64,000 nt of DNA, taken from positions 1 to 64,000 of the forward strand of contig CALFBP010000011.1 in the NCBI GenBank assembly GCA_937951625.1, given 5' to 3'. This DNA comes from an uncultured Thermoguttaceae bacterium. Its GTDB lineage: Bacteria > Planctomycetota > Planctomycetia > Pirellulales > Thermoguttaceae. The translations under genes and the position numbers were made by a program. The notes beneath the pieces are model-generated. The model did no database searches and was not told the DNA's origin. It was given only the letters and a program-made list of their open reading frames with translations. Of this stretch, positions 1-64,000 are shown one piece after another (the first letter of the stretch is position 1; the number at the start of each line of letters is the position of its first letter).

Positions 1-113
1 AAGCGGCCACGACAGTGCTGGCAAACGACCTGCCGACCTAGATACTCGACGCGGATGTGCAAACGCCGGCCGCAGGTGGGGCACTCCTGGACGAAAAAGA
101 TGCCGTGTGACAT
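1..113 (-). CDS. Zinc-ribbon protein, N-terminal part (runs off the left edge)
   Basis: Thirty-seven residues are visible from an ATG at 113. The start is well supported by a GAGGAGGGAG ribosome-binding site a few bases upstream. Two CXXC knuckles (Cys11/Cys14 and Cys31/Cys34) make a short zinc ribbon of the type found at the N-terminus of many planctomycete proteins. The rest lies outside the window, so the function of the full protein cannot be read. It is transcribed leftward, away from the cyclophilin gene's 3' end. Confidence 0.7.
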   Translation of the reverse strand, partial: MSHGIFFVQECPTCGRRLHIRVEYLGRQVVCQHCRGR

Positions 114-442
114 GGCGACTCCCTCCTCAACGGCGGTCCCCCTTCAATCCTTCAGCCCGGAGTCGCCATTTTAGGGCAGCTTTCAGCGAGCTGCAAGCGT
201 TTGGAGGGCGATTATGTACCTTTTTTCGCAATTCGGCAGAGCCGAGCCTCTATAATCCAAGTGAAGATCGCATGCTGCTCTGGTCTTCACGCGCTGAAAC
301 GAGTCTTCGGCCCACCCCTTTCGGATCGCTCCCGGGTCCCTCTGGTCAGTGCGATCTAAAATCGTCAAAACGAAACTCGGCCGCTGGGATCCGATCGTCG
401 CGGTTTGGTTTTTTCTTTGGATCAACAGCCGAAACATGAATC
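114..442. other. Intergenic, no gene seen
   Basis: This stretch separates the start of the zinc-ribbon gene from the stop of the cyclophilin gene, both on the minus strand. Short open frames exist on both strands but none has a ribosome-binding site or a recognisable protein. It probably holds the zinc-ribbon gene's promoter; no clear -35/-10 pair was identified. Confidence 0.5.
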
Positions 443-1183
443 TTATCGGACCAGCCGTACCGATTGGATTACCACCGGTTGCTTCGGCACGCGCTCAAAC
501 TCAACTTTTTCCGCTTGGCCGGGGACTTGGACCACCCTGTCTGTGACCTCGACGGCGGCGATCTTCCGCACCACATCCATTCCGGAAATGACCTTGCCGA
601 AGGGGCAATAGCCGTACTCTTCCGCACTGGGGCCCCGGTAATCCAGGTTCGGGTTGTCGTTTACATTGATGAAGAACTGGCAAGTGGCTGAGTCTGGGGC
701 ATCAGGCCTGCGAACCATGGCGATGGTGCCCGCGACGTTCCGTAAAGCACACTTCTGGGCCTCGTTACGGATGGGGGGATGGGTCCGCTTCTCCACAAGA
801 TCCACTGTGTAGGCCCCGCCCATGATCACGTAATCCTTCAGCACTTGGTGAAAGATGGTCTGATCGTAATGCCCGCTTTCAACGTACCTTAGGAAGTTCT
901 CCACGGTGAGTTTCGCTTGCGTCTTGTCCAGCTCCACCACAATGTTTCCCAGATTAGTTTGAATCTCAACCACGGGACGCATGGGGTCCGACGCCGGGGG
1001 AGGAGCCGAATCCGTAGGGGATGGAAACACAGTTGTGTTCTTGCTATCCCCGCTGGAACTGCCGCGAATAGCCGCAACCTGAGTGGCTTCCGAACTGGCT
1101 TCACCAGATTTACCGCATCCACTGCAAATTGCCAAGAACGCCAAGGCAACGGCTGAAATTACCAGATTCCATCCAATTCGCAT
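443..1183 (-). CDS. Exported cyclophilin-type peptidyl-prolyl isomerase (lipoprotein-like)
   Basis: This 246-residue protein has a hydrophobic N-terminus ending in Ser-Gly-Cys (Cys23), which suggests a lipoprotein anchored outside the cytoplasm, then a Ser/Pro-rich linker to about residue 65 and a cyclophilin domain from about 70 to the end. Cyclophilin landmarks are present: NFLRYVESGHYD, GTIAMVR, SATCQFFINV and FGKVISGMDVV. The family normally speeds proline cis-trans isomerisation during folding. The catalytic Arg of the FHRV motif is Gln here (Phe111-His112-Gln113) and the usual Gln of MIQGG is Met121, so activity may be reduced or the protein may act as a binding chaperone. The start is fixed by AAGGAGGG just upstream. 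It appears to be a single-gene unit. Confidence 0.9.
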   Translation of the reverse strand: MRIGWNLVISAVALAFLAICSGCGKSGEASSEATQVAAIRGSSSGDSKNTTVFPSPTDSAPPPASDPMRPVVEIQTNLGNIVVELDKTQAKLTVENFLRYVESGHYDQTIFHQVLKDYVIMGGAYTVDLVEKRTHPPIRNEAQKCALRNVAGTIAMVRRPDAPDSATCQFFINVNDNPNLDYRGPSAEEYGYCPFGKVISGMDVVRKIAAVEVTDRVVQVPGQAEKVEFERVPKQPVVIQSVRLVR

Positions 1184-1921
1184 TTTTTCGCCCTCCTTGC
1201 GTCTGCCCCTTCCAATGCAACCCTGCCACTACTTAAGTTAGGCAGGGCAATGGTCGACTCGATGATTTGAGAACACCTGGCCGAGTCCGCATATCATCCC
1301 TGAATCGCCCGAATTGGGCAATGTCGGTTTCTTGACGTTTGACATCTGACAATGGCTGACTTTTCGATAACGCGCATGACACTTGGCTGCACGGGGGGGC
1401 AGGGGGGCATGTATGCTTTTATGCAGGAGTGCGAGGGATGCATCGACCGCGCCGATGCAGGCCAAATTCTTCTCTATCTGCCATAAAGCATCAATTTTCT
1501 ACAGCCGCATCAGCTCATTTAGTTAACCTATTCCTGGACTAACGTAGTGTCTTGCGCATTTTTTCTGATTGGTAAGCCTGAGAACCAAGCTGGATCCCCA
1601 CTTCGGAAGTGTGGACCCGAGCGCTAACTGGCCTTGGATGTGTTTTCCAGAAACTCCGCAACAGGGCCGCACAGGCCATCCGGGAATTGCCCAATAGGCC
1701 GAAAAGCCCAATTGCAGGATGGGCCACGAGGCCACGAGGGAGTGCCTCCGGAGCTGTTTTTGTTGGGGCCATTGGCCGCGCAAGGGGGACGCGGATAGCC
1801 TTTGAGAAACGCTGCCTCATCCAAGGCCCGATTGTGTGCTCCGCACCACGCGAAGTGTTTTCAGTTTTGCCCCCTTCGGTCGGTATGGCGGAGAGCGTGA
1901 GACCTGCGGTTGATGCCAGCG
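1184..1921. other. Long intergenic stretch without a convincing gene
   Basis: About 740 bases lie between two minus-strand genes. Open frames on both strands overlap each other, lack ribosome-binding sites and have no recognisable domain. A small hairpin (CCCACTTC/GAAGTGTGG) sits near 1597-1614. It may be decayed sequence or an unrecognised RNA; nothing specific could be identified. Confidence 0.45.
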
Positions 1922-3505
1922 TCATGCGGCCCTGCGGAGCGGGACGGAGCCAAGTTGCAGTTCCACGGTTCGCACACGGCCATGGCGTTCGACGTCAAGG
2001 CGGAGGGGACTGGGCTGGGTGGTCAGGAGTCGCGTGAGTTCTTCTTCACTTGAAAAACTTCGGCCGTTGACGTGATAGATGCGGTCGTCGACCTGGAGGT
2101 TGGCGCGAGCGGCGGGCGAGCCAGGCACCACGGCGGTAAGGATCGCCACACCCGGCTCCGCGTCATCCACCCGCCACACGATCCCCACACGCAGCGGGTT
2201 GCCGGCGAGTTCGATCATGATCCGCACCGGCGTCAGACCATCCGGCTTCAGGACGACAGCGGTCGTGCGCGATGGGGCCATGAAGACCGCGCCGAGAAAA
2301 TCATCGGAAGATCGAATGGGCCGTCCGGCGAACTCCAGAATCCGATCCCCCGGCCGGAGCCCGGCACGCTCCGCCGCCGATTGGGGCGAAACGCCGGTCA
2401 ACTCCACTCCGCGAACGCCCGCCGTCTCCGCGGACCAGCGTACGCCGAGGCGCTCGGGAAACTGAGGGGCTTGTTCGGCGAGGCTCCGCCGGGTTTCTTC
2501 CGATTCCTGTCGGGCGGCTTCACGGAAGGCCGGGGTCTGGTCCGCATTGGCCAAGTCGTAAATGAGCGCAAATGCCAACCGCGCCACCCGCCGAATCCCT
2601 TCGGATGAAATCAAATCGGCCGTATCCGTCTGCCGGTGATACTGCTCGTGCATTCCGGTGTGCAAGGTCACGAAGGGGATGTTCTTGGCATAAAACGGAA
2701 AATGATCGGCGTTGGCCGAGGCCTTCCAGGGAAATTCCAGGTGGAGCGCCGATTCATTGTCTTCCGCGATCCATCGTCGCAGCCCATAGCCCGTCCGCGT
2801 GCCGTAAACCGTCAGCCGTTCGTCCCGTAACCGACCCACCATATCCATGTTCACCAGCAATCGCACCCCGTCGAGGGGGAGCGTGGGATGGGCAACCCAG
2901 TGTTTCGAGCCCAGCATGCCCTTTTCTTCTGCGTCCCAAAACGCCAATAAAATGGTGCGGCGGGGCGGCTCGGCAAGGATTGTGAGGGCCTCGGCGATCT
3001 CCAGCAAGGCCGAGACACCGCTTGCGTTGTCGTCGGCCCCTGGATGAATCAGCCCGATCTGGCCGAGCGAGTTGCCCTTTTGGCCGCGGCCGACGTGGTC
3101 GTAATGGGCGCTGACAACGATGGTTTCGCCGGCCAAGGCCGGGTCGGCGCCGGGCAGTTTCGCCAGCACATTGCGGTAATTGGGTGCAAACGGCTGAAGA
3201 TAATCGCCATTCGGACCGGCGACGGGGAGTTTCAAGTCAGATAGCCGCTTGCAGAGGTAATCACCGGCGGTGTATCCGCCAGGCGTGCCGGCCTCGCGGC
3301 CCTCACATGCCTCGCTTGCCAGGTATTCGACGTGCGTCTGAATTTCTTGGGCGCGGATGGACTCCAACGCCGCCCGATAGGCACTCCCGCGATCTGCCGC
3401 TCCGGCCCACGGAGCAAACAAAACTCCGGCGATCCAGGCCGTCGCCAGCCCGAGGACCAACCAAGGGAACGCACGGCAAACTCGTTGAGGCGCTCTTGTG
3501 GGCAT
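1922..3505 (-). CDS. Secreted M28-family aminopeptidase with two PDZ domains
   Basis: This protein of about 527 residues has an N-terminal hydrophobic signal segment. The M28 zinc peptidase domain shows the metal ligands in order: [28 protein letters not shown] and the late histidine in [10 protein letters not shown]28 enzymes use two zinc ions to remove N-terminal residues from peptides. Two PDZ domains follow in the last third, with cores around [19 protein letters not shown] and [18 protein letters not shown]; they probably bind peptide ends or substrates. I chose the ATG at 3505 because the signal peptide begins there; the frame extends to a TTG at 3568 without added features. The protein likely works in the periplasm on imported or damaged protein. 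Confidence 0.88.
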
Positions 3506-3823
3506 TTCACAACTCTGCCAAAAAGAATCTGAGTTTGTCGGCAAGGACGCGGAAACTCCCGACGTCAATCGGCTTGCGAACTCGCCGCAGAAGATGATCG
3601 AACTTCACTATAATGCCGCCGGGGCAACGCAACCACTGCGGTTTCAGCGAGGAAACGCTTGGTCTCGGGTGCGGTGACGCTTGAGATTGAGCACAGCGGG
3701 CGAGCCGCGACGACCAAACCACCCGACAGAAGGAATGCGGCATAGCCCATCGACAAATTGCGGACCGCTGATTAGGGTAATAGCATTCGCGGCATGAGTC
3801 TTTTGGTGGTCGAGGAGTCCTTG
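3506..3823. other. Divergent intergenic region
   Basis: The M28 peptidase (minus) and trpB-like gene (plus) diverge from here, so both promoters should lie in these roughly 320 bases. No clear -35/-10 pair, riboswitch or tryptophan-type leader could be identified by eye. Confidence 0.4.
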
Positions 3824-5179
3824 ATGAACGCCAAACGTGTCTTCCTCAACGAGAGCGACATTCCCAGCGCTTGGTACAACCTGCAAGCTGACCTGCCCGA
3901 GCCGGTTCCGCCTCCTTTGAATCCGGCCACGTTGCAGCCGGTCGGACCCGCCGACTTGGAACCGATTTTTGCCCGGGAATTGATTATGCAGGAAGTGAGC
4001 CGGGAGCGATGGATCCCCATTCCGGACGAGGTCCGCCGGGTGTACACAATCTGGCGGCCCACGCCCCTGGTCCGCGCCGCCGGTCTGGAGAAAGCGCTGA
4101 AAACCCCGGCAAGGATTTATTTCAAGGACGAGAGCCACAGTCCGCCGGGCAGTCATAAGCCCAATACGGCCGTGCCGCAGGCCTACTACAACAAGATCGA
4201 GGGGATCACCCACCTGACCACCGAGACGGGCGCTGGGCAATGGGGTACGTCGCTGGCTTTTGCCTGCTCGTTTTTCGACGTGGAGTGCAAGGTCTTCATG
4301 GTCAAGGTCAGCTACCAGCAGAAGCCGTACCGGCGGTCGATGATGCGGATTTGGGGGGCCACGGTGATCCCCAGTCCCTCGACCGAGACCCAGGCCGGCC
4401 GCCAAATCCTGGCCTCCGATCCCGACTGCCCCGGCAGCCTGGGAATCGCCATCAGCGAGGCGGTCGAGGCCGCCGTCGTTCGCGACGACACCAAATATAC
4501 ACTCGGTAGCGTCTTGAACCACGTGCTGTTGCACCAGACCGTCATCGGTCTGGAGGCGGAAAAACAAATGGAGATGATGGGCGACTTCCCCGACGTGGTA
4601 ATCGGCTGCGTGGGCGGGGGGAGCAATTTTGCAGGTTTGGCGTTTCCTTTTTTGCGGCACAAGATCGCGGGGCGGGAAATCCGCTTCGTGGCCGCCGAAC
4701 CGGAGTCTTGCCCCACGATGAGTCGCGGCCAGTACCGCTACGACTTCGGCGACACCACCAAGCTCACCCCCTTGGTAAAGATGTTTACCCTCGGACACAG
4801 CTTCGTCCCGCCGGGAATTCATGCTGGCGGGCTGCGCTACCACGGCATGGCCCCGATGGTCAGCCTAGGCAAAAAGCTGGGATTGATCGAGGCGGCCGCA
4901 TTCCACCAAGTCGAGTGTTTCCAGGCTGCCAAGATGTTTGCCGAGACCGAGGGAATCATTCCCGCTCCCGAGACCTCGCACGCAATCCGGGCGGCCGTGA
5001 ACGAGGCCATCCGCTGCCGCGAAACCGGGCGCGAGGAGTGCATCCTCTTCAATCTCAGCGGCCACGGCATCTGCGACCTGGGTTCCTACGACCGTTACCT
5101 TAACGGCGAACTGGAGGACTATTCCTATCCCCAAGCAAAAATCGAGGAAGCGTTGGCCGAATTGCCGGTCGTGGAGTAG
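3824..5179 (+). CDS. trpB: TrpB2-type tryptophan synthase beta subunit
   Basis: About 451 residues. The enzyme joins indole and serine to make tryptophan using pyridoxal phosphate. The N-terminus ([19 protein letters not shown]) and overall length match the TrpB2 branch rather than classical TrpB, which is usually shorter and paired with TrpA. The PLP lysine lies in SHKPNTA, the indole-site glutamate in ETGAGQWG, and the phosphate loop is GGGSNF. The ATG at 3824 is preferred over the one at 3794 because GAGGAG lies six bases before it. No trpA or other trp gene is nearby, so it is a stand-alone enzyme that may salvage indole or serve as the genome's second TrpB. Its stop codon lies in a 15-base tandem duplication. 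Confidence 0.92.
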
Positions 5180-5193
5180 CCGGTCGTGGAGTA
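5164..5193 (+). repeat. Perfect 15-bp tandem duplication at the trpB stop
   Basis: GCCGGTCGTGGAGTA occurs twice back to back (5164-5178 and 5179-5193). The first copy encodes the last residues of TrpB2 and part of its TAG stop; the second copy is non-coding 3' sequence. Confidence 0.9.
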
Positions 5194-5389
5194 AAAGGGA
5201 GCAAACGGTTGCTGCTGGCGGTGCTCTTACCGGTCGGGAGAGCTTGGGCAAAATGTTGGCCGACCGGTGAAAGCGAAGGCAACGACCAGAGGCGATTCCG
5301 CCGTACGCGATTTTGGCCACCTTTTCTCTAGTCCCGGTGAGGGAGAAACAACCCCGAAAATCCGTCCCAAAACATCCAACGAACAGCCG

Positions 5390-6415
5390 ATGACCATCAT
5401 CACGACACTGAAAGACCGCGCCCGGTCAGGATATTTTTTCAGCACACGTTGGGCTAGTTTCGAAGGCTGGCGGGCCAAAGGCCTGAAGTTTTGGTCGTCG
5501 GTTCGCTCAGTTCGGCGTGCTGCCTCCTGGTTCATGGCGATATGGACGTTAGGGATGTGTCAGGGGCCCGAGGCATGGGCCCAGTCGCAACTCGTCGCGC
5601 CGGACGCAAAGCTCCAGCGCCTGGCCGACGGCTTCCAGTTCACCGAGGGCCCGGCGGCTGACTCGGAAGGCAATGTGTTTTTTACTGACCAGCCGAACGA
5701 TCGTATTCTGCGGTGGGGCGTGGAAGGCAAACTCACGACGTTCCTTCAGCCTTCGGGACGCGCCAACGGCCTGTGTTTTGACCGGCAGGGAAACCTCTGG
5801 GCCTGCGCCGATGAAAACAACGAACTATGGTGCATCGACAAGACCGGCAAGGCAACGATCGTGGTCAAGGATTACCAAGGCAAACGGCTCAACGGACCGA
5901 ACGACGTTTGGATCCGGCCCGACGGCGGCCTGTACTTCACCGACCCCTTCTACAAGCGGCCGTACTGGAAGCGAGGTCCCAAGGAGCAGGATGGCGAACA
6001 CGTGTATTATCTCAGCCCCGATCGACAGAATCTGCTTCGCGTGGCCGAAGACCTGGAGAAACCCAACGGCATCATCGGTACGCCGGACGGGCAGACGCTC
6101 TATGTGGCCGACATCGCGGCCCGAAAGACTTACGCCTACAGCATCCAGCCCGACGGGGCGTTGGCCAACAAACGCCTCTTCTGCTCGATGGGTTCGGATG
6201 GCATGACGATCGACGAGAAGGGGAACGTCTATCTGACCGGCAAGGGGGTGACGGTGTTTTCGCCCTCGGGCGAAAGGATCGAGCACATCGACGTGCCCGA
6301 ACCGTGGACCGCCAATGTGTGCTTCGGCGGCAAGGACCGCCGTACGCTGTTCATCACGGCGAGCAAGGCGTTTTATGGCATCCGCATGACGGTCGGAGGC
6401 GCGGGGAGCCAGTAG
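5390..6415 (+). CDS. Secreted SMP-30/gluconolactonase-like beta-propeller
   Basis: From the ATG at 5390 the product has about 341 residues with a hydrophobic export segment near residues 45-65 ending AEAWAQ-like, then an SMP-30/gluconolactonase/LRE-like domain. Family landmarks are EGPAADSEGNVFFTDQPNDRI, GRANGLCFDRQGNLWACAD, LNGPNDVWIRPDGGLYFTDP and EKPNGIIGTPDGQTLYVAD; the conserved Glu, Asn and Asp residues bind the catalytic divalent metal. These enzymes open sugar lactones, so a role in oxidised-sugar breakdown outside the cytoplasm is likely but the substrate is not readable. The start is uncertain: the frame is open to 5267 and an ATG at 5534 would give a shorter signal peptide. Its stop abuts the stop of the convergent LRR gene. 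Confidence 0.85.
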   Translation: MTIITTLKDRARSGYFFSTRWASFEGWRAKGLKFWSSVRSVRRAASWFMAIWTLGMCQGPEAWAQSQLVAPDAKLQRLADGFQFTEGPAADSEGNVFFTDQPNDRILRWGVEGKLTTFLQPSGRANGLCFDRQGNLWACADENNELWCIDKTGKATIVVKDYQGKRLNGPNDVWIRPDGGLYFTDPFYKRPYWKRGPKEQDGEHVYYLSPDRQNLLRVAEDLEKPNGIIGTPDGQTLYVADIAARKTYAYSIQPDGALANKRLFCSMGSDGMTIDEKGNVYLTGKGVTVFSPSGERIEHIDVPEPWTANVCFGGKDRRTLFITASKAFYGIRMTVGGAGSQ

Positions 6416-7684
6416 TCAATCGGTCCACACGGCCGGACAGGCGCGGTGGAACTCTGCCCGGCCTTGGGGCGTGACTCTCGACCCGTTTAAAAAAAGCCAT
6501 CGCAATTGAGGGATTCGGGCCAAGTGCTTAAGCCCCTCGTCCGTCACCGGGGTATCGATCAGCAAGACGGCCGACAAGTTCGGCAATTCCGTCAGATGCA
6601 CCAAGCCCTCGTCGGTGATGGAAGTGCCCGAGAGGTCCAACCTCACCAATTCTGGGAAGCCCTTCAAATGGACCAGGTCCTCGTTCGTGATCCTTGTGTT
6701 TTGTAAGCTCAGGCTGACGAGGGCAGGAAACTGCTGCATCGCACCCAGCGAGACGCCCGTGATTTGCGTTCGGCTTAAATCGAGCATCCGAAGGCTGGGG
6801 CGGACGCCAAGCTGCGCAACCCCCGCGTCAGTGATCCCCCTACCCAAGGAGATGCGTTCCAAAGCGTCCAACGGGGCTACGATCGTCAAGGCGGCATCCG
6901 TGATGCGGCTTTCGCGCATCCGGATTTCCCGAAGATGCGGTAAACTGCCAAGGCCGAGCGAAGCCAGTCGCGCCAGATCCTCGTCTCCCGCCCTCGGACC
7001 TAATTCCACCGAGCGCAAACAGAGGCGTTCTTCGCCGTGCGGGAGCAAGAGGTCAAGCCAAGGAAAGAGCAGCGGAGGCGTGCCGGGGTTATCGTAGATC
7101 GTCCGCCCGCCGGTTTCGGCCGCCGCCTCGGCGATCGCGGATTGTACGCCAATGCGGAGCTCGTACCGGATCACCAGCCCCACCGTGGCCACGACCAACA
7201 GCGTTCCGATCAGGACCGCTGCCCAACTGGGCTGGAACGTGGCTGGAACCTCGCGCTCGGCCCCAGATTCCGCCGCGACTGAGCCGTCGCGGGGCTTTGT
7301 CGGCGCAGCGCTCCGCTTGGCCCCCCGTCGACCAGCCACCAATCCGGTGATCACTCCGAGCGCCCCCCCAATGCCCAGCCAGATCATTTGCTCCAGGGCG
7401 GGGCGACCGGGCGACAGAGCGTTCGCCATCGCGGCGAAGCCAATGAAGACAAAGGCCCACCCCAAAACACGGGTGACCAGCCAGCTCGATGCCAGACATA
7501 AAGCCAAAATGACCGCCGCGGCGCAAACCAGTTCCAATTCGATGGGCGTAGGAAACAAGAAAGGTTTCCGCAGGCGGATCACTTCGATCAACGCCGCTCC
7601 GCCAGGCAAGCAGAACAGGCACACCAAAACAAACAACACAACATGGATCAACAACCCCAACGGACGCAGAGACTGCGAGGCCAT
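6416..7684 (-). CDS. Membrane protein with leucine-rich repeats
   Basis: A 422-residue protein. The N-terminal third has about four hydrophobic membrane segments (roughly residues 8-32, 48-70, 72-90 and 98-118), then a charged linker and another membrane segment near 155-175. The C-terminal half is a run of leucine-rich repeats of the ribonuclease-inhibitor/AMN1 style, repeating patterns such as ITDAALTIVAPL, ITDAGVAQLG, ITNEDLVHLKGFPELV and ITDEGLVHLTELPNL. This fits a membrane-anchored binding surface, but partner and function are unknown. Such LRR proteins are abundant in planctomycetes. The start is well supported by AAGGAGG seven bases upstream. Confidence 0.8.
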   Translation of the reverse strand: MASQSLRPLGLLIHVVLFVLVCLFCLPGGAALIEVIRLRKPFLFPTPIELELVCAAAVILALCLASSWLVTRVLGWAFVFIGFAAMANALSPGRPALEQMIWLGIGGALGVITGLVAGRRGAKRSAAPTKPRDGSVAAESGAEREVPATFQPSWAAVLIGTLLVVATVGLVIRYELRIGVQSAIAEAAAETGGRTIYDNPGTPPLLFPWLDLLLPHGEERLCLRSVELGPRAGDEDLARLASLGLGSLPHLREIRMRESRITDAALTIVAPLDALERISLGRGITDAGVAQLGVRPSLRMLDLSRTQITGVSLGAMQQFPALVSLSLQNTRITNEDLVHLKGFPELVRLDLSGTSITDEGLVHLTELPNLSAVLLIDTPVTDEGLKHLARIPQLRWLFLNGSRVTPQGRAEFHRACPAVWTD

Positions 7685-8004
7685 GACGAACCTCCTTTTC
7701 CGCGTGGTTTAGAAGAGACCGGCGCACCGACGCGAACAACGCACCGCACCCCTGGAAACGCGGCCTTTGCCACGGATTGTAGGAAAGCCGCCCTATGGCG
7801 GTCAAGCAGCCGCCGCAAAAACTATTACCACGAGTGGGGGGAAGCGGTTCAGGCTGAGAACACGCGATCGGTCGGCACCACCGTTCCATGCCCCGAACCG
7901 GCCGAAACGGTCCGACCATCTCCTAAACGCTTGGCGAAAGTTAGTAAGGGAAACTTTGCCCAAGATAGCGAAAGTTGGGCCCTTGCGCGAAGATGCACGC
8001 CATT
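7685..8004. other. Intergenic, no gene seen
   Basis: Between two minus-strand genes, it lies downstream of hydG and upstream of the LRR gene. No hairpin with a T-tract and no plausible small gene were found. Confidence 0.4.
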
Positions 8005-9429
8005 TCATATGAACAAATCGCGCTGGTCCGTCTCTCGAATCCGCCGCAGACGATCGACCAGGGCTTGCTTCCGCGGTCCATCCGGCATCTTGTCCAGCTC
8101 GGCTTGGATGCGTCGCAGGCAGACGTCATACGTCTCTTTCGAGGCGTAATCCACAATGTATTCCATGAGCGTGCTGAGGGCGTTCGGCGTGCAGAAATTC
8201 TGGATGAACCCTGGGATGGCAAACTCCATGAACTGCTCGCCGGTCCGCCCGAGGCGATAACACGCAGTGCAGAAACTGGGGATGTAGCCGTCCGAGGCCA
8301 ATTCGCGCATCACATCGTCCAAGGGGCGGATGTCGCCCAGTTCGAACTGCTCGCGTTCGAGGCACTGGGCATCGCCCGGCTCGGTATAGGCCCCCAATTC
8401 GATGCGGCTTCCCGCGTCGATTTGCGAAACGCCAAAGGCCAAGACCTCGCGACGGACTTCCGCGGGTTCCCGGGCAGTGAGGATCAGACCGGTGTAAGGC
8501 ACCGCCAGCCGGAGGATGGCGACCAGGCGTTTGAAATCCGCGTCGCTGACGCGATACGTTTCGTCCAAAGCCACGCCCGCGGCGGGGCGCAGGCGAGGAA
8601 AACTGATCGTGTGTGGTCCCACGCCATAATGCTTCTGCAAATGCAGGGCGTGACTTACCAATCCGAGGACCTCGAATCGCCAATCGTACAAACCGAACAA
8701 AGCCCCCAGGCCCACGTCGTCCTGGCCCGCCTCGAACGCCCGAGACAAGGCGTCCAAGCGCCAGAGGTAGTCGCCCTTGCGCGTGGTTTTCGGATGGACT
8801 TTGGCATACGTGGCGTGATGATAGGTTTCCTGGAAGATCTGATAGGTACCGATGCCAGCAGCCTTGATCGCGGCGAAGCCCTCGTGGTCCATCGGCGCCG
8901 CGTTGACGTTGACCCGGCGGATCTCGGCATTCGCTTCGCGGACCGAATAAACGGCACGCACGCATTGTGCGATATATTCGGCGTCGTAAGTGGGGTGCTC
9001 GCCGAAGACGAGGATCAGCCGTTTATGTCCCCGGGCGAGAAGGGCGCGAACCTGAGCCTCGATCTCCCCCTCGTCCAGCGTCCGCCGGACCACTGCCCGA
9101 TTCGATCGCCGAAAGGCGCAATACTGGCAGTCGTTGGTGCATTCATTGCCCAGGTACAACGGCGCGAACAAGACGATCCGGTTTCCGTACACGTCCCGCT
9201 TCAGTTGCCGCGCCGCATGGAAAATTTGCTCCACCAATTCGGGGTCGTCGGCGGCCAGCAGCGTCGCCGTTTCCCCTACAGAGAGGGGTTCTTTCGACAA
9301 GCTCTTGGCGATTACATCGCGGACCTCTTCCGACGAGGCGTTACGCTGGAGCAGGGCTTCCAGGACCGGCTCATCGATGAAGTCGACCGCGGTAGAACTC
9401 AGTTTCGTTGATGAAAGGACGCTCGACAT
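8005..9429 (-). CDS. hydG: Radical SAM maturase HydG
   Basis: The 474-residue protein has the radical-SAM cluster motif CX3CX2C at Cys97/Cys101/Cys104 (ECTNDCQYCAF) and, near the C-terminus, CX2CX22C at Cys387/Cys390/Cys413. That second motif separates HydG from its relative ThiH and binds the auxiliary cluster with the dangler iron. HydG cleaves tyrosine to make the CO and cyanide ligands of the [FeFe]-hydrogenase H-cluster. It is the last gene of a minus-strand series larA-like, hydE, hydG, with about 110 bases after hydE. No HydF and no hydrogenase gene is in the window; these may lie elsewhere, or the pair may serve another purpose. The assignment to HydG itself is strong. Confidence 0.93.
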   Translation of the reverse strand: MSSVLSSTKLSSTAVDFIDEPVLEALLQRNASSEEVRDVIAKSLSKEPLSVGETATLLAADDPELVEQIFHAARQLKRDVYGNRIVLFAPLYLGNECTNDCQYCAFRRSNRAVVRRTLDEGEIEAQVRALLARGHKRLILVFGEHPTYDAEYIAQCVRAVYSVREANAEIRRVNVNAAPMDHEGFAAIKAAGIGTYQIFQETYHHATYAKVHPKTTRKGDYLWRLDALSRAFEAGQDDVGLGALFGLYDWRFEVLGLVSHALHLQKHYGVGPHTISFPRLRPAAGVALDETYRVSDADFKRLVAILRLAVPYTGLILTAREPAEVRREVLAFGVSQIDAGSRIELGAYTEPGDAQCLEREQFELGDIRPLDDVMRELASDGYIPSFCTACYRLGRTGEQFMEFAIPGFIQNFCTPNALSTLMEYIVDYASKETYDVCLRRIQAELDKMPDGPRKQALVDRLRRIRETDQRDLFI

Positions 9430-9542
9430 GGAAGGTGTTCAATCTGCAAGATAAGATCACGCCTTGATGTTCATTCGCCGAAGCGGCGGCCCCTAGGCTG
9501 GGCAAATCGAGCCAAGCTGGGTTCAAGGGCGAACATTCCGTG

Positions 9543-10607
9543 TCACTCCGCCGCCGTAGGTTGCACCGGTTCGCCCCGGGCAGCAGAACCAGGGCCCACG
9601 CCCACCGTCCTCCCCACGCTTTCGATCCGCTGGCGCATGCACCCAAAGCATCCTTCAGCGGTTTCCTGAAAGCACGCCTTGTTGGGGTAGATTTCGTAGA
9701 GAACTCGGTATTGGGGAGGCGTCAAATTGGGCATCAGCACGTTGGCCCCCCGCTCCAACCCCAATTCGCGACCGTTGGTCCGGTTCAACGTAGCAAGTGC
9801 CGTGGTGCTGGGGATGTTGGCCCTCGGACAAACCAGCCGCGATAAGGCGATCACTTTGTAAGTCGTCAGTTCATCGGCAGGAACCTGGTCGTGGTCGGGG
9901 GCTACGGGCCGGAAACTCGGGTCGCCTAAGGGGGTATTGGGGTGGAGCAAATACGGACCTACGCCGATCATGTCCAGGTCCAATTCTCGAAACAAGGCGA
10001 TGTCGGCCGCCAAGTCGCGATAGCTCTGGCCCGGGATCCCGATCATCACCCCGCTGCCAACCTCGTAGCCCATTTCCCGCAGTCGCCCGAGCATGGCCAG
10101 ACGATCGGAAGCACTGCCTGGCCGCGGTGGGTGCAAGCGATCATAAAGCGCTTTGTTCGAAGTCTCGAACCGCAACAAATACCGATCCGCTCCCGCCTCG
10201 CGCCAAGCCCAAAGGTCCTCGTCGCTCCGCTCGCCGACGCTCAAAGTCACCGCCAACGGCGTCTCCGCCTTGATCCGTCGGACCAGGGACGCCAACCACT
10301 CCCGAGAGACCTGCGGGTCCTCGCCGGACTGGAGCACTACCGTCCCGTAGCCCCACGCGACCGCCTGACGGACGCACGCCATGATCTCGTCCTGCGTCAT
10401 GCGATAGCGCGTCAGCGCCGAGTTTGGCGCTCGCAAACCGCAATACGCGCAGAGCCGAACGCAGTGATTAGAAAACTCGATCAGCCCGCGGAGGTGAACT
10501 TCGCCGCCAACGTACTGCTGTCGCGTGGCGTCGGCCATCCGCCAGAGATGGGTCAGTCGAGCGGGATTGGTCTCGCGAAGCCAGGCATGGATTTGATCGC
10601 TTTCCAT
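9543..10607 (-). CDS. hydE: Radical SAM maturase HydE
   Basis: About 354 residues from the ATG at 10607. The radical-SAM motif CX3CX2C is at Cys49/Cys53/Cys56 within EFSNHCVRLCAYCGLR. Near the C-terminus CX7CX2C (CFQETAEGCFGC) matches the optional second cluster of Thermotoga HydE. HydE works with HydG and HydF to build the diiron part of the [FeFe]-hydrogenase active site, acting on the complex made by HydG. The frame extends to a TTG at 10646, but the 10607 start matches HydE N-termini and leaves seven bases after the larA-like stop, so the two genes are probably cotranscribed. It could also be an unlinked HydE-like paralogue, though the Cys pattern favours true HydE. Confidence 0.9.
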   Translation of the reverse strand: MESDQIHAWLRETNPARLTHLWRMADATRQQYVGGEVHLRGLIEFSNHCVRLCAYCGLRAPNSALTRYRMTQDEIMACVRQAVAWGYGTVVLQSGEDPQVSREWLASLVRRIKAETPLAVTLSVGERSDEDLWAWREAGADRYLLRFETSNKALYDRLHPPRPGSASDRLAMLGRLREMGYEVGSGVMIGIPGQSYRDLAADIALFRELDLDMIGVGPYLLHPNTPLGDPSFRPVAPDHDQVPADELTTYKVIALSRLVCPRANIPSTTALATLNRTNGRELGLERGANVLMPNLTPPQYRVLYEIYPNKACFQETAEGCFGCMRQRIESVGRTVGVGPGSAARGEPVQPTAAE

Positions 10608-10614
10608 GCCCTGA

Positions 10615-11925
10615 TTATACGCCGCAAGCGGCACTTGGTCGATCAAACAGCTTCTTTCGCGTTGACCACAGCCCCGCCGAAGGCGTGTGGATGAAGAACA
10701 CCCTCTCGCCGCCGGGCAGCTCGTTCCAACCCTCTTTCATGCGATCGGGCGGGTATTTCGCCAAGGTTTGCTCCAGATCGGCGTAACCGAAACCGACGCC
10801 CTCGATCTCTTCGCGCGTCATGTGGCCCGGGGCGTAGGTGATCCGGAACCGGCCCTCGCTCGAGCCGTGAATCAGATGGGCCGTGGCATGGGCCAAGTCT
10901 TGGAGTTCGGGACTCTTGCGGTAGTATTCCATGACCTTCGGAGTGCCGACGTAACCATACTTGCGAATGATCGCGTCCACCTCAGGCTGTTCTCCGAAGC
11001 GTTCCAACCCGGGGGCGATCACGATCAGCTCGCCGCCGTCGGCTATCGCCATGCGCGTGCGGTAAATCGCTTTATTCGCCACCCAAGTGCTGACGAATTC
11101 GTCGGCCTGCATCACGCAGACCATCCGCTGCACCGGCTCGTCGAACACGGTGATGTTCTGTTCGCGGGACTGCCGGGCGGCTTCCAGGTAAGTCTCCAGG
11201 TCATCGCCTACGTAGAGGCCGGTGGTGACCAGTTGGTCGGCCTCGTCGCGGGCCATGACGATCTGCACATACACGTCCGGCAGATGGCCGAGGAAATCGT
11301 TCTCGGCCTTGTTGAAACACGCCCGCACTGGCGTGATCAGATTTCCCAAATTGTTTTCGATCCCGTAACTCGCAGCCGCCATGTGGCTGGCGCAGATCAT
11401 CTCTTTCCCGGCCAAACCAATGAAATAGTTCTTGTTGTGGTTGGCGAAGCCAAGCACTTCATGGGGCACGACGTGGCCCACGTGGACGATCAAGTCCCAA
11501 CCACCTTCCATGACCATGCGGTTCAAAACCACGGGGATGGGCCAGTCGGCAGCCCCTTGAGAGGACTCCTTGACGAAATCCGCGGGAATTTCCCCCACAT
11601 GGACACATCCTCCCCGCCAGTCGTGGGCATGGATTTTCTCGTTCGGGATCGCGCCGAACATGCGGCGGTTGACTTCTGGCGTGTGCGGCACATGCTGGCC
11701 CAAGGTCGGAATGAGATGGACGTCGGCTTCCCGAGCGAAATGGTGGTAAAGCAGTTCGGTCAAGCGGCCGGCGCCGGAGTGGGCCCGCGTGATGTCCGGC
11801 GGCAAAAGCAGCACGCGCTTCGGCCGGGCACAGATTCGCCTCCGCGCCTCTTCAGCCGTTTGCTCCATCAGTTCTTCCAACCGCTTGGCCCCAATCTCTT
11901 CCGACCTCTCCGAAAACCAAGGCAT
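10615..11925 (-). CDS. LarA-like nickel-pincer racemase family protein
   Basis: About 436 residues of the LarA/DUF2088 family, whose founder is the lactate racemase using the nickel-pincer nucleotide. Family features visible are the N-terminal LLLPPDITRAHSG (substrate/cofactor loop), a histidine in PTLGQHVPHTPEV, then VPHEVLGFANHNKNYFIGLAGK with the lysine that would hold the cofactor and a later His in CASHMA. Many family members act on other 2-hydroxy acids, so the substrate is open. No larB, larC or larE for cofactor synthesis is nearby. The ATG at 11925 has GGGAG upstream and is preferred over 11961. It is the first gene of a run with hydE and hydG, an unusual pairing. Confidence 0.82.
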   Translation of the reverse strand: MPWFSERSEEIGAKRLEELMEQTAEEARRRICARPKRVLLLPPDITRAHSGAGRLTELLYHHFAREADVHLIPTLGQHVPHTPEVNRRMFGAIPNEKIHAHDWRGGCVHVGEIPADFVKESSQGAADWPIPVVLNRMVMEGGWDLIVHVGHVVPHEVLGFANHNKNYFIGLAGKEMICASHMAAASYGIENNLGNLITPVRACFNKAENDFLGHLPDVYVQIVMARDEADQLVTTGLYVGDDLETYLEAARQSREQNITVFDEPVQRMVCVMQADEFVSTWVANKAIYRTRMAIADGGELIVIAPGLERFGEQPEVDAIIRKYGYVGTPKVMEYYRKSPELQDLAHATAHLIHGSSEGRFRITYAPGHMTREEIEGVGFGYADLEQTLAKYPPDRMKEGWNELPGGERVFFIHTPSAGLWSTRKKLFDRPSAACGV

Positions 11926-12510
11926 GGCACACTCCCGATAAACACTTAGACCCAACAACAACTTTCATCATATCCCATGCCCTGGTCGGCGAATATGCCT
12001 TAGGATTGCCCCAGCCTTGGATGCCTCGCACACGGCCTTTGCCCGCGCTGGAGTCTCTTGGTTGCAGTCTCCACGCGCTGGGGGCGAATGTTTTTCGTGC
12101 AGTGATCGACGATCCTTGGGCGTGGAGTTGACGAACGTCATGGCCACGGGACTGGACTGAACCCAGCGTAGCCACGCCCGCCGCGGCCGTTGACGGATAC
12201 CTGGATCGTGGAGGGACGCCACGTCCGGAGCCGCAAGGCATCAGGCGGTCGACGAAGGCGTCCCGATACGTTTTGTTCGTCGCCCGGCAGCCCGGAAGCA
12301 AGTATCCTCGAAAATCCCTCGATCCAGCCAGGACAACACGGCTATAATGGAGCGGGCTGCATGACAAACCGCTTGGCGAAGTTCATGGCGTTCTCTTTCC
12401 TAGGGGCTGACGCAAACGATGTTCCAGAAGAATGAACGCCCCTCTTGCAGATGCCAGCCCCAAAACTTCTTTGGGCGCGGCCGTAGGCCGCGTTAAGGGA
12501 GGAGCGACCG
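11926..12510. other. Divergent intergenic region upstream of larA-like and moxR genes
   Basis: These 585 bases separate a minus-strand operon from the plus-strand moxR gene. No convincing gene was found. At 12476-12492 a perfect 7-bp hairpin (CGCGGCC-GTA-GGCCGCG) sits just before the moxR ribosome-binding site. Promoters for both units should be here but no clear consensus pair was identified. Confidence 0.45.
12476..12492 (+). promoter_or_regulatory. Leader hairpin before moxR
   Basis: CGCGGCC, a GTA loop and GGCCGCG form a stable 7-bp stem that ends a few bases before the GGGAGGAGC ribosome-binding site of the MoxR gene. It could influence translation or mRNA stability; there is no T-tract, so it is not a terminator. 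Confidence 0.4.
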
Positions 12511-13506
12511 ATGCGCCTTAATCAGCCGTCCGAGCAGCGAATGGCTGCCTTTCGCGCGGACTTCGAGGCACTATGTCGGGAGATTCAGCGGTTTGTGATC
12601 GGCCTCGACGAGGCGATCCACGCGCTTTTGACGGCGCTGGTGGCGGGCGGGCACGTGTTGATCGAGGGGCCGCCAGGGACAGGAAAAACGCTTCTGGTTC
12701 GCACGCTGGCCGAGACGGTCGACTTATCCTTTCAGCGGGTGCAATGCACGGCCGATCTTCTGCCCGCTGACATCCTCGGCACCTACGTGGTGACAGAAAC
12801 CCCGCAGGGCCGCCGCATGTTCGAGTTCCATCGAGGACCGCTTTTTGCCAACGTGGTCCTGGCCGACCACGTCAACCGCGCTCCTCCAAAGACCCAGTCG
12901 GCGTTGATCCAGGCGATGGACGAAGAGGCGATCACCGTCGGGACCGAATCGTTTCCACTCCCCCGGCCGTATCTGATTGCGGCCACGCAAAATCCCTTGG
13001 AAAGCGAAGGGACCTATCCGCTGCCCGATGCGGAACTGGATCGGTTCCTTTTCAAGATCATCGTGTCCTCTGCTGGACCAGCGCAGATCGACGCTATTGT
13101 TCAACGCCATTTGGAAGGCGGGATGACGCCCCGGCGGCCGGTGGTCGATGCGGAGCGGATCGCCGCCATGGGTGACGTGGTGCGAGGGGTAACGTTGTCC
13201 GCCGATGCTCGCCACGCGGCAGTCGCGATCGTGGCGGCCACCCAACCTCAGGGTGACCACGCCACGCCCTTGGTCCGGCAATATGTCCGTCAAGGCAGCG
13301 GGCCGCGGGGGGCCCTCGCCTTGTCGCTGGCCGGAAAGGTCCAGGCGGCGCTGGCCGGCCGCACGGAAGCGGTCGTTGAGGACATTCTTGCCCTAGCAAC
13401 GCCCGCGCTCCGCCACCGGCTGGTCTTCAATTACGAAGCCATCGCTGACGATGTCTCGCCGGATGTCATTCTCGCTGAGGTCTTGCGGAAAGTCGTCGGG
13501 CCATGA
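12511..13506 (+). CDS. MoxR-family AAA+ ATPase
   Basis: The 331-residue protein has a Walker A loop GPPGTGKT near residue 53-60, a Walker B-like segment ANVVLADHVNRAP (the usual acidic ILLADEINRA is degenerate here, with His for Glu), sensor-1 ATQNP and the ELDRF arginine region. MoxR ATPases act as chaperones that load metal or assemble partner proteins together with a DUF58/VWA protein, and exactly such a gene follows with a 4-base overlap. Start at ATG 12511 with GGGAGGAGC upstream. The Glu-to-His change in DHVNRA should be checked, as DEINRA carries the catalytic acid. Confidence 0.9.
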   Translation: MRLNQPSEQRMAAFRADFEALCREIQRFVIGLDEAIHALLTALVAGGHVLIEGPPGTGKTLLVRTLAETVDLSFQRVQCTADLLPADILGTYVVTETPQGRRMFEFHRGPLFANVVLADHVNRAPPKTQSALIQAMDEEAITVGTESFPLPRPYLIAATQNPLESEGTYPLPDAELDRFLFKIIVSSAGPAQIDAIVQRHLEGGMTPRRPVVDAERIAAMGDVVRGVTLSADARHAAVAIVAATQPQGDHATPLVRQYVRQGSGPRGALALSLAGKVQAALAGRTEAVVEDILALATPALRHRLVFNYEAIADDVSPDVILAEVLRKVVGP

Positions 13507-14369
13507 CGTTCCTTGACAGCGAGGGGGTGAAGCAACTGGAGAGAATTGTTCGGGCTGCGCGGTCGGGCGTGGGCGTTATGCTCGGTCCAGCGAACACGCA
13601 TCCGGTCGGCTTCTCCGAGCGCTGGCCGCCGCATCGCCCTTATGTCCCGGGCGACGACTATCGCCGGATCGATTGGCACGTCTTTGCCCGACACGGCGGG
13701 CTGTTCTTCCGACCGCATCCGCTTTTCTCCGACCGACCGGTGTACCTGCTAGTGGATTGTTCTCGAAGCATGACAACCGGTCGGCCGTCGAAGTGGGAAA
13801 GGGCGGTGCGGATCGCCGCTCTGTTGGGAATCGCCGCGTTGCGAGGGTTGAATCGCGTCGGCGCGCTGGGGTTCGCCGACGGGGTGGTGGCGGAGTTTCC
13901 ACCCCTTCGCGGCACCGCCCGCTGCCTCAAACTGGCGAGGTTCCTTGACCAGCTCCAGCCGGAAGGAAAACTTTCCGATTTGGTCGCGGCGGCCTCACGG
14001 CTGGCATCGCGGCGCGAGCCGGGAGTGGCGATCGTGATCGGCGACTTTTTCGCTCCCGAAAGCTATCGCCGCGGACTCAAACTCCTCCAATGTGCCGGTC
14101 ACGCCGTCCGGGCAGTCCATGTCTGCGCTGGCGACGACGCCCAAGCGAAGCTGTTGGGCAACGCAACACTTTGCGACATCGAAAGCGGCGAAACACTCCC
14201 GGTCGACCTCGGCCAGCGCGAAGTTTCCGCCTATCGAGCGGCATTCCACGAGTTTTGCGAAACCATTCACCGGTTTTGTCAGGAACGAGGCATAGGGTAC
14301 CATCGAAACTGGGAAGATACGGCCTGGGCGCGGCTCGTCTGCGATGCCATCGGGCGGGTCGTAAGGTAG
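13503..14369 (+). CDS. DUF58 (VWA-like) protein, partner of MoxR
   Basis: A 288-residue protein. The DUF58 signature RPYVPGDDYRRIDWHVFARHGGLFFRP is split around residues 40-66, followed by a VWA-like MIDAS start LLVDCSRSMTTG (Asp-X-Ser-X-Ser) near residue 82-92. DUF58 proteins bind metal through this fold and work with MoxR ATPases, often in cell-envelope stress, aerotolerance or protease assembly. The start ATG overlaps the moxR stop by four bases, so the two are translationally coupled. No further BatA/BatB-type VWA membrane proteins follow, which makes this the short two-gene version. Confidence 0.9.
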   Translation: MTFLDSEGVKQLERIVRAARSGVGVMLGPANTHPVGFSERWPPHRPYVPGDDYRRIDWHVFARHGGLFFRPHPLFSDRPVYLLVDCSRSMTTGRPSKWERAVRIAALLGIAALRGLNRVGALGFADGVVAEFPPLRGTARCLKLARFLDQLQPEGKLSDLVAAASRLASRREPGVAIVIGDFFAPESYRRGLKLLQCAGHAVRAVHVCAGDDAQAKLLGNATLCDIESGETLPVDLGQREVSAYRAAFHEFCETIHRFCQERGIGYHRNWEDTAWARLVCDAIGRVVR

Positions 14370-14390
14370 CCAAAACGGAGGATATGAATC

Positions 14391-14603
14391 ATGGGCGATC
14401 CGGAGTTTTGTGAGAGCAAATGTCCGATCTGCACACGGGCCCGGGCAGGCAACCGTCTGGCCCGATTCCTGCAACGCATCGAGCTGCTGCTGACGTTCGG
14501 CGGCTGCCCGCACGGCAGGGCAAGAAAACGCAAATACGGCGTCCCACCCGACCAACCCATCCCACAGCCCCTTCTCAACACGGAAGCCTCGAACGAGAGG
14601 TAG
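14391..14603 (+). CDS. Small Cys-containing planctomycete-type protein
   Basis: A 70-residue protein with a good ribosome-binding site (GGAGGA about ten bases before the ATG), 21 bases after the DUF58 gene and so probably in the same operon. It has Cys7, Cys11 and Cys14 in a CX3CX2C arrangement and a fourth Cys39 before a basic segment (HGRARKRKYG), then a proline-rich tail. The pattern SKCPICTRARAGN...GGCPHGRAR...KYGVPPDQP is, as I recall, found in small uncharacterised planctomycete proteins; this recollection has not been checked. It probably binds a metal or iron-sulfur cluster. No function can be assigned. Confidence 0.65.
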   Translation: MGDPEFCESKCPICTRARAGNRLARFLQRIELLLTFGGCPHGRARKRKYGVPPDQPIPQPLLNTEASNER

Positions 14604-15053
14604 ATCAAACGAGCGGAAACATGACCCGTGAGATCCGCCCAGCATTACCCATCGAGGTTCCTCCCATCGCCAGAATGCGTTTTGGCCTGAAAGTCCACGT
14701 TGCCACGGTGATATAAACCTTTCCAGCAGGGTGGGAAATTCGGTTTAAGAGGCTTGTCGCTGTATTTCGGCACAGAAGTGCAATCGTCAGGCGGGTTTAA
14801 CTTCGTGAAAGCCAGTTTCCCTCGCCGATGAGACTCTTGCCCGACCCAAAGCGCCACGCTACCGTAAAAATCAACCCGCGATTTGCAGGCGGGCAAATGG
14901 GGCGGCTTTCCGGTTAGGGTGATTCTGGCCGGCGGCTGCGCCGAGGCATCCGTTCGAATTCATACTGAATGTCGATGAACCGCGACGCCTAGTCATGCAA
15001 AAAAGACGATGTTCCAGCTTTTGTAGCTGCGGCGATGTTGGGAGGAAATAGCG
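14604..15053. other. Intergenic, no gene seen
   Basis: About 450 bases between two plus-strand genes. No domain-bearing frame or obvious terminator hairpin was found. It should contain the promoter of the secreted protein that follows. Confidence 0.4.
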
Positions 15054-15683
15054 ATGAACTGGCGATATTTTTGGTTGATGACGGTTGCTCTGTTCGTGAC
15101 GCCGACGATGGGAATTACCGTTGCCCAAGCGTTCGGGCAAGGGATGCCGCAGGAGAAGATCGCCTGGGAATATCCACAGCCGAGCTTCATGGCTGTTTCG
15201 TGCCCAACGCTGGCGCCAGCCGTCGTATTGGCCCCAGGTCCACGGGCATATCGGCGAGGGGCTTTTGCGGCGGCTGCTTATATTGGGCCGAGGGCGATCT
15301 ACCCGGGCACGCTGGCTCCTTGGGGTTCGATCCCGCCCGCGTTCTATGCGGCGAGTTATCCGCTCCCGCTCTACGTCCCGACGGTCGTCAGCCCTTCCTT
15401 GCAAATGATTGAGGAGCCAATCGCGGTGGAGCCCATGGAATCGATGCCGGGCGCCGAGGCAGAACTTGAGGGGGCGAAAGCCGATTCGTCATCGGGCCCG
15501 TCGGTCGGAAACATTCGGCAATCCCCAACTCAACCCGAGGCAATTCCCGCTCCCAAGCCTATGGATATACCCAGCGAAGACGAAACCACTCCGCCTGCCT
15601 TCCCACTCAAAAACGGAAAAGCTTCCGATTCCGGCAACCCCGATTCGCAAAATCCCCGCCCAAGTGGGAGACCACACTCCTAA
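15054..15683 (+). CDS. Secreted hypothetical protein, Pro/Ala-rich
   Basis: A 209-residue protein with an N-terminal signal peptide (hydrophobic core FWLMTVALFVTPTMG, likely cleaved after about residue 27). The mature part is first rich in Ala, Pro and Tyr, then acidic (PMESMPGAEAELEGA), then Pro/Ser/Asn-rich and probably disordered. No domain is recognised. The start is strongly supported by GGGAGGAAA upstream of the ATG. Low-complexity exported proteins of this kind are common in planctomycetes and may be envelope components; function unknown. Confidence 0.7.
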   Translation: MNWRYFWLMTVALFVTPTMGITVAQAFGQGMPQEKIAWEYPQPSFMAVSCPTLAPAVVLAPGPRAYRRGAFAAAAYIGPRAIYPGTLAPWGSIPPAFYAASYPLPLYVPTVVSPSLQMIEEPIAVEPMESMPGAEAELEGAKADSSSGPSVGNIRQSPTQPEAIPAPKPMDIPSEDETTPPAFPLKNGKASDSGNPDSQNPRPSGRPHS

Positions 15684-15735
15684 CTTTTTTTCCCCTCCCC
15701 TCGACGCGTGCAAAATCTGTGTTAAAATACAATGC

Positions 15736-15755
15736 GGTTCGACCATTGTCGAACC
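15736..15755 (+). promoter_or_regulatory. Perfect 8-bp hairpin in the leader of the initiator tRNA
   Basis: GGTTCGAC-CATT-GTCGAACC lies 11 bases before the tRNA. A TACAAT hexamer at 15728-15733 just upstream could be its -10 box, which would put the hairpin in the 5' leader or at an operator. The evidence is the palindrome alone. Confidence 0.4.
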
Positions 15756-15766
15756 TATTGCCATAT

Positions 15767-15840
<74 letters not shown>

Positions 15841-15925
15841 CTTAAGTCCTTACGCAACAAGAACTTGCGTCAAACAAGACGTTGCATAGAGTCGCAATCT
15901 GTAAGGGGTTCGGGCACAAGTTTCG

Positions 15926-16147
15926 CTAGCTTGCCGACCCCTGCGACAATGTTTTACGCCTCTTTTTTTTGCCCCGCACGCCGGATTTTGCGCCGCTGTT
16001 TGATTGTCCACCATGGGCGCAAGTCCATGCCTCAATCGTTGCCCGAGCGTAATCGTCGGGTGTGACGCGCAGGTAGTGTCGTGAGGCAATCCGTGGGGTG
16101 TTCCCAAGCCAAGCCGTGACCACGTGCATAGGGAATCTTGCCGTCAA
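15926..16147 (-). pseudogene. C-terminal remnant of a tyrosine recombinase (phage-type integrase)
   Basis: The minus strand encodes the end of a tyrosine integrase: [22 protein letters not shown], with the active-site His-Tyr region HYLRVT carrying the nucleophilic tyrosine, then a basic tail (VRGKKKRRK). The upstream part with the first Arg and Lys is missing; at about 16138-16148 the frame runs into the IS1380-family remnant on the plus strand. Its C-terminus faces the initiator tRNA about 85 bases away, the usual place for an integrase next to its tRNA attachment site. It is clearly not functional. Confidence 0.75.
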
Positions 16148-16610
16148 GTCTGTTTGGCAGCTTGCTTGTGATGAATGCCAGAGGCGCGGCCAACTTGCGG
16201 CAACTCGTGCGAGACCTGGTGTTCGAGCGTCTGGTCCACTTGGCCTTGCCGCGGATCCCCTTGGGCTTCGACGGCTCGTTCCAGTCGACCATGCGGCATG
16301 CCGAGAGCACGGCCGTCGGCTTCAACAAGAAGGGGGCAGGCAGCTACTACCCGCTGTTTTGCACCATCGCGCAGACGGGACAGGTGCTGGACTTCCTGCA
16401 TCGCTCGGGCAACGTCCACGACTCGCACGGGGCGCGGGAGTTTTGGCCTGTATTCAGGCGGTCCGTGAGGCCCTGCCGGGGGTGTTGATCGAAGAACTGC
16501 ACACATTCCGCGCCGGCCTTATCCAACGGGCGGGCCGGTTGACAAGGCCCCATGGCATACTCACTCTCCGACAATCAGTGCCAGTCACTCGGTCAAAAAC
16601 CGACTCCTCG
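16138..16610 (+). pseudogene. IS1380-family transposase remnant, frameshifted
   Basis: The frame beginning near 16138 reads [20 protein letters not shown], then [28 protein letters not shown] and [19 protein letters not shown], which matches the middle of IS1380-family transposases including the first catalytic Asp. Near 16440 the match moves by one base to the overlapping frame ([18 protein letters not shown]), then stops. Both ends are missing and no terminal inverted repeats were seen. It is a dead fragment inserted in or next to the integrase remnant. Confidence 0.75.
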
Positions 16611-16972
16611 GCGTTCTGAATGCACTTCAGAATGCCATTTGAGTCTCACAGTTAGGGTATACATAATTGCATCGGCTCTGGGGAAGTTGCGTATACTGTC
16701 GACAGAACTTCCAGCCGTGGTGTTCTCGGCAAATCCAGACTCTACGGGCGCGAACCGGCTGTGGAGCCGAAGCGGAACCGACGTTGGCAGTACCCGCCCG
16801 AAGGATGTCTCGGCGGGCGGACCAGCCGCGCACTGGCACTGCTGGCCAGCAGTGACACCCGCGGGCCCGAAATATGGTATTCAGCGCGGAGGATAGACCG
16901 GCGACTTAGCTGCGAATCAGACGACCTTCGTCCCGTAACCGAGCCGAGGTGTGATGGCTGATTTGTAGGTAA
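16611..16972. other. Intergenic with a palindromic repeat
   Basis: About 360 bases between the IS1380 remnant and the downstream end of the lipoprotein gene. No gene was found; the perfect palindrome at 16837-16854 is the only structure noted. Confidence 0.5.
16837..16854. repeat. 18-bp perfect palindrome, REP-like
   Basis: CACTGCTGG joined to its own reverse complement CCAGCAGTG. The same 9-base arm occurs again at 18713-18739 with a 5-base loop between the arms, so this is a short dispersed intergenic palindrome. Confidence 0.75.
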
Positions 16973-17386
16973 TCAATCCCCGGCGGGTCGGGTGGTCATC
17001 TGCACTTCGCCGGGCAGTTTTTCCGCCAAAGCGATCAAATGTTGCAAACGAATTTGCAGATCGGCCGGTCGGCCATTGGGAGTCTTTTCGCAGCTAATGT
17101 GCAGATCTGTTACGTTTTGCCGAAGCTGATCCATAATCTCGGCGAATTCACCACGGGGACGGTCGTTTTGCTCCAATTCCAAAACCAGAGGCCAAATGAT
17201 GTCCGCCGGCTCCCGGGCTGTTACCGCGCCCTTCACCACGTCGTAAACCATTTGTTTCAAATTCAGGGCGTAACGCCGGGCGTCGCGCGAATGGTCCTCG
17301 TAAGGGCGGGAGTCCCGGCTACAGCCCCCTTGCATCATGCACAATAAACTGAAAAGGGTTAGGCAAGGGATGGATAATCTGTACAT
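16973..17386 (-). CDS. Small lipoprotein of unknown function
   Basis: From the ATG at 17386 the protein has 137 residues. A hydrophobic segment (LSIPCLTLFSLLCMMQGGC) ends in a likely lipobox Cys. The mature part is mostly helical and charged, with segments such as LNLKQMVYDVV and FAEIMDQLRQNV and no recognised domain. The longer frame to 17455 adds residues without a signal. It lies 75 bases downstream of the DUF1559 gene on the same strand and may be cotranscribed; planctomycete DUF1559 genes are often followed by a small lipoprotein, so a shared envelope role is possible but unproven. Confidence 0.65.
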   Translation of the reverse strand: MYRLSIPCLTLFSLLCMMQGGCSRDSRPYEDHSRDARRYALNLKQMVYDVVKGAVTAREPADIIWPLVLELEQNDRPRGEFAEIMDQLRQNVTDLHISCEKTPNGRPADLQIRLQHLIALAEKLPGEVQMTTRPAGD

Positions 17387-17461
17387 ATCGTCTTCACCGT
17401 AGGAACCGAAAAAGGAACAACAGACATCCGGTATGACAGCCGCGATTTTCGGCAATAACGA

Positions 17462-18454
17462 CTAAAAGTCCGCTGTCGGCTGGCCGTCGGCCATCGACAA
17501 AAGTAGCAACCATGAGTTCAGCTCGATCGTGTCGCGGACGAACCGCACGGAACCGTCGCACAACGCGACCTGAACACCGCCGGGATGGCGACTTCGGGCG
17601 GTTTGCACGGCTCGACTGCCCCCGGCAAAACAGCGAAGCTGCCGGTCATCGTTCGCAGCGGAGCAAAAGGCGGGACGGTCGGCCTGGTTATCATCCAGGG
17701 CGATACCGTTGGGTCGAAGTTGGTATCGCGGGTTCGAGTAATGCGGGCTGCTGCCGGTGAAATAAGCACCGGATGGGTAGGCCCAGGCCCCACGCACGTC
17801 GCCGGTGCGATCCCCCGCCAATATCTCGCCGATCATAATCGTGTTGGAGGTTCCATCCAAAATAGCCGCAATCGAGGCGCCGTAATGTCGTCCGAGATGG
17901 AACGGCCCCCGCTCATTACTTCGGTCATCGAAATTGGACCGGGAAAAGATGTTGCCCGCCCCTCCATTAGCGCCGTAGTTGCCCCGGGCGAACAAGACAT
18001 TGCTGTTATTCCAGAGAGGCTGACGAAGTTGATCAGAAGGGCAACGGTAAGTTGCAATCTCGGTACGCACCACTTCCGCGTTGACTCCGTCACGGGATCT
18101 TGAGAGTCTGAAATCGTAGCGATCGTACAAGGGTTTTTGCTCCACAAAAGGGAGGATCAATACGAGCCAACTTGGGCCCCAACTGGTGCTGCTAGATGAT
18201 GCCCCCTCCCCATCCCGATTATGAAAGCCGGGTGGAGGGAACGAGCCAAATACTTCGTGGTAATTGTGCACCGCCAAGGCCAGTTGCTTGAGATTGTTAC
18301 TGCACTGGCTGCGTCTTGCCGCTTCGCGTGCAGCCTGCACGGCGGGGAGGAGCAAGGCGATCAAGATGCCGATGATGGCGATGACCACCAACAGCTCCAC
18401 GAGGGTGAAGCCGCCGCGAGGGCGTTGCCGGAAAACTGGGACACGACACAACAT
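17462..18454 (-). CDS. DUF1559 prepilin-type major-pilin-like protein
   Basis: About 330 residues. The N-terminus has a type IV prepilin leader: basic RQRPRGG, cleaved before Phe in [20 protein letters not shown], then [17 protein letters not shown]. The rest is the DUF1559 domain typical of planctomycetes, ending with the [17 protein letters not shown] (H-X9-DG) motif. Such proteins are processed by a prepilin peptidase and are thought to form pilus or pseudopilus-like structures; genomes hold many copies. The ATG at 18454 is chosen because GCAGGAG precedes it and the leader starts there. The PilT/PilB-like ATPase pair at 32-35 kb is a possible but unlinked partner. Confidence 0.92.
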
Positions 18455-18712
18455 GGCTACAACTCCTGCTTCTGACACGGCGCCTTGCCAATTCGGCCTA
18501 TCGGACCGGCGCCATTCGCCCGACGACAACGTTTCCTACCGTTTGCTTCCCTTTGTTTCAGAGCCATCTTAGAGTGGAATTGTTGGGGAAGTTTGAAAAA
18601 ACTGTTAAAAATGTATTAAAGATTGGCCACAATCTGTTGTGTTGAGACAATACCGTGTCGTTGGGGGCGTGGCTTTACTTACCTCGAGCTGACGCCCGAG
18701 GCTCGGGTGGGA

Positions 18713-18739
18713 GGCACTGCTGGCTTGTCCAGCAGTGCC
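18713..18739. repeat. Hairpin repeat with 11-bp arms
   Basis: GGCACTGCTGG, a CTTGT loop and CCAGCAGTGCC. The arms include the same 9 bases as the palindrome at 16837-16854, which marks both as copies of one dispersed element. Confidence 0.75.
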
Positions 18740-19471
18740 CGTCCGCGGCCGACTAGTCCGTTGCGTCCAGCCATTCGGCCGGCAGGGTGTGGACGGTCGG
18801 CAACGCGGCGTTTTGTCGGGGCGGTTCGACCAGGTAGTATCGGGCACTGGACCGTGTCCAATCCGAGCCGGTTGCGTTGCAGGCGGAGGAAGCCGGGGGA
18901 GGCAAAGGGGTAGGAGTTGCGTAGCAAGGATAGATGCAGTTTTTCCCAGCCGTCGCACGTAAGACGACCCTCGTCGTGCCTCCAGAGCCAGGCACGCCTC
19001 CAGAACTGCCCCTCGCCTCGCCTGCGGCCGCAGCCAACGGCCTCGGGCCGCTTTCTGTCGCTTGTCTTGTCTTGCGGCCCTCGCCGCCCCACGCTATCCC
19101 AATCGTCAGCCCAGCCACCGCCGCGACGCCGTGGTTTTCTCCACGGTGGCGTTCAGCTTACCCACCGCAGACGAAGCTGTTTGTCTCGCCTCCCCAGCCG
19201 TTGCTTCCTCCGGGGACGCGGGACCTTGGCTTTCACCCGTCCATACAAGGCCTGGGCGATGGGCGTGAGTTTCGTCTGCCCCAACGTCCCTGCTCTAATG
19301 ACTATAGTGTAACACTAGCTAGCAACGGGGACTGCCATTTTGCAGTTTTCCATCGGAGGGGGTTGCGAAAATCGGGGGTTACCGGTATACGTTTGCTCAG
19401 AGTACCGATAACTCCGTGGGCCTTTGAGCCTATCTCGGAAGGCTTGCAGCATACGGGCGTTCGGATTTCAC

Positions 19472-19720
19472 ATGGTGACGCTCGAAAACGGCGAATCCCG
19501 GAGAGAAGACTTGTTCAAACCGCCCGAAAAGGCGGGGGAAACATTAAGGCCGCTGCGTCCGTATGGGGTGGGGATCGACGTCCACAAGCGTTTCGTGCAA
19601 GTCTGCGTGCTCGTCAATGACAAGCAAGAATCCACGCGCTTTGAACGTTCGTTCAGTACCGATTGGGCCGATTTGAAGGGAGCCCGGACCTGGGTCTTAC
19701 AGGTCCTACAAGAATCGTGC
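19472..19720 (+). pseudogene. IS110-family transposase, N-terminal fragment
   Basis: The plus strand encodes MVTLENGESRREDLF, then YGVGIDVHKRFVQVCVLV and STDWADLKGARTWVLQVL. GIDVHK with its first catalytic Asp is the start of the DEDD RuvC-like domain of IS110 transposases. The similarity stops near 19720 and the frame then ends at 19783; the rest of the roughly 350-residue transposase is missing. There is no sign of a full element. Confidence 0.7.
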
Positions 19721-20244
19721 GCTGAACCTCCTAATTCTGAATCCGAGCTTCGCTCCACTTTTTGTTGGCGTCGTTATCCATGAATGGAATCGCGGATGCG
19801 ATTACAAGGTGCCTTCCAAATCGCCGGGGTATGGTTTGGGCCGTGATGGCGGGCTGGTGAGCCTGATTTCATGCCATAGCGGTGGCGCTTGTTGGCTTCG
19901 CTTCTTTGCTGAGTGTGAAGCCGGGCGAATTTGGCCAAAGTCGCGCGGGGTAGATGCCTCATCCCAGTCTTGAGGTCGCTGCTGCGCTAATGGCGCCCGC
20001 TCTGCCAATCAACCCCGTAATTCTTTTCCTCCCGCCGGTTGGCCAGGAGGTTTCCGGAGCCCAACTGAGGTCTACGGTTTCGGGCGGTTGAGGCGGCTGC
20101 CTCAACGTGCTCTGCCGGTGAAAACTTTCCTTAGCCTTCGGCAGGGAATGGCCTGAAACCTTTTCCTGACCTCAGGCAGGGGATAGGATGATGGTTTACG
20201 TCGTTAGAACAAACAGGGTTTCCTGAGCCGTCGCGCCGGCGAAC

Positions 20245-21210
20245 ATGGTTCGAGAGCAGATGAGCACAAGCACCGCGGTTCCAACTCGGGCGGTCCCGGA
20301 ACCGCTTCCCGACAACATCCGCAGCGTTCAGCCTGGCGGAGGCATATGTTATCGCATCGAATTGGCTTGGGGCCGGTTGCGACGGTGGTACTTGAAGCGG
20401 TTTCGGCCGGGCTACGTGCAGCGGATGGCCGCCTTACGGCGTGGCGACGCGACCGGTGCTCCGCATGAAATTTTGGATCCCCGCGACTTGAAGTTTTGCC
20501 GAAACGTGTGCGACTGCGATTGGGACGAGCGGGACGACCCCTTCGCCTGGAGGGCCAAAATTCCATTCGCGCGTTGGGGACTGGCCGAGTTGCAATTGAT
20601 GGGCTGGCCGCTGTTGTTCCTCACAGTGCTGACGGCCTGTTTCGCTTGGTACCTGGCCCCCGTGTTCGCGATCCTGCTCGGGTTGGTGGTCTGGTTTTTT
20701 CGCGATCCGCCGAGGGAGATCCCGCAGGGGGCAGGGCTGGTGCTTTCCCCGGCCGATGGTAAGGTAGCGGAAATCACCAGACTCGGGCACGATGCGTTCC
20801 TTGGCGGCCCGGCCGTGAAAATCGGCATCTTCTTGTCGATCTTCAATGTCCATTTGAATCGTGCGCCGCTGGCCTCGCGGGTGATTGCTTTGCGTTACTC
20901 GCCGGGCAAGTTCCTCAATGCGATGCGGCCCGAAAGTGCAACAGAGAATGAAGCGATGTGGATCGGCCTGGAAGCCGAGGACCCGCCCCATCGCCGCTTA
21001 GTGGTGCGGCAGATCGCCGGGGCTTATGCGCGGCGGATCGTCTGTGCGCTTCGGCCTGGCGAGGACCTTGCCGCGGGCGAGAAGATCGGCATGATCAAGC
21101 TGGGCTCGCGGACCGAGCTGATTTTGCCCGATGAGCCGGGCCTGAGAATCGAAACCCGAGTTGGCCAGCGCGTGAAGGCAGGGACGGCGGTATTGGCCCG
21201 CTATGATTGA
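20245..21210 (+). CDS. psd: Phosphatidylserine decarboxylase proenzyme
   Basis: About 321 residues (316 if the ATG at 20260 is used; GAGAGCAG precedes it). It makes phosphatidylethanolamine by removing CO2 from phosphatidylserine. After a non-conserved N-terminal extension of about 110 residues come two membrane segments (about 118-150) and the PSD domain: FFRDPPREIP, LSPADGKV, FLSIFNVHLNR and the self-cleavage region KLGSRTELILP, where the Ser after Gly becomes the pyruvoyl group. The short-form PSD with GSR rather than LGST is common in bacteria. The stop lies 53 bases before pssA, so the two consecutive steps of the pathway are in one operon. The long N-terminus is unusual. Confidence 0.92.
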   Translation: MVREQMSTSTAVPTRAVPEPLPDNIRSVQPGGGICYRIELAWGRLRRWYLKRFRPGYVQRMAALRRGDATGAPHEILDPRDLKFCRNVCDCDWDERDDPFAWRAKIPFARWGLAELQLMGWPLLFLTVLTACFAWYLAPVFAILLGLVVWFFRDPPREIPQGAGLVLSPADGKVAEITRLGHDAFLGGPAVKIGIFLSIFNVHLNRAPLASRVIALRYSPGKFLNAMRPESATENEAMWIGLEAEDPPHRRLVVRQIAGAYARRIVCALRPGEDLAAGEKIGMIKLGSRTELILPDEPGLRIETRVGQRVKAGTAVLARYD

Positions 21211-21263
21211 ATCGCCGTGCCGGGCCGTCAAGCGGCTTGCCGAGGCGTCGAAAAGGAGGGGCG

Positions 21264-22160
21264 ATGCGACCTTTACGAACCATTTCCGTGTTGCCGACCA
21301 TGTTCACGTTGGGCAACCTGGTCTGCGGCTTCTTCGCGATCGTGGTGGCCTCGCGGGTCAGCGCGCCCACATTGCCGGCGGAAATCACCGCCGCGGACCT
21401 GGAAGATGAGAGCGTCATCGCAGCCCCGGTCGGGCGGCCGAAACCGCTACCCAAGGCCAGCCCCGAGGATTTCCACAACATCACGTTCAGCGCTTGCTTG
21501 ATCTTCATTGCCATGCTGTTTGACGCCTTGGACGGCCACGTGGCGCGGCTTTCGCGGACTTCGAGCGAGTTCGGGGCGCAATTGGACAGCTTATGCGACG
21601 TGGTGTCGTTCGGGGTGGCGCCCGGCTTCTTGCTGGTGAAGATGTGTCCGCGGTTCGCTTTTTTGCACCGGGAAGCGGTCTGGACCATCGCGGCGTCGTT
21701 CGCTGCCTGCGCTGCCTTGCGTTTGGCGCGGTTCAACGTGGAGACCAGCGACGAGGACGACCACATGCATTTCAGCGGACTACCGAGTCCCGCCGCGGCA
21801 GGCTCGATCGCCGGATTCGCGATCATTTTCTACACCTTGATGGGGAAGAGCGGCCTGACCCCGCCCCCCTACGCCGAGAAAATCTACGCCATCCTGCAAA
21901 CCGTTCTTCCCTTCTACGCGATCCTGTTGGCGTTGTTGATGGTCTCGCGAATCCCGTACCCTCACGTCGTCAACCAGGTGTTCCGGGGCGAGCGGAGTTT
22001 TGGCCACTTGGTGAAGCTGGTGTTTGCCGTGGTGGCGGTGATGATCATCCCAGGCTATGCCTTGCCGATGGTCTTTTGTTTCTTCGCCTTGGCCAGCCCG
22101 GTGCGATTCGCCTGGGAACGCGTCGTTCGGCGAAAACATCAAGAGGAACCTGTGTTTTAA
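21264..22160 (+). CDS. pssA: CDP-diacylglycerol-serine O-phosphatidyltransferase
   Basis: About 298 residues; an integral membrane enzyme that makes phosphatidylserine, the substrate of the Psd encoded just before it. The CDP-alcohol phosphotransferase motif DG-X2-AR-X8-G-X3-D-X3-D is complete in DALDGHVARLSRTSSEFGAQ followed by LDSLCD. Several hydrophobic segments follow. The ATG at 21264 has AGGAGGGG immediately upstream and starts the family-like MRPLRTISVLPTMFTLGN; the frame upstream to a TTG at 21207 is not needed. An insertion of about 30 residues (roughly 35-65) lies between the first membrane segment and the catalytic motif. Confidence 0.94.
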   Translation: MRPLRTISVLPTMFTLGNLVCGFFAIVVASRVSAPTLPAEITAADLEDESVIAAPVGRPKPLPKASPEDFHNITFSACLIFIAMLFDALDGHVARLSRTSSEFGAQLDSLCDVVSFGVAPGFLLVKMCPRFAFLHREAVWTIAASFAACAALRLARFNVETSDEDDHMHFSGLPSPAAAGSIAGFAIIFYTLMGKSGLTPPPYAEKIYAILQTVLPFYAILLALLMVSRIPYPHVVNQVFRGERSFGHLVKLVFAVVAVMIIPGYALPMVFCFFALASPVRFAWERVVRRKHQEEPVF

Positions 22161-22178
22161 CCTCGCGAGGAATCTCCC

Positions 22179-22799
22179 ATGTTTTCAGGCATTGTCGAGG
22201 CCCGCGGCGTGGTGGCCGCCGTGATTCCCGAGCCGCCGGGCTGCCGCCTGGTCGTTCGCGAGCCAAAAATCGTCCCCCAAACCAAGGTCGCCGACAGCAT
22301 CTGCGTCAACGGCTGCTGCTTGACGGTGATCGAGGTCAGCGGCGACACGATGGCGTTTCAAGCCGGCCCGGAAACCTTGGCGCGGACCAACCTCGGCGAC
22401 TTGAAGCCCGGAAGCCTGGTGAACCTGGAACGCTCGCTGGCCGTGGGCGACCGGCTGGGCGGACATTTCGTGACTGGCCACGTGGACGACGTCGGCACGC
22501 TGCTGGAGCGCCACGACCACGGCGATTGGTCGTTCTTCTGGTTCCAAATCCCGCAGCGATTGAGTTTGCAGATGGCCCCCAAGGGTTCGATTGCCGTGGA
22601 CGGGGTGAGCCTGACGATCGTCGATAGCGAACCAGAGCGGTTCAGTGTCGCTCTGATCCCGTACACCCTTGCCGTGACCACATTGGGCCCGCTCCAACCG
22701 GGCGGAAAGGTCAACCTGGAGACCGATCTGTTGGCCAAGTACGTGCAGCGCCTCGTCGAGGCCCGGCATTACCCGGCTCATCCTGCATCCGGCCTGTGA
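22179..22799 (+). CDS. ribE: Riboflavin synthase, alpha chain
   Basis: The 206-residue enzyme converts two molecules of dimethyl-ribityllumazine to riboflavin. Its duplicated lumazine-binding domains are both visible: MFSGIVEARGVV, DSICVNGCCLTVIEV and LARTNLGDL in the first, and GHFVTGHVDDVGTLL, SIAVDGVSLTIVD and TTLGPLQPGGKVNLETD in the second. Length is typical. It follows pssA by 18 bases, with GAGGAA before the ATG, so it is probably read with the phospholipid genes. The other riboflavin gene in the window, ribBA at 57 kb, is far away; no ribD or ribH is seen. Confidence 0.95.
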   Translation: MFSGIVEARGVVAAVIPEPPGCRLVVREPKIVPQTKVADSICVNGCCLTVIEVSGDTMAFQAGPETLARTNLGDLKPGSLVNLERSLAVGDRLGGHFVTGHVDDVGTLLERHDHGDWSFFWFQIPQRLSLQMAPKGSIAVDGVSLTIVDSEPERFSVALIPYTLAVTTLGPLQPGGKVNLETDLLAKYVQRLVEARHYPAHPASGL

Positions 22800-23056
22800 C
22801 GGCGACAACGGGAATGCGATTTGCGGCTCCCACGCACGCCGTGATCGGGATCGGCACGTCTTTCTCGAACCGGAGACCGGAGATGGCGGAGTTTCCGCGG
22901 GACCCAAAGGTGCGTCGGATCACGTGGCGGGACATTGGGCAGCGGCAAGCCACCTATCGCAGTCGTTTGGACAAGCGCTCGTGATCCTGTGCTCGCGGAC
23001 TACGTCGCGGGAGAACGGAGCTATTTGCCAACCAGAGCGATTGGCTGTGGCTCCCC

Positions 23057-23302
23057 TCAGCTCCAAGGTCGCCACGAATTTGGTAGGGCCGCGAGTCGAT
23101 CGGGCGATTGCGGCGCCGCGAATCCGGTCTGGACGTTGGGCTCGCCAGCGGGGGTGGGGCCGTACTCCGCCCCTTCCAAATAGAGAAACACCGTACCGAT
23201 CGCCAGAGCGAGGAAGGCCACCAGCAGCAGAACGGTATACAGATCGGGACTCGGCTTTCGATAGAAGCCGGTCGATGCGTCGTCAGAGCTTGGAAGCGAC
23301 AT
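23057..23302 (-). CDS. Small single-span membrane protein
   Basis: An 81-residue protein from the ATG at 23302. It has one transmembrane helix (DLYTVLLLVAFLALAIGTVF, about residues 18-38) and a short acidic and Pro-rich tail. The start overlaps the end of the preceding coiled-coil gene by 20 bases, which supports translational coupling. No domain is recognised. The pair may form a small envelope complex; function is unknown. Confidence 0.6.
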   Translation of the reverse strand: MSLPSSDDASTGFYRKPSPDLYTVLLLVAFLALAIGTVFLYLEGAEYGPTPAGEPNVQTGFAAPQSPDRLAALPNSWRPWS

Positions 23303-24131
23303 GATCGCCCTTCTGGATCGCGCCCTTCTGATATTCAGGAATAATTTTGCAGACGGACCGGTCAGGCACGGTCTCCACAACCTCGATGCGGCCAAGATAC
23401 GTGGGACCGCTCGGACCTACGCGGAACACCTCCAACCGATGCCCTTTGTGCAGGCCAGCATCAGCCCCCAGCGAGATTTCGATCAGCCCGTTGCTCGGAT
23501 TGGTCATCACGCGGGCATAGACTTCGGGCGGGGTTTTATGAAGGGCCGCATCGACGTCGGAAATATTCAGCAACAGGGCGAGGTCCTTGTACTTCTGCAA
23601 GTCCTGGACGATGGTGATGTTCTTTTCCTTTAACGCCCGAAGTTCGTTGGCCGCCTGGTGCAACTGGTCGGTCAGCTCCACGGTCTTTCGGAAAGATTCC
23701 TCGCGTTGACGGCGGGCGTCGGCCAAATCTTTGCGCAACTGGTCGCGTTCGGCCGTGAGGGCAGCGGCCTGGTTCTGCGTGGCGGTCATCGCCGCCACCG
23801 CGTTACGTTCCCGTTCTTGAACCTCGACCAACGCCTTTTTTTGTTCCGCATCCGCGCGGCGGAGGTTGTCTACCTCGGTCTTCAAAGCAGCGGCCATGTC
23901 CCGGGCGGCCTTTCTCTCCGCGTCGCGCTCGGCGATCAACCGCTCCAACTGACCCTGTAGCTCCTTCTTGGCGTCCTGCTCCTTTTTCAATTGAGCTTGC
24001 AGACCGGTCTCTGGGTTCATGACCTTGTCGCGCCAATTCGTGTGCGTCGCATAAACCGCCAGCGCAAACGTCATGAAGACAAGACTGAAAAGCGCGATCA
24101 AGGCGGTAAGGATCTTGCCGACCAGAGTCAT
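23283..24131 (-). CDS. Membrane-anchored coiled-coil protein
   Basis: About 282 residues. An N-terminal transmembrane segment (ILTALIALFSLVFMTFALAV, about 7-27) is followed by a long heptad-rich coiled coil (about residues 45-185, rich in Lys, Glu, Ala and Gln). A small C-terminal beta-type domain follows, with GLIEISLGADAGLHKGHRLE, YLGRIEVVETVPDRSVCKI and a final KGDHVASKL, reminiscent of the FlgT C-terminal or pilus-assembly beta barrels. The ATG at 24131 precedes the membrane segment and has AAGGTCG upstream. It probably forms a rod reaching into the periplasm; partner unknown. Confidence 0.7.
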   Translation of the reverse strand: MTLVGKILTALIALFSLVFMTFALAVYATHTNWRDKVMNPETGLQAQLKKEQDAKKELQGQLERLIAERDAERKAARDMAAALKTEVDNLRRADAEQKKALVEVQERERNAVAAMTATQNQAAALTAERDQLRKDLADARRQREESFRKTVELTDQLHQAANELRALKEKNITIVQDLQKYKDLALLLNISDVDAALHKTPPEVYARVMTNPSNGLIEISLGADAGLHKGHRLEVFRVGPSGPTYLGRIEVVETVPDRSVCKIIPEYQKGAIQKGDHVASKL

Positions 24132-24580
24132 GGAACGACCTTTCCCGGTGCCACGAAGGGAGCAAGGACCCCTGCTACGGTAGTCCTCCACATCTCACTG
24201 TTCCGCTAGTATAACTTCGCCCATTTTGCCCTGTCAATCAAATGCCTCCAACTGACCGAGTCATCTTTAGGAGGCCTCCGATCGTCGCCGAGCGTGGGAC
24301 TCGACAAACTGATGAAGTAACTTAAGTCTTTGTGAATCCACAATTAACACCACTTGTCCGTTGGCCAGACCAAGCCGCCCGCCAAATGGTCGATACCCTT
24401 CAGGATGTCCTCAGCCCAGTGGAAAGACAACGTGGGAAGCGACAGAATCGGTTGTATGAAACGTCCGGGCACAATCCTCCGGCGAAGGAGCTTGGCCCTT
24501 CGAATCCGATACGGCCCTTGCCCTGGTTGTGGTCAGCCGTCTGTTCGCGGCAAGCCGGCCTTACTGCCCTCCACGCGCTT
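24132..24580. other. Intergenic, no gene seen
   Basis: About 450 bases between the coiled-coil gene's start and the lnt stop, both minus strand. No convincing gene, RNA or strong terminator was found. The coiled-coil gene's promoter should be here. Confidence 0.4.
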
Positions 24581-26305
24581 TCACGGACTGGAGACTTTGG
24601 AAGGCCGGCGTTCAATGGGATTGCGTCGAGCCTGACCAAGGAGGGCCCCTGCGGCCAGCCCAAGGCAAGCCACGAGGCAACTACCTGAAAACCAGTCGCC
24701 ATACTTCAGATACAGGCTTGTCCGATGTTCGGCAGCCACCTGGGCGAGGATCGTGCCGGTATCGCGACGTGGCCCCCGTTCGATGATCCTCCCGTCCGAG
24801 TCGATCCAAGCGGAGAACCCGGTGTTGGCCGCAATGAGCAGCGGTTTTCGGCATTCGACCGCGCGAAACACACCGCAAACCAGGTGCATGTCTAGCTCGC
24901 TGGAGCCCCAGAACCAACCGTCGTTGGTCAAGTTGATCAACACGTCGGGTTCCTCGTGGCGGGCCGCCAAATCGCGGACGTGGCGGCGGATCACATGGGG
25001 CAAGACGGTCTCGTAGCAGATGTTTGGGGCAATACGCACCCCTGCCACGAGGAACGAAGCGGGACTCTTCCCCGCCGTTAGGCTAATCGGCAGGGGAGTG
25101 AACCTCTGAAGCCAAGGGAAGTATTCGGCAAAGGGAACATATTCGCCAAAAAGCACGCGGTGCATCTTGTCGTATCGGCCCACGAGGCTTCCGTCCCGGC
25201 GGACCAGGGCGGCCGAATTGAAAAACCTTACTTCCCCGGCGGAAAAAACTTGGGTATCGAGTCCAAGCAGCAGCGAGGCGTCTAATTGTCGCGCCATTGC
25301 CCGCAACGCCGCGAGCGTCCGATCGGCTGCCTGGCGAAGCGACCGTTGGAACTCGGCTTGCGACCAATCGCGCACGTGGGGCAACTCGTCGCGCCAGGCC
25401 TCGGGCAAGGTGGCGTGTTCGTCGAACACCACTAAGACCTCCCGAAACATGGTCTCGGGCCAGACAATCAGATCGACCTGCCCGAAGCGGGCCACGGCCT
25501 CGCGGGAAAGATCGAGGTAGTGTTGCTGGATGAAATCGCGTTGGGAGGGGTCGTTTTTCAGCTCGATGTCGATCGACCCTTGAATCAGGGCGATTCGTGC
25601 CGTGGGCGGTGGGCCCGATGTTGCCATGTTCAGACGGCCATAGGCGAGCACGGCGGCCAAAAGGATCATGGCGGGAAGCAGGGGCCAGAAGGCCACGCGC
25701 TGCCCTTCCCAAGGCACGATCCGGGCGATACACGCGGCAACCCACATCACCACGAAGCACACCCCGTAGCCGCCGACCAGATCGCTGATCTGGATCAACG
25801 CGATCCAGCGATACTGCGTGTGGCCGAGGCTGGCCATGGTGAACCCGGTGAGCAGATGGGCCCGGGCCAGTTCCAATCCCGCCCAAACGACGGGCGCTGC
25901 CACGATCACCGACAAATGCAAGCGATGCACCGCCACCCGCGTCAGGCCGATGAACAGCGGCAAGTACCACGCCAAGTATGCCGACAGGGCCACCCAGCCG
26001 AAGCTCGTGGCCCAATGCGGCAGACGCAGCCAATGGATTGCCGCCATCCAAAACAGGAATCCTACGAACCAAAGGGTGAGGTAGGGGCGACGTCCCGGCA
26101 ATTGCCGAAGGCGAATCAAAAGGAGCCAGCCGACGGGAGCGATCCAAGCAAGGAACCAAAAATCTAAAGGCGGCAAGGCCGCCCAAAACAACACCCCACT
26201 CGCCACCGCCAGTCCCACGACCGAGTGCTCGGTGATATTTCGAAAACGCGATCCCAGGTTGTTCACTCCTACCGCAGACATCGGACGATGTGGCGGGACT
26301 TCCAT
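24581..26305 (-). CDS. lnt: Apolipoprotein N-acyltransferase
   Basis: About 574 residues. Lnt adds the third acyl chain to lipoproteins at the inner membrane. The N-terminal half has about six to seven membrane segments (roughly residues 28-220), then the nitrilase-like domain with all three catalytic residues: Glu in VWPETMF, Lys in RYDKMHRVLFGEYVPF and Cys in APNICYE. A final membrane helix precedes the C-terminus (SCLVACLGLAAGAL). The frame also starts at a TTG at 26314, and ATG 26281 is another possibility. Its presence fits the many predicted lipoproteins in this window. Confidence 0.93.
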   Translation of the reverse strand: MEVPPHRPMSAVGVNNLGSRFRNITEHSVVGLAVASGVLFWAALPPLDFWFLAWIAPVGWLLLIRLRQLPGRRPYLTLWFVGFLFWMAAIHWLRLPHWATSFGWVALSAYLAWYLPLFIGLTRVAVHRLHLSVIVAAPVVWAGLELARAHLLTGFTMASLGHTQYRWIALIQISDLVGGYGVCFVVMWVAACIARIVPWEGQRVAFWPLLPAMILLAAVLAYGRLNMATSGPPPTARIALIQGSIDIELKNDPSQRDFIQQHYLDLSREAVARFGQVDLIVWPETMFREVLVVFDEHATLPEAWRDELPHVRDWSQAEFQRSLRQAADRTLAALRAMARQLDASLLLGLDTQVFSAGEVRFFNSAALVRRDGSLVGRYDKMHRVLFGEYVPFAEYFPWLQRFTPLPISLTAGKSPASFLVAGVRIAPNICYETVLPHVIRRHVRDLAARHEEPDVLINLTNDGWFWGSSELDMHLVCGVFRAVECRKPLLIAANTGFSAWIDSDGRIIERGPRRDTGTILAQVAAEHRTSLYLKYGDWFSGSCLVACLGLAAGALLGQARRNPIERRPSKVSSP

Positions 26306-26331
26306 ATCTCGCAACGAGTTTTGCCGGGCGA

Positions 26332-26964
26332 TCAGGGGTTCGCTATCGTTGTAGTCCGTGCCTCCTCAGCCCTCTGGCCCGACTTCAACTCCAAGAACCG
26401 CCGTAAGATCACGGGCCCCACCTCCGTCAAGAAGCTCTCGGGATGGAATTGCAGGCCGTACAGCGGATATTCCTTATGGCGAATGCCCATGATCACACGC
26501 GTTCCATCGGGCGAATCGCTCCATGCGCAAACGGTGAAGGCGTCGCTCAGCGTGTCGGGGCGAATGACCAGGCTGTGGTAGCGGGTGGCCTGAAACGGGT
26601 TTTCCAACCCTTCAAATAAACCTTGGTTGTCGTGGTAAATGCTATCGACCTTGCCGTGCATGAGGCGGTCGGCGCGAACGATCACCCCGCCAAAGGCTTG
26701 GCCGATCGCCTGGTGCCCAAGGCAAACACCCAACATCGGCACCCTTCCCGCAAACCGCTTCACGCACTCGACCGAAATACCTGCCTGGTCCGGTGTACAT
26801 GGACCGGGCGAAATGATGATGTGACTCGGATGGCGACGCTCGATCTCTTCGAGCGTGATCTGGTCGTTGCGATGCACCTCGAGCTCCAACGTGGGATCGA
26901 TTTCGCCGAGGCGCTGGACCAGGTTGTAAGTGAACGAATCGTAATTGTCGATCAGCAAAATCAT
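26332..26964 (-). CDS. Anthranilate/aminodeoxychorismate synthase glutamine amidotransferase
   Basis: The 210-residue protein is a class I glutamine amidotransferase of the TrpG/PabA type, which supplies ammonia to the chorismate-using partner. It starts MILLIDNYDSFTYNLVQ, with the oxyanion motif SPGPCTPDQAG, the catalytic Cys in GVCLGHQAIGQAFGG and the His-Glu pair in LQFHPESFLTE. TrpG and PabA cannot be told apart by sequence, and many bacteria share one subunit for both pathways. No trpE or pabB is nearby. The frame runs open to 27183, but ATG 26964 begins the conserved fold. It lies 26 bases upstream of the lnt start region on the same strand. Confidence 0.92.
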   Translation of the reverse strand: MILLIDNYDSFTYNLVQRLGEIDPTLELEVHRNDQITLEEIERRHPSHIIISPGPCTPDQAGISVECVKRFAGRVPMLGVCLGHQAIGQAFGGVIVRADRLMHGKVDSIYHDNQGLFEGLENPFQATRYHSLVIRPDTLSDAFTVCAWSDSPDGTRVIMGIRHKEYPLYGLQFHPESFLTEVGPVILRRFLELKSGQRAEEARTTTIANP

Positions 26965-27366
26965 GCGCGTCTCGCTTGGCAGGGTCCTTTTCGAGTTTAC
27001 CGTCTTGCCGCATGGGCGAAAAGCCGACTTCGCCGGGGGAGGGATCGTTCCACCCCAGGCGTTCTGTACGCCATCCCTGTCAGCAAGACATCCAGGCCGT
27101 GAGGAAATGACTCTCCGTTTTTTCCTTCGCGCGGACAGGATGGGAACCCGTTTCGTCGAGTCAACGACTGTCGATTCCCACATGGAGTATTCCTAGGTTC
27201 CCGCCTGCCACAAAGCTCGTCAGCCTTACCGACGCACGACGACGACCATCGTGCCGGTTAAAAACGTCGCCCTGTCCTCTACCCATTGAGGAGCTCCCAA
27301 CAACATGATCGGTCCCGGTCTGCCGGTCGATTGCCTTGGCGGGAGGCATCCGGTAAAACAGGCGGT

Positions 27367-28704
27367 ATGCTCACGCCGATTTCGATCCAAGAGGCTGCGA
27401 AGGAAATTCGGGACGGAAAGTTGTCGCCTTTGGAATTGCTTGAGCGATGCCTTGCGCAGATTCGAAGGCACGAGCAAGCCGTTCATGCCTGGGTGTTGGT
27501 CGACGAGGCTGGTGCCCGGCGAACGGCCACCGAGCGCACCCGCGAGGCAGAGCGTGGCTGCTGGCGCGGCCCCTTGCACGGAATCCCCATTGGCGTGAAA
27601 GACATCATCGACGTCAAGGGTTTGCCTACCCGGGCGGGTTCGCCGCTTCTAGGGCATGAACCGGCAGTGTCCGACGCCCCGGTCGTGGCGGCCTTGAGGC
27701 GTGCCGGGGCCGTAATCGTGGGCAAGACCGTGACCGTGGAGTTCGCCTGTTTCGATCCCTCGCCAACGCGGAACCCTTGGAACTTCTCGCATACGCCGGG
27801 CGGATCGAGTAGCGGTTCGGCGGCGGCCTTGGCGACGGGGATGTGTTTAGGTGCGTTGGGCACCCAGACGGGCGGTTCGCTTGTGCGCCCATCGGCCTAT
27901 TGCGGCGTCGCGACCTGTAAGCCGACATTCGGACGCTTGAGCCGGCGGGGCATCGTGCCGGTCAGTGCGAGCCTCGATCACCCTGGTCCCATGGCCCGCA
28001 CCGTGGGCGACGTGGCCGTGCTGTTGCATTGTCTCCTGGGCCAGCGGCATTGGCGACCGCTGCGGTCGGCCTTCGCCCCGAGCCTCGGTTGGTTGCAAAC
28101 CGCGGTGCTGATGGACTGCGACGCGGCTGTGGCGCGAACGACTCAGGCGGCGATGGAGCGCTTGGTCCAAGCCGGGGCCGAGGTTCACTCGGTCGGCTTA
28201 CCCCGACGCTTTGCCGAGACCATGCAGATGCACCGTCGCATCATGGCGGTCGAGGCTGCGGCCGTGCATCGCCAGCGGTTTGCTGCCCACCGCGATCAGT
28301 ACGGGCCGATGATCGCCGCGCTTTTGGAGGAGGGGCTGACGATTTCCGCGGTGGATTACGTGGAGGCCAAGGCGTGGCACCGGGCGTTCCGCCGCGAGGC
28401 GTCGCGGCTGCTGGATGGGTTCGACGCCTTGGTCATGCCTTCCACCCCCACGACCGCCCCGCCCACACTTGCGACCACCGGTACGCCCCATTTCCAGGCT
28501 CCGTGGAGCCTCGCGCGACTGCCGGTGGTCAGCTTCCCTTGCGGCCTTGCCGACGATGGTCTGCCCGTGTCGCTGCAACTCATTGGCCGGACGAACGACG
28601 AGGCAAGGCTGTTGGAGATTGCCGCCTGGTGCGAGGCCGCTGTGGGGTTCACGGCCCTGCCGCCGTTATGGGAATCTGCGTCTGCCGCCCAATCAACCGA
28701 ATAG
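27367..28704 (+). CDS. Amidase signature family hydrolase
   Basis: About 445 residues. The Ser-cisSer-Lys triad is visible: Lys in GIPIGVKDIIDVKG, the first Ser in the signature GGSSSGSAAALATG and the second Ser in GTQTGGSLVRPSAYCGV. Family members hydrolyse amides, and GatA of the Asp/Glu-tRNA amidotransferase belongs here too, but no gatB or gatC is close and the C-terminal sequence is not obviously GatA-like, so a free amidase is the safer call. The ATG at 27367 begins a typical N-terminus (PISIQEAAKEIRDGKLSPLE). The next gene starts 11 bases after the stop, suggesting an operon with the polysaccharide deacetylase-like protein. Confidence 0.88.
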   Translation: MLTPISIQEAAKEIRDGKLSPLELLERCLAQIRRHEQAVHAWVLVDEAGARRTATERTREAERGCWRGPLHGIPIGVKDIIDVKGLPTRAGSPLLGHEPAVSDAPVVAALRRAGAVIVGKTVTVEFACFDPSPTRNPWNFSHTPGGSSSGSAAALATGMCLGALGTQTGGSLVRPSAYCGVATCKPTFGRLSRRGIVPVSASLDHPGPMARTVGDVAVLLHCLLGQRHWRPLRSAFAPSLGWLQTAVLMDCDAAVARTTQAAMERLVQAGAEVHSVGLPRRFAETMQMHRRIMAVEAAAVHRQRFAAHRDQYGPMIAALLEEGLTISAVDYVEAKAWHRAFRREASRLLDGFDALVMPSTPTTAPPTLATTGTPHFQAPWSLARLPVVSFPCGLADDGLPVSLQLIGRTNDEARLLEIAAWCEAAVGFTALPPLWESASAAQSTE

Positions 28705-28715
28705 AAGTACGCACC

Positions 28716-30590
28716 ATGAAACCGTTCAACCGTCGAGTATTTTTGAGCACGGTGGCCGTTGCTGGCGGATCCCTGACTTTGGGCGGTCGCATCGGCCCGC
28801 GATGCCTGGCCGACCCGCAACCAGGTGGAACCCCAGCCCCCACGGCAGTTGCGACTAGTCCGTCGAATGCCCCTATCGTCGTGGTCGCCCCGGCGGTTTC
28901 CGCCGACGTGGATCCCCGAGCGCCCGCGTGGATTTATGTTGTCGAAATCCTCCGTAGAGCGGGTGTGTTCTTCGAGCTGCTCCCGCCCGCCGAATTGCCT
29001 CAACTGTTCCGCCGTCCAAAATGCGTGGTGTTGTTGGCAGGCAATTTGCCGCTAGGTACCGCGGAGCGCGAGGCCTTGACGAAATGGGTCAAACAGGGCG
29101 GGGCCTTGATTGGCGTTGGCGGCGTGTCGTCGCTTGCGGAAGTGTTTGGCGTGAGTGGCGAGACTCCGTTGTCGGAGGGCTGGATGAAGGTCGTCGCCAC
29201 CGACCACCCCGTCACGTCCAACCTCCGCAGCTCGCTCCATGTGTTTGGCGGATATGCATTGACGCGCGGGAAGGGTACGGTGCTGGCCGAAGTGGCCTCG
29301 GGTAAGCAAGGCGCCCAGGGCGGCGCCGTGCTGGAGAACCGGTTTGGTGAAGGTCGTGCGATCGTGCTCGGGCCTGACCTGCTGTTTTCGATTGTACATA
29401 TCCAGCAAGGCCGGCCGGTCTTCCAGGACGGTTATCCCCCGCCGGACGAATCCGCCCCGATCAACGAAGGCATTTTGAAAGCAGAAGACGGACTGGTCCT
29501 CGACTGGCAGCGGGATCGCACGCCCTTGCCGCCGGACAACAAGCCGGTTTTTTTGGAGCCGATCAGCGACGAGTTGCGGGAGCTGGTGCTGCGGAGCGTG
29601 TTTTACTTAGCGCGGGAACAAGGAATCGCCTTGCCGTTGCTCTGGTACTGGCCGCGTGGACTGAAGGCCGTCGGCCACATTTCGCACGACTCGGACGGCA
29701 ACGACCCGCAAAAGGCCGCGGCCCTCCTGGAAGTGATGAACCGGTGCCAGATCAAGTCCACGTGGTGCATCATCTATCCCGGCGGCTACCCCCGCGACTT
29801 TTACCGCAAGCTGGCCGAGCAGGGCTTCGAGATCGCCTTGCATTACGACGCCAGAACGGGGGGCAAGCAGACCTCGTGGTCCAAGGAAAACTTCCTTTTC
29901 CAGCACCAATGGCTGCTTCAGGAAGCTGGCCTCAACGAGCTGGCCGGCAACAAGAATCATTTCACGCGGTGGGAGGGTCGGCTCGACCTGTATCGCTGGT
30001 GCGAGGCGGCGGGGCTGCTGTACGACCAGAGCCGGGGGCCGAGCAAACAGGGAACCATCGGCTTTCCGCTGGGCGGGTCCCAGCCTTACGTTCCTTTGGA
30101 TGACGAGGCGGCCTCGCCGCGATTTTTCCGGGTATTCCAAGTGAACATGCTCACCCAAGATTTGGTGGTGGTCTGCCCGGGCGAGTACGGCAAGCCGCTG
30201 TTGGATTCTGCGCGGCGGCATCACGGCGTGGCGCACTTCCTGTTTCATCCTGCCCACATTCAAAAGCCGGGCGTCGCCGATACCTTGGCCGCCCTGGTCG
30301 ACTACGGCCTTAGCCAAGACATGGAGTGGTGGACTAACGAGCAGATTTGCCGGTGGGAGTTGCAGCGCCGCGCGGTCGAGTCCCGATTCTTTCCCGATGG
30401 CAGCGTCGCCCTCCATGCGCCCCGTCCCGTCCGCGAGGCGACCATCCTTGTGCTCAACCCGGCCCAGGGGCCGCGTCCCATCGCGATCAACGGCCAGGCG
30501 GTCAAGACCGAGCCTTGGACGCTGTACGGCTTCGCCTTCCAAGGCTTGAAGGTGGATTTGACCGGCGAGGTTCACGTGCGGATGAGCTGA
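28716..30590 (+). CDS. Tat-exported protein with polysaccharide-deacetylase (NodB-like) domain
   Basis: About 624 residues. The N-terminus is a twin-arginine signal (KPFNRRVFLSTVAVAGG). Residues about 45-230 form a Rossmann-like domain that resembles glutamine-amidotransferase-like or DUF4350-type sugar-envelope domains (IYVVEILRRAGVFFELLPPAELP, LTKWVKQGGALIGVG). Residues about 310-560 contain a NodB-type carbohydrate esterase fold: GHISHDSDGNDPQKAA with the metal Asp, STWCIIYPGGYPRDFYRKLA and FEIALHYDA with His, and a late HFLFHPAHIQKPG His motif. A C-terminal beta domain ends the protein. It likely removes acetyl groups from an extracellular glycan. The long upstream frame is an artefact of the amidase overlap. 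Confidence 0.8.
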   Translation: MKPFNRRVFLSTVAVAGGSLTLGGRIGPRCLADPQPGGTPAPTAVATSPSNAPIVVVAPAVSADVDPRAPAWIYVVEILRRAGVFFELLPPAELPQLFRRPKCVVLLAGNLPLGTAEREALTKWVKQGGALIGVGGVSSLAEVFGVSGETPLSEGWMKVVATDHPVTSNLRSSLHVFGGYALTRGKGTVLAEVASGKQGAQGGAVLENRFGEGRAIVLGPDLLFSIVHIQQGRPVFQDGYPPPDESAPINEGILKAEDGLVLDWQRDRTPLPPDNKPVFLEPISDELRELVLRSVFYLAREQGIALPLLWYWPRGLKAVGHISHDSDGNDPQKAAALLEVMNRCQIKSTWCIIYPGGYPRDFYRKLAEQGFEIALHYDARTGGKQTSWSKENFLFQHQWLLQEAGLNELAGNKNHFTRWEGRLDLYRWCEAAGLLYDQSRGPSKQGTIGFPLGGSQPYVPLDDEAASPRFFRVFQVNMLTQDLVVVCPGEYGKPLLDSARRHHGVAHFLFHPAHIQKPGVADTLAALVDYGLSQDMEWWTNEQICRWELQRRAVESRFFPDGSVALHAPRPVREATILVLNPAQGPRPIAINGQAVKTEPWTLYGFAFQGLKVDLTGEVHVRMS

Positions 30591-30736
30591 TGGCGTGCGG
30601 CGGGCGTTGGCGCAGCTTGGCCGTCCTCCTGCGTCCAGACCGGCGAGGGACAAAGCCTGGATTCCTGGGGCGTTGGAGTCGTTTCCGCAAGCCGACTACC
30701 GCGAAGCCCTGCGGCCCTAGATCGCCGCGATCCTCG

Positions 30737-31525
30737 CTAGAAACTTGGCGGCGCGCCATCGCCGCCCAAACGCTTGGGCTTGACTCCCCCTGCGCTTGCC
30801 ACGACCTGCCAATAGGCGTGGCGCGTCGGCAGGTCGACCTCCCGTTGCATCGACAAGCCGACGAAAAAGGTCTTCAGGCCGTCGGTGTCCGGAAAGGTCA
30901 CGGCGAAGGTCTGATACACGCGGTCGCGCGGACCGTCGGCCCATTGGGACTCGGTGGCGTAGTAACGGACGATGGCCCGGTCGCCCAAGGCCAAGAGGGT
31001 GCGGACCTCAGGTCTTGCGAGATACTGCCGCAGCATCTGCCGCGCCTCTATGTCCTGATACGATTCCCACAATTTTCTGTCGTCCAATCGGCCGCGCATG
31101 CTAGGAGCCACGGTCAGTTGATGAGCCAGAAGCGGGTGATCCGTTCGGAGATAGTCGAACCACAATTCGGCGAACTGTCGGGCCTCCTGACGGAGAAAAG
31201 CCCGATACAGGAGCCAATCCACGGGGATCGCGAAGACGGTAAAGACCGATAAGGCGAGTCCCGTCAACGCCGCCTTGCGGCCGAGCAAGGCCGGGGCGTT
31301 GGCGGCGACCCAGCGTAGGGCCTTCACGTTCACCATCACCGCCACCACGGCCAGGACCCACAACAAAGGCGACGCAAATGCGAGAAGCGACAACAAGCCG
31401 GCCAAAAGTCCCGCCACCGCTAGCCCGCTGATGGCCTGATATTGCGTGGCATCAGGATCATCCGACAAATTCAACCGTGACTGGTACACTTCGCGATGGA
31501 CTTGAAAGGTGTTCTTGGCCGCCAT
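30737..31525 (-). CDS. Membrane protein of unknown function
   Basis: A 262-residue protein. Residues about 30-125 contain three to four hydrophobic segments (ISGLAVAGLLAGLLSLLAF, LLWVLAVVAVMVNVKAL, AALTGLALSVFTVFAIPVDWL), similar in layout to DUF4190-type membrane domains. The C-terminal half is soluble and mixed alpha/beta (FAELWFDYLRTDHPLLAH, YQTFAVTFPDTDGLKTFFV). No catalytic motif is seen. It is minus strand, 80 bases upstream (in map order) from the CvpA-like gene and in the same direction, so the two may be cotranscribed with the pilus ATPase genes further right. Confidence 0.65.
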   Translation of the reverse strand: MAAKNTFQVHREVYQSRLNLSDDPDATQYQAISGLAVAGLLAGLLSLLAFASPLLWVLAVVAVMVNVKALRWVAANAPALLGRKAALTGLALSVFTVFAIPVDWLLYRAFLRQEARQFAELWFDYLRTDHPLLAHQLTVAPSMRGRLDDRKLWESYQDIEARQMLRQYLARPEVRTLLALGDRAIVRYYATESQWADGPRDRVYQTFAVTFPDTDGLKTFFVGLSMQREVDLPTRHAYWQVVASAGGVKPKRLGGDGAPPSF

Positions 31526-31605
31526 AACGCAGTCCGCTGCCGTAAGGAGAATTTTTCTTTGCTTTCACTAGCTAGACGTAGAAGCCGCTATCGGCCGAGG
31601 CGGTG

Positions 31606-32241
31606 CTATCGTTTGGGAGCCTCGCCCTCGCCCACGCGGAACGATTTCTTTTCCTCCAAGTGTTTTTCCAGGCTTCCGCGCCGATTGTTGTATTTGACCA
31701 TGAATTGATTGTTTTCGTCGAAGACGCGTTTTTCGCCGTAAGCGAAGGGCCCCTTGGAGGCGTGTTGCACAAAGCCGAGCCATTGCCGATCCGGACCCAC
31801 GACGAGCATCCGTCGAGAAGGATCGAATCCGCCGAAGAGGAATCGGGCGGCCAAGGGGGCGGTGTGTAGCGTGGCCATCACGAAGCACACCAGCACCCAG
31901 CCGACCAGCGCCGCAAACACCGCGCTTCCCGTGCGGTCCACCACCTTCAAAAACCGTACCTTGACCCGAGAGATCGAATCGGTCGCAAGACGCATGACGA
32001 TCATCGAAACGCCAAACAAGACCCAAAGGGAAATAAAATCCCAGAAGTAGGTCGCCGAGGCGAACCAATCGCCCCAAGTTTCAATCCATCGGGCCAGCGG
32101 CTCGAAATAATTCATGGCGATCAGTCCGGCCGTGACCACATTGACTAGCCGGATGGCGTTGCTCCACAATCCCTCGGGATAGAGCACGCCGAGGCAGGCC
32201 GCGAAAATCAGTAACATCAATAGGGGGAGAATCGCGCTCAT
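31606..32241 (-). CDS. CvpA-like integral membrane protein
   Basis: From the ATG at 32241 the product has 211 residues with four hydrophobic helices (ILPLLMLLIFAACLGVLY, AIRLVNVVTAGLIAMNYFE, YFWDFISLWVLFGVSMIVMRL, AVFAALVGWVLVCFVMATL). The arrangement, with a charged loop before the last helix, resembles the CvpA family, whose members affect envelope function and colicin V export. The C-terminal tail is polar and basic with KYNNRRGSLEKHLEEKK. Similarity is by topology and the helix 3-4 pattern only. It is 120 bases downstream of the degenerate pilus ATPase gene on the same strand. Confidence 0.65.
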   Translation of the reverse strand: MSAILPLLMLLIFAACLGVLYPEGLWSNAIRLVNVVTAGLIAMNYFEPLARWIETWGDWFASATYFWDFISLWVLFGVSMIVMRLATDSISRVKVRFLKVVDRTGSAVFAALVGWVLVCFVMATLHTAPLAARFLFGGFDPSRRMLVVGPDRQWLGFVQHASKGPFAYGEKRVFDENNQFMVKYNNRRGSLEKHLEEKKSFRVGEGEAPKR

Positions 32242-32362
32242 GGTTCCGCATTCCGGCTGGAGAGTTTGCGATTGAATAAGGGAAGGCCGCGTTTCACTGG
32301 GTTGGCAGACCGACCTGAAACCTCCGCTTCTGGGACTTCCAATCGAAGACTCGAGCAAGGGA

Positions 32363-34438
32363 TCATTGTTTCAGCACGCGCATCAACTCCTGGAGCGAAG
32401 TGACGCCCTTAGCGACCAACACGATCCCTTCGTCTTGGAGGCTCCGATAGCCGGCCTTTTGCGCGGCCTGGCGGAAGACATCGGGATTGGGATTTGCGGC
32501 CAGCGTTTGTCGCAGGGCGTCGTTCATGGTAAGCATCTCGAAAATCCCCGTCCGGCCCAAATAGCCCACGCCGTTGCATTCGGGGCAAACTTCGTTGCGT
32601 TGCTGGGGGGGCCGATAAAAAGCTTGGACGCGGCCCGCCGGGATGCCCAGTTGGCCCAACACTTGCGCGGTCGGCGCATAGGCTTCCTTGCAATTCTCGC
32701 AAAGCTTTCGCACCAGCCGCTGGCAGATCACGGCGCTGAGGGCGGGGGCCAAATCGGCGGCGGGAACGCCCAAGGCCAGCACCCGGTAGATCGCGTCGAT
32801 GCAGTCCTTCGCCCGAATCATGCTCAACACCAACCGCGGATGCGAGACCTCGGCCAGCAGCATTTCGACCGTCTCGGCATTGACCAGATCGCGGACCACC
32901 ACCACCTGCGGCTCGGTGTGAAACACGTTGGGCAACACGGAGGCGGGCGTCTGGCCCTCGACCGATTTGTAGGTGAAGACGGGGAGGTTTTCGACCGGTT
33001 CATAGCGGTTGTTTTCGTCCTCGACGGAAACGAACTCGCGGGTGAAACGGTCGGCGGTGCGCAGCACCACGTTCAACGTGCTTCGCAACCCGCCCGCCGG
33101 AATCGCGGAAAAAAGCACCATCCCTCCCGGCCTTCCCATGACCTCGCGGAGCTCTTCCTGCATCTTGGTCCGCATGCCGATCTCGTCGAGGTTGGCGAAG
33201 CGGGTCTTCTTGATCTCCAGTTGCAGCACGGCCCGCTCGCCCGTCGCCGTCCCTTGCGACGTCAGTTTGATCTCGCAGACCATTTTGTCCAAGGCGCGAT
33301 TCGGGTCGACTTTCTCCGCGCCGCGGAGTTGCGCGAGGTCCTTCAGCTCGACCGGGGTCCAAGGGCCGATGGGCGAGGAGAACCGGCTCCGCGTCCGCTC
33401 GTCGCTAGCGATCTTGATCTTCAACTGAAGCTCGGCCGGACTCAATCCCGGGGCGGCGAACTCCTTGGTCAATTGCGGGGCCAGCTTCTGCCGGTAAGCC
33501 TCCTTGGCCTTCTCCACCTGGTCGAACACCGATCGCCGAAAGACCGTGTACTCGGCCGCCAACTTGCCCTCTTGCCGACTCTGCCGGTCTTTGGGGTTGA
33601 GTCCCGCCAGGACTTTCAGCGATTCCAGGGCCGGATCGCCGATTTCGCGGTCCAACGGTTCGCCGTTCTGCCAAACGCCGTCGATCAACAGGCGCATCGC
33701 TACGCCTTGCTGGCTATAGTCGAGCATCACCGCGTCGGCGCGGCGGTACAAGGCGTCGTAAATCAATTTTTGCGCGTGGGGGAAACCGGGGGTTTGGCGG
33801 GCCGCCAGGGTCCGGGCAGCGTTGTCGCGGTCGTTGCCCGCGGCGGGCGTCAACACGACCGGCACGGAAGCCAGCAACGGATCCCGCTTCTCCACCTCGA
33901 TGTTCGCGCCGAACTTGTTCAACACCGTGGCGGCACAGTAGCGCAAATGCGAGGGGGTGAGCACGCGCTCATGTTCCTCGACTTTCTGGTTGCGGACCAC
34001 GATATAGGTTCCCAGCGGCACTAACCAGGCCAAGACCAGGATCGCGAACGATACCCAGAACATGGGCAAAAACCAGAGCAATACCTGGGCGACCAGGAAA
34101 ACGCCGACGACGATCGGGTTCCAACGCAGGTAATCCATTTCGACCGCCTGCGCGTCGCGACTGACCCAGTCGGTGGTACCCACCCAAAAAAGAAACACCA
34201 ACCAAGCGAGGAGGATTTTCAGCCAGTCGAGGTAGAACCCCGGCCCACTCCAACCGTCGCTCAATGGCGAGACCGACCAGCCGCCATCCTGGGCCCAAAG
34301 CTCCTCCGCGCCGGGGCCGAACACCACGACCAGCACGACCGCCCCCCACCAGATCGGGCGCAAACCCCTGGACGAAACCAACCCGGTAAGCAACGACTTC
34401 GCAGCACGCACGAAGGATGTGGTAAGGGGGCGCATCAT
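32363..34438 (-). CDS. GspE/PilB-type secretion ATPase homologue with degenerate nucleotide site
   Basis: The 691-residue protein has two to three N-terminal membrane helices (about residues 30-45, 73-90 and 108-148), absent from normal PilB/GspE. The C-terminal half keeps the GspE fold order, including the four zinc cysteines (Cys580, Cys583, Cys618, Cys621) and the QRLVRKLC and GRTGIFEML motifs. The Walker A loop, normally GPTGSGKTTT, reads AIPAGGLRST (about 445-454), and the Walker B GEIRD reads VRDLVN (about 515-520). It therefore probably cannot hydrolyse ATP and may be a structural or regulatory partner. Its start overlaps the intact pilT stop by four bases (ATGA), so they are made together. 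Confidence 0.82.
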   Translation of the reverse strand: MMRPLTTSFVRAAKSLLTGLVSSRGLRPIWWGAVVLVVVFGPGAEELWAQDGGWSVSPLSDGWSGPGFYLDWLKILLAWLVFLFWVGTTDWVSRDAQAVEMDYLRWNPIVVGVFLVAQVLLWFLPMFWVSFAILVLAWLVPLGTYIVVRNQKVEEHERVLTPSHLRYCAATVLNKFGANIEVEKRDPLLASVPVVLTPAAGNDRDNAARTLAARQTPGFPHAQKLIYDALYRRADAVMLDYSQQGVAMRLLIDGVWQNGEPLDREIGDPALESLKVLAGLNPKDRQSRQEGKLAAEYTVFRRSVFDQVEKAKEAYRQKLAPQLTKEFAAPGLSPAELQLKIKIASDERTRSRFSSPIGPWTPVELKDLAQLRGAEKVDPNRALDKMVCEIKLTSQGTATGERAVLQLEIKKTRFANLDEIGMRTKMQEELREVMGRPGGMVLFSAIPAGGLRSTLNVVLRTADRFTREFVSVEDENNRYEPVENLPVFTYKSVEGQTPASVLPNVFHTEPQVVVVRDLVNAETVEMLLAEVSHPRLVLSMIRAKDCIDAIYRVLALGVPAADLAPALSAVICQRLVRKLCENCKEAYAPTAQVLGQLGIPAGRVQAFYRPPQQRNEVCPECNGVGYLGRTGIFEMLTMNDALRQTLAANPNPDVFRQAAQKAGYRSLQDEGIVLVAKGVTSLQELMRVLKQ

Positions 34439-35604
34439 AGAATCCCGGCTTCTTTGACTTGGATGCCCTTGAGGGCCATCTTGAGGGCTTCGGGGTTCGG
34501 CGCGACCTCGAACGCCGTGGCCCGATCGATCATCTTCGTTTCCACGAGATGCTTCAAGCTCATCGTGAAGTCCTGCATCCCCTCGTTGGCGCTGATGCGG
34601 ATCGCATCGGCCAACTTGTCGTCCTTGCCCTCTTGGATCAGCTTCCGCACCGTGGGATTGAAGGTCATGATCTCCACCGTCGGCACGCGCTGCACGCCTT
34701 CCTTGATCGAGGGCAGCAGCTTCTGGGCAATGATCGCCTTCATGTTGAACACTAACGCGCTGCGGATGGCGGAGTGCATTCCCTCGGGAAAAAGGTCGAG
34801 AATGCGGCCGATGGTGCTAGGGGCGGTCGAGGCGTGGATCGTCCCGAAAACCAGGTGGCCCGTCTCCGCCGCCTGGATCGCCGTCTCGAAAGTCTCCCGG
34901 TCCCGCATCTCGCCCACGAGCATCACGTCCGGGTCTTCGCGCACGGCATGCTTCATGCCGACCATGAAGTCGCGCACGTCCTGACCAATCTCTCGCTGGT
35001 TGACGATAGCCTTCTTGTCGGTAAAGACGTACTCGACCGGGTCTTCGAGGGTGAGAATATGGACGGCCTCGTTGCGGTTGATCCAGTCCAGCATCGCGGC
35101 GATTGTGGTGCTCTTCCCAGAGCCCGTGACCCCGGCCAACAAAATCATGCCTTGATCGAACTTGCAGAGTTCCTCGAGCACCGGGGGCAGGTGCAAGCCG
35201 GCGAAGTCCGGGATTTTGTTGTTCACCCGGCGGGCCACCAGGCCCATCGAACCCATCTGCTGCAAGATGTTCACACGGAACCGCCACACCGTGCCATCGA
35301 CTTCGACCTTGTGCGCGAAATCCACCCCCCCGTCGCGATCAAAGATCTCGCGGCGGCGATCCTTGAGGCGGGGTTCGCTATCGATAAGTCCATACAGGAG
35401 GCGAGTCATTTCCTCATCGTCGATCGGTCCCCGATTGAGTGGGCGGAGTGTGCCGGCCACGCGGACGTGCGGCGGCAGGCCCACTTTCAAGTGCAAATCG
35501 CTTCCCTGGACCTTGACCAACGCGCGAAACAGCTTATCGATTTCCAGTTCTTTCGTCGCTTTCGCCGGGCCGCTGGGGACTCCGTTTTCCACAACCGTCG
35601 CCAT
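34435..35604 (-). CDS. pilT: PilT-type retraction ATPase
   Basis: A 389-residue hexameric ATPase that powers pilus retraction (twitching). All nucleotide motifs are intact: Walker A GVTGSGKSTTIAAML near residues 158-172, Asp box LTLEDPVEYVF, Walker B DVMLVGEMRDRETFETAI and His box GHLVFGTIHAS. The C-terminal segment has the PilT/PilU AIRISANEGMQDF region. Length fits PilU-like proteins. It is the first gene of a coupled pair with the degenerate ATPase, and the pair may drive type IV pili or a DUF1559 pilin-like system. hisF lies 67 bases upstream on the same strand. Confidence 0.93.
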   Translation of the reverse strand: MATVVENGVPSGPAKATKELEIDKLFRALVKVQGSDLHLKVGLPPHVRVAGTLRPLNRGPIDDEEMTRLLYGLIDSEPRLKDRRREIFDRDGGVDFAHKVEVDGTVWRFRVNILQQMGSMGLVARRVNNKIPDFAGLHLPPVLEELCKFDQGMILLAGVTGSGKSTTIAAMLDWINRNEAVHILTLEDPVEYVFTDKKAIVNQREIGQDVRDFMVGMKHAVREDPDVMLVGEMRDRETFETAIQAAETGHLVFGTIHASTAPSTIGRILDLFPEGMHSAIRSALVFNMKAIIAQKLLPSIKEGVQRVPTVEIMTFNPTVRKLIQEGKDDKLADAIRISANEGMQDFTMSLKHLVETKMIDRATAFEVAPNPEALKMALKGIQVKEAGIL

Positions 35605-35671
35605 AATTCACTGTCTCCGAGCAAAATCCACCGTATCCAGCTATAAGGGGGGCGGGCAAGCCGCCGCAAAG

Positions 35672-36454
35672 CTACGCAGCCGTATTCGCCAGCCGCACGG
35701 GGATTCCCCGTTGATGCATTAACTGTTTTGTCTCTCGAATCGTGTACTGCCCATAATGAAAGATGCTGGCCGCCAATACCGCATCCGCCCCTCCCCGCAA
35801 GATCGCCTCCACAAGGTGCTCAGGGCAGCCCGCCCCGCCACTTGCCACCAGGGGGATAGAGATTTCCCGGGCCACGGCGGCCGTCATCGCCAGATCGTAG
35901 CCGTCCTGGGTGCCGTCGGCATCCATCGAGGTGAGGACAATTTCCCCGGCGCCCAAACGCTCCACCTCCTTGGCCCAAGCGACTGCTTCCAGACCGGTAG
36001 GCACACGCCCCCCGTTAATGTGAACCTCCCATATCTCCCGATCGTTCTTAAGGACGCGTTTCGGGTCAATGTTCACAACAATGCACTGACTGCCGAATTT
36101 CCGAGCGGCTTGGGCGACGAAATCCGGGTTGCGACACGCGGCCGAATTGATGGAGACCTTGTCTGCGCCCGCGTTGAGCAGGGCACGAATGTCTTCCAGC
36201 GTCCGAATACCCCCGCCCACGGTTAGCGGCATGAACACCACCTCGGCGGTTCGCCGCACCACGTCCAGGAGGATGTCTCGCTGTTCGTGGCTGGCGGTGA
36301 TATCCAGGAAAACCAGCTCATCGGCCCCTTCGCGTTCGTAACGAGCCGCAATCTCCACAGGATCCCCCGCATCGCGGAGGTTCACGAAATTCGTGCCCTT
36401 GACCACCCGACCGCGATCCACGTCCAGGCAGGGGATGACTCGCTTGGCAAGCAT
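35672..36454 (-). CDS. hisF: Imidazole glycerol phosphate synthase, cyclase subunit
   Basis: The 260-residue TIM barrel turns the PRFAR intermediate and ammonia into imidazole glycerol phosphate and AICAR, in histidine synthesis. Landmarks: [18 protein letters not shown] with the catalytic Asp, [55 protein letters not shown] with the second catalytic Asp, PLVASGGAG and [15 protein letters not shown]. Length is standard. The start is ATG 36454; the frame is open to 36865 but the extra sequence is not family-like. The partner subunit hisH and other his genes are absent here, as often in planctomycetes with scattered his genes. Confidence 0.95.
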
Positions 36455-37112
36455 GGATGGAATACGGTTCACTCCGATTTGGCCTTCTCGGCCTCCGTGG
36501 TCGCGTGCGAACCATCGCTCCGAGGCAACCAGATAAGTTTCTACTCTACGCTCGGAAAAGGCGGTGGTCAACCGGCCGAGGGATTCGTTCCAATCATGCC
36601 CGGATATGAGCGCTTGGCGATACCGTCGCGAAGCCGAATAGTCCCGACTCGCAACCGCGCATTCCCGACGATTCCATGCAGCCAAGTTCCGAGGGATGTA
36701 CCGGGAACGTTTCGCCGTTCGTCGAACCCGCCGCGTGCCCCTGCCTCGCAACTCGCCTGGCAAGGCGACAATACCGGCGATCCCCCGCTGGCTCGCAGTG
36801 CTCGCCGAAAATGCGGGGCCTAGAAAGGATGTGCCCATCAACAACGAGGATCCGTTCGATGCCAAGGGGGTTTTGATTCTCCCCTAAACGGACTAATCGA
36901 TTTTTAGTACCCCTCGGTTGGACACCTCCTTCAGCTCAGCTTGGGCGTTAAAGTCTGCCCGATCCGCTCGAACCATGTAATTCCAATCGCGTCTTCAGCC
37001 GGTTTTTACCGATGAAAGACTCAGGCGGTCGTAGAGCGTATTTCAGGAGTTTGTCTGAGTCGCTCTTCGAGCAAGGGTGACGTTTCCGTTCATCCCCCAA
37101 AGTGGTACTCGT
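36455..37112. other. Divergent intergenic region, no gene seen
   Basis: About 660 bases between hisF (minus) and the WD40 gene (plus). No recognisable protein or RNA was found; frames on both strands overlap without ribosome-binding sites. A CACCTCCTT run near 36924-36935 resembles a 16S rRNA 3' end only by chance. Confidence 0.45.
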
Positions 37113-38135
37113 ATGCGAACAGACCTGAGCCACGCTCGCTTGTTGATTGGTACGATGCTTGTGCTGGTCCATAGCGAGTTGGCGTTGGCGGAATCGGTTT
37201 TGGAGGTGGCGCCGAGCCAAGTCATCGAGTTCGGGCCTTGGACGGGCGAGGAAAAGGCGCCCGTGCTTTCCAGCTTGGCCTTGGATCCGCAAGGGCGATT
37301 GCTGGTCACGGCGGGCGACGATCACCTGGCGCGGCTTTGGGATGCTCGGGCCGGGCAGTTGGTGCGGAGTCTAATAGGCCACCAGGATTGGGTCCGCGCC
37401 GCGGCCTTCAATTCCAGCGGGACAATGGTGGCCACGGCAGGCAATGATCGCACGATCTTCCTCTGGGATTTGACCGGCAGCCGGCCACCCAAGGCCCTGA
37501 AGGAACATGTCGATGGCATCTGCGCGGTGGCCTTCAGTCCGGACAACAGCTTGTTGGCGGCCGGGGGATTCGATAGCCGGGTGCGGGTGTATGAGGCATC
37601 CACCGGGAAGCTCCTTTTCGCCTTGACCACGCCCGGTAGCGACATCCGCTCCCTGGCCTTCTCGCCCGACGCCAAGTTCCTCGCGGCGGCAGGCCGAAGC
37701 GACTCCGTTCGCATATGGGATACCAACAACGGCCGCACGGTGTACGATCTTGCGGGTCACCGCTTGCGGGTCAATGCCCTGGCTTTTTCACCAGACGGCG
37801 CCCAGTTGGCCTCCGCCGGTGATGAACGCCTCATTCGCGTCTGGGACATGACCAACGGCAGCCTAAAGCTCGTGCTTGGCCCACGGCCGGGTAAGATTCT
37901 GAGCCTGACGTACTGCGGGCAGGAACGCTTGGCTGCTGGTTCCAGCGACAATCTGGTTCGTCTTTGGGACCTCCGATCGGCAAAGGACGTGGCCCGGCTC
38001 GTTGGCCATACTGGATCGGTGAGCACTCTCGTCTGGGATGAGGCGGCGGGCGTTTTGATTTCCGGAAGTTTCGATACCACCGTCAGAATCTGGCAGGTGA
38101 AAAAGTTGGGAGCATCCACAATCTCGCAGCGGTAA
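37113..38135 (+). CDS. Exported WD40-repeat beta-propeller
   Basis: About 340 residues from the ATG at 37113, with an N-terminal signal-like helix (ARLLIGTMLVLVHSELALA). The rest is about seven WD40 repeats with the usual LASAGDD.LIRVWD ending pattern: LARLWDARAGQLVRSLIGHQ, RTIFLWDLTGS, DSVRIWDTNNGRTVYDLAGH, RLIRVWDMTNGS, NLVRLWDLRSAKDVARLVGH and TTVRIWQVKK. It forms a closed propeller for protein contacts, probably outside the cytoplasm. A GTG at 37077 would give a longer start. The SdrD-B surface-protein gene follows 103 bases later. Confidence 0.85.
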   Translation: MRTDLSHARLLIGTMLVLVHSELALAESVLEVAPSQVIEFGPWTGEEKAPVLSSLALDPQGRLLVTAGDDHLARLWDARAGQLVRSLIGHQDWVRAAAFNSSGTMVATAGNDRTIFLWDLTGSRPPKALKEHVDGICAVAFSPDNSLLAAGGFDSRVRVYEASTGKLLFALTTPGSDIRSLAFSPDAKFLAAAGRSDSVRIWDTNNGRTVYDLAGHRLRVNALAFSPDGAQLASAGDERLIRVWDMTNGSLKLVLGPRPGKILSLTYCGQERLAAGSSDNLVRLWDLRSAKDVARLVGHTGSVSTLVWDEAAGVLISGSFDTTVRIWQVKKLGASTISQR

Positions 38136-38238
38136 GGGCGTCTCACGAATCCAAACGCCTCGGGGTGGAACATGAAAGCGTAAAGGCTCGGTGGCCGAGC
38201 ACGGGCCGCGTCGCTCACATGCCCCCAAGGGAAATCAA

Positions 38239-41200
38239 ATGAGAGGGACACGGAGGTTGTCAGTGGGCTTGTTCAGTCGATTGCACGCATGGCGCCGCGC
38301 CTGGCGGCGTTCCCGTCCGGAGGCCGTCCCGGCACGCTCGCCCGCACTCGGACCTCGTGCTTGCCGTTTCGAGGAAATGGAGCCTCGCCAATACCTGTCG
38401 GCCTCGCCCATCCAGATCGGGTCCGTGTACTACGAGGACGCGACCCAAGACGACCGCCTGGGCGATACGATCCAGATCACCTGGTCCGGCGGAGCGCCCG
38501 GCACCCAACTGACGGATTTGGTGATCGACACCGATAAACGGGGCGACGGGCTGACGATCGGCGATTGCCTCTTCGATGTCGCCCCTGGTGGGCTGGGGGC
38601 CTTCGGCCATCAGCCGCTGCGAATCGTCAGCCAAGAGGGGATCGACCTCGTGGAGTATTCGGTCGTTGACGGAGGCACCCGGCTCGCGTTTCGATTCAGC
38701 GGCTTTGACCCCGGCGAGCGGCTGGTCTTCACGATCGACGTGGATGAAATGGGCTTTCTCGGCCCCAACGCCGTGGCCGAAGGAAACGAATGGGAAGGCA
38801 CCAAGCTCATCGCGACCTTCACCGCCCCCCATTTTGAGCCGGCGACGGGCGGCGACGTGTACCTGGACTTCTACGACGCCAAGCTGAGGGCGTCGGGCCT
38901 GGCGTTGCCTCCAGACGATTACGTCCCGCCGAACACCAGTCCCTCGCCTGTGTTCACCGCCGGGGCCATTTTTTCGCTCCAGCAGCGGCCCCTGCCCATC
39001 ACCTTGTCCGGCACGGTCTTCGAGGACTTCAATGGAAACAACGTGCAAGATAGCGGCGACCCTGGCATCGCCGGCGTGCCGCTGACGCTCTATTTCCTGC
39101 AAGGCTCGCAATTCATCGCCACGGGATTGACCGCGGTGACGGACGCGAACGGGTTCTATCGTTTCGACGGGCTGTTGCCGGGCACGTACCGCGTGGTCGA
39201 GACGCAGCCGAACGGTTACTTGAGCGTCGGCGCTCGCCCTGGGACCGTAGCTGGCGTGACCCGAGGCGTGGTCGCCGACGTGAACACGCTGAGCGACATC
39301 GTTCTCCAAGGCGGCGACGACAGCCTGCATAACGATTTCGCCGAGGCCCGACCAGCCAGCATCTCCGGCCACGTCTACGCCGACGACAACCGCAATGGAT
39401 TGAGGGACCCCGGCGAGACGCCCATCGGCAACGTCCGGTTGACGCTCCTGGATGCCCAAGGCAATCCCACCGCGAACACCGCGACCACGGACGCCAACGG
39501 CTTCTATCTCTTCACCGATTTGCTGCCCGGCGTCTACGGTGTTGCCGAGACGCAGCCGGAGGGCTACTTCGACGGCATCGACCGGCCGGGCACCGCCGGG
39601 GGAACGGCGCTGGCCGATGGCGACCAGATCACCGGCGCCGTGCTTCGCTCGGGAACCAAGGCCCTGGACTACGATTTCGGCGAGATTCGGCCAGCAAGGC
39701 TCGGCGGCCGGGTCTATTTGGACCTGAACAACAACGGCGTGTTCGACAACGCCGAAAAACCGCTGCCCGGCGCGACGGTGTATCTGCTGGACGCCTCAGG
39801 AATCCGCATCGCCGCCACCGTCACCGACAGCCAAGGGAATTATTGGTTCGAAAAGCTCATGCCTGGCGTGTTCGGGCTGGAAGAGGTCCAGCCGTCGGGT
39901 TATCTCGACGGCAAGGACTCGCTGGGAACCGTCGGCGGCACGCTGGACGGCAACGATCGGATGAAGGACATCCGCCTCGACCCCGGCGTCAGCGGCGAGC
40001 GCTACGATTTTGGGGAGCTGCTGCCGGCCACCATTTCGGGCTATGTCTTTGTCGATCTTCCCGTCGTGACCTATGAGGAGGGAACACCCCCGCCCGACCC
40101 GATCGAATTGCTCCGAACCCGCGACGGCGTGTTCGGACCCGAGGATAAACCACTCGCCGGCGTGGTGATTCGTTTGGGCGACGCGAACGGAGTGCCCGTG
40201 CTGGACGAAAGCGGCCAACCGATCACGACGGTCACGCGATCTGACGGCTACTACGAATTCACCAATTTGCTGCCCGGCGTCTACACGGTCATCGAGACGC
40301 ATCCCGAGGGATACATCGACGGCCTTAACACCGTGGGCACGAAGGGCGGCTTCGCTATTAATGCGCTTTCGATCCTGGAAGAACCAGGGATTCTGGTGGG
40401 GCTGGCCCTGGATGCTTCGGAGCAGGCGATCGTGAGGATCGTGTTGCAGGCCGGGGATGTGGGGCAGCATTACAATTTCAGCGAGCTGTTGGTGGAGGCG
40501 ATCCCAGCCCCGCCCCCGCAGCCTAAACCGCCGCAACCACCGGTAACACCGCCGAGCCCTCCACCTTTCCAGCCACCGCTTCAACCGCCAAGCCAACCGT
40601 ATTTCCCGGAGCCCTTGCCGCCGCTGGCGTTCTTCGGCGCTGGCGTGGGGAGCCGGGAACTAGTATCCCTGGGCGGAGGCGGCGGATGGGAAGAGGATTA
40701 CACTTGGCATTTGAGCGTGATCAACGCCGGTCGGCCGCGTCAGGACGTGCAGAAACGCGACCTTGTGGCCGTGGCGGAGGAAAGCCCCCTGTTCAGTCCC
40801 GTGTCGTGGAGCGGCACGGACCTTGGCGGCGGTCAATGGCTGTTGGCCGATCCGCAAGGTAACGTGGCGATTCGCTACATCTTCGGCTTGTACGACGCAA
40901 TCCCGGTGGTCGGCGATTGGAACGGCGAGGGCGTTTCCAAAATCGGGGTCTTCTACGACGGTTTCTGGTTCTTGGACCTGAACGGCGATGGACGTTGGGA
41001 CAAAGAAGACCTCTGGGCCCGTCTGGGGCAACTGGGTGACCGCCCCGTCGCCGGCGACTGGGACGGCGATGGCAAGACCGACATTGGCATCTTCGGCCCG
41101 GCCTGGCACGGCGACCGACGGGCCATTGCCGCTGAACCAGGGTTGCCGGACGTCGCCAATCGCACGGCCGCGGAGGTTAGGGCCCGATACAAGAACATCC

Positions 41201-41742
41201 CGCCCGACCCGGATCAAGCCACCTCCGGCTGGCGCTCGTTGAAGCGCACCGCTTATGGAAAATTCCGCCGGGACCTGATCGACCACGTCTTCCGTTATGG
41301 CGACCAAAAATTCGTTCCTTTGGCCGGAGACTGGAATGGCGATGGGGTGACGAACATCGGCATTTTCCACGAAGGCAAATGGTACTTGGATGCAGATGGC
41401 GATGGCCGCTGGTCGGCGAGTGACGTGGAAATCACTCTGGGCCAACCCGGCGACCTGCCCGTGGTGGGCGATTGGAATGGCGATGGTCGGACCAAGCTGG
41501 GTGTCTACCGCAACGGAGTCTGGCTGTTGGACACCAACGGCGACCAGATTCTCGATGCCCGAGACCGCGTCTTCCAACTGGGCGAACCGGGCGATGTGCC
41601 GGTGACAGGCGATTGGAACGGCGACGGAATCACCGAGATCGGCGTGTACCGCCCAGGCTCTCCCGCCGCAACCCGTCAGGCTTCAACCCCGACCTCGCCC
41701 CACCAGGCGTCCCAGGCCGCCGAGCCGATGTTGAAGCGTTAA
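38239..41742 (+). CDS. Large surface protein with SdrD-B-like repeats and FG-GAP-type C-terminus
   Basis: About 1167 residues. The N-terminus carries a basic stretch and the planctomycete motif FEEMEPRQYLSAS (about residues 44-56), which marks exported proteins. A beta-rich domain follows (to about 250), then four SdrD-B/Cna-B-like repeats of about 115 residues, each beginning with GxVxxDxNxNGxxDxxExPxxGVxLxL and holding a GFYxFxxLLPGxYxVxExQPxGY core. A proline-rich hinge lies at about 757-800 (nt 40501-40640). The last 300 residues hold FG-GAP/VCBS-like repeats: VVGDWNGEGVSKIGVFYDGFW, AGDWDGDGKTDIGIF and GDWNGDGRTKLGVYRNG, which bind calcium. The start has AAGGGA upstream. It is likely a cell-surface adhesin or matrix protein. 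Confidence 0.88.
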   Translation: MRGTRRLSVGLFSRLHAWRRAWRRSRPEAVPARSPALGPRACRFEEMEPRQYLSASPIQIGSVYYEDATQDDRLGDTIQITWSGGAPGTQLTDLVIDTDKRGDGLTIGDCLFDVAPGGLGAFGHQPLRIVSQEGIDLVEYSVVDGGTRLAFRFSGFDPGERLVFTIDVDEMGFLGPNAVAEGNEWEGTKLIATFTAPHFEPATGGDVYLDFYDAKLRASGLALPPDDYVPPNTSPSPVFTAGAIFSLQQRPLPITLSGTVFEDFNGNNVQDSGDPGIAGVPLTLYFLQGSQFIATGLTAVTDANGFYRFDGLLPGTYRVVETQPNGYLSVGARPGTVAGVTRGVVADVNTLSDIVLQGGDDSLHNDFAEARPASISGHVYADDNRNGLRDPGETPIGNVRLTLLDAQGNPTANTATTDANGFYLFTDLLPGVYGVAETQPEGYFDGIDRPGTAGGTALADGDQITGAVLRSGTKALDYDFGEIRPARLGGRVYLDLNNNGVFDNAEKPLPGATVYLLDASGIRIAATVTDSQGNYWFEKLMPGVFGLEEVQPSGYLDGKDSLGTVGGTLDGNDRMKDIRLDPGVSGERYDFGELLPATISGYVFVDLPVVTYEEGTPPPDPIELLRTRDGVFGPEDKPLAGVVIRLGDANGVPVLDESGQPITTVTRSDGYYEFTNLLPGVYTVIETHPEGYIDGLNTVGTKGGFAINALSILEEPGILVGLALDASEQAIVRIVLQAGDVGQHYNFSELLVEAIPAPPPQPKPPQPPVTPPSPPPFQPPLQPPSQPYFPEPLPPLAFFGAGVGSRELVSLGGGGGWEEDYTWHLSVINAGRPRQDVQKRDLVAVAEESPLFSPVSWSGTDLGGGQWLLADPQGNVAIRYIFGLYDAIPVVGDWNGEGVSKIGVFYDGFWFLDLNGDGRWDKEDLWARLGQLGDRPVAGDWDGDGKTDIGIFGPAWHGDRRAIAAEPGLPDVANRTAAEVRARYKNIPPDPDQATSGWRSLKRTAYGKFRRDLIDHVFRYGDQKFVPLAGDWNGDGVTNIGIFHEGKWYLDADGDGRWSASDVEITLGQPGDLPVVGDWNGDGRTKLGVYRNGVWLLDTNGDQILDARDRVFQLGEPGDVPVTGDWNGDGITEIGVYRPGSPAATRQASTPTSPHQASQAAEPMLKR

Positions 41743-41871
41743 TTGTAGGATCGCCCCAGCCTTCCCCTTCGCAGTGCTACGATCAAGGCGTCCCTACCGG
41801 GATTCGCGCGGATCACGCGGTGCCCGAATTATAGAAGCAAGACCCGCGCTTCCCGCCCAACCGTCGCAGCC

Positions 41872-42723
41872 TCAAAGTTCGCGTCTCCAGCGCACGACCA
41901 CTCCACTTGGCAGGGCCCGGCCGCTCGCCGTGTCAAGCGTCATGATGCCGGACGAAAACGTGCCGTTTGTGGATTCGGGGAAGGCGTCGCGGAGCATGGC
42001 CTCTAGTCGCGGCGGATCATAGCCTGGCGTGTGGCAAGTCAACAGAATGCAACGACACTGCCCCGCGGTCAGCGTACCGCATAACGCCAGCAGCCGCGGC
42101 AGGTCGCGGCTGAGCCTCCAGACCTCGCCGCGCGGGCCGTGACCGTAGCTCGGGGGATCGAGGATCACGGCGTCGTAGCGGCTGCCGCGGCGGGTCTCGC
42201 GGCGTACGAATTTCATGGCGTCTTCGGCGATCCAACGGATGGGAGCCGCGGCCAGGCCGGAAAGCTCCGCATTGCGCTGGGCCCAGGCGACCACGTTTCG
42301 GGCGGCGTCGACGTGGGTGACTTCAGCACCGGCCGCAGCGCTTGCCAAGGTACTCCCACCGGTGTAGCCGAAAAGGTTCAGCACCCGAACCGGCCCTTTT
42401 TCCTTACCCAAAAGATCAACCAGCCAGTTCCAATTGGCAAACTGCTCGGGAAACAGGCCGACATGGCCGGACTCGGCCCGCTTCAGCTCAAAAACCGCAT
42501 GCCCATGCCGCACGGTCCATCGCTGCGGCAGGTCGCCGCGGACCTCCCAATGGCCCGCGTTCGCGGTCTCGCCGCAATACCGAGCGTCGGCAGTGGACCA
42601 GAGGCTTGGTCGCGTCGGCCGGGCATCTTCGGCGGTGGGGCACGGCCGATCCAATCGCAACTGCCCGAATTGCTCCAGCTTGCGACCCGCCCCGAAGTCC
42701 AAAAGCTCGTAGTCATGAGACAT
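41872..42723 (-). CDS. RlmI-like SAM-dependent RNA methyltransferase
   Basis: A 283-residue class I methyltransferase. SAM-binding motif I is RVLNLFGYTGGSTLAS, motif II has the acidic THVDAARNVVAWAQ, and the catalytic-type motif is VILDPPSYGHGPRGEVW. GHVGLFPEQFANWNW and the overall order match the RlmI/RlmK group, which modifies 23S rRNA bases. The N-terminal PUA domain of RlmI is absent, so this short form may have a different RNA target; I therefore give no gene name. It appears as a single gene convergent with the surface-protein gene. Confidence 0.8.
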   Translation of the reverse strand: MSHDYELLDFGAGRKLEQFGQLRLDRPCPTAEDARPTRPSLWSTADARYCGETANAGHWEVRGDLPQRWTVRHGHAVFELKRAESGHVGLFPEQFANWNWLVDLLGKEKGPVRVLNLFGYTGGSTLASAAAGAEVTHVDAARNVVAWAQRNAELSGLAAAPIRWIAEDAMKFVRRETRRGSRYDAVILDPPSYGHGPRGEVWRLSRDLPRLLALCGTLTAGQCRCILLTCHTPGYDPPRLEAMLRDAFPESTNGTFSSGIMTLDTASGRALPSGVVVRWRREL

Positions 42724-42844
42724 GGCATGCCTTTTAGGCTCCAGCCACGACGGAGCGCGGCCCTCACCACCCTGACATGGGCTTCAGCCGCAACGCAGGG
42801 AGAGATCGGCCGTTTGGATCGAGGCATTGGTGGCCCCCGCCGAC

Positions 42845-42902
42845 AGAATGACCCCGCGGGGGCGGGCCATCGCGCCAGCCCGCCCCTTCATTCTGGCGAC
42901 AG
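42845..42902. repeat. Inverted repeat between gap and the methyltransferase gene
   Basis: An imperfect inverted repeat (GACAGAATGA plus GGGGCGGGC against GCCCGCCCC plus TCATTCTGGC) with a short loop around CATCGCGCCA lies about 95 bases past the GAPDH stop. It could help end the GAPDH transcript, but no T-tract follows, so the role is uncertain. Confidence 0.45.
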
Positions 42903-42993
42903 TTAGCACCCACCAAGCCTGGCGATTTCACCACCGATCGGGAGAGCCAAGACATGCCGAGGCGATTGTCTCGCGAGTCCCGCTTGCTGACGA

Positions 42994-44580
<1,587 letters not shown>

Positions 44581-45768
44581 ATGAAGTCCACAATCCTTCT
44601 CTGCCTACTCCTATCCACCGCGGCCGCTGCCCATGCCCAAGCTCCGCCATCACGGGCAGAGGCGGCCGAGGAACTCTTGAAGAAGTTTCGGCAAGCAGAT
44701 GCCGACGGCGACGGTATGATTTCAACCGAGGAGGCGAAGACGATTCCCTTGTCCATGCGGCTTTTTGACGTTGCCGATGCGGATCGTGACGGGAAGTTGT
44801 CGCAGGCAGAGCTTCGGGCCGGGCTCCAGAAGGTGCTCGCCCGCCAAGATCGGCCATCACGTCCGCTTCCCTCGCCGCCTGCTGGCGTCGAGCAAGCGGT
44901 GCAAACGCTCTCGATCGACGGTCGCGAGCGGTCCTTTATTGTGCAAGTCCCCAAGGGCGGCAAGGGCAACTTGCCCGTGGTATTCATATTTCATGGCGGC
45001 GGCGGTCGCGCGGAAAACATGCTGGGGAGCGCGAACTTCGGGCCGTTGGCGGCGCGGGAAAGTTTCCTCGCCGTCTATCCGAGCGCGTGGAAAGGCAATT
45101 GGAACGATGGACGCCACGGCGCCCGGATCGCTTCCCAACAGGAAGGCGTGGACGATGTGAAGTTCATTCGCGCCATCGTCGAGGAAGTCGCCAAGCGTCA
45201 CCCCGTCGACCGCTCGCGGATCTTCGCTACCGGAGGCTCCAACGGCGGCATTTTCTGCCACTACCTGGCCGCCAAGGCAGCCGACGTTTTCGCGGCCATC
45301 GCTCCCATCATCGGCGGCCTCGGCGAGCCGGTAGCCGCGGACTTCCAACCCAGCCACCCTATTTCTCTACTCATCATCCAGGGGGATGCCGACCCGCTGG
45401 TGCCTATTGGCGGCGGTCCCATCGGCCGCAGCGACCGCCGCGGGCGGATCATCTCCACTGAAGAGACGCTGAAACTTTACTTGAAGCACAACGGCATCAA
45501 CGGCACGCCGACTGAGGAACTCTTGCCGGATGTCGACCCGAACGACGGCTGCCGCACGCGCGTCCGCCGCTGGCCGCCCGGTAAGGACGGTGTTAAAGTC
45601 GAGTACTGGCTGATCCAAGGCGGAGGGCATACCTTGCCCGGCAGAAACCTCCCCAAATCCCAGATCGCCGAGGAGTTGATCGGCCATACTAGCCGCGATT
45701 TCGACTTCCGCGAGGTCGTTTGGGAGTTTTTCAAGTCATGCCCCCCGCGAGCAGTCGAGAAGCGGTGA
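44581..45768 (+). CDS. Secreted esterase (PHB depolymerase/LpqC-like) with EF-hands
   Basis: A 395-residue protein with a signal peptide (residues 1-20). Two EF-hand calcium loops follow: Asp40 to Glu51 (DADGDGMISTEE) and Asp66 to Glu77 (DADRDGKLSQAE). The catalytic alpha/beta-hydrolase domain starts near residue 100: VFIFHGGGGRAENM forms the oxyanion hole, GGSNGGIFCHYLA the nucleophile elbow, LIIQGDADPLVPI the acid and GGGHTLPG the histidine. The domain matches the poly(3-hydroxybutyrate) depolymerase and feruloyl esterase family, so the substrate may be a polyester or plant-type ester. AGGAAAA precedes the ATG. It may be controlled by the divergent region with gap. Confidence 0.87.
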   Translation: MKSTILLCLLLSTAAAAHAQAPPSRAEAAEELLKKFRQADADGDGMISTEEAKTIPLSMRLFDVADADRDGKLSQAELRAGLQKVLARQDRPSRPLPSPPAGVEQAVQTLSIDGRERSFIVQVPKGGKGNLPVVFIFHGGGGRAENMLGSANFGPLAARESFLAVYPSAWKGNWNDGRHGARIASQQEGVDDVKFIRAIVEEVAKRHPVDRSRIFATGGSNGGIFCHYLAAKAADVFAAIAPIIGGLGEPVAADFQPSHPISLLIIQGDADPLVPIGGGPIGRSDRRGRIISTEETLKLYLKHNGINGTPTEELLPDVDPNDGCRTRVRRWPPGKDGVKVEYWLIQGGGHTLPGRNLPKSQIAEELIGHTSRDFDFREVVWEFFKSCPPRAVEKR

Positions 45769-45930
45769 AGCCGATCTTCCGCATTTTGGTGGCCTTTGAG
45801 GATGCGCCGGTTTGAAAACCGTTGGTCTCGGCGCGTCGGCAGCCAGACCGAACATGCGTCAACCGTTCGTCCCGAGGATCCGTCGGGCGACTGCTTAGCT
45901 AGTCCTCAGCGTGCGGCTAAGCTTGACGGC

Positions 45931-46326
45931 ATGGGAACCGAACAAGGAGGCCCTTTGGTCCCGATCCCAGACCGATTCCAGAATGCGAGCGCGTCATGGC
46001 CGCGGTGCCCCCGATGCGGCGCGCCGCGGATCACCAAGTGCCCGGCCTGTGGCACGTCAGGCACGAGCTTCCCGGCGGCGGATACGCTCGAAGGTTTGCC
46101 CCCTGTCGCAACGCCGCTGCTTTTATGCGTCCAATGCGACGAGCCTTTTTCGGCCGAGTACGCAGGCACTTGCGAGTGGTGCGGATACGAATTCCCGAAC
46201 GGCTTTCGCATCGAGCGACCTCTCGAACCCGAACGCCTGCCGCCCCCGCTGCTCGTCTTGGCGGGGATCGCGCTGGCGGTCGTGATCGGCTTGATCGTGT
46301 ATTTTGCGATGATACTGTCACATTAG
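45931..46326 (+). CDS. Zinc-ribbon protein with C-terminal membrane anchor
   Basis: A 131-residue protein from the ATG at 45931. It has four CXXC pairs (CPRC, CPAC, CVQC and CEWC), making two zinc ribbons, then a Pro-rich linker and one C-terminal transmembrane helix (LLVLAGIALAVVIGLIVYFAMIL). The layout resembles small planctomycete zinc-ribbon membrane proteins that may tether complexes or act in envelope biogenesis. The frame is open back to 45796, but the shorter start is preferred because the conserved-looking part begins there. No function can be assigned. Confidence 0.65.
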   Translation: MGTEQGGPLVPIPDRFQNASASWPRCPRCGAPRITKCPACGTSGTSFPAADTLEGLPPVATPLLLCVQCDEPFSAEYAGTCEWCGYEFPNGFRIERPLEPERLPPPLLVLAGIALAVVIGLIVYFAMILSH

Positions 46327-47496
46327 GGCAGCCGAAGCGCGGGTCCGCGGGTGCCACACAACATCGTTAGCCCTGAGGATCGCAAAAAGCGGTTTTTATG
46401 CGACAGGCAATTTCGCCTGAGTGCGTTTCTGCTTGAAGTTACGAACGAGACGCACTCTCGGGAAAGGAGGCCGGAAATGTCGCATCAAGACCATGAATCG
46501 CAAAGGCACGCCGCTTCGTGTCTGGAGGATTTGCAAAAGGCCGTGGCTTGGCTCTTTGACCGGGGCTAAAGGCCAAAGTTCGTTTCCGGAGGGACAGCCG
46601 CTGGCTTCCCTGGACGTTAGCCGCCCAAGCGTCCAAGCCACCTGTTGCAAGAGTCCCTGAGCGATCGCCAGGCACGAAAAGAGAAAACCAGTCGCGACTA
46701 CCCACCCCAGAAACAAGCCAAGCCCCCGGGCACCCCGACGATCGTGAACGCAACCCGATCCCGAATCAACCAAGCCCGACAACTCAAAACCGTCCAACGA
46801 AGGTTAACGGCGTCGGATGCCTCGGCCCAAGCTTCCACGTTTGGAACGCGCCGTGCCTGTTGAAACAGAACCACGCCTCGGCGCCACGCCCAAGCCGAGC
46901 CCGACGACAAGCCCCACGCCGATTCGAGTCAGCGAGAAACTTCCGCTGGAGTCGTGAAATCGGCTGGGGACTTGCGTCGTTTCCAAGTTCCGATCCATCC
47001 TGGGGGTGAAAGCCAACATATCGCCGGAGGCCATGGTAGACGTCCCTTCGTTTGCGGGGTTCTTCAGCGAACTACGGCAAATCATCAGCGCTTTGGGGCC
47101 CGAGGGTCGATCACTGTGGATTGAGCCCCCGCATCGCGAGCCCATACTGATACCGAGTCTTCCGATGAGTTTTCCGCACCCTGTGCGGGTGGGTTTTAGC
47201 AGTCAGGAAGGCGATCCTCTTTGGGCCACAGCTCCGGCGGGTGTTAAGCCTTTCACAGGACGCGTTGTGTCCCGTCCGCGTCGAGTTGAGTGCTGCCTAA
47301 AGGGACGCGGTCCTTCGCGTCCGCGTGCATGTTTGCCGATCTTTGGCCTCGAGGGAGCGTGGCCTCCCAGCGTTCATTTGGGATGCAGCCCAAGGCCGCG
47401 AGGTCCCTTTCTTAAGTGCTCAAAGTCTGCTCCTGATTCGGTGTGCAAGCGGCGGGGGGCTTGTGGGGTGGGCCGCAAGTCGGATGAGGCGATGGG
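46327..47496. other. Gene-poor region of about 1.2 kb
   Basis: Only the 30-codon frame at 46477 has a good ribosome-binding site. Longer frames on either strand lack domains and start signals. A hairpin CCGCAC/GTGCGG followed by GGTTTT sits near 47177-47198. This is the region downstream of the SecA-like gene and may hold an unrecognised RNA. Confidence 0.45.
46477..46569 (+). CDS. Possible 30-residue small protein
   Basis: The ATG at 46477 is preceded by AAAGGAGG at ideal spacing. It encodes a short, charged peptide with one helix-like stretch (ASCLEDLQKAVAWLFDRG). A small protein or a leader peptide is possible, but the length and lack of relatives mean chance cannot be excluded. Confidence 0.3.
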   Translation: MSHQDHESQRHAASCLEDLQKAVAWLFDRG

Positions 47497-49428
47497 TCAA
47501 CTAGGCGTGTCGAGATAAGGGTCTTGGCCCATCTGCCGTTGCATCTTCTTGCGGTGCTTCTCGAAGTACATCAGGGCCTTGCGGTCGCGGAAATGGCGGC
47601 GTTCCACCTTTTTTTGGGCCTTGCGAAACAACCGGCTGTAGCCTTCCAACGTCCCTTCCACCTGCTGGCCCAGCACCTTGTATTTCTCAGCCTTTTTGGG
47701 TCCTAAACCGGTGGAAAGCAACTCGTCGTCCAACGCCAAGAACTGGCGGAAAGTGCCGGGGTCGCCTTGCCGAGCGCAGCGTCCGCTGAGTTGGCGGTCG
47801 ATCCGCGCCGCGTCGTGCATCTCCGTGCAGATCACGTGCAATCCGCCCAGTTCGGGCACGCCATCGCCCAGGCGGATGTCCGTGCCGCGACCGGCCATGT
47901 TCGTGGAAACCGTGACTTTGCCAAGAAGGCCCGCCTGGGCCACGATTTCCGCCTCGGCCTCGATGTGGTTCGCGTTGAGCACCTGGTGCTCGATGCCTCG
48001 GGCCGCCAGCAGTTTGGAGAGCGTTTCGGACTTGTCGATCGAACGGGTACCGATGAGGACCGGCCGACCTTGCTCGTGCATGCGGCACACTTCGTCAACC
48101 ACGGCTTGCCATTTGGCCTCGGAGGTGCCGAAGACCATGTCGGGCAAGCGTTGGCGGATGCAGGGGCGATTGGTGGGAATCTGCACCACGTGGCAACGGT
48201 AAATCTTGCGCAACTCCCGGGCCGAATCCCGTGCCGTGCCGGTCATGCCCGCCAGTTGTTCATAGCGGAGAAAGAAATCCTGGACCGTCACTCGGGCCGC
48301 CTGGCCGGTGTCGATCGTTACCTCGACCCCTTCTTTGGCCTCGACGGCTTGATGGATTCCATCGCGCCACTTCCGGCCCTCGGACAGGCGACCGGTGAAT
48401 TCATCGACGATCACCACCTCACCGTCACGGACCACGTATTGCCGGTCGCGAATGAACTCCCGTTCGACTTTGATCGCCCGCTCCACATACTGATAGATGT
48501 TGAACATGCCCACAGTATCGAGTGCTGGCGGTTTGGGCAACTGGCGTACTTTATGGCGTCCCTCGCGCGTCAATTCCACTTTCTTTTTTTCGTGGTCGTA
48601 CTCGTAATCGACGTCTTCCTCGAACTCCTTGGCGACCTTCGCGCTCCACTTATAACACTCGACGGCCAGCTTTTGCTCCTCTGTGGGCAGGGCGGCGATA
48701 ATCAACGGGGTCCGCGCTTCGTCGATGAGAATGCTATCGGCCTCGTCGACCAAGGCAAAATAGGGTTCGCCTTGAACGGGCTTTTCGTCCGAGGCGCCTC
48801 GTTGCCCCAACATCCCGCCCAGCAAGTCCGTTTGGCCCTCGCGGATGCGACGCAAGAGCAACCGATCGCGGAGGAAGTCGAAGCCAAACTCCTTGGCCGT
48901 CCCATAGGTCACGTCGCAGGAGTAGGCCTTGCGGCGCTCCGGCTGGCTCATTTGCGTCTGAATGACACCAACGGAAAGACCGAGGGCGCGGTAGATCGGT
49001 CCCATCCATTCAGCGTCGCGCTTGGCCAGGTAATCGTTGACCGTCGCCAGATGACACCCTCGGCCAGCCAACGCCCGAAGGTACATTGGCAGCGTGGCCG
49101 TGAGCGTCTTTCCCTCGCCCGTCTGCATCTCCACGATCGAGCGATGGAACATCGCAATGCCGCCCAGAATCTGCACGTCGAAGTGCCGCATATTGAGCGT
49201 GCGGCGACCGGCCTCGCGGACAAGGGCATAGGCTTCGGGCAGGAGTCGAATCAGCGGCTCCCCACTTCGGGCCCGGTAACGCAAGGCCAAGCTTTTCTTG
49301 CGCAAGTCGTTATCGCCCAACTCCTTGAGTTCTGGCTCAAGGGCCGCGATTTTGGGCAGCAGGCTGGCCCACCTGGCGAGGCGCCACTGCGATGGGCCGC
49401 CTAAAATTGCTCGCAGAGTAAAAGCCAT
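47497..49428 (-). CDS. Short SecA paralogue lacking the C-terminal wing and scaffold
   Basis: The 643-residue protein has the SecA motor: Walker A in EMQTGEGKTLTATLP, YGTAKEFGFDFLRD, the DEAD-like VDEADSILIDEARTPLI, PPXD-like EDVDYEYDHEKKKVELTREG, VDEFTGRLSEGRKW, VTVSTNMAGRGTDIRLGDG and QLSGRCARQGDPG. It ends soon after the start of the helical scaffold (AQKKVERRHFRDRKALMYF), so the helical wing domain, second scaffold part and C-terminal zinc tail of the housekeeping SecA (about 850-950 residues) are missing. It is therefore a second SecA, possibly for particular exported proteins; three small exported proteins lie just upstream. The housekeeping gene is not in the window. Confidence 0.88.
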   Translation of the reverse strand: MAFTLRAILGGPSQWRLARWASLLPKIAALEPELKELGDNDLRKKSLALRYRARSGEPLIRLLPEAYALVREAGRRTLNMRHFDVQILGGIAMFHRSIVEMQTGEGKTLTATLPMYLRALAGRGCHLATVNDYLAKRDAEWMGPIYRALGLSVGVIQTQMSQPERRKAYSCDVTYGTAKEFGFDFLRDRLLLRRIREGQTDLLGGMLGQRGASDEKPVQGEPYFALVDEADSILIDEARTPLIIAALPTEEQKLAVECYKWSAKVAKEFEEDVDYEYDHEKKKVELTREGRHKVRQLPKPPALDTVGMFNIYQYVERAIKVEREFIRDRQYVVRDGEVVIVDEFTGRLSEGRKWRDGIHQAVEAKEGVEVTIDTGQAARVTVQDFFLRYEQLAGMTGTARDSARELRKIYRCHVVQIPTNRPCIRQRLPDMVFGTSEAKWQAVVDEVCRMHEQGRPVLIGTRSIDKSETLSKLLAARGIEHQVLNANHIEAEAEIVAQAGLLGKVTVSTNMAGRGTDIRLGDGVPELGGLHVICTEMHDAARIDRQLSGRCARQGDPGTFRQFLALDDELLSTGLGPKKAEKYKVLGQQVEGTLEGYSRLFRKAQKKVERRHFRDRKALMYFEKHRKKMQRQMGQDPYLDTPS

Positions 49429-49616
49429 GGGATCCTAAGCTCGAACGCCTCGGCGCAAATCTCGCCCTGCTCCACGTCACCCGAGCGCATAACTCGAAGG
49501 TATTATACCTCGCGCCAATACACTACGAGCGGACCAATCCGAATCGTGACGCCGAGCCGCCAAGCCGCTTTTTGAACTGTGAATTTCGCCATCGTCAGGA
49601 ATGGCGAACTCGCAGG

Positions 49617-50474
49617 CTACTTGGACTCGGGCAAATCGGCGATGTTCACGCCCTGACCCGATGTAGCCTGACCGGAGGCGTTCGCCGCGGAAGATGCACC
49701 ACTGGCTGGATAGGGTGCGTAACGCTGGGCAACCCCGGGGGTACTGGCTGTGCGCTCAATTTCCCGCACGATTCGCTCTTTCCCCTCTAAAGAGGATGGT
49801 GAACCAGGGTCGAGATACGGTCGGGTGGGTTGAGGTGACGGACCGGGCGAAGAGACCATGCCTGAAAAACCCGTTCCAGAAGGGGCTTCCCCCCCGATCG
49901 GCAGGTTAGGGTCTGCTTTCGTTGGGCTGGCCGCCGAGTTAGCAGCGCTTGTCACGGAAGATGAGGAGGCTGGGCCGGTTTGATTGGACCAGGCTGGTTC
50001 GCTCCGCGCGGCGAGTGGGATGCTAATCCGATCTCCGGTCCCGGAAAGGGGTCGATTGGGCGTGGTTGGTATAAAACTGCTCGAACCGCCCGATCCAATA
50101 CCCGAGTTCGAGGTATTGCTACCCCCTCTTTGAGTTCCTGGAATCGATGCCGGAAGTGGGTTTTCCCTGGGCTGGACGGGTAACCAGCTCTGCGAGGGGG
50201 CGGAGGTGTGACCTAGTGGATTCGGAGTAGCTGTTGACCCTGTTGATCCCCCGGAGTTCTGACCATACAGTCCGCCAGCCCCGCTCGGTCCGGCCGAAGA
50301 CGATTGCGCGGGAAAAGCCCCACTCGAAAACGAATTTCCGGAAACCGCGCCAGTTCTGGGCGGTTCGATCCTCGTTCGCCCAAAAAAAGGGTCGGTGGAC
50401 GGCGCCTGCGAGCCTGAACCCTTGCAGCCTGCTGCAACGATCAGCATCGCCAGCAGCGTCCACGGCCGAAGCAT
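49617..50474 (-). CDS. Ser/Gly/Pro-rich lipoprotein
   Basis: A 285-residue protein whose N-terminus MLRPWTLLAMLIVAAGC is a clean lipoprotein signal with the lipobox Cys at position 17. The rest is low-complexity and probably disordered, rich in Ser, Gly, Pro, Thr and Asn, with no domain recognised. It is the gene just before the SecA-like gene in transcription direction, about 190 bases apart. It could be a surface-exposed filler or a substrate of the SecA-like motor. Confidence 0.7.
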   Translation of the reverse strand: MLRPWTLLAMLIVAAGCKGSGSQAPSTDPFFGRTRIEPPRTGAVSGNSFSSGAFPAQSSSAGPSGAGGLYGQNSGGSTGSTATPNPLGHTSAPSQSWLPVQPRENPLPASIPGTQRGGSNTSNSGIGSGGSSSFIPTTPNRPLSGTGDRISIPLAARSEPAWSNQTGPASSSSVTSAANSAASPTKADPNLPIGGEAPSGTGFSGMVSSPGPSPQPTRPYLDPGSPSSLEGKERIVREIERTASTPGVAQRYAPYPASGASSAANASGQATSGQGVNIADLPESK

Positions 50475-50510
50475 CGGGTGAGGCTCCTTCCTGACCCGTA
50501 ACCAAGAGAC

Positions 50511-50969
50511 TCATTTCGAGGGGGCGGTCAGAGTAGCGATTTCTCCAGGTTTGTCCAGACCGGTTTTTTCCCCAATTTCGAAGAATGGGTTCTTTACTAC
50601 GAGCGGCCCCGACGACGTTGCATCCTTTTCTGGCAGGATCAGTTTTCCACCTGCAAATGGATTTCGGACGAGGACTGGACCAGGCGAACCTATTTCTATG
50701 TTTGACGTCAATTCGGGAAATCTGGCAAAAGGACTAAAACCGTAGGGATGTCGCACAGGATGACTGTAGTAAACTGGGGGGAACAAGGAAAAGTGAGGTA
50801 ATTGCTGCAAATCGGATGACCGGAGTGGCAAACTTCCAAACCAACCGCCTTGTCCCCAACCGTTCAACGGCCACCAGCCAAGGCACGTTCCGCCCATCGC
50901 GCAGAGCACGATCGCAGCAAGGATGCCAAATCGGCAAAGAGAGATGCTTCGTCGGAGGCTTGTTTTCAT
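50511..50969 (-). CDS. Small secreted protein with Pro/Phe-rich repeats
   Basis: From ATG 50969 the protein has 152 residues. A signal peptide (CRFGILAAIVLCAMGGTCLG) is followed by a Trp/Gly-rich stretch (WWPLNGWGQGGWFGSLP), an aromatic Pro/Tyr/His part and a tail in which VRNPFAGG and VKNPFFEIG resemble each other as two short repeats. No known domain. It lies 37 bases upstream of the lipoprotein gene on the same strand, which suggests one operon. Confidence 0.6.
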   Translation of the reverse strand: MKTSLRRSISLCRFGILAAIVLCAMGGTCLGWWPLNGWGQGGWFGSLPLRSSDLQQLPHFSLFPPVYYSHPVRHPYGFSPFARFPELTSNIEIGSPGPVLVRNPFAGGKLILPEKDATSSGPLVVKNPFFEIGEKTGLDKPGEIATLTAPSK

Positions 50970-51145
50970 GGTTGCACTGCCTAGATACATACCCCTCAGA
51001 ACCACTGTTTAATCCGCCGGCAGTCTAGACTTTCGTGCAAACTGCACGGGCCAGGGAAGTCTGAGAGATACCTCCAGATTAATCTGAACGTCAGCAGATA
51101 CAACCCTGAAAACTGAATAGTCAGGTATCTTAGGTAACGCGATTC

Positions 51146-51400
51146 CTATTTCCCCGGTTCGGAATCCTCCCCATTGGCCGGGGTGACCGGAAGCGATTTG
51201 GGCATTCGATCTTTAGGAGAAGCCCCGTTTGGAAGCGGGGGCAGCTCAGGAAGTCGGTAAGGCTCCTCCGCTCCCGGCACGGAGGGAACCTCGTAGACGA
51301 TAGTTCCTAAATCACTGTGCGAGACGCCTGGCCCACAACCAAGGCTGAAAAGCCCGAGGACGATGGCCAAGACTGAGGCGTTGATCAAAGCGTGGCGCAT
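51146..51400 (-). CDS. Small lipoprotein
   Basis: An 84-residue protein with a lipoprotein signal (ASVLAIVLGLFSLGC, Cys22) followed by a Pro/Glu-rich tail (YRLPELPPLPNG). No domain. It is the first of three consecutive minus-strand genes for small exported proteins upstream of the SecA-like gene. Confidence 0.6.
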   Translation of the reverse strand: MRHALINASVLAIVLGLFSLGCGPGVSHSDLGTIVYEVPSVPGAEEPYRLPELPPLPNGASPKDRMPKSLPVTPANGEDSEPGK

Positions 51401-51473
51401 AAATCGTCAAGCTCCAAATAATCGACACCGCGTCGGCATCAAATGAGAAACAGCCCGCGCTTTGCTTCTTATT

Positions 51474-51782
51474 CTACTCTGAGTGTGGGAGGAGCTCAAA
51501 CACGACGCGATAGGCGCGAAAACCTTGCGATTCCCAGTCGGGATAAAGTGTGGCGATTTCGCGACGTAGGGCCTCGGCGGTGTCGAAACCGTCTGGGCGG
51601 GCGTCGGCGTCGGTGAGCTGATCGAGTTCGATCTGCTCGACCGCGGTGATTCGGATCGGCCCTACGCCGGGGATGTAGCTTCGCTGGCCAGGCCGGACTC
51701 GACGATGTTTCCAACAGCGAATCGTCTGGGTTTTTTGGCCGGAGCGAATGGCGGGAAGGAATTGCCGTTTGAACAAGAGCAC
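51474..51782 (-). CDS. ASCH-domain protein
   Basis: A 102-residue protein with the ASCH beta-barrel signature: FLPAIRSGQKTQTIR (GxKxxxxR motif, about residues 8-22), RVRPGQRSYIPGVGPIRIT and WESQGFRAYRVVFELLP. ASCH domains resemble PUA and are thought to bind RNA or to act as amidohydrolases on modified nucleosides. The gene ends 73 bases before the small lipoprotein begins and follows the ThuA-like gene by 21 bases, but the functional link is unclear. Confidence 0.75.
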   Translation of the reverse strand: MLLFKRQFLPAIRSGQKTQTIRCWKHRRVRPGQRSYIPGVGPIRITAVEQIELDQLTDADARPDGFDTAEALRREIATLYPDWESQGFRAYRVVFELLPHSE

Positions 51783-51803
51783 GCGAGAGTCGTCCGTTGG
51801 GGT

Positions 51804-52802
51804 TCAGCGGGTGCCGTACTCACGTTTCCATTGGTCGAGGAGCTGTTCGACGTATTGGCGATCGAATCCCTGGGGCGGGGGAAAGTCCTGATTGGCCTCT
51901 AACTCGGCCCAGGTGGGGGTCTTCGAAGGCACGCCGCCCGGCGGTACCTCGAGCCCGGCTACCCACACGATCGCGTTGAGCACGATGGTGCGAAAGCCGT
52001 CGTGGGCCCAATTGTAGTGGAAGTGGCCGCCGGTGAAACCAAATCCCCGGCCGCCATCCGGACGTTGGCGGGCCCAGGCCAGGTGTTCGGCCATGCCTTT
52101 GCGCGATCGGACCGTGGCGTTGCCGCTGTGGGGGCCGTCGGGTCGTTCGCGGGTGCTGTCCGGCGGGATGGCCGAGAGGATAGGCGTCACTCCCTCCATG
52201 TTCTCGCGGAATCGCATGTGGTAGTACCACTCATCGAGAATCGCGAACGGTTTCACTCCGCGAGTGATTGGGTGATCGGGGAAAGAGTCGAAGCGGGCGG
52301 TCCAAGTGGGGTTCACTGACCAGAATGTCTCGAAGTAGCCGCCCGTCCAATCCAAAAACTGTTTGCCCGCCTTCTCCTTGGGCACCTCGACCGCGTAATG
52401 GAGCAAGGCCAACCCCACGCCTCGGTCCATCAATCGTTGCACGTGTTCCAGATGCGGCAAGATGGGATTGCCGTCCCCGCCGTCGGAGAAAAGCACGATC
52501 GCGGCCGCATCGTCCAAGAGCGAGGGGTTTTGCGGCCAACCGTTGCGCACCACCACGGTTTCGACGCCCGGCACGTTTTCTTGCAAGGCTTTCGCCAACA
52601 GAGCGCACCCTGCATAATGCGCGTGCGAAAAATACCCATGACTGGCCTTGCCGGCGATGAACACGATCTTCTTCGTCCCAGCCGCGGTCTGGTCGGCCGG
52701 CAGCGCCCGGCCTGCAATCAGGACGGTTGCCGCCAGGCACACAACGCCTGACAGCAGCAGTGCGGGGCGAGGCATGGCGAGCAAGACTGACGTTCGCAAC
52801 AT
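51804..52802 (-). CDS. Secreted ThuA-like domain protein
   Basis: About 332 residues from the ATG at 52802, chosen because GGAGGA precedes it at a good distance. An N-terminal signal peptide (ALLLSGVVCLAATVLIAG) is followed by a ThuA-like (DUF1080-associated, glutamine-amidotransferase-like) fold: KIVFIAGKASHGYFSHAH, GCALLAKAL, AAAIVLFSDGGDGNPIL, VGLALLHYAVEVPKEKAG, FSDHPITRGV-like FPDHPITRGVKPF and FGFTGGHFHYNWAHDGFRTI. Family members are often linked to sugar metabolism and are frequent in planctomycetes; the enzyme activity is unproven. Confidence 0.85.
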   Translation of the reverse strand: MLRTSVLLAMPRPALLLSGVVCLAATVLIAGRALPADQTAAGTKKIVFIAGKASHGYFSHAHYAGCALLAKALQENVPGVETVVVRNGWPQNPSLLDDAAAIVLFSDGGDGNPILPHLEHVQRLMDRGVGLALLHYAVEVPKEKAGKQFLDWTGGYFETFWSVNPTWTARFDSFPDHPITRGVKPFAILDEWYYHMRFRENMEGVTPILSAIPPDSTRERPDGPHSGNATVRSRKGMAEHLAWARQRPDGGRGFGFTGGHFHYNWAHDGFRTIVLNAIVWVAGLEVPPGGVPSKTPTWAELEANQDFPPPQGFDRQYVEQLLDQWKREYGTR

Positions 52803-53182
52803 CGTATTGTCCTCCGATGGAAGGGGATTTCGCATTTCCCATAGTGTATCGGGCTGCGGAGAAACGAGGCAAGCGCTCTCCGGGCCACAAAACAGAGGCT
52901 TCCTCAGCCCACCGCCAGACGGCCCGTGGCTGCGGCGCCGTATGCCACAGAGTACTTTTAGAGCCTATCCCGAAAGTCCCCTTTCCCCATGGGAGAGGGT
53001 CATGGTGAGGGCCCAAGGTCTCTACGGACGACGGGAAAAACGCCTGCCTTGCAGTTAGCGTCAGCCCCACCCCCTCTCCCGCGAACGGGAGAGGGGAGGT
53101 TGCGGGATAGGTTCTTAAATTGCGTCCGCCGCTCGGGACGCCCTTGGCCGACGAACGCCCCAGCGTCTACCAGAGGCCATGG
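52803..53182. other. Intergenic region with a MITE-like element
   Basis: About 380 bases between the start of the ThuA-like gene and the stop of the aldo/keto reductase gene, both on the minus strand. The MITE-like element fills the right half; the left half should contain the ThuA gene promoter. No gene was seen. Confidence 0.5.
52956..53119. repeat. MITE-like element with terminal inverted repeats
   Basis: TTTTAGAGCCTATCCCGAAA at the left end matches the reverse complement of the right end (TTTAAGAACCTATCCCGCAA on that strand) at about 17 of 20 positions. Inside near the right end an 11-bp perfect hairpin (CCCCTCTCCCG-CGAA-CGGGAGAGGGG, 53071-53096) occurs. The element is about 164 bp and has no coding capacity, as for a miniature inverted-repeat element. 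Confidence 0.6.
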
Positions 53183-54145
53183 TCAAACGGGAACGCGAAT
53201 GACCGGCGTCCCTCGCTGAGCCAGCGCCTGGTCGATCTCCGCCAAATCCTCGGGGCTGATCCGCCAGCCGGCGGCTTGGGCCGTTTCGCGGATTTGTTCA
53301 GGCCGTTTCGCGCCGCAAAGCGCCGCGGTCACGCCAGGCTGGTGGATCGTCCAGTTGATCACAAGCTGCGCCACCGTGTGGCCCGATCTGGCGGCAATCC
53401 TACGAAGCACCTCCACAAAGTCGAGGTTTTTCTGATATTCCTCGCCTTGAAACATGGGGTACTTGCGGCGGCTGTCGTTTTCAAAGGTGGCGTCGCGAGG
53501 GAGTCGGCCGGCCAACAGCCCTTTCATAAGCGGCCAATAGACCATTACGGCGACACCGTGTTCGCGGCACCAAGGGAGGATGTCGGCCTCGATTTGACGC
53601 TGGAGCATGTTGTAAGGCGGCTGGAAGGCGGCGAGGGGACACGCGGCCGCGAATTCCTCCAGTTGGTCGAGCGTAAGGTTCGAGGCCCCCACGCATCGCG
53701 TCTTGCCCTCCTCCATAAGCCGCTTCAAGGTCGCGGCCGATTCGCCCACCGGAACCTTGGGGTCTGGGGCGTGCAAATACAAGAGGTCCACGTAATCGGT
53801 CCCCAAGCGGCGCAAGCTGGTCTCGCACTGGCGGCGGAGGGTGGCGGGCGAGGCATCGCGGGCTTGTCGGCCCTCGGCGTCCCAATGCAGTCCGCCCTTG
53901 GTGGCAATCACCATCTCGCGCCGCCGCGGCCCAAGCGCGCGCCGGATCAGCTCTTCGCTCTCTCCCGATCGACCGTAGCTATAGGCGGTGTCGAGATGAT
54001 TGATGCCGACATCGAAGCAGGCGTGAATGGTGGCCAGGCTATCGGCGTCGCTCGTGCCTGGACTGGTGAGCCCAGCGATCGGCCAGCAGCCCAGGGCGAT
54101 GGGCGAGACAAGAATACCCGTGTTGCCAAGAGGGCGTAGTTCCAT
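53183..54145 (-). CDS. Aldo/keto reductase
   Basis: About 320 residues. The TIM-barrel oxidoreductase has its catalytic tetrad: Asp and Tyr in LDTAYSYG, Lys in VIATKGG and His in DLLYLHAPDP. NADP contacts include VGASNLTLDQLEEF and LCGAKRPEQIRETA. It reduces aldehydes or ketones; the substrate is unknown. The start at ATG 54145 (MELRPLGNTGILVSPIALG) is family-like; the frame runs to 54214. It is downstream of the ThDP enzyme gene on the same strand, with about 135 bases between. Confidence 0.93.
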   Translation of the reverse strand: MELRPLGNTGILVSPIALGCWPIAGLTSPGTSDADSLATIHACFDVGINHLDTAYSYGRSGESEELIRRALGPRRREMVIATKGGLHWDAEGRQARDASPATLRRQCETSLRRLGTDYVDLLYLHAPDPKVPVGESAATLKRLMEEGKTRCVGASNLTLDQLEEFAAACPLAAFQPPYNMLQRQIEADILPWCREHGVAVMVYWPLMKGLLAGRLPRDATFENDSRRKYPMFQGEEYQKNLDFVEVLRRIAARSGHTVAQLVINWTIHQPGVTAALCGAKRPEQIRETAQAAGWRISPEDLAEIDQALAQRGTPVIRVPV

Positions 54146-54279
54146 GTCTGTCACAGCGGATGGATGGCCTCTGCCTCGTCTTCGATGCGTCGAATACCGA
54201 TTGAAAAACTTCAACCCGCGCCACGACCTTTCGGTTTCCCACCAGCCCAGGGTTCGCGTAGTTCGCTAGGGGGCGACTC

Positions 54280-55959
54280 TCACGGCGCTTGGATCGGAAC
54301 CTCGATCACTTGAGGCACGTTGCCCGCCAAGGAAGCCGCCGCCTGTTCGGCGAGTTCATGCGGCTGGCTCACGCGCGTTGCCGCAACGCCCAGCGATCGG
54401 GCCAGGCCCACGAAGTCGATGGCCGGTTCGATTATGTCCAATCCGAGGTAGTGTCCCGCCTGGGCGTGAGGCAGCCTCAACACATTGGCGCATTGCTTCA
54501 AGATTCTGTATTGGGCGTTGTTGGTGATGACGAAGGTGACGGGAATGCGATAATGGGCGGCGGTCCAGAGGCCTTGGAAGCCATACAAGGCCGCGCCGTC
54601 GCCAAGGATGGCCAGGACGGGCCGATCAGGCCAGGCGAGTTTCACGCCGATGGCGCAATTGAGTCCCCAACCCAAGGCCCAGCCCCGGTGCGCGAAATAG
54701 TCGCCCGAAGCCTTCAAAGCCCCCACCCGTTCAAAATAACATCCCGTCGTGGTCGGCGACTCGTCGATGACCGCGACGTTGTCGGGCAAGATGCGGGATA
54801 AGACGTCCATGAGGCACATCGGCGCCATGGGGCGCGTGGAATAGCGGTTCTCGGCCTCGCGGAGCAAGGCTTCCCGTTGCTTGCGGTGAGCGGCGGCGCG
54901 GGCCTCGCCCCGCGCCCTCGCCGCGGCGATCTGCCGAGAACTCATCGCCATGTCGATCAATTCGGCCAACTCTGCCAGGGCCGGCTTCGGATGTCCGGCC
55001 ACGGCCGCTTCGAGCGGGTAATTCTTGCCTAATTCCCAGGGGTCGTCGTCGATTTGAACCAACTTGACGTGCTCGGGGATGGGGCGCGGGCCATGATAAA
55101 TGTACTGTTGCATCAACCTCATGCCCGCCACGAGGAGCACGTCGAACTCCGCCAGCCGCTGGCACACCTCGGGCGACCAATATTCCAAGGGCCAAGCTGC
55201 CAAGGGGTGGTCGGATGGGAAGCTCATCCGGCCGTGCGAGGTCGATGCCTCGTGAATCACCGGGGCGCCCAAGCGCTCGGCAACCGCCGCCAGTTCATTC
55301 ACCGCCCCCGCCTCCCGGATGCGGCTGCCCACCAGGATGCCCGGATTTCGGGCCTCGGCCAGCACCAGCGCCGCGCGGCGAATGCTTTCGGGTGCTGGGC
55401 GAAGGTGCGGGTCGGGTAGGCATGGCGGCCGCACGTCCATCTCGCCCTCGCCCATTTGAACGTCCAGCGGAAGCGACAGGAATACTGGCCCAGTTGGTGG
55501 TGTCAACGCCGTCTGCACGGCGCGGCGCATGGCGGAGGGAACGTCCTCCGGGCGGCGGATCTCGGCCGCCCATTTGGTCCAAGGCCGGGCCACGGAGACC
55601 ATGTCGCCCCAGAGGATCGGCTCCTCGAAGATCATGCGTTGATCTTGCTGTCCGGCGGTGACGATCAGCGGGCTGCCGGAACGATAGGCGTTGAAAAGCA
55701 TTCCCATCGCGTTCCCCAGCCCACAGCAAATATGCACGTTCACTACGCCCGGCTGCCCGGAGGCCAAGGCATAGCCCTCGGCGATCGCCATGGCCGGGAT
55801 CTCTTGCAAGGCAAGAATGTATTGCACGCGGTTGTCGCCAGCCAGGGCATCCAGGAAGGGAAGTTCCGTGGTCCCCGGATTACCAAACAGGTAGCGCACG
55901 CCGCATCCGGACAGCACTTCGAGCATCGCCTGAACGCCGCGAGTCCGCATGACATGCAT
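54280..55959 (-). CDS. ThDP-dependent decarboxylase/lyase, benzoylformate-decarboxylase-like
   Basis: About 559 residues. The N-terminal PYR domain starts RYLFGNPGTTELPFLDAL with the cofactor-activating Glu in LALQEIPAMAIAEGYA; the C-terminal PP domain has the ThDP motif GDGAALYGFQGLW...NN (VITNNAQY). The N-terminal pattern is nearest to benzoylformate decarboxylase (MdlC) rather than acetolactate synthase, but other 2-oxoacid lyases are possible. TAGGCGGA precedes the ATG; a second ATG nine bases later (55950) is also possible. A terminator lies just upstream (56058-56087) and separates it from the Cys-rich lipoprotein gene. Confidence 0.9.
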   Translation of the reverse strand: MHVMRTRGVQAMLEVLSGCGVRYLFGNPGTTELPFLDALAGDNRVQYILALQEIPAMAIAEGYALASGQPGVVNVHICCGLGNAMGMLFNAYRSGSPLIVTAGQQDQRMIFEEPILWGDMVSVARPWTKWAAEIRRPEDVPSAMRRAVQTALTPPTGPVFLSLPLDVQMGEGEMDVRPPCLPDPHLRPAPESIRRAALVLAEARNPGILVGSRIREAGAVNELAAVAERLGAPVIHEASTSHGRMSFPSDHPLAAWPLEYWSPEVCQRLAEFDVLLVAGMRLMQQYIYHGPRPIPEHVKLVQIDDDPWELGKNYPLEAAVAGHPKPALAELAELIDMAMSSRQIAAARARGEARAAAHRKQREALLREAENRYSTRPMAPMCLMDVLSRILPDNVAVIDESPTTTGCYFERVGALKASGDYFAHRGWALGWGLNCAIGVKLAWPDRPVLAILGDGAALYGFQGLWTAAHYRIPVTFVITNNAQYRILKQCANVLRLPHAQAGHYLGLDIIEPAIDFVGLARSLGVAATRVSQPHELAEQAAASLAGNVPQVIEVPIQAP

Positions 55960-56055
55960 TCCGCCTAAGGAATCGGTGAATGTTGGCAGTCTAGCGGCAC
56001 GCGAGCCTGCCGACAACCCTTGCAAAGGACTGGCACAACACGCCGGTCCAAACGC

Positions 56056-56087
56056 AAAAAGCCCGCGGGAAGGGTTCCGCGGGCTTT
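56056..56087 (-). terminator. Rho-independent terminator of the Cys-rich lipoprotein gene
   Basis: On the minus strand AAAGCCCGCGG, an 8-base loop and CCGCGGGCTTT form an 11-bp stem followed by TTTTT. It lies 45 bases past the stop at 56132 and before the ThDP enzyme start. Confidence 0.85.
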
Positions 56088-56131
56088 CGAAAATCACGAC
56101 GTTGGGAACGCTTGCGGTTCGATGGATTTTA

Positions 56132-56962
56132 CTATTGAACAGAAGCGGACCTTGGCGCCGGCGCCAGACGGGGTCCGGCCTCCGACGGCATCGGCGAGAC
56201 CACGCGATCGGTGGTGGAAATCAACCTGGGCGCGTAAGGTCCCGTCGAGGGTCCCGTTGGATAAGGGGATTGAGCCCCAGCCCGCGATGCCCGAGAGGCT
56301 TGCCACTCGGGCGCTCGCGGCGACGGATAGTAGGACGGTGCGGACGACCTCTGGGGGGGCGGTGGGGTCGCCGTAGCATAGTGCCGCGGGGTAGATCGCA
56401 AATACGCCGGATTTCGGGATACGCCCGGCGAGAATGAGGTCTGACCACCCTGACCACAGTTCCGACACCCTCCTGGCGCAGCTCCCCTAGTGGCCTCGGC
56501 CTCGTTCATACTCATGGGGCCAGTCCCCCCGAGCCAAGGGGTACTCCCCCCAAGGAAATTCCCTTGATCGTCGCACGGGCCGCATAATTCAGGCGGGTCG
56601 CTGTACCAGTCGCCCCAATAGCGCTCGCCGCAACCCGCGTAGCAACCACGATACGTTCCCGCGGAGAATAGTGCGAAGACGAAAGCCAGCGGTCCCCGCA
56701 CCAAACCACGTCGGCACACGCATGGCTCCGTTCCGTATTCATTGCAGCCTTCCCATCTGCCCGGTCCTTCAACCACGGCAGCGGGGTCGAGGGGGCTGCA
56801 AACGGGACCACACTCTTCTCCAATCACCCTACCGCAGCGACGCCCATCAAAAAGCGTGTTGGGACCAAAGGGATCGTAAAGGATTGCCCGACAGACGTTA
56901 CAGCCGCTCGAGGCGGCTAAAACGACCAAAACAAGCAACCCGCCCACTATAGATTTGGTCAT
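56132..56962 (-). CDS. Cysteine-rich lipoprotein with a proline-rich tail
   Basis: About 276 residues from the ATG at 56962, with AAAGGGG upstream. The signal GGLLVLVVLAASSGC ends in a lipobox Cys, followed by many cysteines (NVCRAIL, GRRCG, GEECGPVCSP, EGCNEYGTEPCVCRRG, GCYAGCGERYWG, LCGPCDDQG, GGCRNCGQ) and then a Pro/Ser/Tyr-rich tail from about residue 175. Cysteines grouped this way suggest disulfides or metal binding at the cell surface. No family is recognised. It is a single-gene unit ended by a strong terminator. Confidence 0.7.
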   Translation of the reverse strand: MTKSIVGGLLVLVVLAASSGCNVCRAILYDPFGPNTLFDGRRCGRVIGEECGPVCSPLDPAAVVEGPGRWEGCNEYGTEPCVCRRGLVRGPLAFVFALFSAGTYRGCYAGCGERYWGDWYSDPPELCGPCDDQGNFLGGSTPWLGGTGPMSMNEAEATRGAAPGGCRNCGQGGQTSFSPGVSRNPAYLRSTPRHYATATPPPPQRSSAPSYYPSPRAPEWQASRASRAGAQSPYPTGPSTGPYAPRLISTTDRVVSPMPSEAGPRLAPAPRSASVQ

Positions 56963-57286
56963 AGCAACCCCTTTTCTCGTGGCTTGCACGTTTTCAAAGG
57001 ACTTATCGTCCAACTGACCGCCAAAATCCAGCCAATCGTTAAAATCCGCACATTCCCCACGGTTGATCATTTAGATCGGTCTTCACAACCATGAAACCGA
57101 AGTGCGATCAGCGAGACCACATCCGATGGTGGTGGCAGAAGTGGGTAAGGCGTGTCGGTCAGGTGTTGGCAAGCGGCTTCCCAGCGGCTTAAAATGAAGT
57201 GCGTCGCGAGAAGCTTCGTCAAGCGAAACATCTTTTTTCTGCTCGTAAATGAGTTGATTGGCTGGCCTCCAGAGGACGTGGTCTCC

Positions 57287-58510
57287 ATGCCGCACCGCCT
57301 ATCCACAGTCGACCAAGCCGCAGAAGCCATTGGTCGGGGAGAAATCGTGATCGTCATGGATGCGGAGGACCGCGAGAATGAAGGCGATTTCATCTGTGCG
57401 GCCGAGAAAGTCACGCCCGAGATGGTGAACTTCATGATCACTCACGGGAGGGGACTGCTGTGCTTGGCGATTCTTCCCGACGTGTGCGAGCGGCTGGATT
57501 TACCTCCTATGGTGGAGGCGAATACAGCACCCTTGGGTACTAGCTTTACGGTGCCCGTCGACCACCGGAGTTGCCGCACGGGGATCACGGCCCAAGAGCG
57601 AGCGACCACGATTCGAGCGATCGTCGATCCATCGAGCAAGCGGACGGATTTCGTCCGGCCGGGCCATCTCTATCCTTTGGTGGCCAAAGAGGGTGGCGTA
57701 CTGCGCCGTGCTGGGCATACCGAGGCTGCGGTGGATTTGACGCGGCTGGCCGGGCTGTACCCGGCGGGCGTGCTTTGTGAGATTCTCGATGCGAACGGCG
57801 ACCGCGCTAGTCGCGAACATCTCTACAGATTGGCAGAGGAATATCACCTTCGGATCATCACGATCGAGGAATTGATCCGCTACCGGCGGCGGATCGAAAA
57901 GCTTGTCTATCGGCAGGTCGATGCTGCCCTGCCGACTCGGTATGGACCGAGCCGGATTATTCTCTACGGCGTGAAATACGAATCCCAAGAGCCATTGGCC
58001 CTGGTGTTTGGCGATCCGGCGACGTTGCCTGAGCCGCGAGCCCCCCTGGTGCGTCTCCATTCCTCTTGCTTTACCGGCGATTTGCTTGCCTCGCTGCGTT
58101 GCGATTGCGGCGACCAATTGCACATGGCCTTGGAAATGATTGCCCGGGAAGGGGCAGGCGTGTTGGTCTATTTGCCCCAAGAGGGCCGCGGCATCGGTTT
58201 GGCGGAAAAGATCAAGGCTTACCGCTTGCAGGACGAGGGCCTCGACACGGTCGACGCGAACCTCGCCTTGGGGCATCCGGTCGACAATCGGGACTACGGC
58301 ATCGGAATCCAGATTCTCAAAGACCTTGGCCTCTCCAAGGTCCGGTTGTTGACCAACAATCCGAAGAAGACCGATGCCTTCATCTACGGGGGATTCGACC
58401 TCGAAGTGGTGGATCAGGTGCCGATTATCGGACCGATCCACGAGCACAACGCCCGATATATTGCCACCAAGCGGGACCGCATGGGCCACCAATTGCCTCA
58501 CGAGATTTGA
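57287..58510 (+). CDS. ribBA: Bifunctional DHBP synthase / GTP cyclohydrolase II
   Basis: About 407 residues. The N-terminal half makes dihydroxybutanone phosphate ([11 protein letters not shown] metal and substrate motif, [38 protein letters not shown] and [13 protein letters not shown]). The C-terminal half opens GTP: the zinc site [20 protein letters not shown] holds the three Cys, with the catalytic motifs [17 protein letters not shown] and LLTNNPKK. Both supply riboflavin synthesis. The usual HSEC triad reads HSSC, a minor change. AGAGGACG precedes the ATG at 57287; the frame opens to 57152. No RFN riboswitch was seen upstream. Confidence 0.95.
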
Positions 58511-58706
58511 GATAGGCCTCGCGTGTTTTGAAAACGGCTGCATTGCGAGACCCTCTTGCGTATCAGTAATCGGTCGTCGCAATCCTCTTGGGAACGGCCC
58601 CCCTTTTCAGAAGCGGGAGCGCATCGCATAATACGAGTTTTCGCGACATGGGCGGTTCGCCTTTGGTAACCCGCGATTTAAGAGAACCCTGGATTGCGAG
58701 ATTTCG

Positions 58707-59612
58707 ATGTTTAAGAACCTTGACCCTTCCGCCTTGGGGGGAGAAGGCCATCAAAGTGAAATCCTCGAACTGGCTTTGACGTACGGCTTTCGAGGGGTTG
58801 ACTTGAACATTGTGGAATTCGCGGGACGGGTCAGACTGCACGGAATGACCTACGCCCGGCGGTTGCTCGTAAGCGCCAAGATTCGCATAGGCACCTTTGC
58901 CTTGCCGCCGGACTGGGACGCCGACGATGAAGTTTTCAAACGCCAGGCGGAGACTTTGGCGGAGTACGCCCGAATTGCCGCGGAACTCGGTTGCACCCGC
59001 GCGCTGTGCTGGATCTCTCCGGCGGGCGACAAGCGTCCTTACCACGAAAACTTCGAATTCCACAAACGACGCTTCGGGGAGATTTGCCGGATTTTGGAAC
59101 CTGCGGGAATTCGCCTGGGAGTTGGTTTTCGTGCCGCTGAGGGGCTGAGGAAAGGACGCGCATTCCAGTTCATCCACAACTTGGATGCGCTTTTGTTGTT
59201 GCTGAACATGGTCGGGGCCCCCAATCTGGGAGTCCTCGTCGATGTTTGGGATTGGTGGCTCGCGGGATCGTCGGTCGAGAGCATTCGATCGCTGCCTTTG
59301 CAGCAGATAGTTGCTGTGCGACTCGCCGACCTCCCGGCCGATATCCCTTCAGATCAAATCACTGAAGCGCATCGCTTATTGCCTGGCGCTACTGGCAAGA
59401 TCGACTGTGTTGCTGTTTTGACCGCGCTGGCCGAAATGGGCTACGATGGACCGGTCACGATCAAAGCTGACCGCAGCGCCTACGAGAGCACGCGCCGCGA
59501 CCGGATGGCACGGCAGGCGGGCGAAATCCTCGACAAATTATGGAAGGCGGCCGGACTGCCCTCCGAAGGCAAATTTGTGCCTTTAGCGACCTTAGGGGCC
59601 AACGCTTCCTAA
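58707..59612 (+). CDS. Sugar phosphate isomerase/epimerase-like TIM barrel
   Basis: A 301-residue protein of the xylose-isomerase-like (AP endonuclease 2) superfamily. Landmarks: EILELALTYGFRGVDLNIVEF, ELGCTRALCWISPAGDKRPY, GVLVDVWDWWLAG, IVAVRLADLPADIP, LLPGATGKIDCVAVLTALAE and GYDGPVTIKAD, which follow the order of metal-binding strands in this family. Related proteins act on sugars or inositols, or have lost activity; several expected His and Glu ligands are not obvious here (usual HxD reads RLAD). The start is the ATG at 58707. It lies about 196 bases after ribBA. Confidence 0.75.
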   Translation: MFKNLDPSALGGEGHQSEILELALTYGFRGVDLNIVEFAGRVRLHGMTYARRLLVSAKIRIGTFALPPDWDADDEVFKRQAETLAEYARIAAELGCTRALCWISPAGDKRPYHENFEFHKRRFGEICRILEPAGIRLGVGFRAAEGLRKGRAFQFIHNLDALLLLLNMVGAPNLGVLVDVWDWWLAGSSVESIRSLPLQQIVAVRLADLPADIPSDQITEAHRLLPGATGKIDCVAVLTALAEMGYDGPVTIKADRSAYESTRRDRMARQAGEILDKLWKAAGLPSEGKFVPLATLGANAS

Positions 59613-59849
59613 ACACGGTAAACCAATTTGCAGGCGGGACGTGGGGCGTTCCATTCGAAACGTGGGGGAGGCGGGGCTTATCGTCTGCACATGCAGCCGT
59701 CCCAACGCAATCTTTTTCCTGTCGACTCCTTATTGGCGAACGGCAAAAAAAGTCCGATTTCTCCGCGTCTTCGCCGGCGTCCCACTGTGTGCGCAAAGAG
59801 ACCATCGCGCGAAGTCAGGGGCTTTGTCCGCGATTGCCCCTGGCGGAGG

Positions 59850-60803
59850 TTATCGGTCCGTGCTCCCGGTCGTGCCTTGACCGCGATAAAACCATAGACG
59901 CAGAGTCGGCAACAGCCTGGGCAGTCGGCGGAAATTGCGAACCAGGAAGGAGGGGCGGGGAACACCGGGCGGATCGGCGCCGAGAAAGAAATCGCGCACC
60001 ACACGGTAACGATAGCTTCGGGCCCAACGCCGCACGTAGGCGGCCGGGAAAATGCCGCGAAATTCGTCTGAAAGCATCAAGCGTTCGGCCCGGGCGATAA
60101 TATCCAAGACTTTTTTTGGCTCGGCCACGGTTTGGTGACTGAAGCTCTCCGCCATCATCCTGACACGGACCGCTTCCATGGGCAGGTAGCCAACGCCGTG
60201 TTTCAGCCCTATGGCCCGGATGGCGAACGTGTCGGACCACGATCCCAATTCCGGTCGCAGCCCGCCCACCTCCAAAAAGGCGTCCCGCCGGTAGATCGTT
60301 GCCGCCGAAAGGGAATGGGACGGCGCCTCCGCCATCAGGTATTCTTCGAGGAACCGTTTTGGATCGGCGTAAAGGGGTTCGTTCCACTTGCGCACGCCGA
60401 AATAGCCGAAATTTCGCCCGGCTTCGTCGATCAGGCTCACTCCGCCGCAAATCAGCCCTGCTTGGGGGTAGCGCTCCGCCAACGCCATGGCGCGTTCAAA
60501 GAAGCCGGGCAGGCGCACGTCGTCGGCGGCGGGGAGGAAAACGTAACGCCCGCGACACTCGGCCACCAATCGCTCGATTGCGGCCAGCACGCCTTGGTTG
60601 CGCTCCAGCCGGATCAGACGCATGAAGGGAAACCGCTCCAAAAAAGGCAAGAGAATCTCCACGCTGTTGTCGGTCGAGGCGTCGTCGAGGACGATAAATT
60701 CATCGGGCGGCCGCGACTGGGTTGCGATTCCCAGCACCGCCTCGGCGAGGAAGCGGCCGTGATTGTAGTTGGGCATGGCCACGGACAGCGTGCATTCACT
60801 CAT
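59850..60803 (-). CDS. Family 2 glycosyltransferase
   Basis: A 317-residue GT-A enzyme: SVAMPNYNHGRFL, DEFIVLDDASTDNSVEILLPF with the nucleotide-sugar Asp, ERNQGVLAAIERLVAECRG, FLPAADDVRLPGFF with the metal DxD-like Asp pair, and a later FSAATIYRRDAFLEVGGLRPE-like segment. It transfers a sugar from a nucleotide-sugar donor, probably onto a glycan or lipid. The start overlaps the methyltransferase stop by four bases (ATGA). It is the last gene of the four-gene operon. Confidence 0.92.
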   Translation of the reverse strand: MSECTLSVAMPNYNHGRFLAEAVLGIATQSRPPDEFIVLDDASTDNSVEILLPFLERFPFMRLIRLERNQGVLAAIERLVAECRGRYVFLPAADDVRLPGFFERAMALAERYPQAGLICGGVSLIDEAGRNFGYFGVRKWNEPLYADPKRFLEEYLMAEAPSHSLSAATIYRRDAFLEVGGLRPELGSWSDTFAIRAIGLKHGVGYLPMEAVRVRMMAESFSHQTVAEPKKVLDIIARAERLMLSDEFRGIFPAAYVRRWARSYRYRVVRDFFLGADPPGVPRPSFLVRNFRRLPRLLPTLRLWFYRGQGTTGSTDR

Positions 60804-61660
60804 CGCCCGAGCCCTCCCCGCTTGACAAACACGAATTCATTGCAGCCGTGACCACCTCCCTGAGTGGTCAGGTAAGCGAGCGAGAAGCCGCGATCGCGGC
60901 AGAAATTGAACACAGCCTCGGGCCGGGCCACTTCGAACGGGTAGCCTCCGACCCAATCGACCAGGTCGCGCCACCAGTGCATCCCGCGAGACCTAGCCTG
61001 CCGGACCTCTGCCATCCAATTGCCGATCGGGACCCATGGATTTCGCAAGGTCACTAGCCGAAGGGCGACTGCAACCAAGGTCGTTGCCAGCCGTGCCGTG
61101 GCCAGCCATGCCGCGACGGCGAGCACCAAGCATGGCCGCAGGATGCGGGGAAGTCGGTGATAGGCTTGCTTGATCAGGCGCCACCCCTGCGACACATAGC
61201 CTTGGTCGTTGTAGATGGCCAGACACAGGCGGCCGCCATCCCGGACGATCCCGCAGACACCCTCCAGGGCGCCCCAGAGATCGCCCGTGTGGTGGAGCAC
61301 CCCCCAACAGTAAACGATGTCGAATTTGCCGAGGGCGGCGAGATAATCGGGATCGGCCGCCGAACCCTTCTCGACACACCAATCGGGGTCGTTCGGGCAG
61401 AACCGCCGTTTCAGCTCATTGGCGCAGGCCACCGATTGATCGTCCAAATCGAAGGATCGGACCGAGGCCCCCAATTGCCGGGCGGCCAGGCTGAACAGTC
61501 CGCTGCCGCAGCCGACATCGAGAAACGACTTCCCCGCCAGCGACTCTTCCCCAAGCATCTCGCGCAGCGATCGTTTGGCGGCTTCGATCCTCCGCTCGTC
61601 GACCGAAGCGAGAAACCTCCGCCAGTTTTCGCCGAATTCAAAACGGGCCGAATTGCTCAT
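60800..61660 (-). CDS. SAM-dependent methyltransferase
   Basis: A 286-residue class I methyltransferase with motif I KSFLDVGCGSGLFSLAA (about 44-60), an acidic motif II (VRSFDLDDQSV) and FDIVYCWGVLHHTGDLW. A hydrophobic stretch (about 190-215: LVLAVAAWLATARLATTLVAVAL) suggests membrane contact, and GGYPFEVARPEAVFNFCRDRGF is seen in methyltransferases that travel with glycosyltransferases. It probably methylates a sugar or glycan end. It overlaps the genes on both sides by four bases. The long open frame to 62374 is an artefact. Confidence 0.87.
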   Translation of the reverse strand: MSNSARFEFGENWRRFLASVDERRIEAAKRSLREMLGEESLAGKSFLDVGCGSGLFSLAARQLGASVRSFDLDDQSVACANELKRRFCPNDPDWCVEKGSAADPDYLAALGKFDIVYCWGVLHHTGDLWGALEGVCGIVRDGGRLCLAIYNDQGYVSQGWRLIKQAYHRLPRILRPCLVLAVAAWLATARLATTLVAVALRLVTLRNPWVPIGNWMAEVRQARSRGMHWWRDLVDWVGGYPFEVARPEAVFNFCRDRGFSLAYLTTQGGGHGCNEFVFVKRGGLGR

Positions 61661-62391
61661 CGCGCGGTACTCCCGGTGTCCAGCAGCCCACGCTCGGCCA
61701 CGCTCCGCGCCTCGGCCAGTCGTTCCGGCGAATCCACCGCGCAGCGATAGCCTGTCAAAGGAAATCCGAACAAGCGGCCCGACGCCGCCAAGCCGGGAAA
61801 AACATCTCGCGGGAAGTCGCACGGCGTGAACTCGGGCAGAAGGTTCAGCACTTCCGGATCGCAGATCGTGACCCCCGAGAACGCCCAAGACGACGCCACG
61901 TCGCGTCGCTCCGCTTCGGAGGGTCGCTCCAGAAAGCGGGACACCCGCCACTGATCGTCCAACACCACGACGCTGTTCGAACCGATCCGCTGATGCACAA
62001 GCATGGTCGCCAAAGCGCCTTGCCGCCGATGGGACTCGAGCATTGCAGTGAAGTCTTGATTGGTCACCACGTCGCCGTAGTGGACCAGGAAGACGCCGTC
62101 GGCCAAGAACTCGGCCATCTGCCGGACGCTCCCTGCCGTTCCCAACAGGTGCGGTTCCTCGACATAGGTCAATCGGCAGCCACACCAACGGCCGTCTCGA
62201 AAATACTCCCGGATCTGATGAGGAAGAAAGTGCAGATTCACGGCGATTTCGTCGAAGCCGTGCCGCACCAAGTGGCGGAGGATGTATTCCAGCATGGGAC
62301 GGCCCGCCAACCGCAGCATCGCCTTGGGCGTGTGACGCGTGTGCTCTCCCAGGCGGAGGCCATAACCGGCACAAAGGACCATCGCCCTCAT
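61657..62391 (-). CDS. Sugar nucleotidyltransferase
   Basis: A 244-residue NTP-transferase: the N-terminal AMVLCAGYGLRLGEHTRHTPKAMLRLAGRPML is the activated-sugar loop (G-X-G-X-R-X8-PK), with FDEIAVNLHFLP, EEPHLLGTAGSVRQM and VHYGDVVTNQDF (metal Asp). It links a nucleotide to a sugar-1-phosphate, most like mannose-1-phosphate or glucose-1-phosphate guanylyl- or uridylyltransferases without the C-terminal repeats. The start is shared with the sialidase stop and the stop with the methyltransferase start (ATGA overlaps). Confidence 0.93.
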   Translation of the reverse strand: MRAMVLCAGYGLRLGEHTRHTPKAMLRLAGRPMLEYILRHLVRHGFDEIAVNLHFLPHQIREYFRDGRWCGCRLTYVEEPHLLGTAGSVRQMAEFLADGVFLVHYGDVVTNQDFTAMLESHRRQGALATMLVHQRIGSNSVVVLDDQWRVSRFLERPSEAERRDVASSWAFSGVTICDPEVLNLLPEFTPCDFPRDVFPGLAASGRLFGFPLTGYRCAVDSPERLAEARSVAERGLLDTGSTAR

Positions 62392-63587
62392 GGCTCCCCC
62401 AACGCCGACGTCTTGGAGCGGAAATCGTGGATGCGATGAAAGGTCAAGTAATTGGCGTCGTGGGCGTTGTGCGCGCCGCCCTGGCCGTCGTCGTAGGCCG
62501 TGCGGCATACGGCGATCAGGTCGTCGCCGTCAAAAAGCCAATCGACATACTGGAAGCCGTGCTTCTTCGGATCGGGGTGATACAGCACGATCGCCCGCAC
62601 GGTCCATTGCCGCAGATCGTCCGAGCAGGTCAAGGCCAACGTGTTGCGGATGCCGCCCGGGTTCGGCGCGCGATGCCTCGGATGGATGATGCTCGCCAGC
62701 GACCAGTAGCGCTTGCTTTGCGGATCGAACCGAATGGCGAACTTCTTCGCCCCACCGGGAAAGTTCACAAAACCGGTGGCGGGATCGAAGGAGGCCGACT
62801 TGCCGTCGGCGGAGATGCGCACGATGGCAGCCTTTTCGTCGGGCGAGCGCGTCTGCACGCGGAGGACGTTGACCACTTGGCCGTCCGGCGCGACGACCGC
62901 ATTGCCCTCCAGCCACGCCCCCATGTCGCCGCCATTCCAAGTGCGATCGCTAGGGAGGAAGTTGGTGTTGGTCCAACTGTCGGCGTTCAGCAGGTCGGCG
63001 TCCACCGGCGCAGATAACATTCCCGACCGATAGTTGACGCCCCAGCCGACCGGCGGATGACGCCACTCGAACGCTCGCCACAACCGGCCCGCATGTTCAA
63101 GGACCGGCATCGGCGCGCAGTGGTATTCGCCATTGTCGCGCAAAAGTCCAGTTGCGCGGTCCTTGGGCTCGGTCCACGTGACTCCCCCGTCCATCGAGCG
63201 GCGGATGAGAATGTTGCCGTGATGTCGGTCCGGTCCGAGCAGGTATAAAGCCCCGCGGTGAACGAACAGACTCGACCAGAACGCGCCGGCGACCTCCGAA
63301 AGTTTCTTCCACGACTTGCCCCGATCCGCTGAGCCAAACACGGCGGTGCGCGCCTTGGTGAACTCGTTGGACTTCGGCCCAAAAAAATCGTGCGAAGCAA
63401 CGTAGGCCCCATTGGGCAGCACGGCGATGCTCGGCGAGCCGACGTACAGCCCACTTGACGCCGGCACGTGGTCGATGACCACACCGGGGACCGTGGTCGG
63501 CGGTTCGCCCCCAGTTGCCGCGGCTAGTCGAAACAGGATGGAGATTGTTGCAGAAACAATCTGAAAGAAGATTTCTCGTTGGGACAT
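62388..63587 (-). CDS. Secreted sialidase/BNR-repeat-like protein
   Basis: A 399-residue protein from the ATG at 63587 with a hydrophobic start (IFFQIVSATISILFRLAAATGG). It forms a beta-propeller with BNR/Asp-box repeats: GSADRGKSWKKL and RSMDGGVTWTEP, and VGSPSIAVLPNGAYVASHDFFG with FRRDNGEYHCAPMPVLEHAG-like order as in exo-alpha-sialidase-like families. The catalytic residues are not clear, so the function may be glycan binding or glycosidase activity. It is the first gene of a four-gene operon, overlapping the nucleotidyltransferase by four bases. The frame is open to 63854. Confidence 0.8.
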   Translation of the reverse strand: MSQREIFFQIVSATISILFRLAAATGGEPPTTVPGVVIDHVPASSGLYVGSPSIAVLPNGAYVASHDFFGPKSNEFTKARTAVFGSADRGKSWKKLSEVAGAFWSSLFVHRGALYLLGPDRHHGNILIRRSMDGGVTWTEPKDRATGLLRDNGEYHCAPMPVLEHAGRLWRAFEWRHPPVGWGVNYRSGMLSAPVDADLLNADSWTNTNFLPSDRTWNGGDMGAWLEGNAVVAPDGQVVNVLRVQTRSPDEKAAIVRISADGKSASFDPATGFVNFPGGAKKFAIRFDPQSKRYWSLASIIHPRHRAPNPGGIRNTLALTCSDDLRQWTVRAIVLYHPDPKKHGFQYVDWLFDGDDLIAVCRTAYDDGQGGAHNAHDANYLTFHRIHDFRSKTSALGEP

Positions 63588-64000
63588 GGCTTGGTTGTTC
63601 CCGTCAATGGCGTGATTTGAGCATCGCTCGCGACCGGATGCTGCTTGCGCTGCCGCGACGTTTACCTCTCCCCTCCCAATAGCCGCTTTGGCCCCAATGC
63701 GGCCAAGGGGACTGAATCTGAATCCACACGCCGTCGTGACTTGTCGCACCTTTTGGGTCAGAACACCAAAATCCGCGATCTTCGATCCCAGTGAACTGCC
63801 TCGGGATTGATTCGGGGCAGCATTCATTGTGGCACGTATCGGAACATCCTCCAATACGCCCTGCGGAGTTCAAAGGTAGTAAGAGTCTGGTCAGACTTTT
63901 GTTCAATCACATTTCCGCACGGTCTCAGCAGATCATAGAAATCCAGCCACAAGGAGTTTTGACTCATCCCCAGCTTTCGGCCGCGTTGCAGAAAAAATTG
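63588..64000. other. Right edge, upstream of the glycan operon
   Basis: About 410 bases lie upstream of the four-gene operon. No complete gene or structured RNA was recognised; it should hold the operon's promoter. The short frames present carry no domain. Confidence 0.4.

Follow-up and report, generated by a model that had tools for sequence, protein, structure and literature searches.

A membrane-anchored GspE/PilB homologue with degenerate ATPase motifs in Pirellulales and CvpA as its candidate partner

The window analysed here is a stretch of 64,000 nucleotides from an uncultured Thermoguttaceae bacterium. Its minus strand carries the gene (32363..34438) of a membrane-anchored GspE/PilB-fold pseudo-ATPase of 691 aa, assigned from Pfam, NCBIfam, a structure match and motif counts. 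Sequence comparison places the protein among the membrane-anchored homologues of GspE/PilB, a family spread across the phylum of the window; the features by which this family was defined here, namely a homologous membrane N-terminus, a GspE/PilB core and a CvpA gene in the genome, were all found. The favoured reading, at a rough probability of 55%, is an anchored GspE/PilB-like ring whose membrane part would link it to CvpA and which would serve here as a pseudo-ATPase scaffold, possibly for PilT. Taken separately, CvpA is likely to be the partner of the anchored form, and docking of PilT by the window protein is put forward as a tentative, quite possible addition.

Architecture and genomic setting

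The protein was compared with the GspE/PilB families by HMM search, as the sequence-only reading had proposed. The T2SSE domain was found at residues 391-687 (Pfam, E 6.6e-41), and the best relatives in NCBIfam and in the PDB were GspE and PilB/PilF. The equivalog scores remained below cut-off for both GspE (165.4 of 630 bits) and PilB (147.6 of 676 bits). The genome's own PilB-type protein, used as a control, also missed the PilB cut-off (626.2 of 676 bits), indicating that this cut-off is strict. The PilT/PilU model TIGR01420 gave 22.2 bits, below its cut-off of 319.1. No Pfam family besides T2SSE was detected in the protein at E values up to 1, the PilC/GspF domain T2SSF (PF00482) being absent. 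The AlphaFold model calculated with 55 family sequences had a mean pLDDT of 89 and a pTM of 0.75, with mostly low values for residues 1-67. The PilB core (5tsh_C) overlaid residues 215-691 of the model with Z 34.3 and 2.1 Å over 379 residues. The T2SSE fold, that is N2 and the C-terminal domain, was thus recovered by both Pfam and the structure match.

The N-terminus probably consists of a cleaved signal peptide and three predicted membrane helices, in accordance with the two to three helices read earlier from the letters. The probable signal peptide (residues 26-49; 34292..34363, on the minus strand like all features of the gene given below) was deduced from a hydrophobic stretch before the helices; this stretch ends near A49, an alanine which is invariant among the 31 sequences of alignment A1. 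The helices (residues 72-98, 103-123 and 127-152; 33983..34225) were predicted from the AlphaFold secondary structure and hydropathy. Hydropathy indicated no membrane helices in the four canonical GspE/PilB proteins of the same genome. From the helix count, the GspE-like part of the window protein should face the cytoplasm. The model and the alignment placed an N2-like domain at about residues 187-300 (33539..33880), with the PilB core match starting from 215 and with the 'DIHxEP' of intact relatives altered. The alignment and the model also placed a helical insertion at about residues 302-382 (33293..33535), between N2 and the C-terminal domain. These positions, about 80 residues, were filled in 7 of the 76 aligned rows of the order, the carriers besides the window being L120, L121, L122, L123, L185 and L202, and in 0 rows of the other groups.

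The catalytic sites were read from the sequence and the alignments. The Walker A position (residues 445-454; 33077..33106) is AIPAGGLRST, with Leu in place of Lys, and does not follow GxxxxGK[ST]. The degenerate Walker B/Glu box (residues 512-520; 32879..32905) has VRDLVN at 515-520 where GEIRD was expected, and the His of the His box is replaced by Arg542. The Cys tetrad is present, with its first pair at C580 and C583 (32690..32701) and its second at C618 and C621 (32576..32587). Loss of the Walker motifs in a protein that keeps the tetrad and the GspE/PilB fold had been claimed beforehand and was borne out by the sequence, Pfam, the alignments and the structure match.

The gene starts within the last codons of pilT (34435..35604, minus strand), and the two have four bases in common (34435-34438), as had been stated. 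The PilT-family ATPase encoded there (TIGR01420, 388.9 bits, cut-off 319.1) has the intact motifs GVTGSGKST and GEMRD. The earlier picture of a membrane-bound degenerate GspE/PilB homologue beside an intact PilT therefore stands, and it is conserved across the order. The gene after the window gene encodes a membrane protein of the CvpA family (Colicin_V, PF02674; 31606..32358, minus strand), assigned by a Pfam match of 1.4e-12, a profile match at 31621-32241 and co-occurrence; its open reading frame opens at TTG, and the likelier start is the ATG at 32241. A membrane protein with a weak DUF4190 match below cut-off is encoded at 30737..31525 (minus strand); counting the window, 11 neighbourhoods have a member of its cluster. 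On the other side, pilT is preceded by a His_biosynth (HisF-like) gene (35672..36865, minus strand), and a gene of this type was directly upstream in 24 of 47 PilT loci. At 38191-41742 (plus strand) a 1183-aa protein with four SdrD_B-like stretches is encoded, which is probably a large surface or secreted protein.

No pilus family apart from PilT, and neither pilin nor PilC, was found among the tested neighbours in the window. The same genome carries four other GspE/PilB genes with intact motifs. Its second PilT, 40% identical to that of the window, shares a contig with two of these genes and with a PilC, and GspF/PilC genes adjoin the other two. The window protein is not the main pilus motor, a separate PilB-type/PilT/PilC locus being present in the genome. 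A role in the cell's type IV pilus, either as a PilC-like platform or as a second extension factor, for which homology to the extension ATPase and the neighbouring PilT could be cited, is improbable in view of this separate locus and of the tested neighbours. A PilC/GspF-like gene at G000:C26:10821-11768 had no GspE/PilB gene among the matches listed on its contig.

Catalytic motifs in relatives and the history of their loss

All 196 genomes drawn from the order of the window (Pirellulales) were matched, at a threshold which canonical GspE/PilB proteins also pass. Of the 94 order genomes in the class sample, 93 reached 6.8e-88 or better with their best profile match, which in family f8 may be an extra intact copy; the exception was G168 (3.4e-69). 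The class search covered 297 genomes and the phylum search 294 genomes. Among the matches listed, those of many, not all, other families of the class and phylum reached into the membrane part. A search of named genomes gave 3 loci, one of them from a Pirellulales relative. The order is identified by the Pirellulales record L006, which groups with a same-order row in the protein's own tree, and the other groups were named by inference.

The order set comprised 75 aligned homologues, after sequences with identical last 250 residues were counted once and one mis-assigned PilT row was dropped. Both catalytic motifs were present in 0 of these 75 rows. The P-loop Lys was found in one row, a second tandem copy, and the Gly-Glu pair and the His-box His in none; all four Cys were kept in 73. 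Tandem gene copies are located at L115:7933-11104 and L116:7120-11136, and the second copy of L115 keeps the Walker A Lys and has lost Walker B. The two order members which lack the Cys tetrad belong to f16 (L198:5356-8040 and L199:5000-6862). In the comparison groups, both motifs were intact in 12/12 rows from other families of the class and 5/5 rows from further families of the phylum, as well as in three of three extra f8 copies and all seven canonical GspE/PilB proteins. No row had both in a second degenerate group that lies beyond the class (0/19) or in a helix-less paralogue of family f22 (0/3). This second f22 GspE/PilB paralogue (L144:7710-9014, L161:7776-9341, L162:1281-2609) adjoins neither pilT nor cvpA. 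The membrane N-terminus could be aligned between intact and degenerate forms.

The recurrence of the altered motifs across the order indicates that they are not due to chance. The substituting residues are themselves conserved in the order: Lys is replaced by Leu or Met in 69 of 75 rows, and Gly-Glu by Arg-Asp/Glu in 59 of 75. The window protein is very likely without ATP hydrolysis. Binding or hydrolysis of ATP through a rearranged site could appeal to the Walker A glycine G450, invariant in 76 of 76 rows (one being the PilT row dropped later), to the Thr or Ser which commonly follows it and to the Lys of the tandem copy; this is highly improbable against a P-loop Lys lost in 74/75 rows and the Gly-Glu and the His-box His lost in 75/75. 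That the gene is simply decaying is the least credible of the alternatives. The lost motifs, the two rows without the Cys tetrad and the several copies without helices would agree with decay, but the reading frame and fold are kept across the order, 42 columns are fully invariant among the 31 sequences of alignment A1 and new residues are conserved at the motif sites, so that decay is already contradicted at the scale of the order. The sequence-only reading had held that intact motifs in relatives would mean a recent decay of this copy. Intact motifs were found in 12/12 rows from other class families, which makes the loss derived; its conservation across the order (0/75) makes it old, and recent decay of one copy is ruled out.

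The history of the loss was followed on two trees. In the protein's own tree all degenerate rows fell together (99; 96 with 17 of the 75 rows left out), and constraining the class to one clade cost 0.57 log units (p-AU 0.49), which is no rejection. In the PilT tree (47 rows, careful search) the class formed one clade (100/97). The degenerate label changed twice on this tree, and a single change sufficed in 0% of 200 bootstrap trees. Forcing the degenerate-linked PilTs together was rejected (42 log units, p-AU 0.00013). The PilT tree is midpoint-rooted and holds one f22 row only, and under this rooting we infer loss rather than regain. PilT trees placed family f22 beside the order or, in a quick tree, inside it on unstarred branches. 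The two changes and the rejected single clade suggest that the ATPase motifs were probably lost twice, if the gene and PilT share their history. The second degenerate group carries different residues at the old motif positions, with L/M in 7/19 rows and R-D/E in 0/19, which fits a separate loss. A single loss combined with old paralogues or transfer would fit the protein's own tree and is the less preferred explanation of these sequences.

Association with CvpA and with PilT

The gene order was compared among 41 loci of the order, 12 intact loci of the class, 5 intact loci of the phylum and 19 of the second degenerate group. PilT was directly upstream in 30/41, 7/12, 3/5 and 19/19 of these, respectively, often overlapping or abutting in the order and in the second degenerate group, and a CvpA-like gene was downstream in 30/41, 11/12, 4/5 and 19/19; two of the order loci without PilT upstream, and two of those without CvpA downstream, lie at contig ends. 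The CvpA profile was built from the gene neighbours themselves, and the CvpA neighbours tested match Pfam Colicin_V, several of them below the curated cut-off. The three extra f8 copies with intact motifs had PilT directly upstream in 0/3 and a CvpA-like gene downstream in 3/3 (L118:2593-4272, L119:7024-8724 and L195:6432-8231); f8 also has a degenerate, pilT-linked copy. All of six f22 genomes had PilT (59-64% identical). It adjoined the gene in one of them; in the remaining five CvpA was adjacent and PilT about 10 kb away or farther. The neighbourhoods L140-L160, which come from genomes outside the class, have a long CvpA-like neighbour of about 350-600 aa; where tested, its extra C-terminal part matched no Pfam family above cut-off. 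Apparent fusions to PilT, about 900 aa long (L147, L157), and a neighbour of 513 aa (L152) were set aside, as the extra part looks like antisense read-through.

The co-occurrence was examined in 80 genomes of the class, 40 with the anchored protein (f22, f23) and 40 without it (f22, f23, f24, f26), which were hand-picked after presence of the gene was seen and are not independent. The best matches of the 40 genomes without it lay between 6.7e-58 and 3.1e-75. The split was confirmed with an N-terminal profile, which gave E 3.9e-52 or better in 40 genomes and no better than 4.5e-11 in the other 40, where no listed match starts before profile position 161. Genomes with the anchored protein had cassette-type CvpA in 40/40 cases, those without it in 0/40. 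Cassette-type PilT was found in 79/80 of the class genomes, including 39 of the 40 that lack the anchored protein. Within the 40 genomes with the protein, the gene had CvpA nearby in 37 and PilT in 19. Both were close by in 17 genomes and CvpA without PilT in 20; two had PilT only (G229, G238) and one had neither (G354). In G229 and G238 PilT is adjacent to the anchored gene and CvpA is far.

The PilT neighbourhoods of 20 of the 40 genomes without the protein were also inspected, and 20/20 had no anchored homologue and no CvpA. When presence was mapped on a PilT tree of these 20 PilTs and 36 others, 4 changes were obtained, 3 of them forced by starred branches. The repeated changes and the retained PilT suggest several joint losses of the anchored protein and CvpA, PilT remaining behind. 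PilT as an obligate partner is accordingly not supported, since PilT is kept in 39/40 genomes without the protein and its loci there carry no anchored homologue (20/20). The coupling to PilT that had been read from the window alone is thus upheld in part, by the frequent adjacency and by two helix-less copies which still follow PilT; it does not extend to presence, which in the sister families tracks CvpA and not PilT.

The picture in the order was less one-sided. Cassette-type CvpA was found in 63/80 order genomes, and the 17 without it are from families f16 and f10. The gene itself was covered in six of these 17, in two of them (G086, G153) through profile matches only. All four gene copies of the CvpA-less genomes G045, G083 and G115 were without helices. 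The helix-less degenerate copies L114, L188, L189 and L197 (437-455 aa) come from f16 and f10 genomes in which cassette-type CvpA was not matched. In the CvpA-less G086 (open frame of 449 aa) and G153 the matches begin at profile position 157-160; the CvpA-less G165 keeps the helices. G168 has a CvpA match and no clear anchored protein. Loss of CvpA and loss of the membrane part therefore tend to go together in the order too, as far as the sequences read indicate. Two of these copies, L114 and L189, come directly after PilT, at a distance of 16 bases in G115 and of 136 bases in G045. The helix-less protein can thus outlive CvpA and stay by PilT, which favours a membrane part made for CvpA and leaves a role with PilT for the ATPase-fold part.

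These observations also bear on the opposite weighting, in which the protein would act chiefly on the adjacent PilT hexamer, as the regulator suggested by the sequence-only reading or as an adaptor or dock, with CvpA a bystander or secondary anchor. The upstream PilT in 30/41 order loci and in 19/19 of the second degenerate group agrees with such a function, as do the helix-less copies placed directly after PilT in genomes without CvpA. A precedent is available in Vibrio, where, in the parts of the two studies consulted, PilU acts only together with PilT and an ATPase-dead PilT still supports PilU, so that a dead motor subunit is needed by a live one (PMC6762196, PMC6821130). This weighting is nevertheless rather unlikely: PilT is kept in 39/40 genomes without the protein, it is not near in 21/40 class genomes with it, and the three extra anchored copies of f8 have a CvpA-like gene after them and no PilT before them. 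Because the order-level CvpA search and the linkage count are less one-sided than the test in the sister families, the reading centred on CvpA is put at the cautious level given at the outset and that centred on PilT is kept as a doubtful alternative of some weight.

Proposed role and relation to known systems

In the mechanism proposed for the CvpA-tied ring, the predicted helices would anchor a GspE-type ring, by analogy a hexamer, in the inner membrane, where it would form a complex with CvpA. In the ancestral ring ATP hydrolysis would have driven or gated this CvpA complex. Hydrolysis would have stopped in the lineage of the window and independently in another, leaving the ring as a scaffold. 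The membrane part would meet CvpA, the ATPase-fold part would probably meet PilT, and PilT may supply any power. A bolder form of this proposal is only a speculative possibility: the ring and CvpA might be an undescribed machine in the membranes of this phylum, a pilus-type motor acting on the transporter-like CvpA and not on a pilin filament, whose ATPase was discarded in two lineages to leave a passive coupler between CvpA and a powering PilT. The intact natural controls in the sister families, together with the probable double loss, make the role of the ring apart from ATP testable. CvpA is a widespread membrane protein whose function is unclear, and the co-occurrence suggests a candidate partner for it.

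The window protein shares with GspE/PilB (PF00437, TIGR02533, TIGR02538) the C-terminal and N2 fold, the Cys tetrad and the best structural match. Unlike them, it has no Walker A/B or His box and carries an N-terminal signal peptide, as predicted, and three predicted helices; in the window CvpA adjoins it, and the neighbours tested included neither pilin nor PilC. PilT and PilU belong to the same superfamily, yet the window protein is nearer to PilB in sequence and fold. PilU is not known to carry a membrane anchor. It is described as an active ATPase in the sections consulted of the Vibrio studies (PMC6762196, PMC6821130), which sets it apart from the degenerate window protein. Enteric CvpA is described, in the part consulted of its study, as a predicted protein of the inner membrane that resembles transporters in some features and is needed for deoxycholate resistance (PMC6705877).

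The fold is known; the anchor, the candidate CvpA partner and the probable repeated loss of catalysis are not known to have been described before. Among the matches listed, the literature search gave no GspE/PilB-fold partner of CvpA. The matches listed from the open-licence literature likewise contained no ATPase-dead GspE/PilB protein, no membrane-anchored or ATPase-dead planctomycete GspE/PilB family and no link of such a family to CvpA. In the essential-gene study of P. limnophila the term 'pilT' does not appear in the main text, and the essential locus annotated there as type II secretion is Plim_0410-0407 (PMC10632474).
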